From positions 1 through 64,000 of the forward strand of contig JAJCZZ010000090.1 in the NCBI GenBank assembly GCA_029262115.1: a stretch of DNA of 64,000 nt. Direction: 5' to 3'. This stretch comes from Gemmatimonadota bacterium (lineage in GTDB: Bacteria; Gemmatimonadota; Gemmatimonadetes; Longimicrobiales; Gaopeijiaceae). This document shows, one piece after another, positions 1 through 64,000 of this stretch. The notes beneath the pieces are model-generated. The model did not search any database. It was not told the origin of the DNA and saw only the letters and a list, made by a program, of their open reading frames with translations. The position numbers were made by a program, and so were the translations under genes. Position 1 is the first letter of the stretch. Every line of letters starts with the position of its first letter.

Positions 1-1962
1 CGGGCTCCCGAGCAGCACCTCCATCACCCACTTGCCACGGAGCACGGGCGACGTCCGATTGCCGTGGGAGGTCAAGGTCAGGATGCTCCCGTGCGACAAC
101 ACGCCGCCGCGTCGGTCGTCCGGGTAGACCACGCGACGGAATCCCGGTCCATTGACCCCCGGGATGCCGTAGTGACGCGCGAGCCGCTCGTTGGCGAAGG
201 TGTAGTCGGCCGTCAGCAGCTCCAGAACGCTCCGGTCCTCGCGAACGAGGTGGTCGAAGAGCAGTTCCGTCTCTCGCCCCATGGACTCCGCGAGGGTGTG
301 GTCGAAGTAGGGGTAGTCCAGTGCGGCGGGACGCACCTTGTCGAGGTCGCTCAACCGCAACCACTGCGCGGCGAAGCGCGTCGACAGCGCCGAGGCACGC
401 TCGTCATCGAGCATCCGTTCGACCTGCTCCTCGAGAACGTCCTCGTCGGAGAGGTCGCCATCGGCCGCCAGGTCGATCAACTCCTGGTCGGGCACCGTGC
501 CCCACAGGAAAAAGGAGAGGCGCGAAGCCAGGTCCGCGTCGCTGATCCTGTAGATACCGGTGGCGCCGTCCGGCACCTCTTCCGTCCGGAAGACGAAATG
601 AGGGCTGGCCAGAATCGCCTGGAGAGAGAGCCGGACACCCCCCTCGAATCCGCTGTCGGCCGCACCCTGGTCGTAGAAGGCCAGGAGACCCTGGACGTCC
701 CGGTCGTTCAACTCGCGGCGGTAGGCCTTGGTGGCGATGCGCCGGACGATGCTCTCGGCACACGGCCGCGCCTCACTCGCAGAGGTCGGCCGGCACGTGA
801 AGACCGCCTTCCGCGTCGGAGTGTCCGAGACACCGGTCACGTCGAAGGGTCCAACAATCGTGAAGAGCTGCAGGTGCGGCATAGTCGTGATGCCGTAGTC
901 CAATCCGATCTGCGTATCGGCCAGCGTCTGGTCCTGCGGCGTGATCAAGTCGTCGACCGGGCCCTCGAACTGCTTCACGAACGCCGCGGTCACGCGGCGG
1001 GCGCCGGCCCGAACGAAGATCGAGTCGGTGAGAAGCGTCATGCCAAGGGGATCCGAATCGGACATCCAGCGATCGATTTCCAGGACCGCCACCCGCTCTC
1101 CATCGACGCTGACCTCGACCTTCTCGTTTTCCATGCCTCTGCCGTACAACTCCCCTTCGGGCGCGGCGTGCGGCATCACACGGAAGATGTACTTCCCGTC
1201 GGCCGGGAAGTTGTGGACCACCGATACACCGCCCCGCGTTCCGAAGGGGGCTCCCGGAACCCGCTCCTTCTGTGAGGATGTCCGGGGGACCCGGTACGGA
1301 GCGGACCCAGGGTCGGCCCCGGGGTCGCCCAGCGCGTCACGGGCCACCTGGAAGGCCGCACGTAGGTAGCCCTCCATCAACGTGGCCGACGGGAGCTGCG
1401 TGTCGGCGATGTTGTCGAAGTTGGCGCTCTTCGTATCCAGCGGGAGGAACGCACTCACGTCGACGTCGACCCCCAGGAGGTCGCGGACCGCCGCCCGGTA
1501 CTCGGCTCGGTTCAGCCGCTGGAACGCGCGCTGGCCGGGGTTGGGATTGGCACGGGCCAGGTCGTCCATCCGGTCTTCGAGCGTGACCATCAGATCCGCG
1601 AGCGTATCGCCGCCGGGGCGTCGCGCCCCCGGAGGAGGCATCATTCCAGCGCGAAGCTTACGAATCATCTTCTCGGCGATCTCGCCCTGGCTCCCCGCGC
1701 CCTCGAGCGTGAACGACTCAAGCGTCAGATTCCCCGTCAGGCGGCGGTCGCTGTGGCAGCGGACACAGTACTGGTCCACGACCTCGTCGACTTCCAACGC
1801 CTCGTTGAGAAGCTCGTCCTGAAGCGGTAGGTGGGCGGGACTGGCTGCCCATGCCGTCGAGCCGAGCATGGGCGTGGCCGACTCGTCGGAGCCGATGAAC
1901 GTTGCCGTGAGAACCACGACGGCGAGTGCCAAGGGCACCAGGGGATGGGTGTAGTTGGTCAT
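1..1962 (-). CDS. DUF1592/DUF1588 planctomycete-type cytochrome c protein (3' end outside window)
   Basis: Open from an ATG at 1962 to the window edge, 654 codons, no stop. The N-terminus carries a hydrophobic signal segment (about residues 7-24), then one c-type haem motif, CVRCH, at residues 66-70, preceding the MMPPPGARRP stretch usual in PSCyt1-like domains. The last visible residues read ARHYGIPGVNGPGFRRV and then a HGNRTSPVLRGKWVMEVLLG segment, which matches the end of a DUF1588 domain. The family (DUF1587/1592/1595/1588/1585 modules) consists of large secreted haem proteins of unknown substrate found in Planctomycetes, Acidobacteria and Gemmatimonadota. The DUF1585 end should lie just outside the window. 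In related genomes a DUF1552 gene often follows; that cannot be seen here. Family assignment is firm, function unknown. Confidence 0.85.
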   Translation of the reverse strand, partial: MTNYTHPLVPLALAVVVLTATFIGSDESATPMLGSTAWAASPAHLPLQDELLNEALEVDEVVDQYCVRCHSDRRLTGNLTLESFTLEGAGSQGEIAEKMIRKLRAGMMPPPGARRPGGDTLADLMVTLEDRMDDLARANPNPGQRAFQRLNRAEYRAAVRDLLGVDVDVSAFLPLDTKSANFDNIADTQLPSATLMEGYLRAAFQVARDALGDPGADPGSAPYRVPRTSSQKERVPGAPFGTRGGVSVVHNFPADGKYIFRVMPHAAPEGELYGRGMENEKVEVSVDGERVAVLEIDRWMSDSDPLGMTLLTDSIFVRAGARRVTAAFVKQFEGPVDDLITPQDQTLADTQIGLDYGITTMPHLQLFTIVGPFDVTGVSDTPTRKAVFTCRPTSASEARPCAESIVRRIATKAYRRELNDRDVQGLLAFYDQGAADSGFEGGVRLSLQAILASPHFVFRTEEVPDGATGIYRISDADLASRLSFFLWGTVPDQELIDLAADGDLSDEDVLEEQVERMLDDERASALSTRFAAQWLRLSDLDKVRPAALDYPYFDHTLAESMGRETELLFDHLVREDRSVLELLTADYTFANERLARHYGIPGVNGPGFRRVVYPDDRRGGVLSHGSILTLTSHGNRTSPVLRGKWVMEVLLGSP

Positions 1963-2097
1963 GCATGCCCTCGCAGAGGCGGCCGAACGACGTGTGATTG
2001 CGGGCGTCGGCCGAGCCTCACGGGCTCAGCCTCAGCCATCCGATGATACGGGCTGTTCCCGCTCACCGTCCAGAAGGACATGTCAGGGCTGTCACTT

Positions 2098-2127
2098 GTT
2101 GACGATGGTTGTGTTGACCATGGAGCG
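2098..2127. promoter_or_regulatory. tandem 15-bp direct repeat upstream of the cytochrome gene
   Basis: GTTGACGATGG at 2098-2108 is followed by GTTGACCATGG at 2113-2123, two near-identical half-sites 15 bp apart in the 245-bp gap between the MarR gene end and the cytochrome start. On the minus strand these read CCATSGTCAAC. They could be an operator or activator site for the cytochrome gene; no promoter could be assigned. The rest of the gap (1963-2207) shows nothing else recognisable. Confidence 0.3.
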
Positions 2128-2207
2128 ATGACGCTGGCGGGCGGGAGGTCCGCGCACCCCGCAGCGATGCGGCCGGTTGCCGGCGGCGCTCTCCGTCCGG
2201 AGGGCCG

Positions 2208-2747
2208 TCAGCCGCCGGTTCCGGCACGCGACATCTCGTCCGTCGAGGTGGGTGGGTGCGACTCGGGTGCCGTGAGCCGCTCCAACAACTCGGCGGCTCG
2301 ACCCAGGACGTCCTGGTCGTGCGGCGGGAGCAGCGAGAGCTGACGGGCCAGGGCCTCCACACGACGTCGCCGACCCTCCTGGAGGACGCGGACCCCCCTC
2401 TCCGTCGCGACGACTCGCTGGACGCGTCCGTCAGAGTCGTCCGGGATCCGTTCGACGAATCCGCGCCCTTCCAGTTCGCCGACTGTTCGCGTCATGGTGG
2501 GCGGCCGTACCTGCTCGGCCGCGGCGAGGTCGCCCATCCGCACGGGGCCGGAGAAGACGATCACGGACAGGGCGGACAGTCGCGAGGCCGTCAGCCCGCT
2601 CGCCTGGTCGTGGACACGGAGTCGGCGGAGCAGGTGGATGGCGGACGAGTGGAGCCGATCGGCGACATCGAACGCGGCCGTGCTCGGGTCGCCAAGACCT
2701 TCATTGTCCTGAGCGTATTGACTTGGTGTATTGTGACGTCTATTCAT
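2208..2747 (-). CDS. MarR-family transcriptional regulator
   Basis: 179 aa. The central part shows the MarR winged helix: helix region LTASRLSALSVIVF, recognition-helix region VRPPTMTRTVGELEGRGFV, and wing residues RIPDDSDGRVQRVVATERG with the conserved D-x-R signature. MarR proteins are dimeric repressors that are released by small phenolic or electrophilic ligands. The ATG at 2747 lies inside the palindrome 2746-2766 and has no clear Shine-Dalgarno site, so the message may be leaderless or start lower. It is divergent from the VOC gene at 2787, sharing a 39-bp control region, so it most likely represses itself and that gene. The C-terminal tail after about residue 150 is long and low in complexity. 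Confidence 0.88.
   Translation of the reverse strand: MNRRHNTPSQYAQDNEGLGDPSTAAFDVADRLHSSAIHLLRRLRVHDQASGLTASRLSALSVIVFSGPVRMGDLAAAEQVRPPTMTRTVGELEGRGFVERIPDDSDGRVQRVVATERGVRVLQEGRRRRVEALARQLSLLPPHDQDVLGRAAELLERLTAPESHPPTSTDEMSRAGTGG
2718..2746 (+). promoter_or_regulatory. sigma70-type promoter for the VOC gene
   Basis: TTGACT at 2718-2723, a 17-bp spacer, then TATTCA at 2741-2746. Predicted transcription start is near 2753, inside the MarR palindrome, and a GAGGAGGG ribosome site follows at 2773-2780. Confidence 0.6.
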
Positions 2748-2766
2748 TTAGCTAGACTAACTAAAT
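2746..2766. promoter_or_regulatory. putative MarR operator
   Basis: Near-perfect inverted repeat: left arm ATTTAGCTAG (2746-2755), one central base, right arm CTAACTAAAT (2757-2766), 9 of 10 positions paired. It is AT-rich in otherwise GC-rich DNA, covers the start codon of the MarR gene and the predicted transcription start of the VOC gene, and has the size of a MarR dimer site. Confidence 0.7.
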
Positions 2767-2786
2767 GACAGCGAGGAGGGCAAGCA

Positions 2787-3197
2787 ATGGACAGTGGAGA
2801 GAAGGGCCGTGGGATGGGGCCGTCGGCCATCGGACAGATCGCGGTGCCCGTCGAGGATGTGGACCGCGCGACCACGTTCTACAAGGAGGTCCTCGGCCTG
2901 AAGCATCTGTTCTCCGCGCCCCCCGGTCTGGCGTTTTTCGACTGCGGTGGCGTGCGGTTGATGCTCTCCAGGCCCGAAGGCGAGGGGAGCTCCGGTCCGC
3001 CCGGGTCCATCCTCTACTACCGTGTGCCCGACATCGGCGGCATGCATGAGCGGCTGGTCGCTCAGGACACGTCCGTCGTTGGCGAGCCCCATGTGGTCCA
3101 CAAGACGGAGTCGATGGAGCTGTGGATGGGGTTCTATGGGGATACCGAGGGGAATGTGTTCGCGACGATGGACGAGCGGGAAGTGTCCTCTACGTAG
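2787..3197 (+). CDS. VOC (glyoxalase/bleomycin-resistance fold) protein
   Basis: 136 aa with a single pair of beta-alpha-beta-beta-beta modules. The first begins IGQIAVPVEDVDRATTFYKE and the second SILYYRVPDIGGMHERL; the C-terminal GDTEGNVFATM supplies the Glu usual for metal binding. The His normally found at the start of each module is Gln and Tyr here, so the classical glyoxalase metal site is incomplete. Start set by ATG at 2787 with GAGGAGGG 6 bp upstream. Controlled by the divergent MarR gene through the shared operator. A detoxifying or ligand-binding role toward a small electrophile is plausible from this pairing, but the substrate cannot be read from the sequence. Confidence 0.85.
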   Translation: MDSGEKGRGMGPSAIGQIAVPVEDVDRATTFYKEVLGLKHLFSAPPGLAFFDCGGVRLMLSRPEGEGSSGPPGSILYYRVPDIGGMHERLVAQDTSVVGEPHVVHKTESMELWMGFYGDTEGNVFATMDEREVSST

Positions 3198-3330
3198 GAC
3201 GTCTCGGGCAACGGTGCTCGCGGCGACACGAATCGTAAAATGTTCGACTGCAAGAACTTATGTGCGTTCGTGGGCCGGTTGGTACCACCCCTGCATGTTC
3301 GTAAGGTGACCCAGGACCGGAGAACTACCG

Positions 3331-4563
3331 TTGCCAACGTCACGAATCCATCGCTCGATGCGCCTTTCGCGACCCCTGCCGGGTCCGGTCCGTCGCCCAC
3401 CTCGGGCCGTGGCCGCCCCGTGCGTTTGGGGCGGCGTGGCGTTGGAGGTGAGCGTGGCTGTCGGGGTGCTCGTTCTGCACGCCGCTACGATGCTCTCGAT
3501 GCCCACGCACGGGCACGCCCAGACCGTCGTCGAGGTCGGAGCCTGGGCCAGCGACCACGCTGGCCTCCAAGGCGATGGCACCGGGGTCTTCGGCGCCGCT
3601 TTGACCGTCACGCCAGGGCCGCTCGGCCTTCGTGGATCGGTTGGCGTGTCACGAGTGGGCGGTCCCCTATCGGTCGGCTCGCTCCCCGAGGGCGCCGCGA
3701 GCAACTGGTTCGCCGATCTCGACGCTGTCCTTCGGCTCCCCGTCGCGCCGCTTCAGCCGTACATGTTCGCAGGGATCGGGACCGAGGGCCGTACCGAGGT
3801 CCGCCGCGCGCGCGACGGCAATTGGTCGTTCGGAGGTGGGGTGAGCGTCCTTCCCGTGCACTGGCTGGGGATTCACGTGGAGGCACGCTCTCGACGTGCG
3901 CTCTCAGGTCCAGCCACCGCGGCGGGTGCCGAGGGCTGGGAGTTCAGAGCCGGCGCGAACGTCCGGATCGGAGCCGGCCGGGCCGCCGACCGACAACGGG
4001 GACCGGCCGATCGCGGCCCGCGACGCTCCGCCACGCGCGGCCGCACCCGAGCGGAGGCGTTGTACGCGCGACTCGGGCGGGTCGGTAACGAGCCGGGCGA
4101 TCCGGGTGACTTCGGCGCCCCCGAGGACGACATCGGCGAGGCGCCGTCGTATACGCGCTCCTCCGGGTCCCGCGCGACCCTCGCGAGCTCCGTGATCGAC
4201 CACGGGGAGCAGTACCTGGGCGTACGGTACCGGTGGGGCGGTCAGGATCCTGAGTACGGCTTCGACTGTTCGGGCTTCGTCCAGACCATCTATCGGAGCC
4301 AGGGAGTCGCGCTGCCAAGGGTCTCCCGCGACCAGGCACGGTCGGGGAGCTCTCTTCCGCTCGACATCGACACGTTCGTAGCCGGTGACCTGCTGTTCTT
4401 CGCGTCGTCGGGCTCGCGCGTGGACCACGTCGCGGTGTACGTCGGCGACGGGACGATCCTGCACAGCAGCAGTAGCGGTGGCGGCGTCCGCTACGACCGC
4501 CTGGACACGTCGAGGGGGAACTGGTTCGTCCGCCACCTGGTGTCCGCGCGGCGGGTGCTGTAG
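3331..4563 (+). CDS. secreted NlpC/P60-family cell-wall peptidase with N-terminal barrel-like domain
   Basis: 410 aa. Residues about 25-65 contain a long hydrophobic export segment. Residues about 65-215 are Gly/Val rich with alternating short strands (GVFGAALTVTPGPLGLRG, LQPYMFAGIGTEG), resembling a small outer-membrane beta-barrel. The NlpC/P60 domain occupies about 290-410, with catalytic Cys313 in FDCSGFV, His366 in VDHVAVYVG and His378 in ILHSSS. NlpC/P60 enzymes cleave stem-peptide bonds in peptidoglycan. The linker (about 215-290) is Arg/Pro rich. The start is a TTG at 3331 with CCGGAG about 8 bp upstream; an ATG within the first dozen codons (residue 10) is an alternative. It stands alone between the VOC gene and the permease. 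Confidence 0.85.
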   Translation: MPTSRIHRSMRLSRPLPGPVRRPPRAVAAPCVWGGVALEVSVAVGVLVLHAATMLSMPTHGHAQTVVEVGAWASDHAGLQGDGTGVFGAALTVTPGPLGLRGSVGVSRVGGPLSVGSLPEGAASNWFADLDAVLRLPVAPLQPYMFAGIGTEGRTEVRRARDGNWSFGGGVSVLPVHWLGIHVEARSRRALSGPATAAGAEGWEFRAGANVRIGAGRAADRQRGPADRGPRRSATRGRTRAEALYARLGRVGNEPGDPGDFGAPEDDIGEAPSYTRSSGSRATLASSVIDHGEQYLGVRYRWGGQDPEYGFDCSGFVQTIYRSQGVALPRVSRDQARSGSSLPLDIDTFVAGDLLFFASSGSRVDHVAVYVGDGTILHSSSSGGGVRYDRLDTSRGNWFVRHLVSARRVL

Positions 4564-4639
4564 GGGCTGCCAAGCGGCCGCGGAACCGCTGCGTTGGCCG
4601 ATCCGGGGGGTCTTCTGCATGGGCGGGGCTTACCGCCCC

Positions 4640-7276
4640 TCACTCCCCCCTGAGTGAAGCCACGGGATCCGCCGTGGCGGACCGGTAAGCTGGGATCACA
4701 ATGGCCGCTGCCGCGACCAGGCCCACGCCGAGCGTCGTAACGGCATAAACGGTCGGGTCGGCCGGGGACACTCCGAAAAGGAAGCCGGCCAGGAGGTGTC
4801 CGAGCTGCCAGGCGGCGAGGAGTCCGAGCGCGACGCCGGCCGCGACCGCGGCGGCCTCGGCGGCTACTGTGCGGGAAAAGACTCTCGCACGTGTGGCACC
4901 CAACGCCAGCCGGATTCCGGTTTCGCGGCGCGCCGACCCGAGGGTGTGGCTCACAACGCCGTAGATTCCGGCGGCGCCCAGCAGCAGCGCCATGAAGCCG
5001 AGTACGGCGAACATGATGCTTCGGAAGCGGGCTTCCTCCAGGAGGTCCCCGCGCAGATCGAGCAAGCGACGCGGCGGATGGAGCGGGATGGCGGGATCCG
5101 CTTCCGCGACGGCGGTGTGAAGGGCCTCCATCGCGGGTGCGGACGGAGCGTCATCAGAGAGACGGACGATGAACCAGCGCGTCCGCACCGTCCACGGGAA
5201 CGCGTCGTCCATATCCGCGAGGTAGAGGCGGGGGCCGGGGGCCTCCGAGAGCGACCCCGCCGGACTGTTCCGGACGACCCCGACCACGCGCAGCGTCGGG
5301 CCGCCGGTGAAGTTGAGGCTGCGGTCGAGCGCGTCGCCGTCGAAGAGGTCGGCAAGCGCCTCGTTCACCACGACGACCTTCTCGGACCCATCGCCGAAAT
5401 CGGAGCGATCCAGCGAGCGACCCGAAACGACCGGGGCGTCCAGCACGGAGAAGTAGTCCGGCGTGACTTCCTCGATCTCGGTCGACGGCAGTTGACCTTC
5501 GGAGGGGTCTCGCCCCTCCACGACGACGAAATTCCATCCCGCGGACGAAAAAGGCGGGCTGGTGCTGGCCGCCACGGCGGTCACGCCCGGCACGCCCTTC
5601 ATTCTCGCCAGCACCTGATCCGTGAATCCTCGTACGGATTCCGAGTCCCCATACGTCGAGCTGTTGAGGTTGATTCGTGCCACCATCCGGTTCTCCATGG
5701 CCCGGGCCACATCGATGGATTGGAGTTCGGAGAGCGAGCGGACCACCAGGCCCGCCCCCACCGCCAGGGTCACGACCAGGGCGGTTTCGACCAGCACGAG
5801 CGATCGGCCCAGGGCCTTCCACTTCGGGTCCGGCCCTCTCGAACGGAGGAGGCTGGCGGCGTGTTGGACATGGGGGTGAAGGCGGGAGGTGAGAACGGCT
5901 ACGCCGAGACTCAGCGCGATGGCGGCGAGGACAGTGGCGACGGTCTCGGACACACCGAGACGGGCATAGGCGGCCCCGGGAATCCACGTGGGATTGGCGG
6001 TCCGCACGACCTCGACCAGCCAAACCGCCACACCCAGCGCGGCCATGGCAGCCAAGGCGGCAACGATCGCGTTCTGGGCGAGAAGTCGCCGTAGGGCGAT
6101 GGACGGCGGAGCACCCAGCGCGGTGTGAACCACGAACTCCCGGCTGCGAGCCTGGAGCCGGGCGAGGGTCAACGCGACGAGGTTCGCGGCCCCCAGCAGC
6201 AGCAACAGGGCTGTCGCGGCGCCGAGGGCGGCCATCGCCTGGACGCCGTCGCCTTGTAGAAGGTCGGGCAGGGGATCGACCTCCATGTGCCAGCTCGGGT
6301 CGGTTCGCCACTGGTCCAGCTCACGGCGCAGCTCTTCCATCGTCTGGGAGGCCGCCGCGAGAACGTCGGCGCGATCCACCGCCGGGCGGGCCTTGGCGAC
6401 GACCTGGTAACGGAGGCCGGGATCCAGGGCCAGGTCAGCCGTGCGCTGAACCGGGATCCAGAGGTCGGCCCCGTCCGCCTGGCGGCGCTGCGGCAGTCGG
6501 GCGCCCTCCTCCAGCACGCCCGCCACCGTGTAGCCCAGTCCGTTCAACTCGACCGTGGCTCCGATCGCGTCCGGGCTGCTTCCGAAGCTCCGTGTCCAGA
6601 AGGCGTGGGAGATCAGCGCGGTGCGTTCCCGGCCGGGGTCCTCGTCCTCAATAACCAGTTGCCTGCCAGCGACGACCCCGTACCCGAGAAGCGGGACCAG
6701 GCCGGAGGTAACCCGGGCGACGCCGACCACCGTGGGATCCGCGTCGGGGCGGCTGAGGTTCTGGTCGATCGGTCCGCTCCACGCCTCCACGGCCTGGTAG
6801 ACCTCGGCGCGCTCCTGGAGCCGCCGAAGCGTCGGGTCGGCCACGGCCCCCACCTGACCGTTGCTCTCGCGAATCACGAACAGACGGTCCGCGTCCGGAA
6901 ACGGGACGACGTCCGTGCGCATCGCCTCCGCCATGGAGAAGACGACCGTCGCGAACACCATTCCCGTCGCGAGGGTCCCGACCGCGAGGGCCGACCAAAC
7001 CGGCGTCCGCACGAGCGCACGGGTCTCGTACCTGAACGCGTGCACCCAACCCGCACCGCTGGAGCGATCCCGACTTCCCATCATCCCTCTCCCTTGCACC
7101 CCAAGGGTGCCCATGGTCGATAGCATCGTACGTAGGTACCAGCGGCGGGCGCGGCCCTCTCCGAACTCGGCCACCCGGCCGGGCCACTCCTCGTCAAGGT
7201 CGCCGAGCACGATCTCGGCGCCTTCACCGAGAAAGAGGCGGAGGAGGCCGTCGAGACTCGTGGGCCGACGGATCAC
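4640..7276 (-). CDS. ADOP-type duplicated ABC permease (FtsX/MacB fold)
   Basis: 878 aa. The N-terminal 60 residues (SLDGLLRLFLGEGAEIVLGD, then RARRWYLRTMLS) are the short domain typical of the acidobacterial ADOP permease family. It is followed by two MacB_PCD/FtsX halves: a first TM (SALAVGTLATGMVFATVVFS), a periplasmic domain, a three-TM block around ALGAATALLLLLGAANLVAL, a fourth helix, then a second TM-periplasmic-TM unit ending VASLRGE. Other domain members act with a separate MacB-like ATPase; none is encoded nearby. It is translationally coupled to the PadR gene (4-bp ATGA overlap, 7273-7276). Substrate is unknown; efflux or lipoprotein-type export is a family-level guess. Confidence 0.87.
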   Translation of the reverse strand: MIRRPTSLDGLLRLFLGEGAEIVLGDLDEEWPGRVAEFGEGRARRWYLRTMLSTMGTLGVQGRGMMGSRDRSSGAGWVHAFRYETRALVRTPVWSALAVGTLATGMVFATVVFSMAEAMRTDVVPFPDADRLFVIRESNGQVGAVADPTLRRLQERAEVYQAVEAWSGPIDQNLSRPDADPTVVGVARVTSGLVPLLGYGVVAGRQLVIEDEDPGRERTALISHAFWTRSFGSSPDAIGATVELNGLGYTVAGVLEEGARLPQRRQADGADLWIPVQRTADLALDPGLRYQVVAKARPAVDRADVLAAASQTMEELRRELDQWRTDPSWHMEVDPLPDLLQGDGVQAMAALGAATALLLLLGAANLVALTLARLQARSREFVVHTALGAPPSIALRRLLAQNAIVAALAAMAALGVAVWLVEVVRTANPTWIPGAAYARLGVSETVATVLAAIALSLGVAVLTSRLHPHVQHAASLLRSRGPDPKWKALGRSLVLVETALVVTLAVGAGLVVRSLSELQSIDVARAMENRMVARINLNSSTYGDSESVRGFTDQVLARMKGVPGVTAVAASTSPPFSSAGWNFVVVEGRDPSEGQLPSTEIEEVTPDYFSVLDAPVVSGRSLDRSDFGDGSEKVVVVNEALADLFDGDALDRSLNFTGGPTLRVVGVVRNSPAGSLSEAPGPRLYLADMDDAFPWTVRTRWFIVRLSDDAPSAPAMEALHTAVAEADPAIPLHPPRRLLDLRGDLLEEARFRSIMFAVLGFMALLLGAAGIYGVVSHTLGSARRETGIRLALGATRARVFSRTVAAEAAAVAAGVALGLLAAWQLGHLLAGFLFGVSPADPTVYAVTTLGVGLVAAAAIVIPAYRSATADPVASLRGE

Positions 7277-7617
7277 ACGCCCTGCCTCCCTGGATCCGCG
7301 GTCAAGGCATCCCCGAGGCCATGCGACATGGCTCGGATATGCCGATGCGCCTCCGTCAGCGCCTCGGTCCCGGCCGCCAACAGCGTATAGAGCCGAATCG
7401 GTCGGCCGCTTCTCGAGTCCCCACCCTCGGCCAGGACGGATTCGATGAGGCCGCGGTCCTCCATCCGACCCAGGGCGGTGTAGACGGCTCCGGGCGACAG
7501 GTCCCGTCCGGACCGCACGCGCACTTCCTGGCGAAGTGCCAACCCCGGCGCGTCGTCGCCCAGCGCCATGAGCGCGTAGAGCAACGTGACCTCGAGTTCG
7601 CCCAGTGCTCGCCCCAC
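7273..7617 (-). CDS. PadR-family transcriptional regulator
   Basis: 114 aa from a GTG at 7617. GELEVTLLYALMAL, SPGAVYTALGRMEDRGLI and RLYTLLAAGTEAL form the PadR winged helix. The GTG at 7617 has GGGAGG 6 bp upstream (7624-7629) and begins right at the conserved fold. The frame stays open to 7806 but that extension would only translate the 20-bp repeat array, so I reject it. It overlaps the permease start by 4 bp, forming a two-gene operon in which PadR presumably represses its own transcription. Confidence 0.82.
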   Translation of the reverse strand: MGRALGELEVTLLYALMALGDDAPGLALRQEVRVRSGRDLSPGAVYTALGRMEDRGLIESVLAEGGDSRSGRPIRLYTLLAAGTEALTEAHRHIRAMSHGLGDALTADPGRQGV

Positions 7618-7641
7618 CACCACCTCCCGTTCTTGGAAATC

Positions 7642-7798
7642 GTCCGCCCTACCGGTCCAACCGTCCTCCGATCGATGTACGGTCTTCCCGACCGGCGTAC
7701 TGTCCTCCGATCGGCGTAGCTGTCCTCCAATCGGCGTAGCTGTCGTCTCGATCGAGCTGACTTCCCAATCGTTGGACCGTCCTCCCGATCGCAGAGAC
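7642..7798 (-). repeat. array of about eight 20-bp repeats in the PadR leader
   Basis: Units begin near 7642, 7663, 7682, 7702, 7722, 7742, 7761 and 7779, spacing 18-21 bp. The best two copies (plus strand) are GTCCTCCGATCGGCGTAGCT at 7702-7721 and the same with one change at 7722-7741; outer copies are degenerate. On the transcribed strand each unit carries a GGAGGA or GGGAAG core that looks like a Shine-Dalgarno sequence. The array lies between the predicted promoter (7805-7833) and the PadR start. Confidence 0.75.
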
Positions 7799-7833
7799 AA
7801 CTTCACTGTAGTTGTAGTAGATCACGACGGCAA
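7797..7833 (-). promoter_or_regulatory. promoter and inverted repeat for the PadR-permease operon
   Basis: Minus strand: TTGCCG (7833-7828), 17-bp spacer, TACAGT (7810-7805). A 6-bp inverted repeat, ACAACT at 7797-7802 and AGTTGT at 7810-7815, straddles the -10 element and is a candidate PadR operator. Transcription would begin near 7798 and give a leader of roughly 180 nt. Confidence 0.5.
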
Positions 7834-7839
7834 GGGTTC

Positions 7840-8223
7840 TCAGGCGACCTCCTCCCAGAGTCGCAGCCCTGGGATGTCCGCAAAGTCCTCGCGGTTCAAC
7901 GTCCAGAGCGGGGCGCCCCAGGACATCGCGCTCGCGGCGATCGCGATGTCCATTTCGCGCCCCAGGAGGCTGATCGATCTGCCGGTAGAGCTTCGTGGCC
8001 AACGCCGCCGCCTCCGGCCCGAAGGGGATGGCTTCGCCGGCCGGCAGGAGGGCCTCCTAGGCGCGCAGTTCCTGATCGTTTCGAGGTCCCGGCCTCCATT
8101 CGTAGAGCACCAGGGCGGGGAGGATCAGCCGTTTGCCGGTCTCGAAGGCGCCTCGGAACTCCGCGCGAAGTCGACCTCCGGCTCCGAGCCCTCGACGAGC
8201 GCTGACGTGTCGACGACGATCAC
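7840..8223 (-). pseudogene. degenerate VapC-type PIN-domain toxin
   Basis: The three frames together spell a near-complete PIN toxin. It begins at a GTG (8223) overlapping the antitoxin stop: VIVVDTSALVEG, with the first catalytic Asp. A frameshift near 8190 moves to the frame reading RLILPALVLYEW. A TAG at 8057-8059 replaces a codon before EALLPAGEAIPFGPE. A second frameshift near 7960-7970 leads into REMDIAIAASAMSWGAPLW and then NREDFADIPGLRLWEEVA, ending at TGA 7840. Three independent lesions make a functional RNase very unlikely, although the four acidic residues of the PIN fold are still recognisable. Confidence 0.85.
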
Positions 8224-8534
8224 GCCGGGTCGCCCTCCCGAGGCTCTCCACGCATCTCGGGTCCGGTCGCCCGTCCCCCGAGTCGCCTTGTCCGGCTCAC
8301 TTCGGCAAGCTCGGCGTCTACTTCGGCACGAGGACGGTCGGGAATGTGCTCTACGACCTCGTCGAAGAGCGCCACCTTGGCGTTGCGCTCCGCGTCGTCC
8401 AACCGGCCAAGATGCTCACCGTAGAGATGGACCGCTTCACGGACGACCTGGCTCTTGGGGATGGAGAGCCGCTGCGATGCCCGCTCGATCTCCCGAGCCG
8501 ACGCCGCGTCCAAGGTGAAGGTCATCTTCTTCAT
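8220..8534 (-). CDS. ribbon-helix-helix antitoxin (VapB-like)
   Basis: 104 aa from ATG 8534. The N-terminus KKMTFTLDAASAREIERAS is a ribbon-helix-helix strand and helix, followed by LSIPKSQVVREAVHLYGEHL; the rest should bind and neutralise a toxin. ATG 8549 is an alternative start. Its TGA overlaps the toxin GTG (GTGA, 8220-8223), the usual coupling of vapBC operons. The antitoxin frame is intact while the partner toxin is ruined, so it may survive as an autoregulator or as an antidote to a related toxin elsewhere. The C-terminal 25 residues are charged and low in complexity. Confidence 0.75.
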   Translation of the reverse strand: MKKMTFTLDAASAREIERASQRLSIPKSQVVREAVHLYGEHLGRLDDAERNAKVALFDEVVEHIPDRPRAEVDAELAEVSRTRRLGGRATGPEMRGEPREGDPA

Positions 8535-8567
8535 CGCCCGAATCCTCATTTCTTCGAGTCGCCCTCT

Positions 8568-8596
8568 GCCATAGTGGAATATGCCATACATATGGC
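8568..8596 (-). promoter_or_regulatory. putative VapB operator
   Basis: GCCATA occurs at 8568-8573 and 8583-8588, and the second copy forms a perfect inverted repeat with TATGGC at 8591-8596 (2-bp centre). The site is AT-rich and lies 34-62 bp upstream of the antitoxin start, where an RHH repressor would autoregulate. Confidence 0.5.
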
Positions 8597-8681
8597 ACCT
8601 GCGTCCTCACTCACCCCCTCGCGCATCTCCGGATACCTCCCCAAACTGCCGGAACGACCTTCAACCGGACCGGAGTTTTTC

Positions 8682-11600
8682 ATGGTGAATACCCACAGCC
8701 CGAGCCGAGCCCTTCTACCGGGGCTCGCCTCGATAGCGCTGACCATCATCCTTCCCTCCAGCGTCCACGCCCAGGACGCCGACGTCCTGGCCGCGGCAAT
8801 CGACCCGCTCGAGTGGCGCCACATCGGCCCCGTGAACATGGGTGGTCGGGTGTCGGCTATCGTCGGCGTGGCGGGCGATCCGACCACGTTCTGGGTCGGT
8901 GGTGCCGACGGCGGCGTGTGGAAGACGGTCAACGGTGGCATCACCTTCGAGCCGCAGTGGCAGGACGAGGAGGCCTACTCCGTCGGCGCGCTAGCGGTGG
9001 CCCCGTCCGACCGGAACGTCATCTGGGTCGGTTCGGGGGAAGGCGATCCTCGGAACTCTGTCTCCTACGGGCTCGGGGTCTGGCGCTCCACCGACGGGGG
9101 TAGCTCGTGGACCCATCTCGGACTGGAGCGGACCGAGCGCATCAAGCGCATCGTGGTCGATCCGAGGGACCCAGACGTCGCCCTTGTGTGCGCGCTCGGC
9201 CGGGAGTGGGGGCCAAACCCCGAACGTGGCGTCTTCAAGACTGAGGACGGGGGAAGGACTTGGACGCACGTCCTGAGCATCGATCAGGATACCGGGTGTG
9301 CCGATCTCGACATCGACCTGTCGAATCCGCGCAACGTGTACGCCGGCATGTGGACGTTCCGTCGTCGCCCGTGGCGCTTCGACGATGGGGGGAAGGAGAC
9401 GGCGCTGTACGTGTCGCGGGACGGCGGAGATAGCTGGCGGAAGATCACGACCACACCCGACGAGCCGATGGCACGCCCGGGCATCAGCGTGGCGCAGTCG
9501 CGTCCGAACATCGTCTACCTCATTACCGAGTTCCCAACCGCCGGCACGCTCTTCCGCTCGGAGGACTACGGCGAGACGTGGTCGATGGTCAACGACGACA
9601 GGAACATCAACTTCCGTCCGTTCTACTATTCGGACGTGTTTGTCGACCCGAGTGATCACAACACCGTCTTCGCCATCGCGGGCGGTATGTCCAAGTCGAC
9701 GGACGGTGGGCGGACCTTCGACCGGATCGCGCGGGATGTCCACGGAGACCATCAGGCCCTGTGGATCGACCCCGCCAACGGCGAGCACGTCCTGTCCGGA
9801 TCGGACGGCGGCATGCAGGTAAGCCACGACGGAGGAGACAACTTCCACATTTTCCGCAATTTCAGTCTGGCGCAGTACTACCACGTCTTCGTGGACGACC
9901 GCGACCCGTACTACGTGTGCGGAGGCCTGCAGGATAACGGCAACTGGTGCGGGCCGTCTCGGACGAACGAGCCGCGCGGGATCGTGCCGGGCGAATGGTA
10001 CACGGTCAGCGGTGGTGACGGCTTCTACACCGTACCGGTTCCGGGCCAGCCGAACCTGGTGTACTCCAACGCGCAGGGCGGGTACTTCCGCATCACCGAC
10101 ACGAAGTCGGGCCAAACGCGCTCCATTGAGCCGCACCCGTGGATGGTCGGCTCCCAGGGGCAAGGCATGTTCCAGGCACGGTACCGCTTCAACTGGGACG
10201 CGCCGATCTACGTCTCGCCCCACGATCCGGGCACCGTCTACTGGGGTGGGAACGTGCTGTTCCGGAGCAACGACTACGGGCACTCCTGGGACGTGATCAG
10301 TCCGGATCTCACCACGGATGATCCCGAGAAGCAGCTCGACTCCGGGGGCGAGATCTACAACGACAACACCGCCGCCGAGTTCCACACGACCATCCTGACC
10401 GTGGCCGAGTCGCCGGTCGAGCGCGGCGTGCTCTGGGTCGGGACGGACGACGGCAACGTCCAGGTCAGTCGGGACGACGGCGGCACCTGGACCAATGTGC
10501 GGAATCGTGTGCCGGGCCTACCCGCGGAAACTTGGGTCGGCAACATCGAAGCATCGCCGACGGAGCGCGGAACGGCGTTCATGGCCGTGGACAATCACCG
10601 ACTCGACGACTTCACCCCACATCTCTATGAGACGCGCGACTACGGACAGACCTGGCGCGACATCTCCGGGGGATTGCCGCAGGACGATTACGTGAAGGTG
10701 GTGCGCCAGCATCCCACAAACGCCGACCTCCTGTTTGTGGGGATGGAGCGGGGGATCTACGCGTCGTGGAATCGCGGTGACACATGGGTGGATATCCGCC
10801 AGAACCTCCCACGCGTGTCGGTCCGGGGGATACGCGTGCAGCCGCAGTACAACGACCTCGTCATCGGCACACACGGGCGCGGGGCATGGATCCTTGACGA
10901 CATCCAGCCGCTCGTCGAGTTGGCCGAGGCCGTCCAGAAGCCGGTTCACCTTTTCGACATGCGCACCGCCACCGACTGGGAGCGATGGAGCCGGGGGAGC
11001 AATCTGGGGCAGAGCTCGTTCACGGGTGACAACCCCCAATCCGGCGCGTGGGTGCACTACTACCTATCGGATGTCGCCGCGGAGCAGGCGTCCGGTTCGG
11101 GGGGGGCGCGGATCCGGATCACCGACGCGTCTGGAACGCTGGTCAAGGAGTTCCGGGATCGAGACGCGGGCGCCGGGATCAACCGCGCCGAGTGGGACCT
11201 CAGTTGGGAAGGTCCCGAGCCCATTCCCGGGCAGGAACGTGGGGGTGGCGGTTTCTTTTTCGGAGGTGGTGGGCCGCCGGCCGTGCCCGGCATGTACACC
11301 GCGACGCTCCTCGTTGCGGGTCAGGAGCAGTCCACCGAGTTCCGCCTTCGCGGCGATCCGAACGTGGCCGCCGCGCAGGCCGACTACGTGGCGCGCTTCC
11401 AGGCCGCGATGCGTGCGCGTGAACTCACGACCAACCTGAACCGCATGGTCGGCGCGATCCGCGATATCGACGGCCAGGTGGATGGGCTGCTCGAAGCCAT
11501 CGACGGAAAGGGACTCAGCAACGAGGCGCAGATCCGGGACGTCGCCGGCCAGGCCCAGGGCGCGCTGGAGACCCTGAGCAACGAGGTGGTCCGGCCGGAA

Positions 11601-11846
11601 GGTGGCATGGGCTACCGGGATTGGCCCCGCCTGGTCGAGCAGCTCCGATTCGTGGTCCGGGGCATCGAGGGACCCCAGGCCAAGCCCACCGAGGGCCAGT
11701 TGGAGGTTCTCGGCGAAGTCGAAGCCGCCTACGCGATGAGGGCCGAAGAGCTGAGCGGCATCGTCAGCGGGCTCATCGCAGAGTTGAATTCGCTCCTGGC
11801 GGACGCTCCGAAGATCCTGACGGACTGGAGGCGGATGATCAGTTGA
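8682..11846 (+). CDS. secreted VPS10/sortilin-repeat (BNR) protein
   Basis: 1054 aa. Signal peptide residues 1-30 (ends SSVHA). Residues about 45-750 carry a series of BNR/sortilin blades with Asp-box-like motifs: GADGGVWKTVNGG, GVWRSTDGGSSW, GVFKTEDGGRTW, LYVSRDGGDSW, LFRSEDYGETW, VQVSRDDGGTW and IYASWNRGDTW. This predicts a large beta-propeller. Residues about 790-900 form a Gly-rich beta domain, and the last 150 are helical. These proteins are common in Gemmatimonadota and Bacteroidota and are often called glycosyl hydrolases without biochemical proof. ATG 8682 has CGGAG 6 bp upstream. Apparently monocistronic. Confidence 0.87.
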   Translation: MVNTHSPSRALLPGLASIALTIILPSSVHAQDADVLAAAIDPLEWRHIGPVNMGGRVSAIVGVAGDPTTFWVGGADGGVWKTVNGGITFEPQWQDEEAYSVGALAVAPSDRNVIWVGSGEGDPRNSVSYGLGVWRSTDGGSSWTHLGLERTERIKRIVVDPRDPDVALVCALGREWGPNPERGVFKTEDGGRTWTHVLSIDQDTGCADLDIDLSNPRNVYAGMWTFRRRPWRFDDGGKETALYVSRDGGDSWRKITTTPDEPMARPGISVAQSRPNIVYLITEFPTAGTLFRSEDYGETWSMVNDDRNINFRPFYYSDVFVDPSDHNTVFAIAGGMSKSTDGGRTFDRIARDVHGDHQALWIDPANGEHVLSGSDGGMQVSHDGGDNFHIFRNFSLAQYYHVFVDDRDPYYVCGGLQDNGNWCGPSRTNEPRGIVPGEWYTVSGGDGFYTVPVPGQPNLVYSNAQGGYFRITDTKSGQTRSIEPHPWMVGSQGQGMFQARYRFNWDAPIYVSPHDPGTVYWGGNVLFRSNDYGHSWDVISPDLTTDDPEKQLDSGGEIYNDNTAAEFHTTILTVAESPVERGVLWVGTDDGNVQVSRDDGGTWTNVRNRVPGLPAETWVGNIEASPTERGTAFMAVDNHRLDDFTPHLYETRDYGQTWRDISGGLPQDDYVKVVRQHPTNADLLFVGMERGIYASWNRGDTWVDIRQNLPRVSVRGIRVQPQYNDLVIGTHGRGAWILDDIQPLVELAEAVQKPVHLFDMRTATDWERWSRGSNLGQSSFTGDNPQSGAWVHYYLSDVAAEQASGSGGARIRITDASGTLVKEFRDRDAGAGINRAEWDLSWEGPEPIPGQERGGGGFFFGGGGPPAVPGMYTATLLVAGQEQSTEFRLRGDPNVAAAQADYVARFQAAMRARELTTNLNRMVGAIRDIDGQVDGLLEAIDGKGLSNEAQIRDVAGQAQGALETLSNEVVRPEGGMGYRDWPRLVEQLRFVVRGIEGPQAKPTEGQLEVLGEVEAAYAMRAEELSGIVSGLIAELNSLLADAPKILTDWRRMIS

Positions 11847-12056
11847 GGGCGGGGAAGGTGGCAGCCGGCCGGGTGGGGACGAGGACGTCTGGGCCCGGCC
11901 GGTGTCGTGGTGGAACCGGTGGACGTTGAGCGGGATAGGGTCCGATCCGTCACGACGCCTTCCTCGCCGATCTTTAACGCCTCTCGGCCGGGGAACATCG
12001 GTTACATGGACGCGGCTCAGCGGAGTCGTGTCGGACCCGGTGATGGGAGACTCCAG

Positions 12057-13274
12057 ATGGCCGGTATGGTGAGCGGAAAAGCGCAGCGTCGGCGGACCGT
12101 ACGCGCAGGCGATCGGACCGTGACCGGGCTGATGCGGGTGGCCGCGGCGGCAGTGGCGGTCTTCGTGATGGCCGCATGCGCCGACGCCGATGCCACCGGT
12201 CCGATCGACGTGGGTGCCTCCTCCGCCGAGGTCGTCGCGCGGTACCTGTCGATCGACCTCGCCGCTCCGCCGAACTATGCCGCGCCGGACTACCGCGCCC
12301 ACTACACGCGGCAGGTGCTGGCCCAAGACAACAGCCCAGCCGCCAACCCGGTCACCGACGAGGGCGCAACGCTCGGCCGGGTGCTGTTCCACGACACGGA
12401 GCTGAGTCTCAACCGGACCGTGTCCTGTTCAAGCTGTCATGTGCAGTCACAGGGCTTCGGCGACGAGAGGGTGTTCAGTGCCGGCTTCGAAGGTGGGCAG
12501 ACCGGGTCGCATTCGATGAGACTGGCCAACGCCAAGTTCTTCGACGGCGACGATATGTTCTGGGACCGGCGAGCCGACGATCTCGAGGACCAGTCGCTCC
12601 AGCCCGTCTTCGATCGGGTCGAGATGGGCTTCTCTGGTGAGGCGGGTGGGATCGAGGCTCTGATCGCCCGATTGTCCGCGCTGGAGTACTACCCGGTTCT
12701 CTTCGAGTGGGCGTTCGGAAGCGATGAGATCACCGAGACGCGGATCCGAGCGGCTCTCGCCCAGTACGTGCGTAGCATCGTGTCGGCGGGGAGTCGCTTC
12801 GACGACGGGTTGGCGCAGGCCCCTCCCGGTCCCGGTCAGGGCAACCTTCCGGGTCTCACAGATCAGGAGAACGAGGGTTTCCGTCTGTTCACCCGTCCAC
12901 CGAACGCTGGCGGTGCGGGGTGCGCGGGTTGCCACGAAGTGCCCACCATGGCGCTGGATGGCAACAGCCGGAGCAACGGACTCGATGCGGGGGAGACCCG
13001 GATTTTCAAGTCACCGTCGCTCAAGAATGTGGCTGTGGGTGGCCCGTACATGCACGACGGCCGCTTTGCGACTCTGACCCAGGTCGTTGAGCACTACAGC
13101 ACGGGCATTCAGGACGGGCCGGCGCTGGATCGTCGACTGCGTGGTGGCAACGGTCAGCCGATTCGGCCACGCTTATCGGTCGCCGAGACCGCGGCGCTCG
13201 TGGCGTTCATGGAGACGCTGACGGACACAGGGTTGCTTGAGGATACACGGTTCTCGTCACCGTTCACGCGGTAG
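12057..13274 (+). CDS. di-haem cytochrome c peroxidase (MauG/CcpA family) lipoprotein
   Basis: 405 aa. Two c-type haem motifs: CSSCH at 124-128 and CAGCH at 289-293. Flanking motifs fit the family (GRVLFHDTELSLN before the first, KSPSLKNVAVGGPYMHDG after the second, with the Met/His region typical of the peroxidase). The export signal ends VFVMAAC, giving a lipobox Cys41, so the protein is probably membrane-anchored in the periplasm. The start at 12057 has GGGAG 7 bp upstream; an ATG at 12132 would give a more usual signal length. The family reduces hydrogen peroxide with electrons from small cytochromes or modifies cofactors (MauG). The 210-bp upstream gap shows no clear site. Confidence 0.88.
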   Translation: MAGMVSGKAQRRRTVRAGDRTVTGLMRVAAAAVAVFVMAACADADATGPIDVGASSAEVVARYLSIDLAAPPNYAAPDYRAHYTRQVLAQDNSPAANPVTDEGATLGRVLFHDTELSLNRTVSCSSCHVQSQGFGDERVFSAGFEGGQTGSHSMRLANAKFFDGDDMFWDRRADDLEDQSLQPVFDRVEMGFSGEAGGIEALIARLSALEYYPVLFEWAFGSDEITETRIRAALAQYVRSIVSAGSRFDDGLAQAPPGPGQGNLPGLTDQENEGFRLFTRPPNAGGAGCAGCHEVPTMALDGNSRSNGLDAGETRIFKSPSLKNVAVGGPYMHDGRFATLTQVVEHYSTGIQDGPALDRRLRGGNGQPIRPRLSVAETAALVAFMETLTDTGLLEDTRFSSPFTR

Positions 13275-13286
13275 CGGGTCCGACCG

Positions 13287-13938
13287 CTAACCGACCGTCC
13301 CAACCTCCCCGTAATGACGCCGACGGGATAGGAGCGAGTCGAGCCGATCCGCCATCTCGTGCTGGCCGATGCGTCGCAACTGACCCGGAAGCTCGGGGCG
13401 AGAGGCTGGGAAGACGGATTCGGCTGCGAGTGCGGCACGGGCCAGGTGTGTCAGATACGGCACCTCCAGTTCCATCAGAGCCTCCGGATCCCCGATCGCC
13501 CTCATCTGCGCCAACTGACGCTCGACTTCAGCGGCCCTGGCTCGAGCTACCTCAGTATCCGGCAGAGGCCAGCGATCGCGCCACTCGTCGACAATCGCCG
13601 CCCACCCGCCAGCTGCATCGTACAGCGGTACGCCGAATCGGATCACCCAAGTGAGAAGGTCGTCGCCCCGCCGGACCGCCTCACTGACGGACGCGGCGTC
13701 GAAGCCCGCAGATCGACCTCAATCGGCGCGTGGGTGGTGAATGCCGTCCAGTTTGAGCATAGCACGACCACATTGAGGTCTTCCGAACGCACGTCCGACC
13801 GCACTGAAGAACCAATCGCGACCACGGCGATCGCATTACGATCCCGAGCCACGGATTCCAGGAACTCCGACATCCAAGTACGGGAGTGGGGTGTCGGCCA
13901 CCGACGGACTCCGCCAAAGCCTGTAGCGCGGGTGTCAT
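13287..13938 (-). pseudogene. frameshifted nucleotidyltransferase-fold protein
   Basis: Read through three frames this is one protein. ATG 13938 begins TPALQALAESV; after a shift near 13890 comes SEFLESVARDRNAIAVVAIG and then SSVRSDVRSEDLNVVVL, the GS(x)9-acidic loop of nucleotidyltransferases; after a second shift near 13690 the GTG-containing frame continues VSEAVRRGDDLLTWVIRFG and then VPLYDAAGGW to the stop at 13287. The helical tail after residue 120 fits a substrate-binding domain. The ATG at 13938 overlaps the stop of a 24-codon ORF. Target unknown. Sequencing error is possible, but two shifts in 650 bp favour decay. Confidence 0.65.
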
Positions 13939-14009
13939 CCATCGGGAGAACCCTCCAGGAAGCGGGCGACGGCCGCGACGTACTCCTCAATCTCCGCTGC
14001 TGTGTCCAT
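13935..14009 (-). CDS. 24-aa small ORF upstream of the broken nucleotidyltransferase
   Basis: ATG 14009 with GAGGGG 7 bp upstream begins DTAAEIEEYVAAVARFLEG; TGA at 13935-13937 overlaps ATG 13938 (ATGA). It is acidic and predicted helical. The good ribosome site and coupling suggest it is, or was, translated as the first gene of this operon, or is the remains of a longer one. Not recognised. Confidence 0.35.
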   Translation of the reverse strand: MDTAAEIEEYVAAVARFLEGSPDG

Positions 14010-14100
14010 TCGCCGCCCCTCTACAGTCAGCCAGCGTCCCGTATCGAGGATACCCGTCCGAGGCCCGAAAGGGATAGCGCGTCCCCCGGCTCCGGCAACA

Positions 14101-14265
14101 CACATAACTCACCAACCGAGGTGCGAAAATCACCGAGTGTGCAGTTTTGCTGAACTATTCCACACAACTCACCAATCGTTTTCGGCTTGCTCAACGAGTG
14201 GTGACTTGTCGCGAATTATTCTCGTCAAGTGCACACGCGCGCTCGCGGGCACGTCGATTGGTGAG
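14101..14265. repeat. AT-richer intergenic block with direct and inverted repeats
   Basis: The 328-bp gap 14010-14337 has no gene. CACATAACTCACCAACCG (14101-14118) recurs as CACACAACTCACCAATCG (14161-14178), exactly 60 bp apart with 16 of 18 identities. The 11-mer CTCACCAATCG (14168-14178) is repeated inverted at 14255-14265. Base composition is visibly lower in GC than the surroundings. It might hold the promoter and operator of the nucleotidyltransferase operon or be a remnant of inserted DNA. Confidence 0.55.
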
Positions 14266-14337
14266 AAACCTGCGTTGCGCGGCGCCTTGGGCGCCACTCT
14301 CGATCGTCCGCGGGGATCGGGAGCGGGCGACTGAACG

Positions 14338-15666
14338 CTACTTGCCGCCCCCCACCCAGACCCTCCCGCCACCCATCACGAAGCGAATCCGTGTAACCGC
14401 CTCGATATCGACATCCGGATCGCCTGCGACCGCAATGATGTCCGCCGTGAAGCCGGGCGCGATCGTCCCGATCTCACCGGCCATCCCGAGGGATTCGGAC
14501 GCGAGCGATGTGGCGGAGACGAGCGCCTCGGCCGCGGGCTGCCCTCCTTGCCGCACGCGGTACAGGAGTTCCTCGGCGTTCCTTCCGTGGGCACCGGCCA
14601 CCGCGTCGGTCCCGAACACCATCTTGAGACCCGGCACGGTGCGAGCCGTCCGGAATGCCTCGAGCGCGCGAGGGACGGCCGCCCGCATCTGGTCGAATCC
14701 CTCTTTCGTGTATCCCCCGATTCCGAGGTAGCGCTCTTCGTTGTCGAAGTAGTTCTGGAAGATCAGGTGGATGTTCGGATCGTAGAACGTGCCGTTGTCT
14801 GCCAGAAACTGAAGCGTGGCTCGATCGAGGAGGGCGCCGTGTTCGATCGTGGTGCACCTCGCCTGGCTCGCGCGGCGGGCGCTCTCGTCGCCGTGGGCGT
14901 GCACGACGGCACGCAGGCGGAGACGCGCGGCCTCGCCGCAGGCCGCGTCCAATTGCTCCTGGGAGAGCGTGGGCGCCCCGCCGGTCCGGATGCTCTCTGA
15001 TCCGAAGATCTTGATGACGTGGGCGCCGCGTCCGGCGAAGTCCCGCACGGCTGCTCGGAGCTCGTCCGGGCCGCCGGTGCGGGCGGACAGCGAGCCCAGG
15101 GACGTCAGGACCCGCGGACCGGGTAGCGTGCCGCGCTCGAGTGCCGCCGCGAGCGGACCGTCCTCCGGCCCCCCGAGCGATTGCACGGTCGTGAAGCCGG
15201 CCCGCAGCATCGCGTAGGCGTTTTCCGCTGCGTGCAGCGCGCGATCCGCCTCGCTCGAGCCCCGGGCCAGCCGTCCGTCCTCGTCGAAGTGCCACCCGGC
15301 GTGGACGTGCGTGTCGATGAGGCCGGGCAAGCCAGTCAGGCCGGTCAAGTCGATGACGCGGTCTCCGCGACCCTGGCCGGTTGGCACGATCTCCTGGATG
15401 CGCCCATCGCGGACGACGAGGTCGCGATCGAGCAGGACGGCGCCCCGGCCGTCGAAGATCCGGGAGGTTCGCAGGACCGTGATGCCGTCGGCGGCACCGG
15501 CCGTGGCGGCCACGGTTGGGGCGGTCGAGGTGGTCGAGGCGGCGGAGCTGGTCGGGTCGGAGCCCGACATGGGCGCTTGCCGCTGAGTCCCGCACCCGCT
15601 CCCACCGAGCAGCACCAGCACCGAAGCAGTGACGATCGGGCACGGCCATCTCTTCGGGACGGACAT
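14338..15666 (-). CDS. amidohydrolase-family lipoprotein
   Basis: 442 aa. Lipobox LGGSGC puts the lipid-modified Cys at 25, followed by a Ser/Thr/Ala-rich linker to residue 58. The TIM-barrel metal site is complete: HVH at 120-122 (LIDTHVHAG), candidate carboxylated Lys219 in HVIKIF, histidines in VVHAHG (256-258) and TIEHGA (276), and Asp354 in FGTDAV. Closest in style to imidazolonepropionase-like or Xaa-Pro-dipeptidase-type amidohydrolases, which cleave C-N bonds in cyclic amides or dipeptides; the substrate cannot be fixed. Exported and membrane-attached, unlike the cytosolic imidazolonepropionase. Single gene, divergent from the PadR operon at 15819. Confidence 0.88.
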   Translation of the reverse strand: MSVPKRWPCPIVTASVLVLLGGSGCGTQRQAPMSGSDPTSSAASTTSTAPTVAATAGAADGITVLRTSRIFDGRGAVLLDRDLVVRDGRIQEIVPTGQGRGDRVIDLTGLTGLPGLIDTHVHAGWHFDEDGRLARGSSEADRALHAAENAYAMLRAGFTTVQSLGGPEDGPLAAALERGTLPGPRVLTSLGSLSARTGGPDELRAAVRDFAGRGAHVIKIFGSESIRTGGAPTLSQEQLDAACGEAARLRLRAVVHAHGDESARRASQARCTTIEHGALLDRATLQFLADNGTFYDPNIHLIFQNYFDNEERYLGIGGYTKEGFDQMRAAVPRALEAFRTARTVPGLKMVFGTDAVAGAHGRNAEELLYRVRQGGQPAAEALVSATSLASESLGMAGEIGTIAPGFTADIIAVAGDPDVDIEAVTRIRFVMGGGRVWVGGGK

Positions 15667-15760
15667 CGGGCGACTCCCATGAGGGGTTGCGGACGGCAGG
15701 GGCGGGGACGCTGACGGTGCGGTGGTCGCAGGGCGGACGTCAAACGCGATATTGACGGCG

Positions 15761-15793
15761 CGTTAGTACAATAGTAACGTTGCGTAACTAACG
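15761..15793 (+). promoter_or_regulatory. putative PadR operator
   Basis: CGTTAGT (15761-15767) and ACTAACG (15787-15793) form a perfect 7-bp inverted repeat with a 19-bp centre that itself contains AACGTT. TTGACG (15752) and TACAAT (15767) lie here but are spaced only 9 bp apart, so the promoter itself is not settled. The site is 26 bp upstream of the PadR start. Confidence 0.5.
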
Positions 15794-15818
15794 GTCCCTC
15801 CCCGCCACTGACGCCGCT

Positions 15819-16172
15819 ATGACCGTCGCCTCCGATCATCTCCCTCTTCGAAGCGTGGAGTTGGACATCCTCTTGAGTGTGGTGGACCGCGCCCGCCACG
15901 GCTACGCGATTCTCCAGGAAGCGGAGGCCCGGAACGGAGGACGAGCGGGCTTCGAGATTCCCACCCTCTACCGCGCGTTGCGGCGCATGCGGGACCGCGC
16001 GTTGATCGCAACCGCGGACGCTCCTGGCAATGAGGCGCCGGATGAGCGGCGCGAGTATTGGGCCATAACCGGACTGGGCCGAGAGGTGCTCGAAGCGGAG
16101 CTCAGACGCCTGGACGTGATGCTCTCCACGGGTAGGGTGCGGCTGGCCGCCCGGGGTGGGAGCCAGCCTTGA
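15819..16172 (+). CDS. PadR-family transcriptional regulator
   Basis: 117 aa. ELDILLSVVDRARHGYAILQ, the following FEIPTLYRALRRMRDRALI and the wing ERREYWAITGLGREVLEAE are a standard PadR winged helix with a C-terminal dimerisation helix. Its stop overlaps the TTG start of the permease by 4 bp. It probably represses the operon through the inverted repeat at 15761-15793. This is the second of three PadR-ADOP pairs in the window; the three PadR proteins are only distantly alike. Confidence 0.87.
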   Translation: MTVASDHLPLRSVELDILLSVVDRARHGYAILQEAEARNGGRAGFEIPTLYRALRRMRDRALIATADAPGNEAPDERREYWAITGLGREVLEAELRRLDVMLSTGRVRLAARGGSQP

Positions 16173-18976
16173 CACCACAGCGAGAGAAGCGCGAAAGCGG
16201 GGCACGATCGGGTTGGCTGCGCTCCGGCCTCACTGCAGCCGTCGTCTCCTTGGCGAGGGCCGCCATGGTGGCATATCCGCGGGCATTCCGGGAGGAAGTC
16301 GGCCAAGCAGTCGTGTGCGACGTCCGCCGTCGTGCGTCCGAGTTGCCTACCCTTCGCGTACTTGCCTGGCTGCCCGCGCTGCTGTGGTCGCTCCTGCTCA
16401 ACGCCATCGGGGCATGGGCGGATGCTTTGCGCGGACGCTCTGCCCGCGGCGCAACGAGCATCGTCGGGCCCCTTCTGCCCCCGCGCGGCCAGACCTTCTC
16501 CTGGCTTGATGTGAAGCTGGGCCTTCGCATGCTGGTCAAACACCCTGTGATGTCGGTGGCCAGCGTGGTGGGCATCGCGGTGGCAGTGGCAATCGGTGCG
16601 GGTTTCATGAGCTTCGCGGTGGGCTACGTGTATCCCGACATCCCCATTCATGAGGGCGATCGGCTCGTCGGACTCGAGAATTGGGACGTTGAGCGGAACA
16701 ACGAGGAGCGTAGGTCGCTGTACGACTTCGTGCTGTGGCGCGAGGAGATGACGACGGTCCTCGACCTGACGGCCTTCCGTCCCTCCGGTCGGAACCTGAT
16801 CGGCGAAGACGGTAGCGTCGAGGCCCTCCCCTTGATGGAGATGACCGCGTCCGGGTTCGACCTTGCCAGGGTCCCTCCCATGATGGGGCGTCGCCTGACA
16901 GCGGCTGACGAGGCGCCCGCCGCGCCGCCCGTCCTTGTCGTCGGCTACGACGCCTGGCAGAGCCGGTTCGCGGGAGACCCGGACGTGGTCGGAAGAGACG
17001 TCCGCTTGGGCAATCGGAGCCACTCCATCGTTGGCGTCATGCCCCCGGGCTTTTCCTTTCCGATCTCGCACCAATACTGGATTCCGCTCGTGTTCGACCC
17101 AGGTGCGCTCAAGCGCGGCGAAGGCCCCTGGGTCTTCATCTCGGGACGCCTTGCCCCAGCTGTCTCACAGAAAGAGGCTCACGCTGAACTGAGCGTGATC
17201 GGGGCCCGAATGGCCGCCGAGTATCCGGATACGCACGGGACGTTCAGGGCGCAGCTCATGCCGTTCACCTACCCGATCATGGACGTGAATCAGCAGGGAG
17301 GTGATTCGTTTTTTTGGGAGTTCCTGGTAATGAGCGGCATCTTCAGCCTCCTCCTCTGGGTGGTTTGTGTCAACGTAGCGGTCCTGATGTACGCCCGGAC
17401 GGCCACGCGTCGTGGTGAACTGGCCGTGCGGACCGCGCTGGGTGCAAATCGCGGGCGCATCCTCGTGCAGCTTTTCTCTGAGGCCTTCGTGCTGTCCAGC
17501 GTCGGGGTGCTGGTCGGGCTCGGAATCGCCAGCCTCGGAATTCGCTTCGGCACGAACATCGTTCGGGGCGAGCTTCCGGGAGGCTTGCCGTTTTGGTTCG
17601 ACCCGGGACTGCAGTTGCCTGTGCTGCTGGGCGTGGCGTTCCTGACCCTGGTGGCCGCCGCCATCATCGGGGTGATCCCCGGCATTCACGCGACCGGCAG
17701 GGGCCTGCACGCTGAGATGGGTCGCAGCGCAGGAGCCAGCCGCACCCCCATGGGCGCAACGTGGACCGCCCTGATCGTTGTCCAGGTGGCTGTGTCCGTT
17801 GTGGCCGTGCCCCTGGCGATCACCGCCGGCTGGGAAGAGGTGCGCTGGGAGGCGACCTCCCCAGTCTTCGACGTCGATCGGTACCTCACGGCGTGGATAT
17901 CGCTGGAAACGGAGCCTCCGCTCGGAGCGGATCCCGCGGAGTACGCGGCGTCGCTTCCCGGTCGCTACGAAGGGCTGATACGCGACCTCCGCGCGGCCTT
18001 GGACGCGGAGCCGCTGGTGGAAGCGGCGACCTTCGGTCTCGATCAGATTTCCGCAGGCCCCCGCCGAACACTTCTCATGGAACGCGACACGCTCGGTGCC
18101 CCGGATCGGGTGGTTCGGGCAGTGCGCGTGGACACGCGGGGGCTAGAGACGATGTCGCTCAGCGCGAACACAGGTCGACTCCTGGAGATGGGCGACTCGG
18201 ACCCGGAAGCGCATCCCGTAGCCGTCGTCAATCGGGCCTTCGTCGACCGGTATTTCGGCCAGGGTGACCCGCTGGGGCGGAGGCTCCACGTCGTGGCCCC
18301 CGGGCGTCGAGTTGCGCCCCCGGACGGTGAGGAGCCCCCGTGGTCCGAGATCGTGGGCGTCGTGGACAACATGTACGCCAACCCCCTTGATCCGTACGTG
18401 GTTGAGCCGCGGGTGTACGTGCCCATGGGCGGTCATTTCGCCGCGCCGGTGAACCTGACGGTGCGCGTTGCGGGGAAGGATCCCGGTCTCATTGCTGGTC
18501 GCATACGCGCTATAGCTACCGGAGTCGATCCAACCGTCCGGGTCGGCGTGGAGACGTTGGCCGAGCAGAGACGAGCCAGCGGAGCCGTTGTCGGGATCGT
18601 GGCGCTCTCCGTCGGTCTCACCGTGCTGGCCGTCGTGCTGCTTTCGTCCGCCGGCATCTACGCGTTGATGTCGTTCGCGGTCACGCAGCGCCGTCGCGAG
18701 ATTGGCCTCCGGAGCGCGTTGGGCGCCCGCGGGGTGACCCTCCTCCGCACCGTGTTCCTTCGCTCCCTCCGACAGATTGGCCTCGGCCTCGGGGTGGGCC
18801 TACTCCTTCTGCTTGCCTTTAACGTCGTCTCTGACGGCGGCGTCTTCGAAGGAATTGGCACCGTGGTGGTCGTGGCCTCCATAGCGCTGATGGCCGTTGT
18901 GGCACTGATGGCCACGGTGGGTCCGGCGCTCAAAGGGCTCCGGATCGACCCCGCGGAGGCCCTCCGCACGGAGTAG
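16169..18976 (+). CDS. ADOP-type duplicated ABC permease
   Basis: 935 aa. An N-terminal section (AAMVAYPRAFREEVGQAVVCD, helical up to about 90) precedes the first FtsX/MacB half: LGLRMLVKHPVMSVASVVGI, periplasmic region, then FSLLLWVVCVNVAVLMYART with the family signature RRGELAVRTALGANRGRIL. The second half begins near residue 530 (WTALIVVQVAVSVVAVPLAI) and ends with FAVTQRRREIGLRSALGARG and IDPAEALRTE. The start is a TTG at 16169 coupled to the PadR stop; an internal ATG at 16265 is possible. No ATPase partner is adjacent. Transport substrate unknown. Confidence 0.87.
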   Translation: MTPQREKRESGARSGWLRSGLTAAVVSLARAAMVAYPRAFREEVGQAVVCDVRRRASELPTLRVLAWLPALLWSLLLNAIGAWADALRGRSARGATSIVGPLLPPRGQTFSWLDVKLGLRMLVKHPVMSVASVVGIAVAVAIGAGFMSFAVGYVYPDIPIHEGDRLVGLENWDVERNNEERRSLYDFVLWREEMTTVLDLTAFRPSGRNLIGEDGSVEALPLMEMTASGFDLARVPPMMGRRLTAADEAPAAPPVLVVGYDAWQSRFAGDPDVVGRDVRLGNRSHSIVGVMPPGFSFPISHQYWIPLVFDPGALKRGEGPWVFISGRLAPAVSQKEAHAELSVIGARMAAEYPDTHGTFRAQLMPFTYPIMDVNQQGGDSFFWEFLVMSGIFSLLLWVVCVNVAVLMYARTATRRGELAVRTALGANRGRILVQLFSEAFVLSSVGVLVGLGIASLGIRFGTNIVRGELPGGLPFWFDPGLQLPVLLGVAFLTLVAAAIIGVIPGIHATGRGLHAEMGRSAGASRTPMGATWTALIVVQVAVSVVAVPLAITAGWEEVRWEATSPVFDVDRYLTAWISLETEPPLGADPAEYAASLPGRYEGLIRDLRAALDAEPLVEAATFGLDQISAGPRRTLLMERDTLGAPDRVVRAVRVDTRGLETMSLSANTGRLLEMGDSDPEAHPVAVVNRAFVDRYFGQGDPLGRRLHVVAPGRRVAPPDGEEPPWSEIVGVVDNMYANPLDPYVVEPRVYVPMGGHFAAPVNLTVRVAGKDPGLIAGRIRAIATGVDPTVRVGVETLAEQRRASGAVVGIVALSVGLTVLAVVLLSSAGIYALMSFAVTQRRREIGLRSALGARGVTLLRTVFLRSLRQIGLGLGVGLLLLLAFNVVSDGGVFEGIGTVVVVASIALMAVVALMATVGPALKGLRIDPAEALRTE

Positions 18977-18978
18977 GG

Positions 18979-19848
18979 CTACCCCTTCTTCGGCCGCCGC
19001 TTCCGCAACACGCCCTCCTGCGCCACCGACGCGACCAGCCGTCCGTCCTGCGTGAAGAACGTGCCGCGCCCAAAGCCGCGGCCGCCTCCCGACGACGGGC
19101 TGTCGACGATGTAGAGGAGCCACTCGTCGACCCGGAACGGCTGGTGGAACCAGAGCGCGTGGTCAAGGCTGGCCACCATGATGTCGGGGTCACGGAACGT
19201 GACGCCGTGGGGGCGGAGCGCGGCGCCCAGGAGACCGAAGTCGGACGCGTAGGCGAGAATCGCCTGGTGGTCGACCGGCCCGCCCTCCACCCGGCCCAGA
19301 GCACGGATCCAGTACAGCTGGCGGGGGAGCCCGGGCTTGGGGTCAAAGGGGTCGACCGCGTCCACGGGGCGGATATCCAGCGGCCGGTCCTGGGTCAGCA
19401 GACGGCGCTGCGCGACGGGAATTTCGTCCGCATGCTCACGATAGTCGTCCAACTCGGGCCGGAACGACTCCGGCGCCGGCACGTTGGGCATCTCCATCTG
19501 GTGGGAGATGTCCTCCTCCGGGCGGTGGAACGACGCGGACATATTGAAGATCGCCGCGCCGTGCTGGATACCGGTCACGCGTCGGGTCGCATAGCTGCGT
19601 CCGTCTCGCAGGCGATCGACGAAGTAGACCACCGGAACCTCGAGATCTCCTTCCAGGATGAAGTACCCGTGCAGTGAATGTGCGGGCCAGTCTTCATCGA
19701 CGGTGCGTTGCGCGGCCACAAGCGACTGTGCCAGAGCCTGCCCTCCGTAGATCCGGCCGGTCCCGATGTCCCGGTTGTTGCCCCGGTAGATGTTGTGCTC
19801 AATCGGCTCGAGATCGAGAAGGTCGACCAGTTCACATGTTTCGGACAT
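18979..19848 (-). CDS. tesB: acyl-CoA thioesterase II (TesB-type double hotdog)
   Basis: 289 aa, the usual length for TesB. IYRGNNRDIGTGRIYGGQAL and QSLVAAQRTV open the first hotdog domain; the second has VDHQAILAYASDFGLLGAAL and SLDHALWFHQPFRVDEW, carrying the Asp of the Asp-Thr-Gln triad. It hydrolyses medium- and long-chain acyl-CoA in the cytosol. ATG 19848 has GAGG 6 bp upstream; the frame extends further upstream but that part is low-complexity and outside the family. It ends 2 bp from the converging permease gene. The next minus-strand gene upstream is the PLP decarboxylase, 73 bp away. Confidence 0.92.
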   Translation of the reverse strand: MSETCELVDLLDLEPIEHNIYRGNNRDIGTGRIYGGQALAQSLVAAQRTVDEDWPAHSLHGYFILEGDLEVPVVYFVDRLRDGRSYATRRVTGIQHGAAIFNMSASFHRPEEDISHQMEMPNVPAPESFRPELDDYREHADEIPVAQRRLLTQDRPLDIRPVDAVDPFDPKPGLPRQLYWIRALGRVEGGPVDHQAILAYASDFGLLGAALRPHGVTFRDPDIMVASLDHALWFHQPFRVDEWLLYIVDSPSSGGGRGFGRGTFFTQDGRLVASVAQEGVLRKRRPKKG

Positions 19849-19921
19849 CGGGTGCCTCAGAGGGCGTGGTGAGAGGGACGGACGGGTGTTTGAACGAGCG
19901 GTGAAGTCTCGGGGGTTCTGC

Positions 19922-21904
19922 CTACCCCGCGGCCTCGCCGGGGTGCACGTTCGGTGGCACGGCCCTGCCCGGGTGCACGTCCGCCAGTGCGGCGTCGGCA
20001 GCCCGGAACAGGGCCCCGACCAAGCCGCTGGCGTGATCCGCTCCGGCGCCGGCTCCCAGGAACGGATCCATGACGGTGGAACGAAGGACGACCAACCCAT
20101 CCGAGTCGGCTGCTTTCCAGTCGTCGACCGGCACGTCCAACGCCCGGAGGAGGGGGTCGACCGCGCCGTCGTACATGGGTGTCAGGAAGCGCGTCCGGGT
20201 GATGATGTACTCGGGGTGGGCGCCCGGTGTGTTCAGGCTCATGCGGGCGTAGATGCCCTCATTCAGTGCGTTGATCTCCGCGAGCGTCCCGATCGACTCG
20301 TGGGTGACGATGTAGCAGACGATGTTGATATCGGGGCGCGGCAAGAGCACCACGCGAAAGGGCGCCGGCTCCGCGTCCTCGAGGGCCGCGTACAGAAGTC
20401 GTGCGCCCTGCACCGTACGCGCCACCAGGTGCCCGTACCCTCGCTGGTCGAGCGGCAAGACCTTGTGGCTCATCCAGACGGCGGCCGCTGCCGCCCCCGG
20501 CTTGCTCCCCTCGAAGATGTACTTCCCGAGGAAGAGATCGTCTCCGTCCTCCGTCCCGTCCGCGGGCGTGAGGTACGGGGGGTCGATCGACACCAGCGCG
20601 CGGGCGCGCTTGTCCTTCAGGAGGAAGGCTCCGGCCGGGTAGGGGATATACCCGAGCTTGTGCGGATCGACCGTGATCGAATCGGCTTGCGCCTGTGCTT
20701 CCATCGAGCGCATCCACGCGTCGCTGGGCCAGTCGAGACCGGTTTCGGCCCGCACCTCGGCACCCGTGCGACGGCGGGCGCCTTCAGCGGCCCAGGTGAC
20801 GGCGGTGGCGTAGCCGCCGTACGCCGCATCGGAATGGAGATGGAACGCCATGCCGAGCTCGGCCTCCGCCCTCCGTCGCACGTCGACCACCTCGTCCAGG
20901 CGATCCACCGCGCTTTCTTCGGTCGTGCCGTTGACGGTCACGCAGGCGAGGATCGGGGTCTTCCGTTCGTGCAGCGACGAGATGGTGTCCCACAGCGCCC
21001 CCGAGTCGATCCGGAAGTGATCGTCCACGGGCACGTACACGAGCTGGTTCGAGCCGATGCCGAGCGCACGGACGATCTTCTCCCACGAGTAGTGGGCGGT
21101 GGCCGAGACGATCACCACGCCGGCGGGGAGCGGGTCCGTAAACTTGGCGGCCACCCGGCGGTGATACTCCTGATAGCCCTGCGACTGGAGCGAATGCTCG
21201 GCCAGCGCGCGGCGGACGTCCGCAGGTTCGGCGGCGGCCCACAGCCGATCGCGGAGGTCGAGCACCGCGGTGTTCGTGATGTTCAGGAGCTCACAGAGTT
21301 CAAGGCTCCGGAGCGGCGCGGTGCCGCCGCCCGGACACTCCACGTCGAGGGACACGCCGAGGCTTCCGGCCGCGCCGTACGCTGCGAGGGGAAAGTAGAG
21401 CAGGTTCCGGGCGACCCAGATCGACTGCAGGTTGGCCACGGTGCCGCCACTGGTCAGGTGCCCCCAACTGGTATCGCCTTGGTACCCCATCATCTCGGCC
21501 AACTGACGGGCCACGGCGAGCTCGATCCGCGTCGTGACTGGGGACCCCTCGATCGCTACGTTGTTTGGATTGAACAGCATGGCCGCAAAGTAGCCGACCT
21601 GGCTGGCAATGGTCTGCTCGTAGGTCATGTGACCCTTGTAGCGGCCGCTGAAGAAGGGCACTCCCTGCTTCAGCTCCGCGAGGAGGCCGAGAAGCTCCTG
21701 GGTCAGCGTTGCGACGGCCGCGTCGTACCCGTCGGACCGCTTCTCCGCTTCCGAGATCGTGAAGCCGTCCTCGGGGTGATAGTTCCGGCGCCAGAACACG
21801 TGATCCCGCAGGGCTTCGGTGACCATCCGCTCGAGCAGTCCCGCGTTTTCAGCGTGCGGGCCGAGGAACCATGCCCGCATGGCGGCATCGAGGTCTTGGT
21901 TCAA
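19922..21904 (-). CDS. pyridoxal-phosphate-dependent group II decarboxylase
   Basis: 660 aa. The PLP lysine is Lys416 in TVDPHKLGYIP; upstream are SGGTVANLQSIWVARN, the ring-stacking His in SATAHYSWEK, and the cofactor-binding Asp in LHSDAAYGGY. This is the glutamate/tyrosine/aromatic amino-acid decarboxylase fold, about 150 aa longer than a typical GadB because of the extended N-terminus and C-terminus. It releases CO2 from an amino acid to make an amine; the substrate is not predictable from these motifs. Its start overlaps the zinc-ribbon gene stop by 4 bp (21901-21904), so the two are probably co-expressed. Confidence 0.87.
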   Translation of the reverse strand: MNQDLDAAMRAWFLGPHAENAGLLERMVTEALRDHVFWRRNYHPEDGFTISEAEKRSDGYDAAVATLTQELLGLLAELKQGVPFFSGRYKGHMTYEQTIASQVGYFAAMLFNPNNVAIEGSPVTTRIELAVARQLAEMMGYQGDTSWGHLTSGGTVANLQSIWVARNLLYFPLAAYGAAGSLGVSLDVECPGGGTAPLRSLELCELLNITNTAVLDLRDRLWAAAEPADVRRALAEHSLQSQGYQEYHRRVAAKFTDPLPAGVVIVSATAHYSWEKIVRALGIGSNQLVYVPVDDHFRIDSGALWDTISSLHERKTPILACVTVNGTTEESAVDRLDEVVDVRRRAEAELGMAFHLHSDAAYGGYATAVTWAAEGARRRTGAEVRAETGLDWPSDAWMRSMEAQAQADSITVDPHKLGYIPYPAGAFLLKDKRARALVSIDPPYLTPADGTEDGDDLFLGKYIFEGSKPGAAAAAVWMSHKVLPLDQRGYGHLVARTVQGARLLYAALEDAEPAPFRVVLLPRPDINIVCYIVTHESIGTLAEINALNEGIYARMSLNTPGAHPEYIITRTRFLTPMYDGAVDPLLRALDVPVDDWKAADSDGLVVLRSTVMDPFLGAGAGADHASGLVGALFRAADAALADVHPGRAVPPNVHPGEAAG

Positions 21905-22104
21905 CGGCCTCCCTCGGACACGTCGCGGGGGGCGTGAGGCGGCTCTCCCTTCGGACCGCCCCCCTTCAGGAATCCGGTGCCGGCCGACATGAGGCGCTCA
22001 GCGATCTCACCGCATATGGGACACGGCCGGGAGGGATCGTCGGACATCTTCTGGAACAGCTCGAACTGGTGCCCTTCCGGGCAGCGGTAGTCGTACGTCG
22101 GCAT
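21901..22104 (-). CDS. FmdB-type zinc-ribbon protein
   Basis: 67 aa. TYDYRCPEGHQFELFQKMSD, then CPICGEIAERLMSAGTGF, fits the FmdB/CxxC_CxxC_SSSS family, although the first metal pair is C-x3-H in place of C-x2-C. Family members are small proteins of unclear regulatory role. It is coupled to the decarboxylase. The 145 bp beyond its start (22105-22249) contain no recognisable site. Confidence 0.8.
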   Translation of the reverse strand: MPTYDYRCPEGHQFELFQKMSDDPSRPCPICGEIAERLMSAGTGFLKGGGPKGEPPHAPRDVSEGGR

Positions 22105-22249
22105 GGCAATGAGTCGGGTTCGAGGCGAGCGACCGCGAGCACGCGACCGCCGAAGCGAGGCCGGCCTCGAAAGCTACCCACACCCGCACGGGCGGCAACG
22201 GCCTCGTGCCCCGCAGGCGACGTCCCTCAACTGAGCGGTGCCCCCCGTC

Positions 22250-23005
22250 TCAGCTCAGCCGAGCTCCCGACTCCGGGACCGGGAGAAGCGGCTGGGGTGA
22301 TCCGTTCTCCGGAAGGAACGGCACCCAGTTCCGTGCGGCCGCGCTCGCCGCCTCGTCCGTCGTGTCCACCCGAAGCGCGATGTAGCGCCGATTCACGATT
22401 ACGGTTGGAAGCGGAAAGACTCCGTGGGGCGTCAACTGCTCCGGCGACCGTACCGCCACGAAGCGGTCATCCTCCTGGCGGGCCGCCGGTACCTCGTGGG
22501 AGCTGCCGAGCAGGAGGTGCCCATCTGCCGTCCGGTAGTAGTAGTCGCGGAGCGGTTGAGCCGCCTCTCTCAGGTCGTGGACGGCCGTGGGGTTCTGCAT
22601 TCGGAAGTCGAACGCCACCTCGATCCGGGCTGGCTCCAGGCTCACCGGCTTCAATTCGCGTCCTGCGCGAAGGCCTCGGAGGAACGCCGGGACCTTCTGC
22701 TCGTGGTGCGGCAGGAGCGCGGGGAGCGTTCCCACTTCGTCGGTCGCGCGCGGGGCGGGCAGTTCCGAGAGGTAGGACGCCAGCGACTCGCGGGCATACG
22801 GGATGCCCGGGAGCTCCAGCCGCTGGAAGCGCAGGGCGGCGAGAACGACCACGTGGCAACCGGTCAGGCGCAGGCCGACCAGCTCCCAGAAGTGACCCTC
22901 TTCTTCTCCTCCGAGATAGACCGCTTCCGGTTCGGGAGTGACCAGATGGCCGTAGCGCACGCGGTCGAGGTGCGCGCGCACGTGGTCGAAGTGGTGTCGG
23001 GACAT
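22250..23005 (-). CDS. conserved-looking protein of unknown function
   Basis: 251 aa from ATG 23005; a GTG at 23041 is possible, and neither has a strong ribosome site. Not recognised. No signal peptide or TM segment. The middle is rich in short helices and strands (LTGCHVVVLAALRFQRLELP and IEVAFDFRMQNPTAVHDL), and the end reads VIVNRRYIALRVDTTDEAA. Composition and third-base bias look like a real gene. It stands between the zinc-ribbon gene and the 2-hydroxyacid dehydrogenase on the same strand but 96 bp from the latter. Confidence 0.6.
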   Translation of the reverse strand: MSRHHFDHVRAHLDRVRYGHLVTPEPEAVYLGGEEEGHFWELVGLRLTGCHVVVLAALRFQRLELPGIPYARESLASYLSELPAPRATDEVGTLPALLPHHEQKVPAFLRGLRAGRELKPVSLEPARIEVAFDFRMQNPTAVHDLREAAQPLRDYYYRTADGHLLLGSSHEVPAARQEDDRFVAVRSPEQLTPHGVFPLPTVIVNRRYIALRVDTTDEAASAAARNWVPFLPENGSPQPLLPVPESGARLS

Positions 23006-23101
23006 CGGTGGTCCGGCTTGGCCCAGGGGGGGGACCTCCACACTAGAGGTGCCACCGCCTCCGGGGAAGTCGCGCCCAGATCCAGGCGACGGGTCGCCGA
23101 A

Positions 23102-24151
23102 TCAGTACAACTGCTCCGTATCCAGCACGTTCAGGAGCTCCCGGCCGTCCTGCCAACGCTTCAGGTTCTCGCAGAACAGGTGCACGATCCGTGCGTTCTC
23201 GCCGTCGCTGGTGCTGGCCGAATGGGGGCACACGAGGACGTTCGGCATGTCCCACAGGGGGCTCTCCGCGGGAAGCGGCTCCTCGGCGAACACGTCGAGG
23301 TATGCCCCGCCCACATGGCCCGACTGGAGGGCGTCGATGAGGGCCGCCTCGTCGATGAGCGCCCCCCGGCCGATGTTGATGACGACGCTGCCGGGCGGAA
23401 GCGCCGTGAACTCGGGCGCTCCGATCATGGACTCGGTCGCGTCCGTGTGGGGCGCCGCCAGCACCAGGAAGTCGGCTTGCGGGAGGACGGTGTGCAGTGC
23501 TTCCGAGCCCATCAACTGGTCGGCGTACGCGCTCGCCGGCTCGACCCCTTCGACCGTGCGTTTCACACCGATGACCCGGAGCCCGAACACCTGGCTGAAG
23601 CGACCGACCTCACGCCCGATCGACCCGTGGCCGACGACCACCACGGTCCGCCCGTTGAGTTCGGTTCCCGCGAAGCGCTCCCAGTGGTGGGCGCGCTGCT
23701 GCGCTACGGTGTGGAGGAGCCGGCGGGAGTGGGCGAGCATGGACATGATGGCGAATTCGGCCAGGGGGCGCGCATGCACGCCGCTCGCCGTCGTGAAGAC
23801 CGCGTCGGGCATCCGGGTGTCGTACCCGAGCCTGCGCACGAACGGGCCGATGCCCGCTGAGGTCGCCTGGACCCACCGGACGTTAGGCGCCAGATCGGGC
23901 AGGTCCTGGCGATGGGTGATGTCGAAGTCGAAGAGGATCGTGGCCTCCGCCAGGAGGGCTCGCCATCGTGCCTCGTCGTCTTCGGACCGTTCGCATTCCT
24001 GCCCCGTATGATCGGCCGCGTATCGTGGAGGGCGGAGCAGGTCGGGCTCGTAGACCACGCGGATCTCTCCGGCACATTCTCTTATGTGCTCGACGAGTTC
24101 CGGCTCGATCCAGCTCGCGATCAACAGTGTGTCGGCGGCAGGTGCCGTCAT
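23102..24151 (-). CDS. D-isomer 2-hydroxyacid dehydrogenase, NAD-dependent
   Basis: 349 aa from ATG 24151. The nucleotide-binding loop is VVVVGHGSIGREVGRF; the catalytic Arg lies in VINIGRGALIDE, the Glu in DVFAEEPLPAESPLW, and the His in VLVCPHSASTSD. This is a full glycerate/phosphoglycerate-dehydrogenase-type fold, reducing 2-keto acids or oxidising D-2-hydroxyacids. Earlier in-frame starts (to 24298) would add an Arg/Pro-rich stretch without homology. There is no obvious ribosome site, so the start is approximate. Divergent from the DUF885 gene. Confidence 0.88.
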   Translation of the reverse strand: MTAPAADTLLIASWIEPELVEHIRECAGEIRVVYEPDLLRPPRYAADHTGQECERSEDDEARWRALLAEATILFDFDITHRQDLPDLAPNVRWVQATSAGIGPFVRRLGYDTRMPDAVFTTASGVHARPLAEFAIMSMLAHSRRLLHTVAQQRAHHWERFAGTELNGRTVVVVGHGSIGREVGRFSQVFGLRVIGVKRTVEGVEPASAYADQLMGSEALHTVLPQADFLVLAAPHTDATESMIGAPEFTALPPGSVVINIGRGALIDEAALIDALQSGHVGGAYLDVFAEEPLPAESPLWDMPNVLVCPHSASTSDGENARIVHLFCENLKRWQDGRELLNVLDTEQLY

Positions 24152-24331
24152 CAGGAAAGCAGGAGTGCGGGTGGGCGTCGACCTCGGCCTCGGGATGGGC
24201 CGACGGTACGGTGGCGAGGCGGCGGCTGCTCTGCAATGGGTCACGACCGCCTGGCAACGGCCGCCCGGTGGACCCGCGCCTTGGCGACCGCTACCCATTC
24301 AGCCTCCCCCCAGAAGACCAAGAATGCGTCG

Positions 24332-26056
24332 ATGAACGATACGAGTCCTCCGAGCCCATCCGCCGCGTCCCGGTGGCTGGATGGCTTCTTTCAGTCCTAC
24401 TACCGGCATCGCCCGGTGAACGCCTCCTTCATCGGCGTCCACGAGCACGACCACGTTCTACCGGACTTCTCGGACTCCGGCGTGGCCGACGCGCTGTCGG
24501 ATATCGACGACCTGCTCGCCAGTGCACCGCAGACGACCGACCCGCCGCCGCCCGGCACCGCTCGTGAGCCGGGCGCGGTGGCCGAAGCGCTGGACGTCCG
24601 CCTCGCCTGTGGATTTCTTCGGACCCAGGACTGGGAGTTCTCGACCGGATATCAGCATCGGGGGAATCCCTCCCTGTACACCGGGCAGGGTGTCTTCAGT
24701 GTGATGTCGCTGTTCCTTGGGCATGGGGGCTCGGATCAGCACCGTCTGGAGGCGGCCGCCGCCCGGATGGAGGCCATTCCGTCGCTGCTGAGGCAGGGCC
24801 GTAGACAGGTTCGGGACGCACCCCCGGAGTGGACCGGACGCGCCATCCGTGAGTGCCGGGGCGCTCTGGCGTTCTTGCGGGACGGTGTCGACTATCTGGA
24901 CGACGAGATCCCCGGGGCGGCCGAGGAACTCCGCTTTGCCGCCGATAGCGCCGCCCGTGCGTACTCGGAGCACATGAGTTGGCTCGAAACGGATCTGCTC
25001 CACTCACCGTGTTCTGACTGGGCGGCGGGTGAGAAAGCGCTCCGCCTCCACCTCACCGATGCCCACTTCCTGGCCGAGTCGGCCGACGACATGGTGGCTT
25101 ATGCGGAGAGCGAGATGGAGGCGGGCCGGTCGTGGCTGGCGGAGCACGCCCGCGACTTCGATGCGGCCGAGCCGGCCGACGCGCTCGCGGGCCTCGCGGA
25201 ACTCCATCCGAACATTGAAGACTACCTCCCGTCCTATCAACGGCGATGGGACGAGGTGCGGGGACTGGCGGACCGGGAGGGGCTGGTCACGTGGCCGACC
25301 TCTCCCATCCGGTACAAGCCACGACCACGGTGGGCTCGTGCGGCCGCACCCCACCTCTACTTCCTGTTCTACCGCTCCCCGGCGGCGTTCAATCGACCGC
25401 CGGTTCACGACTATCTGGTGACGCCGATCGATGAGACAGTGTCGCAAGAGGAGCAGGAGGAGTTGCTTCGTGCGCACAACGACGCGGTCATCAAGCTGAA
25501 CCACGTCGTGCACCACGGCGGAATCGGCCACCACGTCCAGAACTGGCATGCGTTCCGGGCGGCCTCACGCATCGGTCGGATGGCGGCAGTGGACTGCTCG
25601 GCGCGGATCGCCATGTCGAGCGGGGGCACGATGGCGGAGGGGTGGGCATGCTACGCGACGGACCTCGTCGACGAGTTCGGCGGACTGACGCCGCTCGAGT
25701 CGTACGCCGAAAAGAGCGGACGGGTGCGGATGTGCGCACGAGCGATCGTCGATCTCCAACTTCACCGTCGCCGGATGGATATCGACGGGGCCACGGAGTT
25801 TTATCGAAAGAACACGGGGATGCCGGAGTCGTCAGCCCGATCCGAGGCGGTCAAGAACAGCATGTTTCCCGGCGGGGCGGTCATGTATCTGATGGGCACG
25901 GACGGGATCCACGCGCTGCGCCGGGACGTATCCGCCGCGCTCGGCTCCGACTTCGACCTGCGAGCCTTCCACGACACGTTCTTGTCCTACGGATCGGTTC
26001 CGGTGTCCCTCATTGCCGAAGACATGAAGCGAGAGCTGCAGACCCATGCCCACTGA
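24332..26056 (+). CDS. DUF885-family protein with altered HExxxGH motif
   Basis: 574 aa. The fold has the DUF885 features: SRWLDGFFQSYYRHRPVNAS at the N-terminus, a helical body, and EGWACY near residue 436. Where most members have HE-x3-GHH, this one has HHGGIGHH at 394-401, so the Glu that activates water is His. It may be a non-catalytic paralogue or a family variant. No signal peptide, so it is cytosolic. It overlaps the next gene by 11 bp; together with the downstream Dpp importer this suggests work on imported peptides. The ribosome site is weak. Confidence 0.75.
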   Translation: MNDTSPPSPSAASRWLDGFFQSYYRHRPVNASFIGVHEHDHVLPDFSDSGVADALSDIDDLLASAPQTTDPPPPGTAREPGAVAEALDVRLACGFLRTQDWEFSTGYQHRGNPSLYTGQGVFSVMSLFLGHGGSDQHRLEAAAARMEAIPSLLRQGRRQVRDAPPEWTGRAIRECRGALAFLRDGVDYLDDEIPGAAEELRFAADSAARAYSEHMSWLETDLLHSPCSDWAAGEKALRLHLTDAHFLAESADDMVAYAESEMEAGRSWLAEHARDFDAAEPADALAGLAELHPNIEDYLPSYQRRWDEVRGLADREGLVTWPTSPIRYKPRPRWARAAAPHLYFLFYRSPAAFNRPPVHDYLVTPIDETVSQEEQEELLRAHNDAVIKLNHVVHHGGIGHHVQNWHAFRAASRIGRMAAVDCSARIAMSSGGTMAEGWACYATDLVDEFGGLTPLESYAEKSGRVRMCARAIVDLQLHRRRMDIDGATEFYRKNTGMPESSARSEAVKNSMFPGGAVMYLMGTDGIHALRRDVSAALGSDFDLRAFHDTFLSYGSVPVSLIAEDMKRELQTHAH

Positions 26057-27242
26057 CATGCCACTCAGTGATGCGACGCTCGCCTTCGGGGAGCGCGTCA
26101 TCGAAGCGATCCTCGGGGTCGACCGGCTCTACCGTAAAGAGAGCGGCGATGACACCGGCCTCGCCGTCCTCAACATGGACGTCGAAGGCCGATACGCTCC
26201 CGCATCCTACTCGACGTATTCCGACGCCACGGAGGCTTGGACCGAGCTGCACGGCGCGTCGGCCGAGCTCCCCGAAGCCGACCGCCGCGTCTACTACGGG
26301 CAGTTGGCGGTCTCGACCCGCATGTTCCTGCGGTGGAGGATGGGCGAGACGACGTTCGACGAACAGCTCAGCGGCTTCCTCCACGTTTCCTCGGCCCCGG
26401 CCGCTACGGAGGAACTGGACGCCATCCGGAGCGATCTTCGTGGTCTGCTCTCGCAGATGGGCTATCACGGCGACCTCGCCGACCAGTGCGCCGCCTGGGA
26501 GGATCGCGTAAAGGTGGCCCCCGACGAGGTGCAGGGGGTCCTGACGGAAATGATGGATCGGGCGTGGGATCTCACCGAGGAGCGCCTTCTCACGATCCCG
26601 GCGGACCGGTCCGACGGAATGAAGGTCGAGACCGTGACGGACGTCGCGTACAACGCCCGCTGCGACTACTTGAGCCGCACCGTCCAACTGAACGTCGACC
26701 CGGTCCTGACGCGTCCCGGCCTGAAGCATCTGACCGTGCACGAAGGGTATCCCGGGCACTACGTCCAGTTCAAGCTGCGGGAGAGGTGGGCGCGGGAAGG
26801 CACCGCCCCGGCCGACGTCCTCCTTTCTGTCGTGAACACGGCCAGCTCGTCGGTCTTCGAGGGCATCGCGGACGCGGGCATGGAGATGATCGACTGGGTG
26901 GACTCCGACGATGATCGGGTTCAAGCGCTCATGAACCGCTACCGCGCCGGGATCGGGACCGTCGCCGCGTGGCGACTCCACGCCATCGGGGCTCCTGTCG
27001 AAACCGTGACCGATGAACTTCGTGACCTTGCCCTCACCGGAGGCGAGGGATGGGTGCTCAACCGGATGGCGTTCATCGAGGCGCCCTCCCGCGCCGTCCT
27101 CATCTGGTCGTACTGGTGGGGGGAGCGGTGTGTGGCCCCGGCGTGGCGGGTCGTACCCAGCGCGCGGCGGTCCGACTTCGTGAGATTCCTGTACGGCCGG
27201 ATGCACTCGAACGACTCCGTCGGCATGTTCGACCACGGATGA
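26046..27242 (+). CDS. DUF885-like putative metallopeptidase
   Basis: 398 aa. The zinc-type motif TVHEGYPGHYVQ (residues 231-240) with a possible third ligand Glu272 in SVFEGIAD matches the DUF885/M32-like arrangement, shorter at the N-terminus than usual (family about 550-600). Cytosolic, no signal. Translationally coupled on both sides: 11-bp overlap upstream, ATGA overlap with the substrate-binding protein downstream (27239-27242). The likely role is peptide or amidated-compound hydrolysis; it is not established for this subfamily. Confidence 0.75.
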   Translation: MPTDMPLSDATLAFGERVIEAILGVDRLYRKESGDDTGLAVLNMDVEGRYAPASYSTYSDATEAWTELHGASAELPEADRRVYYGQLAVSTRMFLRWRMGETTFDEQLSGFLHVSSAPAATEELDAIRSDLRGLLSQMGYHGDLADQCAAWEDRVKVAPDEVQGVLTEMMDRAWDLTEERLLTIPADRSDGMKVETVTDVAYNARCDYLSRTVQLNVDPVLTRPGLKHLTVHEGYPGHYVQFKLRERWAREGTAPADVLLSVVNTASSSVFEGIADAGMEMIDWVDSDDDRVQALMNRYRAGIGTVAAWRLHAIGAPVETVTDELRDLALTGGEGWVLNRMAFIEAPSRAVLIWSYWWGERCVAPAWRVVPSARRSDFVRFLYGRMHSNDSVGMFDHG

Positions 27243-28957
27243 GGAATCGCCCGGTCGTGTCTGGCACCTCCCGCGCACCTTCCAACTCCCCGAACGCTTC
27301 GGCCCCGATGACGCCTCCGCACCGTACGCCCCGCCTCCATGCCATCGCCTCGATAATCTCGGTGGCCTTCGTCGCTTCCTGTGGCGGGGACGGCGGCTCA
27401 TCGACCACGGCGGGTGGCGGGCCTGCGCCCACAGAGGGGCGTGCGGTGCTGCACCTCGCCTACGATCGGGAGATCGACGTGCTCAACGCCCTGACCAGTC
27501 AGAACCTGGTCGACATCCAGTTCAGCATGGTCGAAGGGCTCGTGACCACGAACGATGAGAACACGTACATCCCGGTCCTGGCCAAGGAGATTCCCACCGA
27601 GGAGAACGGGGGCGTTGAGCGGAATGCCGACGGCACGGTCACGATGACGTGGGACCTGCAGGAGGGTGTGCGGTGGCACGACGGCGAAGCGTTCACCAGC
27701 GAAGACGTCTGCTTCACCTGGAGCTTCGTGATCAGCCCGGCATCACAGGTCTACAATCGGCACGAGTACGAGGGCATCGTAGCCTGCGACACCCCGGACG
27801 AGCACACGGTCGTGTTCACCTGGGACGGTGTGTACGGTTACTACCCGGGTCTGTTCGAAGTCGTGTTGCCTGAGCACATCCTGGGCGGGAAGACCGCCGA
27901 AGAGGTCGTGAACTACACGCCCTACAACCGGGGCACCGAGCTGGTCGGGACCGGTCCGTTTCGGTTTGCCGAGTGGCGGGCGGGAGAGTACATCCGCGTG
28001 GTGCGCAACGACGACTACTGGAGGGGCCCGGAGGTGCCGGCCATCGACGAGATCATCTGGTCGTTCGTCCCGGACAACAACACCCGCTTCACCGCCATGA
28101 AGGCCGGCCAGTACCACTGGGCGCGCATTCAGCCGACCCAGGTGGAGGAAGCCCGCCAACTGGACGGCTACGAAGTCTTCCTGGTCAGCTCGAACTCGTT
28201 CATGCACCTCGATCTGTCGCTGAACACGGAGAACGCGCGCGCCCTCTTCTCCGATGCGGCGGTGCGCGAGGCGATGTTCATGGCCGTCGATCGCCAGGCC
28301 ATCGCAGATCAGCTGCTCCAGGGCACCGTCCGGCTGGCCGACTCGCCCATCAACCACACGAGCCCCTTCCACAACGCGGACGTTCCGTCACCCCAGTTCG
28401 ACCCGGACGGGGCCCGCGAGATGCTGGACCGGGCGGGGTGGGTGGTCGGGCCTGACGGAATCCGCACGCGGGACGGGCGCCGCTTCTCGTTCACCCTCCT
28501 GAACCGCGCCGGTGCCAGCGACCGCATTGCGGTAGCTCAGGTCATCCAGGCACAGTTGAAGGACGTGGGCATCGAGGTCCGCTTTTCGACGCTCGAGAGC
28601 GCCGCGTGGACGCAGAAGTGGCGGAGTGGCGACTGGGAGGCCGTGGTATCGGCGTGGTTCCTGCCGGCCGATCCGAGCGTGACCGGCCTGTACGCCTGCG
28701 ACGGCTCAAACAACATGACCGGTCTGTGCAATGAGGAGCTGGACGAGCTGATGAAGGAGTCCGATCGCTTCCTCGACTTCGAGTCCCGAAAGGCCGCCCT
28801 GGACGAGGTTCAACTCAGGCTGGCCGACGAGCACCGTTCGCTCCCGCTCTACTTCAACGTGGTTCCGGAGCTCGTCAGCGACCGGATCGAGGGCCACCGG
28901 GGCAGCGGCACCAACTTCGGCAGCTTCTGGAATCTGTGGGAGTGGCGGCTGCGCTAA
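27239..28957 (+). CDS. dppA: peptide ABC transporter substrate-binding lipoprotein (DppA/OppA type)
   Basis: 572 aa. Lipobox VAFVASC puts the acylated Cys at 48 (or residue 25 from the alternative ATG at 27308). SBP_bac_5 hallmarks: GVRWHDGEAFTSEDVCFTW, NRGTELVGTGPFRFAEW, VREAMFMAVDRQAIAD and ADEHRSLPLYFNVVPEL. It captures peptides in the periplasm and hands them to the DppBCDF importer 600 bp further on. Coupled to the DUF885-like gene by ATGA. Its stop overlaps the stop of the converging FKBP gene by 4 bp. Confidence 0.92.
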   Translation: MRNRPVVSGTSRAPSNSPNASAPMTPPHRTPRLHAIASIISVAFVASCGGDGGSSTTAGGGPAPTEGRAVLHLAYDREIDVLNALTSQNLVDIQFSMVEGLVTTNDENTYIPVLAKEIPTEENGGVERNADGTVTMTWDLQEGVRWHDGEAFTSEDVCFTWSFVISPASQVYNRHEYEGIVACDTPDEHTVVFTWDGVYGYYPGLFEVVLPEHILGGKTAEEVVNYTPYNRGTELVGTGPFRFAEWRAGEYIRVVRNDDYWRGPEVPAIDEIIWSFVPDNNTRFTAMKAGQYHWARIQPTQVEEARQLDGYEVFLVSSNSFMHLDLSLNTENARALFSDAAVREAMFMAVDRQAIADQLLQGTVRLADSPINHTSPFHNADVPSPQFDPDGAREMLDRAGWVVGPDGIRTRDGRRFSFTLLNRAGASDRIAVAQVIQAQLKDVGIEVRFSTLESAAWTQKWRSGDWEAVVSAWFLPADPSVTGLYACDGSNNMTGLCNEELDELMKESDRFLDFESRKAALDEVQLRLADEHRSLPLYFNVVPELVSDRIEGHRGSGTNFGSFWNLWEWRLR

Positions 28958-29442
28958 GCCGGCGAGACGATTTCCTTCAACTCCACTTCGAACACCAGCA
29001 CCGCTCCGGGCGGCACCCGTCCGTCATCCGATCCGAACTCGCCCCAGGCGAGTGCCGGCGGCACCAGAATGCGGCGCACGCCGCCGATACGCATGAAGAG
29101 CGACCCGTACTCCAGTCCGAGCGGCTGGTCGAAGTTCCCGAGCTGCCAGCTTCTGGGGCCCTGGTAGACCACCGTACCGTCGGCGAGCCAGGCCGTATAT
29201 TCGATGGTCGCGAAATCCTGCGTGACCAACTGCTGACCCGTGCCCTCCACGATGTCCTTGAAGTAGACTCCCGACAGTTGGGTGTACTCCGAGAGATCGA
29301 TGCCCAGGCTTGGGGCGTACGTCACCGTCTCGATCGTTTCGCCCTCGACGTTCGTCTCGACGCTCGACGACGAACAGGAGGCGAGGGCGGCACAGCACAA
29401 AAGGAGGGCGCCTCCGCGGGCCAGGACGATGGATGATGACAT
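28954..29442 (-). CDS. FKBP-type peptidyl-prolyl isomerase lipoprotein
   Basis: 162 aa. Lipobox ALASC, lipid-modified Cys23. The FKBP core follows: GTGQQLVTQDFATIEYTAWL, GSLFMRIGGVRRILVPPALA, PPGAVLVFEVELKEI. Several residues of the canonical active site (Y, D, W) are replaced or shifted, so catalysis may be weak. ATG 29442 has CCGGAG 6 bp upstream. It sits on the opposite strand inside the dpp locus, separating dppA from dppB, and would act in the periplasm as a folding helper. Confidence 0.88.
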   Translation of the reverse strand: MSSSIVLARGGALLLCCAALASCSSSSVETNVEGETIETVTYAPSLGIDLSEYTQLSGVYFKDIVEGTGQQLVTQDFATIEYTAWLADGTVVYQGPRSWQLGNFDQPLGLEYGSLFMRIGGVRRILVPPALAWGEFGSDDGRVPPGAVLVFEVELKEIVSPA

Positions 29443-29543
29443 GGGTGCTCCGGAGTGAAGACAGACGATTGAGGGCGGCGTGGGTCGGCTGACGCAAAGC
29501 TGGCGCACTGGACAGGTCGACGGGAGGGCCGCGACCCCCTAGT

Positions 29544-30548
29544 GTGACGCCCGATGAACTCCCCGAACCACATGTACGTTCCGATCCCGACCCCGTGACG
29601 GCTTACATCCTCCGGCGGGTCCTGCAGATGGTGCCGCTCCTCCTGGGCATCACGGTCATCCTGTTCGCGGTCATCCAGGCGGCGCCGGGCGGTCCGGAGG
29701 GCGCGCTCCTGGAGTCCGGACGCTTCATCGACCCGTCGGTGGTCGAGGCCTACCGAGCGCGGCTGGGCGTGGATCAGCCGGTGCCCGTCCAGTACGTCCG
29801 CTGGATCGGGGCCGCGCTTCGGGGCGATCTCGGCGTCAGCTTTTCGACGACCCGCCCGGTCACCGAGATGATCATCGAGCGCCTACCCGCGACTCTGGAG
29901 CTCATGGGCTCCGCGTTCGTCCTGGCCGCGATCCTCGCGTTCCTGATCGGCACGCTGAGCGCCGTTCGGCAGTACTCGTGGTTCGACCACCTGAGCACGA
30001 GCGCCTCGTTTCTGGGCATTGCCATGCCCGTGTTCTGGTTCGGGCTCATTCTCCAACTCGTGTTCGGCGTCTGGCTCGGGTGGCTCCCGGTGGCCGGGAC
30101 CGGATCTCTGTCGGGCGGGGGGCTGCTCAACCATCTCCAGTACCTGGTTCTACCCTCGATCGTGCTGTCGCTCCGCTACGTGGCCGGGTGGTCGCGGTAT
30201 CTGCGTGGCAGCCTCCTGGGCGCCCTGCGTGCCGACTACATACGGACTGCCCGCGCGAAGGGCCTCTCGGAGGGCGCGGTCGTCGGGGTGCACGGGCTAC
30301 GGAATGCACTCATCCCCGTGGTCTCGATCATGGCGCTGAATCTGGCGGGGCTCTTCGGTGGGGCGGTCATTACCGAGACGATCTTCGCGTGGCCCGGGAT
30401 CGGGCGGATGTTCGTTCAGGCGATGTTCGCTCGGGACTACCCGCTGCTCATGGGGATCCTGCTCCTCGGGTCGGTCATGGTGGTCGTGTTCAATCTCGTG
30501 GCCGACATCGTATACGCCGCCCTCGATCCGCGCATCCGCTATGAGTGA
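29544..30548 (+). CDS. dppB: peptide ABC transporter permease, DppB type
   Basis: 334 aa from GTG 29544; GTG 29595 would give the more usual beginning TAYILRRVLQMVPLL. Six TM segments and the EAA loop (RADYIRTARAKGLSEGAVVG, before LRNALIPVVSIMALNLAGL) identify the DppB subfamily. It forms the inner-membrane pore with DppC. Overlaps dppC by 8 bp. Confidence 0.93.
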   Translation: MTPDELPEPHVRSDPDPVTAYILRRVLQMVPLLLGITVILFAVIQAAPGGPEGALLESGRFIDPSVVEAYRARLGVDQPVPVQYVRWIGAALRGDLGVSFSTTRPVTEMIIERLPATLELMGSAFVLAAILAFLIGTLSAVRQYSWFDHLSTSASFLGIAMPVFWFGLILQLVFGVWLGWLPVAGTGSLSGGGLLNHLQYLVLPSIVLSLRYVAGWSRYLRGSLLGALRADYIRTARAKGLSEGAVVGVHGLRNALIPVVSIMALNLAGLFGGAVITETIFAWPGIGRMFVQAMFARDYPLLMGILLLGSVMVVVFNLVADIVYAALDPRIRYE

Positions 30549-31386
30549 GCGCTCCGGCTTCTGGGCCGAGCTTTCGCGTCACCGGTTGGCGCTGGCCTCC
30601 GTGGTCGTGCTGGGCGTGCTGTCTGCGGCTTGCCTTGGGGCGCCACTGCTCGCTCCCTACGCCTTCGACGCCATCGACCTGTCTTCGATCCAGCAGGCCC
30701 CGTCGGAGGATCACCTCATGGGCACGGATGACCTCGGCCGTGACCTGTTCACCCGAGTGTTGTACGGCGGTCGCGTGAGCTTGTTGATCGGCGTGCTGTC
30801 CGCCGTCCTCGCCACCGTGCTCGGCTCTGCCGTCGGGGTCGTCGCGGGCTTCTACGGGCGCGCCGTGGACAACGTCCTCATGCGGATGACGGACGTCGCG
30901 TATGCGATCCCGACCCTTCCACTTCTGATCGTGCTGGCCTCCTACACGGAAGCGACGGCCGTTTCGATGGCGGTCGTGGTCGGACTGTTGAGCTGGATGA
31001 CGACCGCGCGGGTGGTTCGGGGAGAGGTGCTTTCGCTCAAGGAGATGGCGTTCGTGGAGGCGGCGCGCTCCCTTGGAGCCTCGAGCGGCCGTATCATCTG
31101 GAGGCACCTTCTGCCCAACGCACTCGGCCCCATCGTGGTCGGGGCCACCCTCGCGGTCGGAAACGCCATCATTCTCGAGTCGTCGCTCTCGTTTCTGGGG
31201 CTGGGCGTCCAGCCGCCCACGCCCACCTGGGGGAACATGCTCATGGACGCCCAGGCGACCATGGCCACCAAGCCGTGGCTGACGATCTTTCCGGGCCTGG
31301 CGATCCTCCTGACCGTGTTGGCCGTGAACTTCATCGGGGACGGGCTGCAGGATGCCCTGGATCCGAGCGCGCGGTCGTCGAGATGA
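30541..31386 (+). CDS. dppC: peptide ABC transporter permease, DppC type
   Basis: 281 aa. N-terminal TM after HRLALASVVVLGVLSAACLG, the GTDDLGRDLFTRVLYGGRVS signature of DppC, EAA loop FVEAARSLGASSGRIIWRHL, and C-terminal AVNFIGDGLQDALDPS. The partner of DppB; its stop overlaps dppD by ATGA (31383-31386). Confidence 0.94.
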   Translation: MSERSGFWAELSRHRLALASVVVLGVLSAACLGAPLLAPYAFDAIDLSSIQQAPSEDHLMGTDDLGRDLFTRVLYGGRVSLLIGVLSAVLATVLGSAVGVVAGFYGRAVDNVLMRMTDVAYAIPTLPLLIVLASYTEATAVSMAVVVGLLSWMTTARVVRGEVLSLKEMAFVEAARSLGASSGRIIWRHLLPNALGPIVVGATLAVGNAIILESSLSFLGLGVQPPTPTWGNMLMDAQATMATKPWLTIFPGLAILLTVLAVNFIGDGLQDALDPSARSSR

Positions 31387-32518
31387 GCGGGCGCACGGGT
31401 AGGACGGAGGACGCGGCGCGGGCCAGTGAACCAGAGGTCGTTGCCGGAGCGGACGGAGCGGGTGGGTCGCGCACGGTCGAACCCGTGCTCTCCGTCCGGA
31501 ACCTCACGACCCGATTCCACACGCGGTCGGGAACGGTGCATGCCGTGAACGGGATCTCGTATGAGCTACGCGCCGGCGAGACGCTTGCCCTGGTGGGCGA
31601 GTCCGGGTCGGGCAAGAGCGTGTCCGCTCTCTCGGTCATGGGGCTGGTGCCCCCACCCGGAACGATCGAACACGGCCAGGTTCTGCTGAACGGACGCGAC
31701 CTGCTCCAGGCGAGCGAGCGGGAGCGACGAGACGTGCGGGGTCGGGAGGTGGCGATGGTCTTCCAGGATCCGATGACGTCGTTGAATCCCGTCCTGACCG
31801 TGGGCCGCCAACTGGCGGAGCCGCTCCGTCGGCACCTGGGCATGGGAGCGCGCGAGGCGCGCGCCGCGTCGGCGGCGCTGATGAAACGGGTCGGAATTCC
31901 GAACCCGGCGGATCGGCTGTCCGACCATCCCCATCAATTCTCAGGTGGGCAGCGCCAGCGCATCATGATCGCTATGGCGCTGGCGTGTCGACCGTCCGTG
32001 CTGATCGCGGACGAGCCGACCACCGCCCTGGACGTGACCATCCAGGCACAGATCGTCGCGCTCGTGCGTGAACTCCAGGACGAGATGGGCATGGCCATCC
32101 TGTGGATCACGCACGATCTGGCGCTGGTGGCGGGCTTCGCAGACCGGGTGGCGGTGATGTACGGGGGGACCATTGTGGAGGAGGCGGGCGTGGGCGAACT
32201 GTACGCGGATCCGCGCCATCCGTACACGCGCGGGCTGTTGGCCTCGCTGCCCCGGCTCGACGACCCGCGCGCCCGGCTCACATCGATCGAGGGTCGCCCC
32301 CCGGACCTGAAAGCGCCCCCGACGTCGTGCCCGTTCGCGTCTCGGTGCGATTGGGCCGTGGATCGGTGCGAGAAGGAGGTGCCGCCGCTCATGGATGTGC
32401 CGAGCGTGAGCGGTCGGTCGGGTCCCGGTCAGCATCGATCCGCGTGCTGGAGGTGGGACGATCTCGGGGGCGCGGTCGACGCGGCGTTTCCCGGTCGGGC
32501 CGAGGCGGGGGAGTTCGC

Positions 32519-32522
<4 letters not shown>
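31383..32522 (+). CDS. dppD: peptide ABC transporter ATP-binding protein, DppD type
   Basis: 379 aa. Walker [10 protein letters not shown]-loop [11 protein letters not shown], signature [15 protein letters not shown], Walker [13 protein letters not shown], switch His in [11 protein letters not shown], and the oligopeptide-transporter C-terminal domain with Cys residues in [19 protein letters not shown], which in relatives binds an Fe-S cluster. The first 30 residues are an Ala/Gly/Glu-rich extension. Coupled to dppF by GTGA. Confidence 0.94.
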
Positions 32523-33646
<1,124 letters not shown>

Positions 33647-33701
33647 CCTCACCACACTCGGTGGCATCCGAGCGAACACAGCCTCACGTCCGGAGATAGT
33701 C

Positions 33702-36113
33702 ATGTCACAGCTCGTCCAGGATCTGGACTACGCGCGTCGCGTTTTCCTTCGGAGACCGACGTCCACCTTGGTGGCGTTACTCACGCTGACGGTTGCGATC
33801 GGGGTGAACACGGCCGTCTACAGCGTCGTGCAATCCCTCATCATCACGCCTCTTCCGTTTCATGCGCCCGATGAAGTGGTCGACATCGGACTGGTTTCCG
33901 AGGCGACGCGGTATCGAGGTCGAAGCGGTCAGACGACCCCGTACGGCGTATATCGTGCGTGGCGTGCGAACGCGAAGTCGGTTACAGGCGCGGCCGCGTT
34001 CGAATTGTCCCGTCCGGTCCTGGGTGGTGACGGGGCCCCCGAACGGATCTCGGTTGTGGGGGTCGAGTCGGAAGCGTGGCCGTTGCTCGGTGTGTCCCCG
34101 GAGGTCGGTCGTCATTGGGACGAGGCGGACGTGGCAGCGGACCCGCCGGTCATGCTGAGTTTCGGCTTCTGGAGCAGTCGCTATGGTCGGGATTCCGACG
34201 TCGTCGGGAAGACGTTGGTCCTGGATGGCCGCTCGCGCCGCATTGTCGGGGTCATGCCGGAGGAGTTCAGATTTCCGCTGTTACCGCCCGGCATCATGAA
34301 CGATGACGTCGAGCTCTGGGTCCCCCTCGCCACCGTCGTTCCTGCCACCGAGGGTGGTGCGATTTCGGACCAGGCAAGGGTCTGGATCGTCGGAAGGACC
34401 GCGCCGAGTGTTGCGCCGTCTCAGGTCGCCGTGGAACTGGACCGGATATCGACGGCCACAGGGGGATTCGAGGCGGCGGACCCCTGGCGTTTCGCACAGG
34501 TCACGCCGCTTCAAGACTTCGTCGTCGGATCCGTCCGTGGACACCTGCTTCTCCTGTTGGCGGCGACGTTCGTCGTTCTCGTGATCGCGTGCGCCAACAC
34601 CGCCAATCTGCTGCTCGCGAGGGCTACCGAACGCCGAACCGAGTTCCTGTTGAGGCGGTCGCTGGGAGCGATGCGTGGGAGACTCGTCCGGCAACTGCTC
34701 ACGGAGTCGCTCGCCCTGACCGTTATCGCGGGTATCGCCGGGATTGTGCTGGCGGTCGTCGGTGTCCCGCTGCTGGTCGGGCTCGCCGATTCGGAGCTCC
34801 CACAGATTCGGACTGCAACGATCGATGGACGGGTGCTGGCGGTGATGCTCGGTGTTACCGTCGTTTTCGGCGTGCTGATGGGACTCGCGTCTGCCGCCGC
34901 GGTGCTTCGAGCCCGCACTCAGCGAGTGGACCTTTCCCGCAGCGTCGGCCTGGACCGTTCCCGACGACGTCTCGCGGACGGACTCGTGATGGTGCAAGTC
35001 GCGATGGCGGTCATCCTGCTTGCCGGGTCGGGTGTCCTCTTGCGCAGCTTCGTGAAGGTGGTGCGGACCGACCTCGGATTCGAGTACCGTGGCGTCCTGG
35101 CGGCCGAGGTGGTTCTTCCGAAGGATCGGTACGCGACGCCGGATGGGCAGTTGGCGTTCGCCGCTGCGGTCGAGGCCGCGGTTCGAGATGTCGGCGGTGT
35201 GGTGAACGTGGCCGTGGCCACCGGTAGTCCGATGCACCGATCCAGCTTTTCCGTGCTCAATGTGCCCGGAACGTCCACCCGGCTGGGTTCCGAGCCGGCG
35301 TGGCTGGTTGCCGCGAGTCGCGAGTACTTCGACGTACTGGGGATTCCGCTTCTTCGGGGTGGTTCGCTGGATCCGGCCACTCCAGCGGGCGTCCTCGTGG
35401 ACTCTGAGGTCTCGTCGGACTTCCTCGGTGGTGCCGATCCGATCGGAACGGATCTGGCGTGGCAGCGTGATCGCCGCCGCGGGGTGGTTCGGGGGGTGGT
35501 GGGGAGTGTACGGCAGGACCGACCGCAGGACCGCCGTCCCCACATCTACATGCCTCTGGAAGCGGGCGTGTCTTCTCGACTGGTCGTGTTGGCCCGTACC
35601 CAGGGGCGACCGTCCGACTATTCCGCCGCCGTTGCCGAGGCGATTGCCAGCGTGGATGCACTCCTTCCGGTCGAACGGGTCGCGCCGATGGAGACGTTGC
35701 TTGGCGACTCGGTGAAGCGCGAGAGGTTCTACACGATCGTGCTCGGCGTGTTTGCGCTGACGGCGTTGCTCATCGCTTCGGCCGGCATCTTCGCCACGGT
35801 CAATGCCATCGTGACGAACTCGGTTCGGGAGATGGGCATCCGTTCGGCCCTCGGCGCGCCGCGGGCACGGGTTCTGGCCCTGGTTCTTCGCCGGAGTCTG
35901 GTCCTGTCGCTGGTCGGAGGGCTCACGGGAATCGTGATGGCCGTGGGCGCGACACGGCCGCTGGAGGGATTGCTCTACCAGGTCTCGCCGGCCGATCCGT
36001 TGACCTTCGCGTTGGTACTGGGCGTATTGCTGTTCGCCTCCCTGTTGGCCGCGTTGATACCCGGGCTCCGTGCGGCGAACGTTTCGCCGGCATCGGCGTT
36101 GCGCGCCGGGTGA
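33702..36113 (+). CDS. MacB/ADOP-like ABC permease without a PadR partner
   Basis: 803 aa from ATG 33702 (CCGGAG 6 bp upstream). Two FtsX/MacB halves as in ADOP permeases: LDYARRVFLRRPTSTLVALL, the TM block LLLLLAATFVVLVIACANTA with RRTEFLLRRSLGAMRGRLVR, a second pair starting VMVQVAMAVILLAGSGVLLR, and end SPASALRAG. It lacks the extra N-terminal helical domain seen in the other three permeases here and has no adjacent PadR gene. It may be read through from dpp or have its own promoter. No ATPase is adjacent other than DppD/DppF, which belong to a different importer class. Confidence 0.85.
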   Translation: MSQLVQDLDYARRVFLRRPTSTLVALLTLTVAIGVNTAVYSVVQSLIITPLPFHAPDEVVDIGLVSEATRYRGRSGQTTPYGVYRAWRANAKSVTGAAAFELSRPVLGGDGAPERISVVGVESEAWPLLGVSPEVGRHWDEADVAADPPVMLSFGFWSSRYGRDSDVVGKTLVLDGRSRRIVGVMPEEFRFPLLPPGIMNDDVELWVPLATVVPATEGGAISDQARVWIVGRTAPSVAPSQVAVELDRISTATGGFEAADPWRFAQVTPLQDFVVGSVRGHLLLLLAATFVVLVIACANTANLLLARATERRTEFLLRRSLGAMRGRLVRQLLTESLALTVIAGIAGIVLAVVGVPLLVGLADSELPQIRTATIDGRVLAVMLGVTVVFGVLMGLASAAAVLRARTQRVDLSRSVGLDRSRRRLADGLVMVQVAMAVILLAGSGVLLRSFVKVVRTDLGFEYRGVLAAEVVLPKDRYATPDGQLAFAAAVEAAVRDVGGVVNVAVATGSPMHRSSFSVLNVPGTSTRLGSEPAWLVAASREYFDVLGIPLLRGGSLDPATPAGVLVDSEVSSDFLGGADPIGTDLAWQRDRRRGVVRGVVGSVRQDRPQDRRPHIYMPLEAGVSSRLVVLARTQGRPSDYSAAVAEAIASVDALLPVERVAPMETLLGDSVKRERFYTIVLGVFALTALLIASAGIFATVNAIVTNSVREMGIRSALGAPRARVLALVLRRSLVLSLVGGLTGIVMAVGATRPLEGLLYQVSPADPLTFALVLGVLLFASLLAALIPGLRAANVSPASALRAG

Positions 36114-36171
36114 CGGCGCCGTACCGGTCGTCTCTCCCTCTCGTAAGAGATCCCACACGAAAAGGAACCGC

Positions 36172-36579
36172 ATGACCGACCGACCCAAGCATCGCACCGT
36201 CGTCGCCGACGGCCTCCCCGCATCGATCGGACCCTACTCGCCCGGTGTGACCCTCGACCAACTCGTCATCGTGTCGGGGCAGGGCGCGACCGACCCCGCC
36301 ACGGGTGAGTTGGCGGGCCCCGACGTGGTCAGCCAGACGCGCCAGGTGTTCAAGAACATGGAGGCCATCCTCGTGGCCGCCGGAAGCGACCTCCAACATG
36401 TCCTCCGGTGCGGCGTGTTCCTCGTGGACCTGCGTGACTTCGAAGCCATGAACGAAGTGTATGCAGAGGTCTTCGGGAATCACCGTCCGGCGCGGACGAC
36501 CGTGCAGGTGGCGTCGCTCCCGGACGTGGGCCTCCGCGTCGAGATCGACTGCATCGCCTACCGGAACTCCGATGGCTGA
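36172..36579 (+). CDS. ridA: RidA-family (YjgF/YER057c/UK114) protein
   Basis: 135 aa. AGLPASIGPYSPGV-like start, VIVSGQGATDPATGELAG, QTRQVFKNMEAILVAAGSDL, and the Arg of NHRPARTTVQVASLP that in RidA binds the imine carboxylate. RidA hydrolyses reactive 2-aminoacrylate and other enamines/imines. AAGGA lies 5 bp upstream of the ATG. It overlaps the following oxidoreductase by 8 bp, and the FAD-dependent amine/amino-acid oxidase downstream would be a natural source of imines. Confidence 0.92.
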   Translation: MTDRPKHRTVVADGLPASIGPYSPGVTLDQLVIVSGQGATDPATGELAGPDVVSQTRQVFKNMEAILVAAGSDLQHVLRCGVFLVDLRDFEAMNEVYAEVFGNHRPARTTVQVASLPDVGLRVEIDCIAYRNSDG

Positions 36580-37762
36580 CAAGCTACGTGTGGGGATCGT
36601 TGGGGCGGGTCGCTGGTCCCGGACCGCGCATCTCCCTGGCTTCGACCGCTCTCCGCTCGCAGAACTGGTGGCCATCTGCGATGTCGATCGGGAGCTGGCG
36701 GAGGAGCGCCAGCGTGAGTTCGCGATTCCCGACCTCTACACGGACGCGGCCGAGATGCTGGCGCGTGACGACTTGGACGTGATCGACGTCTGCACCCGCG
36801 GCGACCACCAGGACCTCGTGTTCGCGACCCTCGAAGCGGGTAAGCACTGCCTCGTCGAAAAGCCGGTCTGCCACGACTACAGAGACGTGTGGCGGGCGCA
36901 CGAACTGGCGCGGTCGAAGGGGCTGAAGACCAAGGTGGGCCTGACCTTCCGCTACGCGCCCGCGGTCATGTACATGTTCGAGCTGATCCGGGAGGGATTC
37001 GTCGGCGACCCGTACGTGTTCAACGGCTACGAGCAGAACTCGCAGTGGCTGGACCCCGACAACCCGATGGACAAGCGGATCCACAAGACCCGCCCCGTGG
37101 GCGAAGCGGAATGGGGCACCGACTACAGCCGTGAAGGCATCGTCGTTTCATCTCTTGAGGGATACGGTGCGCCGACCATCGACATCGGGCTCGAGTGCAT
37201 CGGGGCCGACCTTACGTCGGTCGTTGGGACGCTGGCCAACATGGTGCCGATGCGCCGGAAGACGAACCTGGATGACGAACGGGTCCGCCTGAACGTCGAC
37301 GACGCCGACATGTTCATGGCCGAGGCATCCAACGGTGCCTTGTTTTCCATGCAGTCGAGCTACGTCACCGTCGGCAACTATCCGGGCATCGAGGCCCGGA
37401 TCTTCGGATCAAAGGGTGCGATTCAGGTGCGTCTCGTCGAGGAGTTCGGGACCATCCAGACCATCAAGACGGCCACGGCCGACGCCGTGGAGTTCGTCGA
37501 GCGCGAGATCCCCCAGCGCTACTTCGCGCCGGGCGCACAGCCCGACGACCATTGGAGCACCGCGTTCTATGGTAACCTGGTCCACAACTTCCTCGGGGAG
37601 ATCGTCGAGGGGGGCGAGACCAACCAGGGCGACTTTGCCCAGAGCGCTCGGGTTCAGGAAATCATCAACGCCGTGACGCTCGCACATCGAGAGCGGCGGT
37701 GGATCGACCTCCCGCTCCCTCGGGATCTCGAGATGCCCGCGGCGCAGACGATGCCGTGGTAG
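36572..37762 (+). CDS. Gfo/Idh/MocA-family oxidoreductase
   Basis: 396 aa. N-terminal Rossmann motif VGIVGAGRWSRTAHLPGF, then CTRGDHQDLVFATLEAGKHC, with the conserved EKP triad LVEKPVCHDYRDVWRAHELA. The C-terminal (beta-sheet) domain starts near residue 135. These NAD(P)-dependent enzymes oxidise or reduce sugars and polyols or related compounds. Coupled to ridA. The specific substrate is not evident. Confidence 0.88.
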   Translation: MADKLRVGIVGAGRWSRTAHLPGFDRSPLAELVAICDVDRELAEERQREFAIPDLYTDAAEMLARDDLDVIDVCTRGDHQDLVFATLEAGKHCLVEKPVCHDYRDVWRAHELARSKGLKTKVGLTFRYAPAVMYMFELIREGFVGDPYVFNGYEQNSQWLDPDNPMDKRIHKTRPVGEAEWGTDYSREGIVVSSLEGYGAPTIDIGLECIGADLTSVVGTLANMVPMRRKTNLDDERVRLNVDDADMFMAEASNGALFSMQSSYVTVGNYPGIEARIFGSKGAIQVRLVEEFGTIQTIKTATADAVEFVEREIPQRYFAPGAQPDDHWSTAFYGNLVHNFLGEIVEGGETNQGDFAQSARVQEIINAVTLAHRERRWIDLPLPRDLEMPAAQTMPW

Positions 37763-37773
37763 GGCGCTGCAGA

Positions 37774-37809
37774 CGCGGGGGCGCACCGGCACGCGGGGGC
37801 GTACCGGCA
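37774..37809 (+). repeat. 18-bp tandem duplication
   Basis: CGCGGGGGCGCACCGGCA (37774-37791) is followed directly by a copy with one change (37792-37809) and part of a third, in the 61-bp gap between two oxidoreductase genes. It leaves no visible ribosome site for the second gene. Probably replication slippage. Confidence 0.6.
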
Positions 37810-37823
37810 CGCGAAGCGGCGTC

Positions 37824-38822
37824 ATGAGCGCGCCCCTCCTTTGGGGCGTCCTGAGCACCGCGAACATCGGACGGTGGGCGGTGAACCCGGCTATCCAGGC
37901 GTCAAAGAACGGGGAACTGGTCGCGGTCGCGAGCCGCGACGGCGAGCGCGCCGCCGCCTTCGCCGTGGAGCACGGAATCCCGCGCCACCATTCGTCGTAC
38001 GAAGCGCTGATCGCGGACCCGGACGTCGACGCGCTCTACATTCCGCTGCCGAACAGCATGCACCGGGAGTGGACGATCCGCGCGCTCGAGGCGGGCAAGC
38101 ACGTTCTCTGCGAAAAGCCGCTCGCCATGGACGCGGCCGAGTGCGAGGAAATGGCGGACGCGGCCGACGCGGCCGGCCGGATTCTCATGGAGGCGTTCAT
38201 GTACCGCTTCCATCCGCGCACCGAACGGGCGCTCGCGCTCCTGGCCGAGGGCGTGGTCGGAGAGCTGCGGGTGGTGCGGAGCGCATTCACGTTCAAGCTG
38301 ACCCGTCCCGACAACATCCGGCTGGACCCCGACCTGGGGGGAGGCGCCCTCATGGATGTCGGGTGCTACTGCGTGAACGCGAGCCGTACGCTGGTGGGGG
38401 CTGAGCCGGTCGAAGTCTCCGCACGAGCGCGCTGGACCCCGCGCGGCGTCGACGACGAGTTGGCGGGCATCCTGACATTCGACGACGACGTGACCGCGCA
38501 CTTCGACTGTGCCCTCACGATGGAGCGGGCCGAGTTCTACGAGGCGGCCGGTACGGACGGACATCTCCGGGTGGAGTCGGCGTTCCTGCCCGGCACCGAC
38601 GACGTCGTGATCGAAGAACACCGTGGGCGGGACGGCGTGGCCGAACATCCGATCGCCGGCGCCGACGAATATCGGTTGATGGTCGAGCACTTCGCCGAGG
38701 CTGTGGCCGGGCGGGAGACGCTCCGATATACGGCCCGTGAAGCGGCGGCGAACATGCGAACCATCTCTGCGTTGTACCGGTCGGCCCGCAACGGAGGACG
38801 CCCGGAGAAGGTGCGGCCATGA
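37824..38822 (+). CDS. Gfo/Idh/MocA-family oxidoreductase
   Basis: 332 aa. WGVLSTANIGRWAVNPAIQA, YIPLPNSMHREWTIRALEAG, and LCEKPLAMDAAECEEMADAA carry the Rossmann and EKP motifs; MEAFMYRFHPRTERALALL is typical of the D-xylose/trans-dihydrodiol dehydrogenase branch. No ribosome site is visible before the ATG. Same strand and spacing as the upstream oxidoreductase and the FAD enzyme, so probably one transcription unit from ridA onward. Confidence 0.88.
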   Translation: MSAPLLWGVLSTANIGRWAVNPAIQASKNGELVAVASRDGERAAAFAVEHGIPRHHSSYEALIADPDVDALYIPLPNSMHREWTIRALEAGKHVLCEKPLAMDAAECEEMADAADAAGRILMEAFMYRFHPRTERALALLAEGVVGELRVVRSAFTFKLTRPDNIRLDPDLGGGALMDVGCYCVNASRTLVGAEPVEVSARARWTPRGVDDELAGILTFDDDVTAHFDCALTMERAEFYEAAGTDGHLRVESAFLPGTDDVVIEEHRGRDGVAEHPIAGADEYRLMVEHFAEAVAGRETLRYTAREAAANMRTISALYRSARNGGRPEKVRP

Positions 38823-38889
38823 GGGGTCGCGCGGAGGGGAGTCGGATCGCCGCGCCGCCCCGAGGAAGGGGCTGGAGCGCCAATCGGCT

Positions 38890-40212
38890 GTGACCACTCG
38901 AAGACCTGACATCGTGGTCGTCGGCGCGGGCGCGTTCGGACTTTCCACCGCCGTGGCGCTGCGCCAACGGGGCCGGTCGGTGCTTCTGGTGGAGGCCGGC
39001 GCGGTGCCTCACCCGGACGCCTCGTCGACCGACATCAGCAAGATCGTACGCATGGACTATGGGCCGGATGCGCATTACGTCCGCTTCGCCGAACAGGCAT
39101 TGGCCGGATGGAGGGAGTGGAACAGCCAGGTCGACAAGCCCCTCTTCCACGAAGTGGGTTTCGCCCTTCTCTCTCGCGACCCAATGGCTCCGGGCGGCTT
39201 CGAGCATGAAAGCCGCGCGGTGCTCGAGCGCATGGGATACGACGTCGAGCGACTGGACGGAGTGGACGGACGGTCCGCCGCGCACGAACGCTTTCCGGCG
39301 TGGCCGGCCGGGTACTGGTCGGACGGCTACTTCAACCCGGCCGCGGGCTGGGCAGAGAGCGGTCGCGCGGTGGCGTGGTTGGCGGAGCGAGCCCGCGAGC
39401 TCGGGATCGAGATTCTCACCCACACGCCCGTGGTGGGCCTCGCCACCGGTCGCTCCTCCATTGGTCGTTCCGCTGCCGATCGCCCCGCCACCGGGCGCTC
39501 CCCTGGATCTCCTCGGCCCGCGAACCGGTCCGCCGACCCGTCCGTCCGCCGGCCCGCCGACCCGCCTATCGACGGCCCCGTCGACGGCGTGGTTCTGTCC
39601 GACGGGAGTGTGCTGCAAGCAGGGAGCGTGGTGATCGCGGTGGGTGCCTGGACGGCCTCACTCCTGCCGGAGTTCGCAGAAGTGATGCGGGTGGTCGGAC
39701 AGCCTGTCTTCCATCTGCGCCCGGACGACCCTCGCCCATTCTCGGGCGACGACTTCCCGGTGTGGGCCGGCGATATCGCCCGGACCGGTTGGTACGGCTT
39801 TCCGGCCAACGCCGACGGGGTCGTGAAGGTCGCCAACCACGGAGATGGCATCTCCGTCGATCCCCGGCGCATTCCCGACGTGCCCGAGCAATTGGATGCC
39901 AGGCTCCGCTCGTTCCTCCGCGAAGCGCTTCCCGCGCTGGCGGACGCGCCGGTCGTTGGTCGCCGGCTCTGTCTCTACTGCGACACGGCCGACGGGGACT
40001 TCTGGATCGATCGGCACGCGGCCGCACCCAACCTGGTGGTCGCGGCTGGCGGAAGCGGGCATGGCTTCAAGTTCATGCCGGTCATCGGGGACGTCGTCGC
40101 CGATGTGCTGGACGGCGTTCCCAACGAATGGGCGGGACGCTTTCGCCGGCGCATACCGGATCGGTCACGCGCGGAACACGCCCGCTATCACGGGGACGTG
40201 TTCGCCGAATAA
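38890..40212 (+). CDS. DAO-family FAD-dependent oxidoreductase (sarcosine-oxidase-like)
   Basis: 440 aa from GTG 38890. FAD-binding GxGxxG in DIVVVGAGAFGLSTAVAL, SSTDISKIVRMDYGPDAHY, and C-terminal VVAAGGSGHGFKFMPVIGDV match the monomeric sarcosine oxidase/N-methyltryptophan oxidase group, which oxidise secondary amines or amino acids and release H2O2. Residues about 188-232 are a low-complexity insert rich in R, S, P, D (for example RSAADRPATGRSPGSPRP) that interrupts the FAD domain. Last gene of the ridA set; 13 bp from the converging permease gene. Confidence 0.87.
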   Translation: MTTRRPDIVVVGAGAFGLSTAVALRQRGRSVLLVEAGAVPHPDASSTDISKIVRMDYGPDAHYVRFAEQALAGWREWNSQVDKPLFHEVGFALLSRDPMAPGGFEHESRAVLERMGYDVERLDGVDGRSAAHERFPAWPAGYWSDGYFNPAAGWAESGRAVAWLAERARELGIEILTHTPVVGLATGRSSIGRSAADRPATGRSPGSPRPANRSADPSVRRPADPPIDGPVDGVVLSDGSVLQAGSVVIAVGAWTASLLPEFAEVMRVVGQPVFHLRPDDPRPFSGDDFPVWAGDIARTGWYGFPANADGVVKVANHGDGISVDPRRIPDVPEQLDARLRSFLREALPALADAPVVGRRLCLYCDTADGDFWIDRHAAAPNLVVAAGGSGHGFKFMPVIGDVVADVLDGVPNEWAGRFRRRIPDRSRAEHARYHGDVFAE

Positions 40213-40225
40213 CCGCGGCGCGCCG

Positions 40226-42874
40226 TCACTCCTCTCTCAGCGCGACGAGGGGGTCGAGCCGACTGGCTCGCAGCGCGGGGATGTAGCTGGCCGCGAGGCC
40301 GACGATCATCAACGTGGCCGAGACGGCCACCAGTGTGACGGGGTCGGACGGCTCGACCTGATAGAGGGCGCCCGACAGCACCCGGGTGAGCGCGAGAGAC
40401 GCCGCCACACCGAGAAGGACGCCCGCGACCGTCAACTTCATCGCGCTGCCCACGACCATGTTCAGCACGCTGCCGGCAGAGGCGCCCAACGCCATTCTCA
40501 GACCCAACTCGCCGGTGCGGGCACCTACGGAGTAAGCCATGACCCCATAGATGCCGACCCCGGCGAGCACCATCGCCAGAACCGCGAACAAGGTCAGGAG
40601 CGTCGAGTTGAAGCGGGCCTGCGACACCGAGTCCGAGAGCCGTTCTTCAAGCGGTGCGACGCCTACGAGGGGCAGCGAGGAGTCCAGGCCCCAAACGGCC
40701 TCCTGGACGTCCGATACGGCCGCGTTCGGATCGCCGGCCGTGCGCACCATCAGATTCATGGTGGTGGAGAAGACCTGCTGCTGATACGGGAAGTAGTAGG
40801 TCGGTCCGGCCTCGTTGCCGAGCCCGCTGTTCGCCACGTTGCCCACGACGCCGACGATCCGGCGCGGCGTGTCCAGGAGCGATCGGATACTCTGGCCTAG
40901 AGGGTCCTGCCCCGGGAACAGAGCATCGGCGAATGCACGGTCCACGACCACGACCGCGTCTCCGTTCTGATCGTCCGTCGCCGTGAGGTACCGACCGCGG
41001 ACAAGAGGGATCTCCATGACCTCGAAGTAGTTCGCGCTGACGCTTCGGGCTCTCGCCACCGGAAGATCCATGGTCCATGCGTCGTGGACGCCCTCCACTC
41101 GCACGTGGTACTGTCCGCCGCTGGCCGGGGGCGCAAGCGGCGTCAGGGCTGCCCCCACAACGCTCGGCAGGGCCTGCGTGCGCTCGATCAACTGGTCGAA
41201 GAAGAGGCTCTGCTGTTCCTGATCCGGGTAGGCTGCCGCGGGAAGCGTGAACTGCGCGACGAGCATGTGGTCCGTGCGCAGACCGACGTCCACGTCGAGC
41301 AGTGCGCGGACGGATTGGATCATGAGCCCGGCGCCGGTCACGAGTACGAGCGCCATGGCGGTTTCGCTGATGACCAGGATCGAGCGGGTCCGCTTGCCCG
41401 TGCCACCGGCTTGACCCCGGCCTTCCTTGAGGGTGCCCTGAAGGTCTGTCTTCCAGACCGTCGTGGCCGGGACTACCCCGAACGCGAGTCCGGTGACGAG
41501 CGCCGCGAGGGCCGTCAGCCCCAGGACCTTTACGTCGATGTGGACCTCACCGCCACCCGGAACCACGATCGGGCTCAGGGTCAACAGGGCGTCGAGAGCG
41601 ATGTAGGCCAGGCCGAGACCGAGCACGGCACCCGCGACCGACAGCACCAGGCTCTCCGTGAGAAGCTGGCGTACGAGGCGGAGTTTACCAGCGCCCAGGG
41701 CCGCACGGACCGACATTTCACGGGCGCGTCCGGCCGCGCGCACGAGCAGTAGATTGGCGACGTTGGCGCACGCGATCAGCAGGATGAAGCCGACGGCGCC
41801 CAGGAGGATCAGCAACGTCTGGCGGACGCCGTTGGTCATCTCCGAGTGAAGTGGTTGGACGTCGGCACCCCACCCCGAATTGGATTCCGGGTAGGCCTCC
41901 TCCAGTCGGGCCGAAATCGTGCGCATCTCGGCCTGGGCCGCCAATACGCTCGAGGCGTCCGTAAGGCGGCCCAGGGTCAGGAGGAAGTGCCAGTTACGAT
42001 CTTGAAGCTGAGCGTCGGAAAAGACGATCGGGGCCCACATGCGGGCGGCACTGGGGAAGTGGAAGCCCTCTGGCATGACCGCCACGACCTGGTAGCTGTC
42101 GCCGTCGACGTCGATCGTGCGCCCGATCACGGAGGCATCCCCACCGAAACGCCGCTCCCAGAGCGCGTGAGAAAGGACGACCTCACGATGGGCTCCCTCA
42201 ACGTTGGCTTCGGGTCCGAACGGACGTCCGAGCAGGGGCGGCACGGCGAATACGTCGAAGAAGTCGGCCGTCACGCGCATTCCCGGGACCCGTTCCGGCT
42301 CACCGCCCTGCGCGATCGTGAAGCTGCCGTTCGCACCGGCCGCCAAGGCGGAGAAGGCGGTCGCTTCCGAGCGCCACGCCAGGAAGTCCTCCACGTTCGT
42401 GGGCACCCGGTCCCAACCCCGTGTTCGATCGTTTTCCCATACCATCACGAGTTGATCAGGATCAGGGTAGGGAAGGGGCCGTAGGAGGACCGAGTTGACC
42501 ACCGAGAAGATGGCAGTGTTGGCCCCGATCCCGAGAGCGACGGTCATCAACGCCAGCGCAGTGAACCCCGGGCGCCGGAGGAGGGAGCGGATCGCGTAGC
42601 GAAAGTCTTTCAGGACGGATTCCAAGGTGAACTCCTGGCGTCGCAGGGTCAGCGCATCGAAGACGGCGGTGAAGCTCCGGTAGAGCAGACGGAGGCGGGC
42701 GAGGCGTCCAGGGGGCGATCTTGGGGGGTCGGGTGTGAAGCCCCAAGTGACCTCCGCGGACCACTCGCGACGGAAGTCGTGCCGGCGTCCGATAGGGACC
42801 AACCACGCCGCAAGTCGGATGATCGCGTGGGCCAGGGATTCGGCTGACGTCGGCCGGCCACTCCGGGTGGACAC
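40226..42874 (-). CDS. ADOP-type duplicated ABC permease
   Basis: 882 aa from GTG 42874. N-terminal helical domain (HDFRREWSAEVTWGFTP), first permease half with ALMTVALGIGANTAIFSVVN, VLLRPLPYPDPDQLVMVWEN, and the block VGFILLIACANVANLLLVRA with REMSVRAALGAGKLRLVRQL; second half begins ILVISETAMALVLVTGAGLM and ends RLDPLVALREE. This is the most typical MacB_PCD member in the window. It lies 6 bp downstream of its PadR gene. No ATPase partner nearby. Confidence 0.89.
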   Translation of the reverse strand: MSTRSGRPTSAESLAHAIIRLAAWLVPIGRRHDFRREWSAEVTWGFTPDPPRSPPGRLARLRLLYRSFTAVFDALTLRRQEFTLESVLKDFRYAIRSLLRRPGFTALALMTVALGIGANTAIFSVVNSVLLRPLPYPDPDQLVMVWENDRTRGWDRVPTNVEDFLAWRSEATAFSALAAGANGSFTIAQGGEPERVPGMRVTADFFDVFAVPPLLGRPFGPEANVEGAHREVVLSHALWERRFGGDASVIGRTIDVDGDSYQVVAVMPEGFHFPSAARMWAPIVFSDAQLQDRNWHFLLTLGRLTDASSVLAAQAEMRTISARLEEAYPESNSGWGADVQPLHSEMTNGVRQTLLILLGAVGFILLIACANVANLLLVRAAGRAREMSVRAALGAGKLRLVRQLLTESLVLSVAGAVLGLGLAYIALDALLTLSPIVVPGGGEVHIDVKVLGLTALAALVTGLAFGVVPATTVWKTDLQGTLKEGRGQAGGTGKRTRSILVISETAMALVLVTGAGLMIQSVRALLDVDVGLRTDHMLVAQFTLPAAAYPDQEQQSLFFDQLIERTQALPSVVGAALTPLAPPASGGQYHVRVEGVHDAWTMDLPVARARSVSANYFEVMEIPLVRGRYLTATDDQNGDAVVVVDRAFADALFPGQDPLGQSIRSLLDTPRRIVGVVGNVANSGLGNEAGPTYYFPYQQQVFSTTMNLMVRTAGDPNAAVSDVQEAVWGLDSSLPLVGVAPLEERLSDSVSQARFNSTLLTLFAVLAMVLAGVGIYGVMAYSVGARTGELGLRMALGASAGSVLNMVVGSAMKLTVAGVLLGVAASLALTRVLSGALYQVEPSDPVTLVAVSATLMIVGLAASYIPALRASRLDPLVALREE

Positions 42875-42880
42875 CGCGCG

Positions 42881-43186
42881 CTACCCCGGCTCGACGTCCG
42901 GGAAGGTCCGCGCGACCCCGGGAAAACGCACCCGTGCCTGCGCCAGTGCGGACGACCCTTCGGGCGTCAGTCGATAGTACTTCCGCGCCGGGCGGTTCTT
43001 GAGGGCCGCGTCTGCGGCGTCTTCCCAGGTCGCTTCGAGCAAACCGGCCTGCTCCAGGCGCCGTAGCGCGGGATACACCGTGCCGTCAGGCACACCCGTC
43101 GCGTCCATGATGTCGAAGCCGTACCGGTGTCCCGACTCGATGGCCTCGAGCACCACGCCCGTCAGATACGTCATTCGGATCGCCAC
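42881..43186 (-). CDS. PadR-family transcriptional regulator
   Basis: 101 aa from GTG 43186, with GGAGG 7 bp upstream. LTGVVLEAIESGHRYGFDIM, the following VPDGTVYPALRRLEQAGLLE and the wing RPARKYYRLTPEGSSALAQA define the fold. First gene of the third PadR-ADOP operon and likely autorepressor through the palindromes at 43212-43231. Confidence 0.88.
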   Translation of the reverse strand: MAIRMTYLTGVVLEAIESGHRYGFDIMDATGVPDGTVYPALRRLEQAGLLEATWEDAADAALKNRPARKYYRLTPEGSSALAQARVRFPGVARTFPDVEPG

Positions 43187-43211
43187 CGCCCGACCTCCAC
43201 CCGTAGAACCG

Positions 43212-43231
43212 CTCTAGAGTCTTCTATATAG
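43212..43231 (-). promoter_or_regulatory. paired 8-bp palindromes upstream of PadR
   Basis: CTCTAGAG (43212-43219) and CTATATAG (43224-43231), 12 bp centre to centre, lie 26-45 bp upstream of the PadR start. TATATA could be a -10 element overlapping the second palindrome. Candidate PadR operator. Confidence 0.5.
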
Positions 43232-43380
43232 GTCTTCCGGCTGGTCAGGTCCAGACCCGTTGTCCCGACCCGCTCAACGACGTCCCGGGGCGCAGTGTCT
43301 GGAAGGACGTGACGCACGGCGCGATCGGCCTATATTGACCGCCCCACCATACCCTCCCAGCGTGCACCCTCCCCGGATCT

Positions 43381-43932
43381 ATGACCGAAGTCCCCACGAC
43401 ATCTCCCGACGGTCGTCCACGACGAAGCTTCCTTGCGGCTCTGGGCGCGGTGGCGGTCGGCGGGCTGGCGGCCTTTGCCCCGGTCGCGGCGGCTGTCGTC
43501 TCCGTTTTCGACCCGTTGAGAAAGCGGTCCGCGGACCGCGACTTCGTCCGCGTCACACGTCTCTCGGTCCTGCCGGCCGACGGGCGCCCCCGGAAGTTCA
43601 CGATCACCGACGACCTCGTAGACGGGTGGACCACCTATCAGGATTCGCCCATCGGTGCGGTGTACCTCCGCCGGGAAGGGGACTCCGTGCAGGCCCTCAA
43701 CGTCGTGTGCCCGCACGCCGGCTGCTTCGTCAACATTGCGCCGAGCGGCGAGGGCTTCGCGTGCCCGTGCCACAAGAGCCAGTTCGCGCTCGACGGGTCG
43801 GTCTCCGATCCATCGAGCCCCGCCCCTCGGGGTCTCGACTCCCTGAACGTGGAAGTTCGTGACGACGGCGGCGTCTACGTCCGCTTCCAGAACTTCCGGA
43901 CCGGCCAGAAGGACAAGACCCCGCTCGTATGA
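43381..43932 (+). CDS. petA: Rieske 2Fe-2S subunit of a cytochrome bc complex
   Basis: 183 aa. Twin-arginine signal RRSFLAALG at 14-22 with a single TM anchor (to about residue 43). Cluster ligands: Cys110 and His112 in CPHAGC, Cys128 and His131 in CPCHKSQF, with the disulphide Cys115/Cys130 also present. It carries electrons from quinol to cytochrome c in the inner-membrane bc complex. Its stop overlaps the cytochrome b start by ATGA (43929-43932). Confidence 0.94.
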   Translation: MTEVPTTSPDGRPRRSFLAALGAVAVGGLAAFAPVAAAVVSVFDPLRKRSADRDFVRVTRLSVLPADGRPRKFTITDDLVDGWTTYQDSPIGAVYLRREGDSVQALNVVCPHAGCFVNIAPSGEGFACPCHKSQFALDGSVSDPSSPAPRGLDSLNVEVRDDGGVYVRFQNFRTGQKDKTPLV

Positions 43933-45710
43933 GCGATCTCCTCGATTGGGTCGACAGCCGTACGGGGTACAGGGCGCTTGTCCGGAGTGCGCTGTACGAG
44001 CGCATTCCCGGTGGGGCCCGGTGGCGCTACATCTGGGGCAGCACGTTGGCGTTCGCCCTGTTCGTCCAGTTCGTGACGGGGCTGGCACTTTGGGCCGCGT
44101 ACAGCGCGAATGCCCAGGGAGCGTGGGAGAGCGTCTACTACATCCAGAACCAGATGCTCGGGGGATGGGTGTTGCGGGGGATCCACCACTACACGGCCCA
44201 CGTCACCACCGTGCTGCTGGCGCTCCACCTCATGCAGGTCATTGTGGACGGGGCGTACCGAGCGCCTCGCGAGGTCAACTTCTGGTTCGGTCTCGCCCTT
44301 CTGCTCCTGGTCCTGGGGATGTCACTCACCGGATATCTGCTCCCGTGGGATCAGAAGGGCTATTGGGCGACCAAAGTCGCTACGGGGATCGCCGCGATGA
44401 CCCCGCTGGCCGGGCCGGCCATTCAGCAGGTGCTGGTCGGCGGCGCCGAGTACGGGCATCACACGCTCACCCGGTTCTTCGCGCTGCACGCGGGCGTGAT
44501 TCCGGGCTTGATCGTTCTTCTGCTCGTCGGGCACATCTACCTGTTCCGGCGGCATGGGGTGACCCCCAAGAACCCCGAGCGACCCGACGGCTGGTTCTGG
44601 CCCGAACAGGTGCTCCGGGACTCGGTGGCGAGCCTGGCCGTGATGGCCACCGTGCTGTTCCTGGTGTTCTGGACCGGTGGGGCAGAACTGGGCGCTCCCG
44701 CCGATCCTACGGAGCCGTATTCAGCGGCCCGCCCGGAGTGGTACTTCATGTTCCTGTTCCAGTGGTTGAAGTACTTCCCGGCGGCGTGGGAGGTGGTCGG
44801 GGCGCATCTGATCCCGGGCGCCGTCTTGGCAGTCGTGGCGCTCATGCCGTTCATCGCCCGGTGGCGGCTTGGACACCGTTTCAACGTTGGCTTCACCCTG
44901 GCGCTGGTCATGGGCATTGCCGCGCTCACGTCGATCGCCTATGCCGAGGACGCCACGGACGAAGGCTTCGCGGTCGCCCAGGAGCGGGCCGATCGGGACG
45001 CCGAACGGGTAAGGACACTGGCCGCCTCGCCCGACGGCATCCCCGTCGGGGGCGCGCTGGCGCTCCTACGCTCCGACGCGTTGACCCAGGGCCCCAGGCT
45101 CTTCGCCGCGAACTGCTCGCAGTGCCATCGTGTGGACGGGCACGACGGCCTTGGCGGGATTCCGGAAGACCCGCCCGCCGCCGCGGATCTGGCGGGGTTC
45201 GGCAGTCGGGAATGGCTGTCCGGTCTCTTCGACGCCGATCGGGTGGGTTCGGACGAGTACTTCGGCGCCACGGCGCATGCGCGAGGGCGGATGGTACGCT
45301 TCGTCCAGCGGGGCGTCCCGCGCTTCGACGACGAGCAGCGGCAACAGCTCCAAAAGGTGCTGTGGGCGGTCTCGTCGCAGGCGCGCTTACCCCGGCAGGC
45401 GATCGCGGACTCGGTGGACGCCGCCGCCATTGCCGAAGGCTTTGAACTCATGCAGTCCGAGCCCATCGACTGTACGCGCTGCCACGTTTTCCGCGGCTTC
45501 ACGACCGAGGATCCCGAGGACGTCGCGCCCGATCTGACCGGATGGGGTTCCACGGAGTGGATCATGGGGATGATCCACGATCCGGCCGACCCGTCCTACT
45601 ACGGAGACGACAACGACGAGATGCCGTCGTTCGGCGTCGACGAGATCCTGACCGAGGAGCAGCGCCAGCTCATCGCGGAGTGGCTACGCCAGGAGTGGTA
45701 CGAGGGGTAG
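43929..45710 (+). CDS. petB: cytochrome b fused to two c-type haem domains
   Basis: 593 aa. Residues 1-210 are a b6-type N-terminal domain with haem-b histidines His86/87, His100, His187 and His202; 225-335 resemble subunit IV, with the PEWY quinol-site motif at 269-272. After the last TM (about 318-338) come two cytochrome c modules, CSQCH at 396-400 and CTRCH at 515-519, each followed by helical segments; a distal Met is in EMPSFGVDEIL. The protein therefore merges cytochrome b and the cytochrome c1 partner. Co-operonic with the Rieske gene. Confidence 0.92.
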   Translation: MSDLLDWVDSRTGYRALVRSALYERIPGGARWRYIWGSTLAFALFVQFVTGLALWAAYSANAQGAWESVYYIQNQMLGGWVLRGIHHYTAHVTTVLLALHLMQVIVDGAYRAPREVNFWFGLALLLLVLGMSLTGYLLPWDQKGYWATKVATGIAAMTPLAGPAIQQVLVGGAEYGHHTLTRFFALHAGVIPGLIVLLLVGHIYLFRRHGVTPKNPERPDGWFWPEQVLRDSVASLAVMATVLFLVFWTGGAELGAPADPTEPYSAARPEWYFMFLFQWLKYFPAAWEVVGAHLIPGAVLAVVALMPFIARWRLGHRFNVGFTLALVMGIAALTSIAYAEDATDEGFAVAQERADRDAERVRTLAASPDGIPVGGALALLRSDALTQGPRLFAANCSQCHRVDGHDGLGGIPEDPPAAADLAGFGSREWLSGLFDADRVGSDEYFGATAHARGRMVRFVQRGVPRFDDEQRQQLQKVLWAVSSQARLPRQAIADSVDAAAIAEGFELMQSEPIDCTRCHVFRGFTTEDPEDVAPDLTGWGSTEWIMGMIHDPADPSYYGDDNDEMPSFGVDEILTEEQRQLIAEWLRQEWYEG

Positions 45711-45727
45711 GGCGCCCCGCGCCCGAT

Positions 45728-46150
45728 TCAGTTCTTCTGGGCGCCCTCGGCGATCCACGTCCGGATCTTTTCGATGGCTTCGGCGCTGAGCAGGTCACCC
45801 TCCTCGGGCATGTCGCCGTCTTCGATCATCTCCAGGAGGAGGCTCTCGTCGGGTTCGCCGGGCTCGATGACCGGCCCGTACTCCGAACCCGCGATCACGC
45901 CCTCGTAGGTCGTGAGATTCAGCGACAACTCCGTACGTGGCTGTCCTTCGAAGGTGCCGCCGTGGCAGCTCACGCAGCTCTCTTCCAGGATCGGCTTGAT
46001 CTGTGACGCGAAGCTGACATCAGTGCGCGACTCGAGGAGCATCGAATCGCCGTCGCTCGGGGCCGGAACGCTTCCCTGAACGACCAAGGCGATCCCGGCA
46101 GGAAGGGCCAGGACTCCGAGCGATTTGAATACGGGGTGAAGTCGCTTCAC
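45728..46150 (-). CDS. secreted single-haem cytochrome c (PSCyt1-like)
   Basis: 140 aa from GTG 46150 (GGAGG 9 bp upstream). A signal or anchor covers residues about 8-26. One haem motif, CVSCHGG, after SFASQIKPILEESCVSCH, and a likely axial Met in DGDMPEEGDLLSAEAIEKI. This motif layout is that of the planctomycete cytochrome C domain. Convergent with the bc complex genes 17 bp away; it could accept electrons from the fused cytochrome b/c protein. Confidence 0.85.
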   Translation of the reverse strand: MKRLHPVFKSLGVLALPAGIALVVQGSVPAPSDGDSMLLESRTDVSFASQIKPILEESCVSCHGGTFEGQPRTELSLNLTTYEGVIAGSEYGPVIEPGEPDESLLLEMIEDGDMPEEGDLLSAEAIEKIRTWIAEGAQKN

Positions 46151-46330
46151 TGCGTCGATCCTCCGATCAGTCTGGATAACAGGCACGTCATTCAACGACG
46201 TATGAGACAGCGGAAACGTTGGAGGGTTCCCCTGACGCGTTGGGGTGTGCCCCGCGTCGCAGCCGGAGGCCGTGGTCGCGACGCACCCCTCACCGTGCGG
46301 GGGCTCCCTCGGGGCAACGCCGACGGCATG

Positions 46331-47131
46331 TCAACGCTCTCTGCGACGCTGCTCCGCGATCAACTCGTCGACCCAGTCCATGACCTGACCCACGGGCACG
46401 TCGAGCCGGTGGCCCTGTCCGGGTAGGATCGTCACCCGCACGGGTACTCCGACCTGGGCGAGGGTCCGATCCGTCGTGCGGGCGCCGTCGAGCCAGTTCG
46501 TGTCCGCGGCGCCGACCACGAGGTGGATGGGTAGCCCTCGCAGGCGCGAGGCCTCCTCCAGCGTCCCGACAAAGCGGCCCGGCAGGCCAATCAAGCCGGC
46601 GAACTGGCCGGGCGCTGACGCGGCTGCGTAGAAGGCGCCCAATCCGCCGTTGGAGACGCCCGCCAGAACCACCCGAGTCGTGTCCATCCCCTGTTCGTCC
46701 ATCCAGTCGAGGAGCGCGGGAACGACGTCGGTCCCGGTCGTCTCGAGGTAGGATGCGTCGCCTTCGAGGGCGACGACCCAATAGCCGCGCCGGGCGGGTT
46801 CATCGGCCCAGAATCGTTCGAGGGAACGGAGGACCAGGTCGGTCGTGCCGACACCCCCGGGCAGGGCGAGAACCACCGGTGCCCGGGCCTCGACGGCGGG
46901 GTCCGCCGACCGGGTGGCGAGCCCCTGCGGGGGAATCACCGCCACGCGGAAGGGCCGCCCGGCATTCCCGATTTCATGCCACGTGTGCGTTGGGGCGACC
47001 TGACCGTTCACGGAGCCGGTCAGGACGGCCGCCGCAACGAGGTGCGGGGCCACCCTCCGCGCGAGGGTCGGGACGCTCAGAATCGAGAAGACGCGCACAG
47101 GGTGCGGGAGCGGCACGATTGCTCGCCCCAC
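46331..47131 (-). CDS. secreted alpha/beta hydrolase
   Basis: 266 aa from GTG 47131 (or GTG 47098). Signal segment LARRVAPHLVAAAVLTGS. Nucleophile Ser160 in LAGVSNGGLGAF, Asp210 in VVGAADTNW, His241 in PGQGHRLDVP form the triad; oxyanion region is LALPGGVGTTD. Similar in build to feruloyl-esterase/PHB-depolymerase-like and dienelactone-hydrolase-like enzymes; the substrate is open. Between 46151 and 46330 nothing else is seen. Confidence 0.82.
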   Translation of the reverse strand: MGRAIVPLPHPVRVFSILSVPTLARRVAPHLVAAAVLTGSVNGQVAPTHTWHEIGNAGRPFRVAVIPPQGLATRSADPAVEARAPVVLALPGGVGTTDLVLRSLERFWADEPARRGYWVVALEGDASYLETTGTDVVPALLDWMDEQGMDTTRVVLAGVSNGGLGAFYAAASAPGQFAGLIGLPGRFVGTLEEASRLRGLPIHLVVGAADTNWLDGARTTDRTLAQVGVPVRVTILPGQGHRLDVPVGQVMDWVDELIAEQRRRER

Positions 47132-47180
47132 GCTGGACGCGGCCCCGGAAGCAGGCGGTCGGCCGTCCGCGGGTCCGCCG

Positions 47181-47711
47181 TCAGTGGACCTCGAACGAGA
47201 CGGTGTCCGTAACCCACGGCTGCAGAGGAACGTGCGCCCCGTCCGCCACGACCGCGATCACCCTGTGCTGTCCTGCTGCCACGTTGGTGAACGTGTACTG
47301 GGCGGACCCGTCTCCGAGGTGGATGACGCTGTTCGGTACCGCCGGAATCGGAATGCCGGCCTGGCTGACGTCCGCGTCCAGGAAGATGTGGTGGTGCCCC
47401 GATCCGGCGGTCATGTCGCCGGCCGGTCGGATCTCGAAGCCGGCATGGCTGAGTCGCACCGTCACGTCCCCGCCGTTGACCGTCGCCCCGTCCGCGGGCG
47501 CGACGATCTGTACGGAGAGCCCGGCCCCGGTGGACCCGTCCGCCATGGCATCGCCCTCCGAACCCTCAGCCGGGTCCGGCGACGCCGGCGTCATGACCTG
47601 TGGATCGAGTCGGGGCTGTTGCTCCGTCGTATCGCCCGAACAGCCGGCCAGGACGAACACGGGGAGCAGGACCGCCAGAAGTGGGCGGCGGGGATGGGTC
47701 GGGCGAGACAT
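47181..47711 (-). CDS. DUF4399-domain lipoprotein
   Basis: 176 aa. Lipobox VLAGC, Cys24. The linker (25-65) is acidic; the DUF4399 domain has VQIVAPADGATVNGGDVTVR, then TAGSGHHHIFLDADV and HRVIAVVADGAHVPLQPWV. The family is a beta-sandwich found on lipoproteins in the cell envelope; function unknown. Divergent from the asnB leader, with a 390-bp gap carrying the inverted-repeat element. Confidence 0.85.
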   Translation of the reverse strand: MSRPTHPRRPLLAVLLPVFVLAGCSGDTTEQQPRLDPQVMTPASPDPAEGSEGDAMADGSTGAGLSVQIVAPADGATVNGGDVTVRLSHAGFEIRPAGDMTAGSGHHHIFLDADVSQAGIPIPAVPNSVIHLGDGSAQYTFTNVAAGQHRVIAVVADGAHVPLQPWVTDTVSFEVH

Positions 47712-47777
47712 GGCGGGCTCCGGCGTGGACGATGCTTGGACCTCGTGGAAAACCCCCGGGTGGCCACTCCGTTCCTA

Positions 47778-48003
47778 AGTGTGGTGTTGCGGAAGTGTCT
47801 CGGCCATTCGAGAGGACCACGCTATCGCGCGGTGCCCGCATCCGGCCCTGGGTCGTTGCTCCTCGACCCACGCCTTCGGCTCGGGTACCCCATAGCGGTG
47901 CTATTCCTCGTCGTCGCGCCTACCAGGGGGGCACCCGGGTCCGCAGGACCTGGGTCGCGCCTCGGCCCTCTCGGTGGCTCGCGAACTTCCGAAACACCAC
48001 ACT
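47778..48003. mobile_element. 226-bp inverted-repeat (MITE-like) element
   Basis: The left arm AGTGTGGTGTTGCGGAAGT (47778-47796) is the reverse complement of ACTTCCGAAACACCACACT (47985-48003) at 18 of 19 positions, and the pairing continues imperfectly for about 18 more bases into both arms. The interior contains a further hairpin, GGGTCG with CGACCC around 47866-47885. No transposase is encoded and no target duplication is obvious. It occupies most of the gene-free gap 47712-48099. Confidence 0.55.
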
Positions 48004-48099
48004 GCGCGCGTCCATACTCGGACGGCGCCTCTTGTGCAACGGTCCGGAGTGGACCAAGCTGAATCAGGTCAGCTTCACCACCTCGGAGACCCTACCGGT

Positions 48100-48177
48100 T
48101 TGACGACGTCCAATCGCAATCGCCTGAATGGAAACAGCACCCCACCGGGGAGCTGGTTCTGGAGGCGTGCGCGCTAG
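48100..48177 (+). CDS. asparagine-rich leader peptide of asnB
   Basis: TTG 48100 to TAG 48175-48177, 25 residues, GGAG 11 bp upstream at 48085-48088; a GTG at 48049 is a longer alternative. The segment SNRNRLNGN has four Asn codons (AAT 48112, AAT 48118, AAT 48127, AAC 48133), three of them the AT-rich AAT codon that is uncommon in such GC-rich DNA. It sits directly before the hairpin/terminator and the asparagine synthetase gene, the arrangement of an attenuator leader. Confidence 0.65.
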   Translation: MTTSNRNRLNGNSTPPGSWFWRRAR

Positions 48178-48213
48178 ACGACGGCGCGGTCTCCCGATCC
48201 GACGGCTCCCCGG
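48137..48213 (+). promoter_or_regulatory. attenuator: antiterminator and protector hairpin
   Basis: Segment 48145-48153, CCGGGGAGC, is exactly complementary over 9 bp to 48205-48213, GCTCCCCGG, the 5' arm of the terminator. It can also fold locally in hairpin 48137-48153 (CCCC/GGGG, loop ACC). The pairings exclude each other. A ribosome stalled at the Asn codons (48112-48135) would leave 48145-48153 free to form the antiterminator; a ribosome reaching the stop would cover it and let the terminator form. Confidence 0.65.
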
Positions 48214-48235
48214 CACGACCGGGGGGCCTTTTTTT
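48204..48235 (+). terminator. intrinsic terminator in the asnB leader
   Basis: 10-bp stem GGCTCCCCGG (48204-48213) / CCGGGGGGCC (48219-48228) with one G-U pair, loop CACGA, then seven T (48229-48235). It lies only 20 bp before the asnB ATG and after no complete gene other than the leader peptide, so it can serve only as a regulated stop. Confidence 0.88.
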
Positions 48236-48255
48236 ATGCAACTCAAGAGGAAGTC

Positions 48256-49992
48256 ATGTGCTCGATCCTTGGCATCATCGACGTCGACGGCACGACGGAC
48301 GCACTGCGTGAGCGGGCGCTCGGCCTGTCGCGGCTTCAGCGGCATCGTGGGCCGGACTGGTCCGGTGTTTTCTGCGACGACCGCACCGTCCTCGTTCACG
48401 AGCGTCTGGCCATTGTCGACGTGGCACACGGGGCGCAGCCCCTCCTTGGCGAGCAAGGAAGGAGGGCGCTGGCCGTGAACGGCGAGATCTACAACCACAA
48501 GCTGTTGGAGGCCGGCCTCCAGCAGCCGTATGCGTTCTCGACCGCGTCCGACTGCGAGGTGATCCTGGCCCTGTACGCCGAGCGTGGGCCGGACTTCCTG
48601 GACGAATTGAACGGCATCTTCGCGTTCATCCTGTACGACGGTGGGTACACTGCGGGAGAGGCGGGAGACGGGGTTGGAGCGGATGGAGCGGTGGCGGACG
48701 ACGCGGGCGCGGTCGGTCGCTGGGTGGTCGCTCGGGACCCGATCGGTGTGGTCCCCCTGTACTGGGGGCGGGACGCCGAGGGCGTCCTCCATGTGGCCTC
48801 GGAGATGAAGGCGCTGACACCCGTCTGCGTCGATGTCACCGAATTCCCCCCCGGTCACGTGTGGGACAGTTCGTCCGGACGGGAACCCGAGCGCTACCAC
48901 CGGCGCCACTGGCAGTCGTTCGAAACGCTCGAGAGCGAACCCGCCGACACCGACCGACTCGCGGACGCGCTGGAGGCAGCCGTCCGTCGCCAACTCATGT
49001 CCGACGTGCCCTACGGGGCGCTACTCTCGGGAGGGTTGGACTCGTCCATCATCGCGGCGCTCGCGGCTCGACACGCGGCGCGACGCGTCGAGGACAACGA
49101 GCGATCCCCCGCGTGGTGGCCGCGGCTGCACACGTTCTGCATCGGCCTGGAGGGGTCACCCGACTGCGCCAAGGCACGCGAGGTGGCGGACCACATCGGC
49201 TCAGTCCACCACGAGTTCATCTACACGGTGCAGGAGGGGATCGACGCCCTCCGGGACGTCGTCTGGCACCTCGAGACGTACGACGTGACGACCATTCGGG
49301 CCGCCACGCCCATGTTTCTCATGGCGCGCAGGATCCGGGCGATGGGCATCAAGATGGTCCTGTCGGGGGAGGGCGCCGACGAGGTCTTCGGGGGATACCT
49401 TTACTTCCACAAGGCCCCCGACGCGGAGGCGTTCCACCGGGAAACCACCCGCAAGCTCGAGCGCCTGCATCTTTACGACTGCCTCCGCGCCAACAAGGCG
49501 ATGGCCGCGTGGGGCGTCGAGGCGCGCGTCCCGTTCCTCGACACCGAGTTTCTCGATGTGGCCATGGCCGTCGACCCCGAGGCCAAACGGCCGGCCGGCC
49601 GGATCGAGAAGCACGTTCTACGGGAGGCGTTCGGCCACCTGCTGCCGGAGTCCGTCGCGTGGCGCCAGAAGGAGCAGTTTTCCGACGGCGTCGGGTACGG
49701 CTGGATCGACGGGCTCCGCGACCATGCCGAAGCCCAGGTGACGGACGTCCAATTGGCGCACGCCGCGAGCCGCTTCACGGTCAACCCTCCTCCCACCAAG
49801 GAGGCGTTCCTGTACCGGACGATCTTCGACGAACTGTTCCCACTGGAAGCGGCGGCGCGGTGCGTCCCGGGTGGAGCATCGGTGGCCTGTTCGACGCCGG
49901 AGGCGCTGGCCTGGGACGCGGCGTTGTCGGCCGTGGTCGATCCGTCCGGACGGGCGGTGCGGGGCGTCCACGAGCAGGCATATGCCGAGTGA
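48256..49992 (+). CDS. asnB: glutamine-hydrolysing asparagine synthetase B
   Basis: 578 aa. The N-terminal glutaminase begins MCSILGI, with Cys2 as the nucleophile, and has AVNGEIYNH (N75, G76, E77); the synthetase domain has the ATP-pyrophosphatase loop LLSGGLDSS (257-264) and VLSGEGADEVFGGY. It makes asparagine from aspartate, glutamine and ATP in the cytosol. Residues 129-155 are a Gly/Ala/Asp-rich insert between the strands of the glutaminase domain, absent from most AsnB. ATG 48256 is preceded by GAGGAAG. Expression is probably set by the Asn leader and terminator just upstream. Confidence 0.95.
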   Translation: MCSILGIIDVDGTTDALRERALGLSRLQRHRGPDWSGVFCDDRTVLVHERLAIVDVAHGAQPLLGEQGRRALAVNGEIYNHKLLEAGLQQPYAFSTASDCEVILALYAERGPDFLDELNGIFAFILYDGGYTAGEAGDGVGADGAVADDAGAVGRWVVARDPIGVVPLYWGRDAEGVLHVASEMKALTPVCVDVTEFPPGHVWDSSSGREPERYHRRHWQSFETLESEPADTDRLADALEAAVRRQLMSDVPYGALLSGGLDSSIIAALAARHAARRVEDNERSPAWWPRLHTFCIGLEGSPDCAKAREVADHIGSVHHEFIYTVQEGIDALRDVVWHLETYDVTTIRAATPMFLMARRIRAMGIKMVLSGEGADEVFGGYLYFHKAPDAEAFHRETTRKLERLHLYDCLRANKAMAAWGVEARVPFLDTEFLDVAMAVDPEAKRPAGRIEKHVLREAFGHLLPESVAWRQKEQFSDGVGYGWIDGLRDHAEAQVTDVQLAHAASRFTVNPPPTKEAFLYRTIFDELFPLEAAARCVPGGASVACSTPEALAWDAALSAVVDPSGRAVRGVHEQAYAE

Positions 49993-50107
49993 CTCGACCG
50001 AAATGCCTGGCTTCCAGGATGACACCGGTGCAACATGGGGAAGGCAGCGGCCGTACGTTCTATCGAGACCGGCTACCGCTGCCACGCAGCGAACCCTGGA
50101 GATTCCC

Positions 50108-50578
50108 ATGACGTACCGCGCCCTGGCGGCCCTGGCCGCGACGACCCTCGTCGTGTCCGCCTGCAACATCCGGCCGCGACCGAACCTTCCGAGTCCGGAC
50201 GTCGGCGAGACGATCACCCGTGAAGAGATCTCGGAGACGGGGGCGCGCACCATGTGGGACGCCCTGACCCGCACCGTGAAGTACACGCAGTTCCAGGAGA
50301 GCGGCACGGGCTCACCCCAGCGCATCCGCCGGCGGGGCGCCTCGTCGATCGTGCTTCACGAGGACATGCCGATCCTCATCGATCAGGTCCGGGTGCTCGA
50401 CGTGACCCTGCTGGCCTCGCTCCGAGCGGACGACATCGATCGGATTCAGGTGCTGACCGGCCTTCACGCTACGACGTACTACGGGACGAACGCGGGCGAC
50501 GGCATCATCCTGATCTTCACGCGGACAGCCGACGAAGAGTTTATCGACAAGAAGAAGGTGACGGTGGCGTCGCGCTAG
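50108..50578 (+). CDS. lipoprotein made of an isolated TonB-receptor plug domain
   Basis: 156 aa. Lipobox VVSAC with Cys19. The remainder matches a TonB-dependent receptor plug: ITREEISETGARTMWDALTR, RIRRRGASSIVLHEDMPILI, LRADDIDRIQVLTGLHATTY, NAGDGIILIFTRTADEEF. No beta-barrel follows; the gene stops after the plug. Such stand-alone plug lipoproteins occur in Gemmatimonadota with unknown role. Followed by a strong terminator. The region 49993-50107 before it shows no gene. Confidence 0.75.
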   Translation: MTYRALAALAATTLVVSACNIRPRPNLPSPDVGETITREEISETGARTMWDALTRTVKYTQFQESGTGSPQRIRRRGASSIVLHEDMPILIDQVRVLDVTLLASLRADDIDRIQVLTGLHATTYYGTNAGDGIILIFTRTADEEFIDKKKVTVASR

Positions 50579-50595
50579 TACCCGACGGACAAACG

Positions 50596-50630
50596 AAGGG
50601 GCGCCCCGCCGAAAGCGGGACGCCCCTTCT
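50596..50630 (+). terminator. intrinsic terminator after the plug lipoprotein gene
   Basis: 14-nt arms AAGGGGCGCCCCGC (50596-50609) and GCGGGACGCCCCTT (50615-50628), one mismatch, loop CGAAA, then CT. The T tract is cut short; group IIC intron sequence begins 8 bp further on, as expected for an element that inserts beside terminator stems. Confidence 0.75.
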
Positions 50631-51067
50631 GATGCTGTACGCCCGGCATGGGCGGTGGTCAGGAGGTGAGAGTCCTCCCGGGACCTGGTCGCAGGGACCG
50701 GAGTGAACCGCAGGGCGCTGACCGCGAGGGAGGCGCTGGAGGAAGCGGAGTAGCGGAGTCGCGAGCCGACGAACAGAAACCGGAGAGGAGGCGCTGCCGA
50801 CCAGGGCGAGCGGGCAACGGACCGCGAAGCTCTCGCGACCAAGGGGGAGCGGCGTAGATCCGGCGGTTCTGCGACGAAGGCCAGGGTTCTTATCCGGGGA
50901 GGTCTCGCTTCACGCCTGAAAGGGCGACGCGAGGGGGCCGCGCTTGGATGCTTCCCTGAGCGGAGCGAGAAGTCAGCAGAGGCCGTAGTAGTCGGGCCGG
51001 GCGCACGCATGCGCTAGGACCCAGCCCGCCCGACGAAGGGCCGAACGGAGCGGAGGGCGAAGTCACC

Positions 51068-53186
51068 TTGAGCCGTGGGAAGGCCATGCGCCAGAAGACC
51101 ATGCAGATGGAGCTCTCGCTGGAGGGTAGGGGTGAAGCCCCGAGGGTACAGCGGAGCGGCGAAGCCGGACGAGCGACGAAGGGAAGGACGCGCTCGGGAA
51201 TCGACCACGACCGGTTGATGGAGCTCGTGGTCGAGCGCGAGAACTGCCTACGGGCCCTCAAGCGCGTGCGACGGAACAAGGGCAGTTCGGGAGTGGACGG
51301 GATGACGGTGGAGGATCTAGCGGCGTACCTGGCGGAGCACTGGACGGGAATCCGGGAGCCGTTGATATCGGGGACTACCAGCCGATGCCGGTGCGACGCG
51401 TGGAGATTCCGAAGAGCAGCGGCGGGGTCCGGCCGCTGGGGATCCCGACGGTACTCGACCGGTTCGTCCAGCAACTGATGGTGCAGGTGCTGCAACCGAT
51501 CTTCGATCCGACCTTCAGCGAGCACAGCCACGGCTTCCGGCCAGGGCGACGAGCGCACGATGCCGTGCGTGAGGCGCAACGCTACATCCAAGACGGGAGA
51601 CGCTGGGTGGTGGACGTGGACCTGGAAAAGTATTTGGAGACCCCTTCACACTACCCCCTCTCTGAATGTGGTTCGTCGAAGAATCTAGGAGCCATGTCTA
51701 AGACCTTGACACGCAATCTTTTACGGCGTCCGCGGCGTACGTGTACGGCTTGGAGCTTGCCGGATTTGACATGATGCAAGACCGTCTGGCGAGAGACGCC
51801 GAGAATACGAGTGGCCTCGCGCAGGGGGACGTAGCCTTCAGGTGCCTGTTCGACAAAGCGAGAACGGAGTTCTTCCGTGAAGCGAATCCGCCACGGCGCA
51901 CCGGGCGTGAGTTGCTCGCCGGCGATGAAGCCGTCGTTCAGCCAACGGTGGACCGTTGAGGCCGCGACCCCAAGGCGCTCGGCGGTTCGGTCCACGGTCA
52001 ACAGCTCGCCCTCGGGTGACTGCGGCGCTGAAAGCACGGAATGCCCCCAATGGTTGCGCAGGCCGCAGACTCGGTTGGCCGTGAAGCGCATGCCGGTTGC
52101 GGTCCTGCGTCCCTGACGATTCAAGATCCCCGTGATCACGGCATCAGGGTAGTGAGTGGCCAGGCGGCGCAGGAGTTGGACGGTTTCCTCGTCCGTGCGA
52201 ATGGTCGCGGGGCGAGAATGCGGCAGCGGGAGCTCGATTTGCCGGATCAGGCCACCCTGCCAGCGGAGCGTCAGAGCGGCCCGTGCTTCCTCTCTGCTGA
52301 CACGGATGAGGACCTCATCGAGGAGGGTCCGCAGCAGCTCCTTGCGGTCTCGGTCCGTCGTGGTCGGCGCCGACCAGACGCGCTTGAGGTCCTGGCCGAG
52401 ATGGGCAAGCTGGAGAACCGAATCGGGGACCGACGTCTACTCCGGACGATCCGTCGCTACCTGGGAGCCGGCATGATGGCCGACGGCGTGGCGATGGAGC
52501 GGCACGAGGGCACGCCGCAGGGCGGGCCTCGGTCGCCGCTGCTGGCGAACGTGCTCTTGGACGATGTGGACAAGGAACTGGAGAGGCGCGGACACGCCTT
52601 CGTCCGGTACGCCGACGACTGCAATGTGTACGTGCGGTCGAGGCGGGCGGGGGAGCGGGTCATGGAAGCCCTGCGGGGTTTCTACGCGAGACTCCGGCTC
52701 CGGGTCAACGAGGACAAGAGCGCGGTGGCGCGGGTATGGGGCCGGAAGTTCCTGGGCTACAGCTTCTGGGTGGCCAACGGGCGTCAGGTCAAGCTCCGTG
52801 TCGCGCCGAAATCGAGGGAGAGCTTCAAGCAGCGGGTCCGGCAGATCACGAGCCGGAACGGCGGACGGAGCCTGGAGAGGGTCTGCGAAGAACTCGGGCG
52901 GTACCTGCGCCGCGGGCGGCAATACTTTACGCTGGCCGACACCCCGAGGATCTTCCAGGCACTCGACCCATGGATCCATCGCCGTCTGCGGATGCTGCAA
53001 CTCAAGCAGTGGAAGCGTGGAACCACCGTCTACCGGGAGTTGCGGCGCCGAGGAGTCGGCGGACAGCCCCTTGGCATGGCGGCCCGGTTCGCGCGGAGTT
53101 GGTGGCACGTCGCAGCCCATAAGGCTCTTCACTTCGCCCTGCCGGGCGAGTACTTCGACTCCCTCGGTGTCGTTCGTCTGGCATGA
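51068..53186 (+). pseudogene. ltrA: group II intron reverse transcriptase/maturase, disrupted
   Basis: Three pieces. 51068 to about 51365 encodes the N-terminus (LKRVRRNKGSSGVDGMTVED, then WTGIREPLISG). A frameshift near 51365 leads to PVRRVEIPKSSGGVRPLGIP, then LDRFVQQLMVQVLQPIFDP and SHGFRPGRR, up to the first catalytic Asp in VVDVDLEKYL (to about 51635). Foreign sequence replaces some 15 residues. RT resumes at about 52414 with IGDRRLLRTIRRYLGAGMM, PQGGPRSPLLANVLLDDV, the active-site YADD in FVRYADDCNVY, and a maturase domain ending FDSLGVVRLA. No endonuclease domain, as in class C. Confidence 0.85.
51651..52413 (-). pseudogene. serine recombinase C-terminal fragment inside the intron RT
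   Basis: A 254-codon open stretch ends at TAG 51651. It reads PTTTDRDRKELLRTLLDEVL, SRPATIRTDEETVQLLRRLA and VITGILNRQGRRTATGMRFT, followed by helix-turn-helix segments TAERLGVAASTVHRWLNDGF and TRILGVSRQTVLHHVKSGKL. This is the DNA-binding C-terminal part of a large serine recombinase with excisionase-like HTH motifs; the N-terminal catalytic domain is missing and no start precedes GTG 52139. The natural stop is present, so only the 3' piece was captured. Confidence 0.8.
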
Positions 53187-53315
53187 TGCACGTACCTCAA
53201 CGCTCCGAACCGCCGGATGCGGACCCGCATGTCCGGTGGTGTGGGAGGGGGACAGCCGGGATCACCGGCTGCCCCCTATCCCGATCTTGACTACGTAGGG
53301 CTCAGGAGTCGCCGA

Positions 53316-54653
53316 CTAGGCGTTCCTGTCGAAGCACAGTGAGGCGGGCTCGACGTTCGGGTTCTCCGACTCCTCGAACGGAATCGGGAAGTTCATGTCG
53401 GGGCCGTACTGCCCGCCCTTGTGGAAGCCGCCACTGGGGAAGACCGTCGCCTGATCGCGGTTGTACTGGCGAACCAGGCGGCGCAGATCCCCGAGGCGGT
53501 GGGACGTTCCGAAGAGCCACCGGGCACGCTCTTCGAAGAGCTGGTCGACCCGGGCGGCCGCCGATCCGGCGTCGGTGAGGGCATCCAGCCCCTCCATCGC
53601 TCTCAGATCGTTGAGGATTGTGAGCGCCGCCGTAGCGCTACCGCCGTCCAGCGCGGCCTCCGCCTCGATGAGGCGGGCTTCGATGCCCGTGGCCAACTGC
53701 ACGTCGTCGTCCCACGACGCGAACTTCAGTTGGTGGAAGAGCCGCGTCTCTTCGTCGAAGCCGAAGCCACCCGAATCTTCCCACGGAACCCGGCTGTCCG
53801 TCTGCGACCGGAACTGGACTCCGTTCCCCCCCTCGCCGTCCGCCAGAGACCAGCGGCGCTGCGAGTGGTTGAAGTCGAAGATGGCGTTGCGCAGCCGGGT
53901 GTCCCCACCCCCCTGTGCGCGAATGATGTACGCCCACTCCGTCGGTACGCTGGCCGCCGCGGCGGCTGCCGCGGCATAGTTGCCGAGGTTGAGCTGTGCC
54001 CGGGCTTCCCCGATCGACGCCAGGTTGGCCTGATCGGCGGAACCCGCGGCGGCGGCCGCGCCGCGCCCGAAGCGCTCGAGGGCCGTGTTGAACATCTCGC
54101 TCGTCGTGGTCCGTTCACCCTGGATCACGTCGCCCTCGTTCGGCGTCTCCCCGAACGGTACGCCGGAGCAGTAGTTCTCGCCGAACATCAGATACGTGAA
54201 GCCGTTGAGGCTCCACATTTCGGCGATGCGGCTGTCTCCCGGGACGAACTCCTCCAGCTTCTCCGCGGCGTTCTTCAGCCCGACGCGCGCCTGATGAAGG
54301 TTCCGGTAGACATTCAGCAACGTCCCGTTGCGTTCGTCCATCTCACGGCGGTCCACTTCGTTCCTTGACGGGAACGTGCCCGACAGGATGAACTCGTCGG
54401 AGAGCATGCCCGAGTAAAGCGCCTGACCGCCCGCATGCGACTGCGCTCCGGTGCCGTTCGAGAACGCAGTGGAGAACTGGCCCAACGCGCCGGCCCAGAA
54501 GAGTGACGCTCCCTTCTCTCCCTGAACGTTGTCCGGGGTCACGAGGTCGGGGTCGATCACTTCGAGAAGTTGGTCCGTGTCGCACGCGCTCGCCCCGATC
54601 AGGAAGGCCGCAGCCACGAGGGTCGGCCAGAATCGATTCAGTCTGTTCTTCAT
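53316..54653 (-). CDS. SusD/RagB-type outer-membrane nutrient-binding lipoprotein
   Basis: 445 aa. Lipobox IGASAC, Cys24. Helical TPR-like SusD fold: LNVYRNLHQARVGLKNAAEK, WSLNGFTYLMFGENYCSGVP, FNTALERFGRGAAAAAGSAD, and the C-terminal RARWLFGTSHRLGDLRRLVR motif. It forms the lid of the SusC transporter encoded 13 bp upstream and captures oligosaccharides or peptides. A GGAGGA site precedes the ATG. Its 3' end lies only 31 bp from the group II intron. Confidence 0.88.
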   Translation of the reverse strand: MKNRLNRFWPTLVAAAFLIGASACDTDQLLEVIDPDLVTPDNVQGEKGASLFWAGALGQFSTAFSNGTGAQSHAGGQALYSGMLSDEFILSGTFPSRNEVDRREMDERNGTLLNVYRNLHQARVGLKNAAEKLEEFVPGDSRIAEMWSLNGFTYLMFGENYCSGVPFGETPNEGDVIQGERTTTSEMFNTALERFGRGAAAAAGSADQANLASIGEARAQLNLGNYAAAAAAAASVPTEWAYIIRAQGGGDTRLRNAIFDFNHSQRRWSLADGEGGNGVQFRSQTDSRVPWEDSGGFGFDEETRLFHQLKFASWDDDVQLATGIEARLIEAEAALDGGSATAALTILNDLRAMEGLDALTDAGSAAARVDQLFEERARWLFGTSHRLGDLRRLVRQYNRDQATVFPSGGFHKGGQYGPDMNFPIPFEESENPNVEPASLCFDRNA

Positions 54654-54666
54654 GTCTGATTCCTCC

Positions 54667-57600
54667 TCAGAAGCCGAAGTTGAAGCGTAGGGTCCAGTAG
54701 CGGACCGGCGGCTGTGTGAGGAATTCGGAAATCCCGAAGTTGTCGCCCGACCCCGCGGAGTTGATCTCCGGGTCCATGCCCGTGTAGTCCGTCCACGTCG
54801 CGAGGTTGCGGCCCGTCAGGGTCACGGTGGCGCGGTCCGAGCGGAAGCGCTGCGAGATGCTCGTGGGGATCTGGTACGACACGGAGAGCTCGCGGAACTT
54901 GATGAAGTCCGCGTCTTCCAGGTATCCGGCGACGGTCTGGCTGGGGTGGTAGAGCGACGCCACGGCGCGCTCCTGTTCCGCCAGAGGCGTGCTCGGATCG
55001 ACGAGCGCGCGGCACAGCTCAAAGCGACAACGGAACCGCTCGGTGTTGTTGTACGCCACGTAGTCGCCGCGGTAGTCGAAGAGACCGAAGATCCGCAGAC
55101 TGTTGAACAGCGTCACTGTCGTGGACAGCGAAACTTCCTGCTCGGGCATGCCGGCGCCGAAGAACTCGATCGTGTCACCGACGACGATCTCGTCCGCCGT
55201 GAGGATCCCGTTTCCGTCGGTGTCCGACGAACTGACGATCCGCTCGGCCCACTGGCCGCCCAGCGGGAAGCCCGGCACGAAGCGCGTCTGGCTCCCGATC
55301 GGCTCCGTGCCCTCGCCGAGTGAAAGGAGCTCGTTGTTGTTGATCGAGCCTGAAAGCGTGAAGTCCCACCCGAAGTTGTCGAGTTCGAGGACCGCCGCGT
55401 TGATCGCCGCCTCGAAGCCCTTGTTCTCGACTTCACCGATGTTGATCCACCGGTCGGGGCTCGCGCCCAACGACGGAGCGAGCGGTACCTCAATGAGGGC
55501 ACCGTTCGTGTTCTTGTCGTAGTACGTCAGTTCGAGGCCCAGCCGACCACCCGCCAGGTCGGCGTCGAGTCCGATCTCGAACTCTTCCGACTCCTCCGGC
55601 TCGAGCAGGCTGTTGCCGATTTCTCCGATCCGGACGCCGGAGATCGTTTCGTCATCCGGTGACGTGACGGCGTCAGCCGAAAGCGTCCGGATGGCATCGT
55701 CCGAGCCGGGCTGAAGGCCGGACTTGCCCCACGCGGCGCGCAGGCGGAGCTGGTCGATGAAGCCGGAGGCGGGGAAGAACTCCTCTTCCGACAGGATCCA
55801 CGACACGGCGGCCTTCGGGTAGACGATGAGGTCGAAGTCGCGCCCGAACGCGCTGTTGTCATCGGCGCGCACGGCCCCGGTCACGAACAGGCGGTCGTTC
55901 CACCCGAAGACCTGCTCGAAGAACACCCCGGCCGTCTTGTCCTCGGTGGTCGTCTCGTTCGAGAAGTTCTGCGCCGCGGAGCCGATCGACGACGAGCCCG
56001 TTACGATGTCGATGCCCCAGGCGAACGTCCCTGTGAACAGGTTCCGGAAGTACTGCGCGCCGACCGACGTCTTCGAGCTGACGTTGTCGGTCAGGTCGAA
56101 CGAACCCGTCGCGCTGGCGTCCAATGTGTACTGCCAGGTGTTGCGGAAGTCGGAGTCCTTGCGGCCGAGGTTCGACTGGCCGGGTACGCCGATATCGCGC
56201 TGGAAGAACGAGACGTCCTGGCGGTTCGAGAAGTCCACGCCGCCGGTCAGGCGAGTGCTGAGCCAGTCGGTCGGCTGATAGGTGGCCGTCGCGCCGGTCG
56301 TGAAGCGCTGCACGTCCTGGTAGAAGGTACGGCCGAAGAGCTGCGCCGGCCGTTGGAATCCCCAGGGTCGATTGTCCGGACTCGATCCTCCGAAGAACGC
56401 GCTGGGCAGGAAGCCGAAGGAGTTGTTGTCGTTGCCCGTGAACGCGAAGTGGCTGTCGAGGTAGCCGGCGCGCACGGCCAGCGTCACGTCTTCGGCGATC
56501 TGGCTGTTGACGTTGATGCGGATGTTCGCGCGATCGAGCTGGTTCGGACGCTCGACCTCGTCCGTGATCGGAACGCCCCGCTCGAGCAGATCCTGCCGAT
56601 CGGCGTCAGGAAGCGAAAACGGACCGATTTCGCCCTCGAGCTCGCCGGAGATATAGTAGTTTACCCGCTCCGAGCCGCCCTGGACCGAGAAGCCGAGCTG
56701 CCGGCGTGATCCGTCGTCGATCGGGCTGAGGTTCGGGTCACGAAGAACCTGGTACGCTTCCAGTCCGGTCTGTGTGCAGTCACCGAGCGCTACGGCCTCG
56801 AGAATACAGGCCCTCGCGAAGTCGTCGCTGCTCGAGTCGAGGCCCGAGTAGTTGAGCGGGTAGGTATTGCGCTCCTGCACGAGTCCGCCTTCCACCCAGA
56901 CGTTCCAGCGCGTGTCGCCGGGGCGTCCACGCTTGGTGGTGATGCGGATGACGCCGTTGGCCGCTTCCGTGCCGTACAGCGTCGCCGCAGCGGGACCCTT
57001 GACGATCTCGATCGACTCAATGTCCTCCGGGTTGAAGTCGTCCAGACGCGACGACTCCTGCCCGCCGGCTCCCAGGCCGCTCTGGCGGTTGTCGACGCGA
57101 ATGCCGTCGACGTACACGAGCGGGTCGTTCGAGAGGGAGATCGAGCTCGACCCGCGGATACGGATCCGCGAGCCGGCGCCCGACGTGCCCGCCGAGCCGA
57201 ACACCTGCACGCCGGCGGTCCTGCCCTGCAGGAGCGTGGCCATGCTGGTGACCGGAGCGATCTCGGTGAGGGCGGCCGCGTCGATGGTGCCGACCGCGTT
57301 GCCGATCTCGCGCTTGCGCTGCTCACCGGTCGCCGTGACGACGACCGCGTCGAGCTGAATGGCCGATTGCGAGAGCCGGAAGTCCGCTGCGGCCGTCTGG
57401 CCCGCGGCAACGGTGACGTTCACCGTCTCGGGCCCGTACCCGATCATGATGGCGCGCAGCGTGTGCGTGCCGGCGGGTACGTTGGGAATGAGGAAGCGCC
57501 CGGCCTCGTTGGCCAGCGCTCCGAAGTTGGTGCCCTCAATGACGACTTGTGCGCCGGAGAGGGGTTGCATCGTCGCAGCGTCCGTGACCTGGCCGGTGAT

Positions 57601-57681
57601 CGTGCCCCGCTCTTGAGCGGAGACGGGAATGGCCAGGAGTGCCGTTGCGGCGATCGCGAGAAGCGAACGTTGCAGGCTCAT
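54667..57681 (-). CDS. SusC/RagA-type TonB-dependent outer-membrane transporter
   Basis: 1004 aa from ATG 57681, with GGAGGAG 6 bp upstream. Signal peptide 1-22 (LLAIPVSAQ). A carboxypeptidase-like domain (25-105, GTITGQVTDAATMQPLSGAQ) precedes the plug (115-230: LQGRTAGVQVFGSAGTSGAG, DDFNPEDIESIEIVKGPAAA, LYGTEAANGVIRITTKRG) and a 22-strand barrel ending in VRYWTLRFNFGF with the terminal aromatic. Paired with SusD. The tandem S9 peptidases upstream on the same strand suggest peptides as cargo. Confidence 0.93.
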   Translation of the reverse strand: MSLQRSLLAIAATALLAIPVSAQERGTITGQVTDAATMQPLSGAQVVIEGTNFGALANEAGRFLIPNVPAGTHTLRAIMIGYGPETVNVTVAAGQTAAADFRLSQSAIQLDAVVVTATGEQRKREIGNAVGTIDAAALTEIAPVTSMATLLQGRTAGVQVFGSAGTSGAGSRIRIRGSSSISLSNDPLVYVDGIRVDNRQSGLGAGGQESSRLDDFNPEDIESIEIVKGPAAATLYGTEAANGVIRITTKRGRPGDTRWNVWVEGGLVQERNTYPLNYSGLDSSSDDFARACILEAVALGDCTQTGLEAYQVLRDPNLSPIDDGSRRQLGFSVQGGSERVNYYISGELEGEIGPFSLPDADRQDLLERGVPITDEVERPNQLDRANIRINVNSQIAEDVTLAVRAGYLDSHFAFTGNDNNSFGFLPSAFFGGSSPDNRPWGFQRPAQLFGRTFYQDVQRFTTGATATYQPTDWLSTRLTGGVDFSNRQDVSFFQRDIGVPGQSNLGRKDSDFRNTWQYTLDASATGSFDLTDNVSSKTSVGAQYFRNLFTGTFAWGIDIVTGSSSIGSAAQNFSNETTTEDKTAGVFFEQVFGWNDRLFVTGAVRADDNSAFGRDFDLIVYPKAAVSWILSEEEFFPASGFIDQLRLRAAWGKSGLQPGSDDAIRTLSADAVTSPDDETISGVRIGEIGNSLLEPEESEEFEIGLDADLAGGRLGLELTYYDKNTNGALIEVPLAPSLGASPDRWINIGEVENKGFEAAINAAVLELDNFGWDFTLSGSINNNELLSLGEGTEPIGSQTRFVPGFPLGGQWAERIVSSSDTDGNGILTADEIVVGDTIEFFGAGMPEQEVSLSTTVTLFNSLRIFGLFDYRGDYVAYNNTERFRCRFELCRALVDPSTPLAEQERAVASLYHPSQTVAGYLEDADFIKFRELSVSYQIPTSISQRFRSDRATVTLTGRNLATWTDYTGMDPEINSAGSGDNFGISEFLTQPPVRYWTLRFNFGF

Positions 57682-57742
57682 TCGGTTCTCCTCCTGAAGG
57701 GTGAATGAAAGCGAACCCGCGCTCGACGCTCGGCATGCGGGC

Positions 57743-57756
57743 GTCATAACTATGAC
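57743..57756 (-). promoter_or_regulatory. inverted repeat upstream of the SusC gene
   Basis: GTCATA (57743-57748) and TATGAC (57751-57756) with AC between: a perfect 6-bp inverted repeat, AT-rich, 62 bp upstream of the SusC start. It may be an operator or contain the -10 element. The remainder of the gap 57682-57931 shows nothing else. Confidence 0.4.
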
Positions 57757-57931
57757 AGACTACGCACGAACGTGAGGACACGGGCACTTCAACCTTGAGG
57801 GGCGCGGAGGAAATCGCAAGATGCGCAGTGCAGGAGCGGGGATGCCACAAGCGTGACATCCCCGCGATCATCCTGTACCGACCTGGCGACAGGACGCTGG
57901 CCGCCGTGCGTCGCTCGGCCCCGATCGGCGC

Positions 57932-60019
57932 CTACATCCCGTCCTCCGTCACCGGCCGAACCCGCGCGTGCTGGTCGAACCAACCCCGCAGGTAGAGTTG
58001 CGTCCGGAGGAAGTTCGACGGCTTCGACGACGTGCCGTGCCACTCGTCCTGGAAGCGGACCATGACCGTGGGCACCTTCAGGATCTTCAGGGCCCTGTAG
58101 AACTCCTCGGTCTGCGGCATGGGGGTGCGCAGATCGCCCTCGCCCGTCATGAGCATGGTCGGCGTGGTCACGTTGCCGACGTACATGAGTGGAGAGCGAC
58201 GCAGGTGCTCCGTGGGGTCCTCCCACGGGAGGTTCTCGAAGTTGTAGTACCAGCTGGCGCCGTCCGTCGTGCCGACGAAACTGAGCCAGTTGGTGACCGG
58301 ACAGTTGGCCGAGGCCGCAGCGAAGCGGTCCGTGTGGCCCACGATCCAGGACGTGAGGACGCCCCCGCCGGAGCACCCGTAGACGAACATGTTGTCCTCG
58401 TCCACATAGCCCATCGAGAGCACTTCGTCCACGCCCTTCATCAGGTCGTCGAAATCCTGGCCTGGATACGCGTTCTTGATCGCGTTTCCGAACTGACTCC
58501 CGTACCCGGAGCTGCCACGCGGGTTGGTGTAGAGCACCACGTACCCGTTCGCCGCGTGCTCCTGCCATCCGAAGTTGAAGCCGACGTCATACATGCCGTG
58601 AGGCCCGCCGTGGATGGCCAGCATCAGCGGGTACTCGCGCGTCGCGTCGAAGTCCGGCGGCTTGATGATCCAGCCCTGGATGTCGAAGTCGCCGACGGAC
58701 TTGTACCAGATCTCCTCGACCTCGCCCAACTTCACGCCCGCCAGGACATCGGCGTTCACGTGGGTCAGTTGGGTGACGTTTCCGTTGCGCGCGTCCACAC
58801 GGACGATGTCTTCAGGATTCCATGAGTCCTCACGCACACCGACCATGACCCGCCCTGCCCGGTCCATCGAGTTGAAGCCGAGCATGTGGTTGCCGGTGGT
58901 AACCTGGCGCGGCTGACCGTTGACCGGGGCGAACCAGACGTTCCGGTTGCCCTTCATCGAGGCGTTGAAGTACACGCCGCTGTTGTCCGGCGCCCACGTC
59001 ACGTTGGCGACCGAGCGGCCGAGTTCCCCGGCAATACGACGGGGGTTGGACCCGTCACGGTTCATGACGTACAGGCCGTTCTCGATGTACGTGTCGTCCG
59101 ACATGTCGTAGCCCTGGTACGCGACCAACTGCCCACTGGGCGATGGCACGGGGGCTCCGTCCGGCCCGGACCGCTCCGTCAGCGTCCGGATCGCGCCGGT
59201 GTTCGTGTTGACCGCGTAGATGTCCGACTCCCGCCACTGATAGTCGGCTTCCTCGGCGCGGAGCCCGGAAAAGTACAGCTCCGACCCGTCCGGCGCCCAC
59301 GTTCCGTTTCCGTGATTCCAGTCGCCGTCGGTGAGTTGGCGGGGAGTCCCCCCCTCGGCGGGGACGACGAACAGGTGGGAAAAGCCGCCGTCCGTGTACC
59401 CCTGCCGGTCACGACGGAAGTTCAATTGATCGACGACCTTCGGTTCGCCGGTCCACTTGGCTCCGTCCGGCTTCTTGGGCAGAGTGACCCGCCACGGACT
59501 GTCCCCGTCGACCGACATCGAAAAAGAAATCCGTGTCCCGTCGGGAGACCATGCGATCGAGGAGGGTGAGTTCTCGACCCGCGTGATCTGTGTGGTGGCG
59601 CCCTCCGCGTCCATCCAGCGCACCCAGATCTGGCTGCCGTCGGGCTCGCCCGCCGCCGTATAGGCGATCCGGGTGCCGTCCGGCGACCACGACGGCGACG
59701 AGCCGTCGACCAGGAAGCGGTTGCGGCTGCCGTCCGCCTGCATGATCCACACCGACGACTCGCGCCGGTCGTTTACCTTGTCGACCCACGAACGCGTGTA
59801 CACGACCTGGGAGCCATCGGGCGAGAGCTCCGGCCCACCCACCCATTCCCAGTCGAGGTACTGCTCGAGCTGCAGGTGGTTGTCCGTCTGTGCCGCTGCG
59901 GCGGTGGGGGCCGCGGTGGCGACCATCGCGCCCAGAGCGGCGCATGTGGCAATACGGACGGCGATGGCGCGGGTGGCGCCTCTCCGTTCGCTTCGTACCG
60001 TACTCGGGTGCCGGTTCAT
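57932..60019 (-). CDS. secreted S9-family (prolyl-oligopeptidase-type) peptidase
   Basis: 695 aa. Signal peptide ends about residue 43 (AAPTAAAAQ). An N-terminal TolB/WD40-like propeller (45-430) contains SWSPDGTRIAYTAAG, AWSPDGTRISFSMS, TWAPDGSELYFSG and TWAPDNSGVYFNA. The catalytic domain has Ser550 in YGCSGGG, Asp629 in TGEGDLRTP, His661 in DEWHGTS. It should cleave short peptides in the periplasm or outside. Translationally coupled to the upstream paralogue (ATGA, 60016-60019), and GGAGG lies 6 bp before its ATG. Confidence 0.93.
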   Translation of the reverse strand: MNRHPSTVRSERRGATRAIAVRIATCAALGAMVATAAPTAAAAQTDNHLQLEQYLDWEWVGGPELSPDGSQVVYTRSWVDKVNDRRESSVWIMQADGSRNRFLVDGSSPSWSPDGTRIAYTAAGEPDGSQIWVRWMDAEGATTQITRVENSPSSIAWSPDGTRISFSMSVDGDSPWRVTLPKKPDGAKWTGEPKVVDQLNFRRDRQGYTDGGFSHLFVVPAEGGTPRQLTDGDWNHGNGTWAPDGSELYFSGLRAEEADYQWRESDIYAVNTNTGAIRTLTERSGPDGAPVPSPSGQLVAYQGYDMSDDTYIENGLYVMNRDGSNPRRIAGELGRSVANVTWAPDNSGVYFNASMKGNRNVWFAPVNGQPRQVTTGNHMLGFNSMDRAGRVMVGVREDSWNPEDIVRVDARNGNVTQLTHVNADVLAGVKLGEVEEIWYKSVGDFDIQGWIIKPPDFDATREYPLMLAIHGGPHGMYDVGFNFGWQEHAANGYVVLYTNPRGSSGYGSQFGNAIKNAYPGQDFDDLMKGVDEVLSMGYVDEDNMFVYGCSGGGVLTSWIVGHTDRFAAASANCPVTNWLSFVGTTDGASWYYNFENLPWEDPTEHLRRSPLMYVGNVTTPTMLMTGEGDLRTPMPQTEEFYRALKILKVPTVMVRFQDEWHGTSSKPSNFLRTQLYLRGWFDQHARVRPVTEDGM

Positions 60020-62085
60020 GGGTGTCCTCCGTGTGAGTCGTCTTGCTGTGTGATCGGGCGGGCATCGTCATGCGATCCCCATTTCTCGAACCACTTCCGC
60101 AAGTAGAGCTGGGTGCGCAGGAAATTCGAGGGTTTGGAGCTCGTGCCGTGCCATTCGTCCTGGAAGCGGACCATGACCGTCGGAACCCCGACGATCTGGA
60201 GCGCCTGGTAGTACTCTTCGGTTTGACCCATCGGGGTGCGCAGGTCGCGCTCACCCGTCATGAGCATCGTGGGCGTCGTCACGTTCTCGACGTAGAAGAT
60301 CGAGGAGCGGTCCATCCACTCGGTGGCGTCCTCCCAGAACCACTTGTCGAAGGTGCGCGTGTAGCTCGTCGCGTCCGACGTACCCATGGCCGACATCCAG
60401 TTGACGATGGGACAGTTCGCCGACGCCGCGCGGAAGCGGTCGGTGTTGCCTACGATGTAGGTGGTCAGGATGCCGCCGCCACTGCATCCGTAGACGAACA
60501 GGTTGTCTTCGTCGACGTAACCGCGCTCCACCATCATGTCGACGCCGCGCATGAGGTCGGGGAAGTCCGCGCCCGGATAGTCGTGGTTGATGGCGTTGGC
60601 GAAGCCCGTGCCGTACCCCGTGCTCCCCCTCGGATTGGTGTAGAGAACCACGTACCCGTTCGCCGCGTGTTCCTGGAACGCGAAGTTGAAGCCGCCGTCG
60701 TACATGCTGTGCGGCCCACCGTGGATGGCCAGCATGAGCGGATACTTCCGATCCGGGTCGAAGTCGGGCGGCTTGACCACCCATCCTTGCACGCGCCAGT
60801 CGTCGGAGTCGTACCAGATCTCTTCGACGTCGCCGAGGGCGACGCCGTGCAGGATGTCGGCATTCACTTCGGTGAGACGGTTCACCGACGCGGGCCGTTG
60901 GAGCGCGAAGGTGTAGATGTCGCCCGGTTCATGGGCGCTGTCGATCGTGCCGACGGCCGTGCCGTTCTCCGAGAAGGAGGAGACGGACAGCACGTGCTTT
61001 CCCTCGGTCACGGCGCGCACTCCACCACTCGCGCTGACGAAGTGCAGATTCGAGTAGCCGTCCCGTCGAACGTTGAAGTACAGCCCCGAGCCGTCCGCCG
61101 CCCACGTCATGTCGCCGACCTGCCGATCGTAATCGCCAGAGATCACGCGGCTGTTCGATCCGTCCCGGTTCATCAGATAGATCTTCTGATTCCGGTACGT
61201 GTCGCGGTGCTCCTCGACGCCCGTGTAGGCAACCAGCCGACCGTCTGGAGATGGCGTCGGATTCCCGTCCGGACCGCGACGGCTCGTCAGTTGCCGCACG
61301 GTGCGAGACGCGACGTCGATCGCGTAGATGTCCGACTCCTGCCAGTTCTCGGGGCGGTCGTGGTCGTCGGACCGGTACGACGAGAAGTAGATCTCCTGGC
61401 CGTCCGGACTCCATGCGATGCCGCCGTGGTTCCAATTGCCGTCGGTGAGTTGGCGGGGCGTACCGCCTTCCGCGGGTACGACGAAGACGTGGGTCCAACC
61501 CGTGTCGATGTAGCCCTGGCGGTCGCGTCTGTACGCGGGGCGTTCCACGACCTTGGGGTCGTCGGTCCACTTGGCGCCGCTCGGCCGGCCGGGCACGCTC
61601 ACCCCTGCAAATTCGGCCCGGTCGTCGACCCGACTCGTGAAGGCGATCCAGTTTCCGTCCGGAGACCAGGTCAGATTCGACGGTCCGTTCTCCAGCCGGG
61701 TGATCTGACTGGTGGCACCCTCCGCGTCCATCCAGCGGACGAAGATCTGCGAGCCGGAGGGCTCGCCCTGGGTCGTGAACGCGATCCGCGTGCCGTCCGG
61801 TGACCAGGTGGCGCCCGATCCCTCGGTGAGGCTGCGGGCACGAGACCCATCGGCGCCCATGACCCAGAGAGACGACTTCCGGGCGTCGTTGACCTTGTCG
61901 ACCCAGCCGCGGGTGTAGACGATGCGGCGACCGTCCGGGGAGATCTGCGGATTACCCACGCTCTCCAGGTCGAGGTACTGCTCGAGTCGAAGGTGCTGCG
62001 ACGATGCCCCGTTCTGCGCGACGAGGGCGCCCGGGGCGAGCACGGCTACACCCAGGGCGATGAGACAGTGGTTCACATTGGCCAT
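60016..62085 (-). CDS. secreted S9-family peptidase, tandem paralogue
   Basis: 689 aa. Signal sequence about 1-23 (LIALGVAVLAPGALVAQ). Propeller repeats (TWSPDGTRIAFTTQGEPS, AWSPDGQEIYFSSYRS, TWAADGSGLYFNVRRDG) and catalytic Ser535 (YGCSGGG), Asp614 (TGERDLRTP), His646 (DEWHGTS). Closely similar to the next gene throughout, with identical stretches such as FQDEWHGTSSKPSNFLRTQL, so a gene duplication. First gene of the peptidase pair; the 5' gap of 234 bp to the divergent TPR-like gene gives no clear promoter. Confidence 0.93.
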   Translation of the reverse strand: MANVNHCLIALGVAVLAPGALVAQNGASSQHLRLEQYLDLESVGNPQISPDGRRIVYTRGWVDKVNDARKSSLWVMGADGSRARSLTEGSGATWSPDGTRIAFTTQGEPSGSQIFVRWMDAEGATSQITRLENGPSNLTWSPDGNWIAFTSRVDDRAEFAGVSVPGRPSGAKWTDDPKVVERPAYRRDRQGYIDTGWTHVFVVPAEGGTPRQLTDGNWNHGGIAWSPDGQEIYFSSYRSDDHDRPENWQESDIYAIDVASRTVRQLTSRRGPDGNPTPSPDGRLVAYTGVEEHRDTYRNQKIYLMNRDGSNSRVISGDYDRQVGDMTWAADGSGLYFNVRRDGYSNLHFVSASGGVRAVTEGKHVLSVSSFSENGTAVGTIDSAHEPGDIYTFALQRPASVNRLTEVNADILHGVALGDVEEIWYDSDDWRVQGWVVKPPDFDPDRKYPLMLAIHGGPHSMYDGGFNFAFQEHAANGYVVLYTNPRGSTGYGTGFANAINHDYPGADFPDLMRGVDMMVERGYVDEDNLFVYGCSGGGILTTYIVGNTDRFRAASANCPIVNWMSAMGTSDATSYTRTFDKWFWEDATEWMDRSSIFYVENVTTPTMLMTGERDLRTPMGQTEEYYQALQIVGVPTVMVRFQDEWHGTSSKPSNFLRTQLYLRKWFEKWGSHDDARPITQQDDSHGGHP

Positions 62086-62319
62086 GAGTGACTCCCGTTC
62101 GGCCGGTCAGATGGCCCGTGGGCGCGCATGACGCACGCGTCACGGACGGTCAGTATAGGCCGGTGCTTCCGAAGTCAACAACCACCTGTCATCGGCGGTG
62201 TAGGTGTCGCGATCCGTCGGAGTGCGCGAATGGCTGCGCCGGATACCGACGTCGGGGGGTGCAATAGCCAGGGTAATTCCCCATTTTTTATCCCCCCCTT
62301 CCTCCCCCCATCGCGCCTC

Positions 62320-62964
62320 ATGGCCTCATTCTCTAGCTGGTTCCGTTCGAAGCCCGCCGCACGGTCGGGTCCGAACGTCGAGGATCTGGAGCGCAGACTG
62401 CAGCAGTTGGAGCGGGAGTCGACCCATTCAGACGCCGGGTTCCAGTGGGGCCCGCTCAATCGGGCCGGGGACCTTTGTCTACGAGCCGGGGACCGCGACC
62501 GGGCGCTCAAGTACTACGGCCGGACGATCGACACCCTGCTCGAGGATGAACAGCGAGAGGCCGCGCGCGGAGTCGCCAACAAGATCATCCGCATCCATCC
62601 CGGGGCCGTGCGCACCTTGTGCACGCTGACCTGGTTGGATCTCGCGGCCCGCCACATGGCTACGGCACTGCTGCATCTCCGTGACTATGTGGAGGGCGCG
62701 CGCGAAGCGGGTCGAGAGGCGATCACCGCCGATCAGGTGCTCGAGATGGCCCGCGTGGTGCCCGACGACGAGTTCCTCGGCGCCGCGGCGGACGCCCTCG
62801 ACCAGCTTGATTTCCCCGACAAGGCGGGGGTTGTGCGGGAATGGCAGCGGGCAGGGGGATCACCCGACGTGCTGTCCGATCCGGACGATATGGCGCAGTA
62901 CTGCCTCACGGCTGCGGTCGGCTCGAACGCCTTCCGTTCCGAGGACGAGGCCGCCACGGCCTAG
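62320..62964 (+). CDS. small TPR-like protein of unknown function
   Basis: 214 aa. Starts FSSWFRSKPAARSGP, with coiled-coil segment VEDLERRLQQLERES, followed by helical repeats: WGPLNRAGDLCLRAGDRDRA and KYYGRTIDTLLEDE, LTWLDLAARHMATALLHLRD. This resembles one or two tetratricopeptide units; no signal peptide. Its stop overlaps the stop of the converging gene by 4 bp. Probably a cytosolic scaffold; specific role not evident. Upstream 62086-62319 contains a run of AT bases (about 62283-62292) and no recognised site. Confidence 0.7.
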   Translation: MASFSSWFRSKPAARSGPNVEDLERRLQQLERESTHSDAGFQWGPLNRAGDLCLRAGDRDRALKYYGRTIDTLLEDEQREAARGVANKIIRIHPGAVRTLCTLTWLDLAARHMATALLHLRDYVEGAREAGREAITADQVLEMARVVPDDEFLGAAADALDQLDFPDKAGVVREWQRAGGSPDVLSDPDDMAQYCLTAAVGSNAFRSEDEAATA

Positions 62965-64000
62965 CGGGGTCGCTCCCGTTCGGCCCTACGCGACCGGTAG
63001 ACGGCGCGGGCCTCCTCGAACTGGGCGTAGACGTGGGCTTTTTCGGCGTCGGAGCGCCACCCGGTCCACCCCTCGGCCATCTCCCCGAGGCGATCGATCC
63101 AGCGCAGGGCGTACTCCGCCGCACCGGGCACGCGCACGGGCTCGCCATCGACCTCCACCCACACCGGGTTGGTCAGCGCCTGCGCCCACGGGATGTCGAA
63201 CGGGAAGCGGTCTTCGGGCTGGCCGCTCACCCTCAGGTGGTACCACCCTGAGCCGTCCGGCGTGTAGCTCCGGACGAGATCCATCGTCGTGCGATCTCCC
63301 TCGAATGACACACGATCGACGACCTCGCCGTTGAACACGACTTCCAGGACGTCGAGAGGGGCGATCGACGTGACCCGCGCCCGGAGCTCGACGGGCTGGC
63401 CCGACGCGCGGGTGACCGTTTCTCCGTACGACGCCCCCCCGAACGTGGCCAGGACCAGGGGTCCGGTGGTCTGGAACGCGTTTCCGTTCCGCAGGCCCGT
63501 CAGGAAGCCGTCCATGCCGAGGCGGCCATCGGAGGTCTTCACGTAGGTCCGAACGGAACCCACGAGCGGGTTCTGCTGCAGGTCGGAAATCGAGTCCTCT
63601 CCGCCCACGACGGCCACCTTCAGGCCGCTCCCCCAGGCGGCGTAGAGCGGAGGGTACCCGTCCTGCGCGGTCGACCACTCGACCGCGTCGGTCGTCCCGA
63701 GCGCGGCGTCCACGAGGAAGCCCTTCGCGCCGCCCAGCCCGGTTTCGAGCGGGTCGCCGCTGAAGAAGGAGTGGACGTACCCCGTGGTCGCACCCTGAGC
63801 GCGGGCCTTTCTGAACATGTCGGTGTTGGACGGATACAGGCTCTCGATAGCCGTGTCCTCGTATCCGGTGGTGAACGGCGAGATCAGGTGGTCCGTCATA
63901 CCGAACATGAACACGTGCCCGTAGAACGGGGGGCGGTACTCCTGCCCGACCACGAGGACCTGATCAGGGCGGGACAGCGGGTGGGGGCCGCCCCCGGGCA
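62961..64000 (-). CDS. CehA/McbA-type metallohydrolase, C-terminal part (5' end outside window)
   Basis: Frame open to the window edge, 346 codons visible. The first visible residues include SRPDQVLVVGQEYRPPFYGH, then VFMFGMTDHLISPFTT, GYVHSFFSGDPLETGLGGAK and GLKVAVVGGEDSISDLQ, which fit the CehA/McbA (PHP-superfamily) metallohydrolases, with His and Asp metal ligands in this part. The C-terminal third is a beta-sandwich (VELRARVTSIAPLDVLEVVF). The substrate cannot be inferred; relatives include carbaryl esterase. The N-terminal signal and first metal ligands would be outside. Confidence 0.6.
   Translation of the reverse strand, partial: PGGGPHPLSRPDQVLVVGQEYRPPFYGHVFMFGMTDHLISPFTTGYEDTAIESLYPSNTDMFRKARAQGATTGYVHSFFSGDPLETGLGGAKGFLVDAALGTTDAVEWSTAQDGYPPLYAAWGSGLKVAVVGGEDSISDLQQNPLVGSVRTYVKTSDGRLGMDGFLTGLRNGNAFQTTGPLVLATFGGASYGETVTRASGQPVELRARVTSIAPLDVLEVVFNGEVVDRVSFEGDRTTMDLVRSYTPDGSGWYHLRVSGQPEDRFPFDIPWAQALTNPVWVEVDGEPVRVPGAAEYALRWIDRLGEMAEGWTGWRSDAEKAHVYAQFEEARAVYRSRRAERERPR

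Follow-up and report, generated by a model that had tools for sequence, protein, structure and literature searches.

A decayed 20-bp tandem array in a probable PadR-permease operon leader of a Longimicrobiales genome

Does a tandem repeat that lies between a promoter and a regulator gene control that gene, or does it only add length to the leader? This question is raised by a 64,000-nucleotide stretch of DNA (here called the window) from a Longimicrobiales (Gemmatimonadota) MAG with a 5.45-Mb assembly in 110 contigs that is 95.7% complete. An array of ~20-bp units lies in what is probably the leader of an operon of padR and a permease gene, as a first-pass annotation had stated; the same annotation offered a multi-operator for PadR, a series of decoy Shine-Dalgarno (SD) sites, or a slippage-prone tract that tunes expression as explanations. 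Our analysis favors a different reading, in which the array is probably an old, decayed, locus-specific intergenic minisatellite that passively lengthens the padR leader, with a single operator-like site upstream of it. The locus comprises the following features.

7805-7833 (7833-7828 and 7810-7805), minus strand: putative promoter TTGCCG-N17-TACAGT, recognized from sequence, with 8 of 12 positions as in the sigma-70 consensus
7799-7813, minus strand: candidate PadR operator AACTACAGTGAAGTT, a near-palindrome over the putative -10 in which 12 of 15 positions equal the reverse complement
7639-7797, minus strand: tandem array of seven clear units and one weak unit (TRF, shuffles, unit alignment, identity matrix)
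7618-7638, minus strand: true RBS segment with the SD CGGGAGGUGG, -14.8 kcal/mol to the anti-SD
7273-7617, minus strand: PadR-family regulator of 114 amino acids (PF03551, E=1.5e-9; gene model start 7617)
4640-7276, minus strand: ADOP-like permease of 878 amino acids with MacB_PCD and FtsX, two stretches each (Pfam, ORF)

The padR start at 7617, a GTG codon, stands as first annotated, with the codon-score gene model and the Pfam PadR match in agreement, and the start of the permease gene overlaps the padR stop. The promoter had been called a good one; promoter-like sequence is indeed present, but it is weak and was not reported by a stricter consensus scan, and the transcription start is a presumed one. 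A frame is open from a GTG at 7806, but a coding extension of PadR was rejected: a period of 20 rotates the frame, and the GTG itself lies over the putative -10. No Rfam family was found over the leader (7600-7800), even at E<=1, and nothing relevant turned up in the literature on Gemmatimonadota PadR proteins or ADOP permeases. Upstream of the promoter lies a ribbon-helix-helix gene (8220-8534), directly followed by a remnant (7840-8226, minus strand) that reads, by eye, as a PIN-type (VapC) toxin gene broken by frameshifts and stops; it could alternatively be an assembly error.

The array itself is present where it had been annotated. It is the top-scoring tandem repeat that TRF reports within the window (7663-7755, period 39, corresponding to two units, score 105), and it is also reported at period 20 with scores of 71 and 90. 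Over 7617-7839, self-matching at lag 20 reaches 24.8, compared with a mean of 7.6 and a maximum of 13.6 among 1000 dinucleotide-preserving shuffles (lags 12-60). On the minus strand, its unit has the consensus TACGCCGATCGGAGGACAGC, which can also be written TACGCCGATCGGAGGACAG(C), and unit alignment gave the following copies.

7797-7777, minus strand: unit 1
7776-7756, minus strand: unit 2
7755-7739, minus strand: unit 3 (short, 17 nt)
7738-7719, minus strand: unit 4
7718-7700, minus strand: unit 5
7699-7680, minus strand: unit 6
7679-7660, minus strand: unit 7
7659-7639, minus strand: unit 8 (weak)

Of the roughly eight copies first described, seven are clear, with pairwise identities of 0.60-0.90 (random pairs 0.50, 95th percentile 0.65), but the eighth, with identities of 0.48-0.62 to the others, is at or near chance. 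The cores are spaced by 20, 17, 20, 20, 20, 19, and 20 bp. Adjacent copies are slightly closer to each other than distant ones (identity 0.71 versus 0.64); most copies are 60-80% alike, and 90% is reached by one adjacent pair only. Head-to-tail units longer than 10 bp that are repeated beyond chance (the shuffle maximum being far lower) agree with a bacterial minisatellite, and copies that are 60-90% alike and carry indels show its decay.

The array was not observed in the nearest relatives of this PadR, which come from Longimicrobiales MAGs. We compared the leaders of the two nearest relatives among the database genome contigs (L141 and L142, 50% and 48% identity) and of two paralogues (L074 and L065): none of the four contains the array of the window, and in L141 and L142 there is no tandem repeat upstream of padR. 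All four carry an exact ACTACAGTG upstream of padR. From this motif it is 25 bp (L141) and 62 bp (L142) to the PadR match, and 70 bp (L074), 94 bp (L065), and 241 bp (window) to the end of the compared region. The operator-to-gene distance is hence ~150 bp shorter in the four relatives than in the window, a difference that equals the size of the array. In blastn searches the array had no second match in its own genome or in 38 relatives and is therefore not a dispersed element, which rules out a dispersed repeat family; at the thresholds applied, neither the locus nor the permease was matched in the one genome of the same genus. An origin by multiplication of the gene's own RBS had some appeal, since the SD forms of the genome include CGGAGGAC, but the RBS segment, ~21 bp after the last unit core, is no more similar to the units than expected by chance (0.43-0.67). 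When 154 genomes of the order were searched for a CGGAGGAC tandem pattern, which does not match the window array exactly and thus tests for similar arrays only, matches were no more numerous than those of a reversed control.

Under the minisatellite reading, a padR leader segment of ~20 bp would have been multiplied in tandem, probably through replication slippage or unequal recombination, and the copies would later have decayed through point mutations and small indels. The array would put ~150 nt extra between the promoter and operator on one side and the RBS on the other. Its effect on expression would be at most passive or weak, exerted by the length or structure of the leader or by weak SD-like cores, and we infer that it has no strong function; the simplest effect is that it passively makes the leader longer. 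A counterpoint to this passive reading is that the GGAGGA core is retained in half of the units, which could reflect selection.

The likely PadR operator is the single near-palindrome at 7799-7813, a function that we infer from the relatives. A matrix was built from five sites from the four relatives, leaving out the window's own site. With this matrix, AACTACAGTGAAGTT at 7799-7813 has the best score in the leader, and one higher-scoring site was found in 144 kb; it is presumably the one upstream of the paralogue L074, which lies on the same contig and contributed to the matrix. Among 211 regions upstream of padR genes, three have the exact ACTACAGTG, namely that of the window and those of its two closest paralogues, versus one of 728 controls. 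When one mismatch was allowed, the excess over controls was not significant (7/211 versus 14/728, P=0.29), which is compatible with a motif confined to one PadR subgroup. PadR would most likely autoregulate from this near-palindrome, as its relatives appear to do. Two other padR upstream regions of interest were noted. Upstream of the padR of L068 (C31:25906), CTTCAGTGCAGTA ... TACTGCACTGAAG form a long inverted repeat with a sequence related to the candidate operator. Upstream of that of L120 (C92:10990), three direct TAGTCTACATTGT-like copies lie 36-86 bp before the end of the compared region; they look like a true multi-operator, in contrast to the array of the window.

The SD-like cores of the leader invite another explanation, namely that they hold 30S subunits without a nearby start codon and, as decoys or standby sites, lower or increase the translation of padR. 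We consider this unlikely. With the anti-SD assumed to be the usual bacterial sequence, four units bind it at -10.3 to -11.6 kcal/mol, and the true RBS follows the last core nearly in register. A GGAGGA-like core had been ascribed to every copy, however, and while SD-like cores are present, an intact GGAGGA is found in four of the eight units only. At -9 kcal/mol the array has four strong sites, and the corresponding shuffles have a mean of 1.6 and a maximum of 4 in 60; across shuffle settings the means are 1.6-2.2 and the maxima 4-5, which puts the array at about twice the shuffled number and near the expectation from composition. None of its sites is as strong as the true SD. Folding of the leader is of ordinary stability (z=-1.61), and other arrays upstream of padR genes are mostly C-rich and lack SD sequences. 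The decoy array of the first-pass annotation is not borne out by these results.

Distinctly unlikely, too, is an extended binding by PadR, in which the protein would occupy its main operator at 7799-7813 and then spread over low-affinity units in the leader. The analogy is with LmrR, a PadR-family repressor that reportedly binds its own promoter region extensively, although more weakly than the lmrCD operator (PMC4534193), and the palindrome CGATCG is found in several units. On the other hand, no unit resembles the common motif, the best 9-mer of the array having three mismatches to ACTACAGTG and the matrix score reaching at most -2, and the nearest relatives are devoid of the array. The copies had further been expected to lie on one face of the helix, which is not the case: for the spacings found here, R (the mean resultant length) is 0.27 at 10.5, 0.30 at 10.25, and 0.63 at 10.0 bp per turn. 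A multi-operator within the array is not supported by the same motif comparison, as the operator-like motif lies outside it.

How unusual such an array is can be judged from the rest of the genome. A 1.25-Mb sample, with gene models from a simple codon-score caller rather than a curated annotation, contained 223 tandem arrays, 67 of them intergenic (0.48/kb versus 0.14/kb in coding sequence). The intergenic arrays have unrelated units with periods of 3-128, and 15 of them outscore the array of the window. Upstream of padR genes, arrays are about threefold enriched in this genome: at a TRF score >=60 they were found for 15 of 131 padR genes versus 20 of 582 other genes (P=5e-4), where the control genes were required to have an upstream gap >=60 bp and all 131 padR genes were taken whatever their gap. 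Important to note here is that the 15 include the window, which was chosen for its array, and that they represent 14 regions because L013 and L125 share a single divergent region. The upstream gaps, capped at 250 bp, are similar (177 versus 175 bp), and when only the padR genes in the sampled contigs were counted, 5 of 40 had arrays (P=0.017). Another PadR-rich genome, G005, gave six of 30 padR genes versus three of 146 controls (P=9e-4). Pooled dinucleotide shuffles of the padR regions yielded 0.4 regions with arrays in 211, and the arrays are thus not accounted for by composition. Across ten further genomes, which had no controls of their own, none of 50 padR upstream regions had an array with a score >=60, and arrays as a general PadR feature were rejected on this ground. 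The enrichment is thus seen in two genomes, is mixed in kind, and is not general. The array units upstream of the different padR genes are mutually unrelated in sequence. Those of the L120 type are AT-rich repeats close to the start, which may be duplicated operators, and other arrays, that of L065 among them, are C-rich and precede the operator-like site. The padR of L055 has a far cleaner array just upstream (17 bp x 6.9, C31:21275-21391) and a second, unrelated one just downstream (42 bp x 3.2, C31:20697-20829).

The enrichment in this genome and G005 speaks against the passive reading, as something in padR leaders may favor or retain repeats. One proposal is that, in Longimicrobiales with many PadR-permease modules, padR leaders repeatedly gain locus-specific arrays that are kept since leader length or content sets the regulator level, so that duplicated modules would diverge in expression by repeat expansion; we regard this as improbable. 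The size of the PadR family varies enormously among the relatives, with 133 matches in this genome, 47 in G005, 35 in G020, 19 in G014, 11 in G007, and none in G010 and G021.

Very improbable, finally, is a variable-number tract in which changes in copy number tune expression by phase variation. Phase variation is known to arise from tandem repeats in bacterial promoters (reviewed in PMC3899988), and one adjacent pair of units here is 90% identical. Degenerate copies slip or recombine poorly, though, and a change in copy number would affect leader length only, not the promoter spacer or the reading frame. Since identities between copies mostly stay at 60-80%, present-day slippage should be low, and the slippage-prone tuning tract that had been suggested is not supported. 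Decoy SD sites, PadR spreading, and copy-number tuning are each without positive evidence. A CsrA-binding leader was rejected because a search for csrA came back empty (PF02599 had no match, at a genome completeness of 95.7% and with positive controls).

By itself the array is ordinary, and what surrounds it is more useful. The candidate operator motif of one Longimicrobiales PadR subgroup is directly testable with purified protein, and the excess of unrelated arrays upstream of padR in two PadR-rich genomes makes one ask whether repeat expansion causes duplicated regulator modules to diverge.

Several known systems can be set beside this locus. Like CsrA-binding leaders with their repeated GGA, the leader contains several GGA-containing units, but it belongs to a genome in which csrA was not found. 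As in the TAAA tract of Neisseria nadA, a case of phase-variable promoter repeats, tandem repeats lie between regulatory elements and the gene; the units of the window are long, degenerate, and downstream of the promoter, whereas those of the nadA type are short, perfect, and within it. Autoregulated PadR promoters of the LmrR/lmrCD type (PF03551) likewise have padR upstream of a transporter gene and one near-palindrome over the promoter, but the motif AACTACAGTGAAGTT of the window is deduced from relatives only, and an array of ~150 bp separates it from the gene. Bacterial intergenic minisatellites or VNTR loci (units >10 bp) share with the array head-to-tail noncoding copies, a locus-specific sequence, and unequal decay; compared with VNTR typing loci, the copies in the window are more degenerate than is typical.
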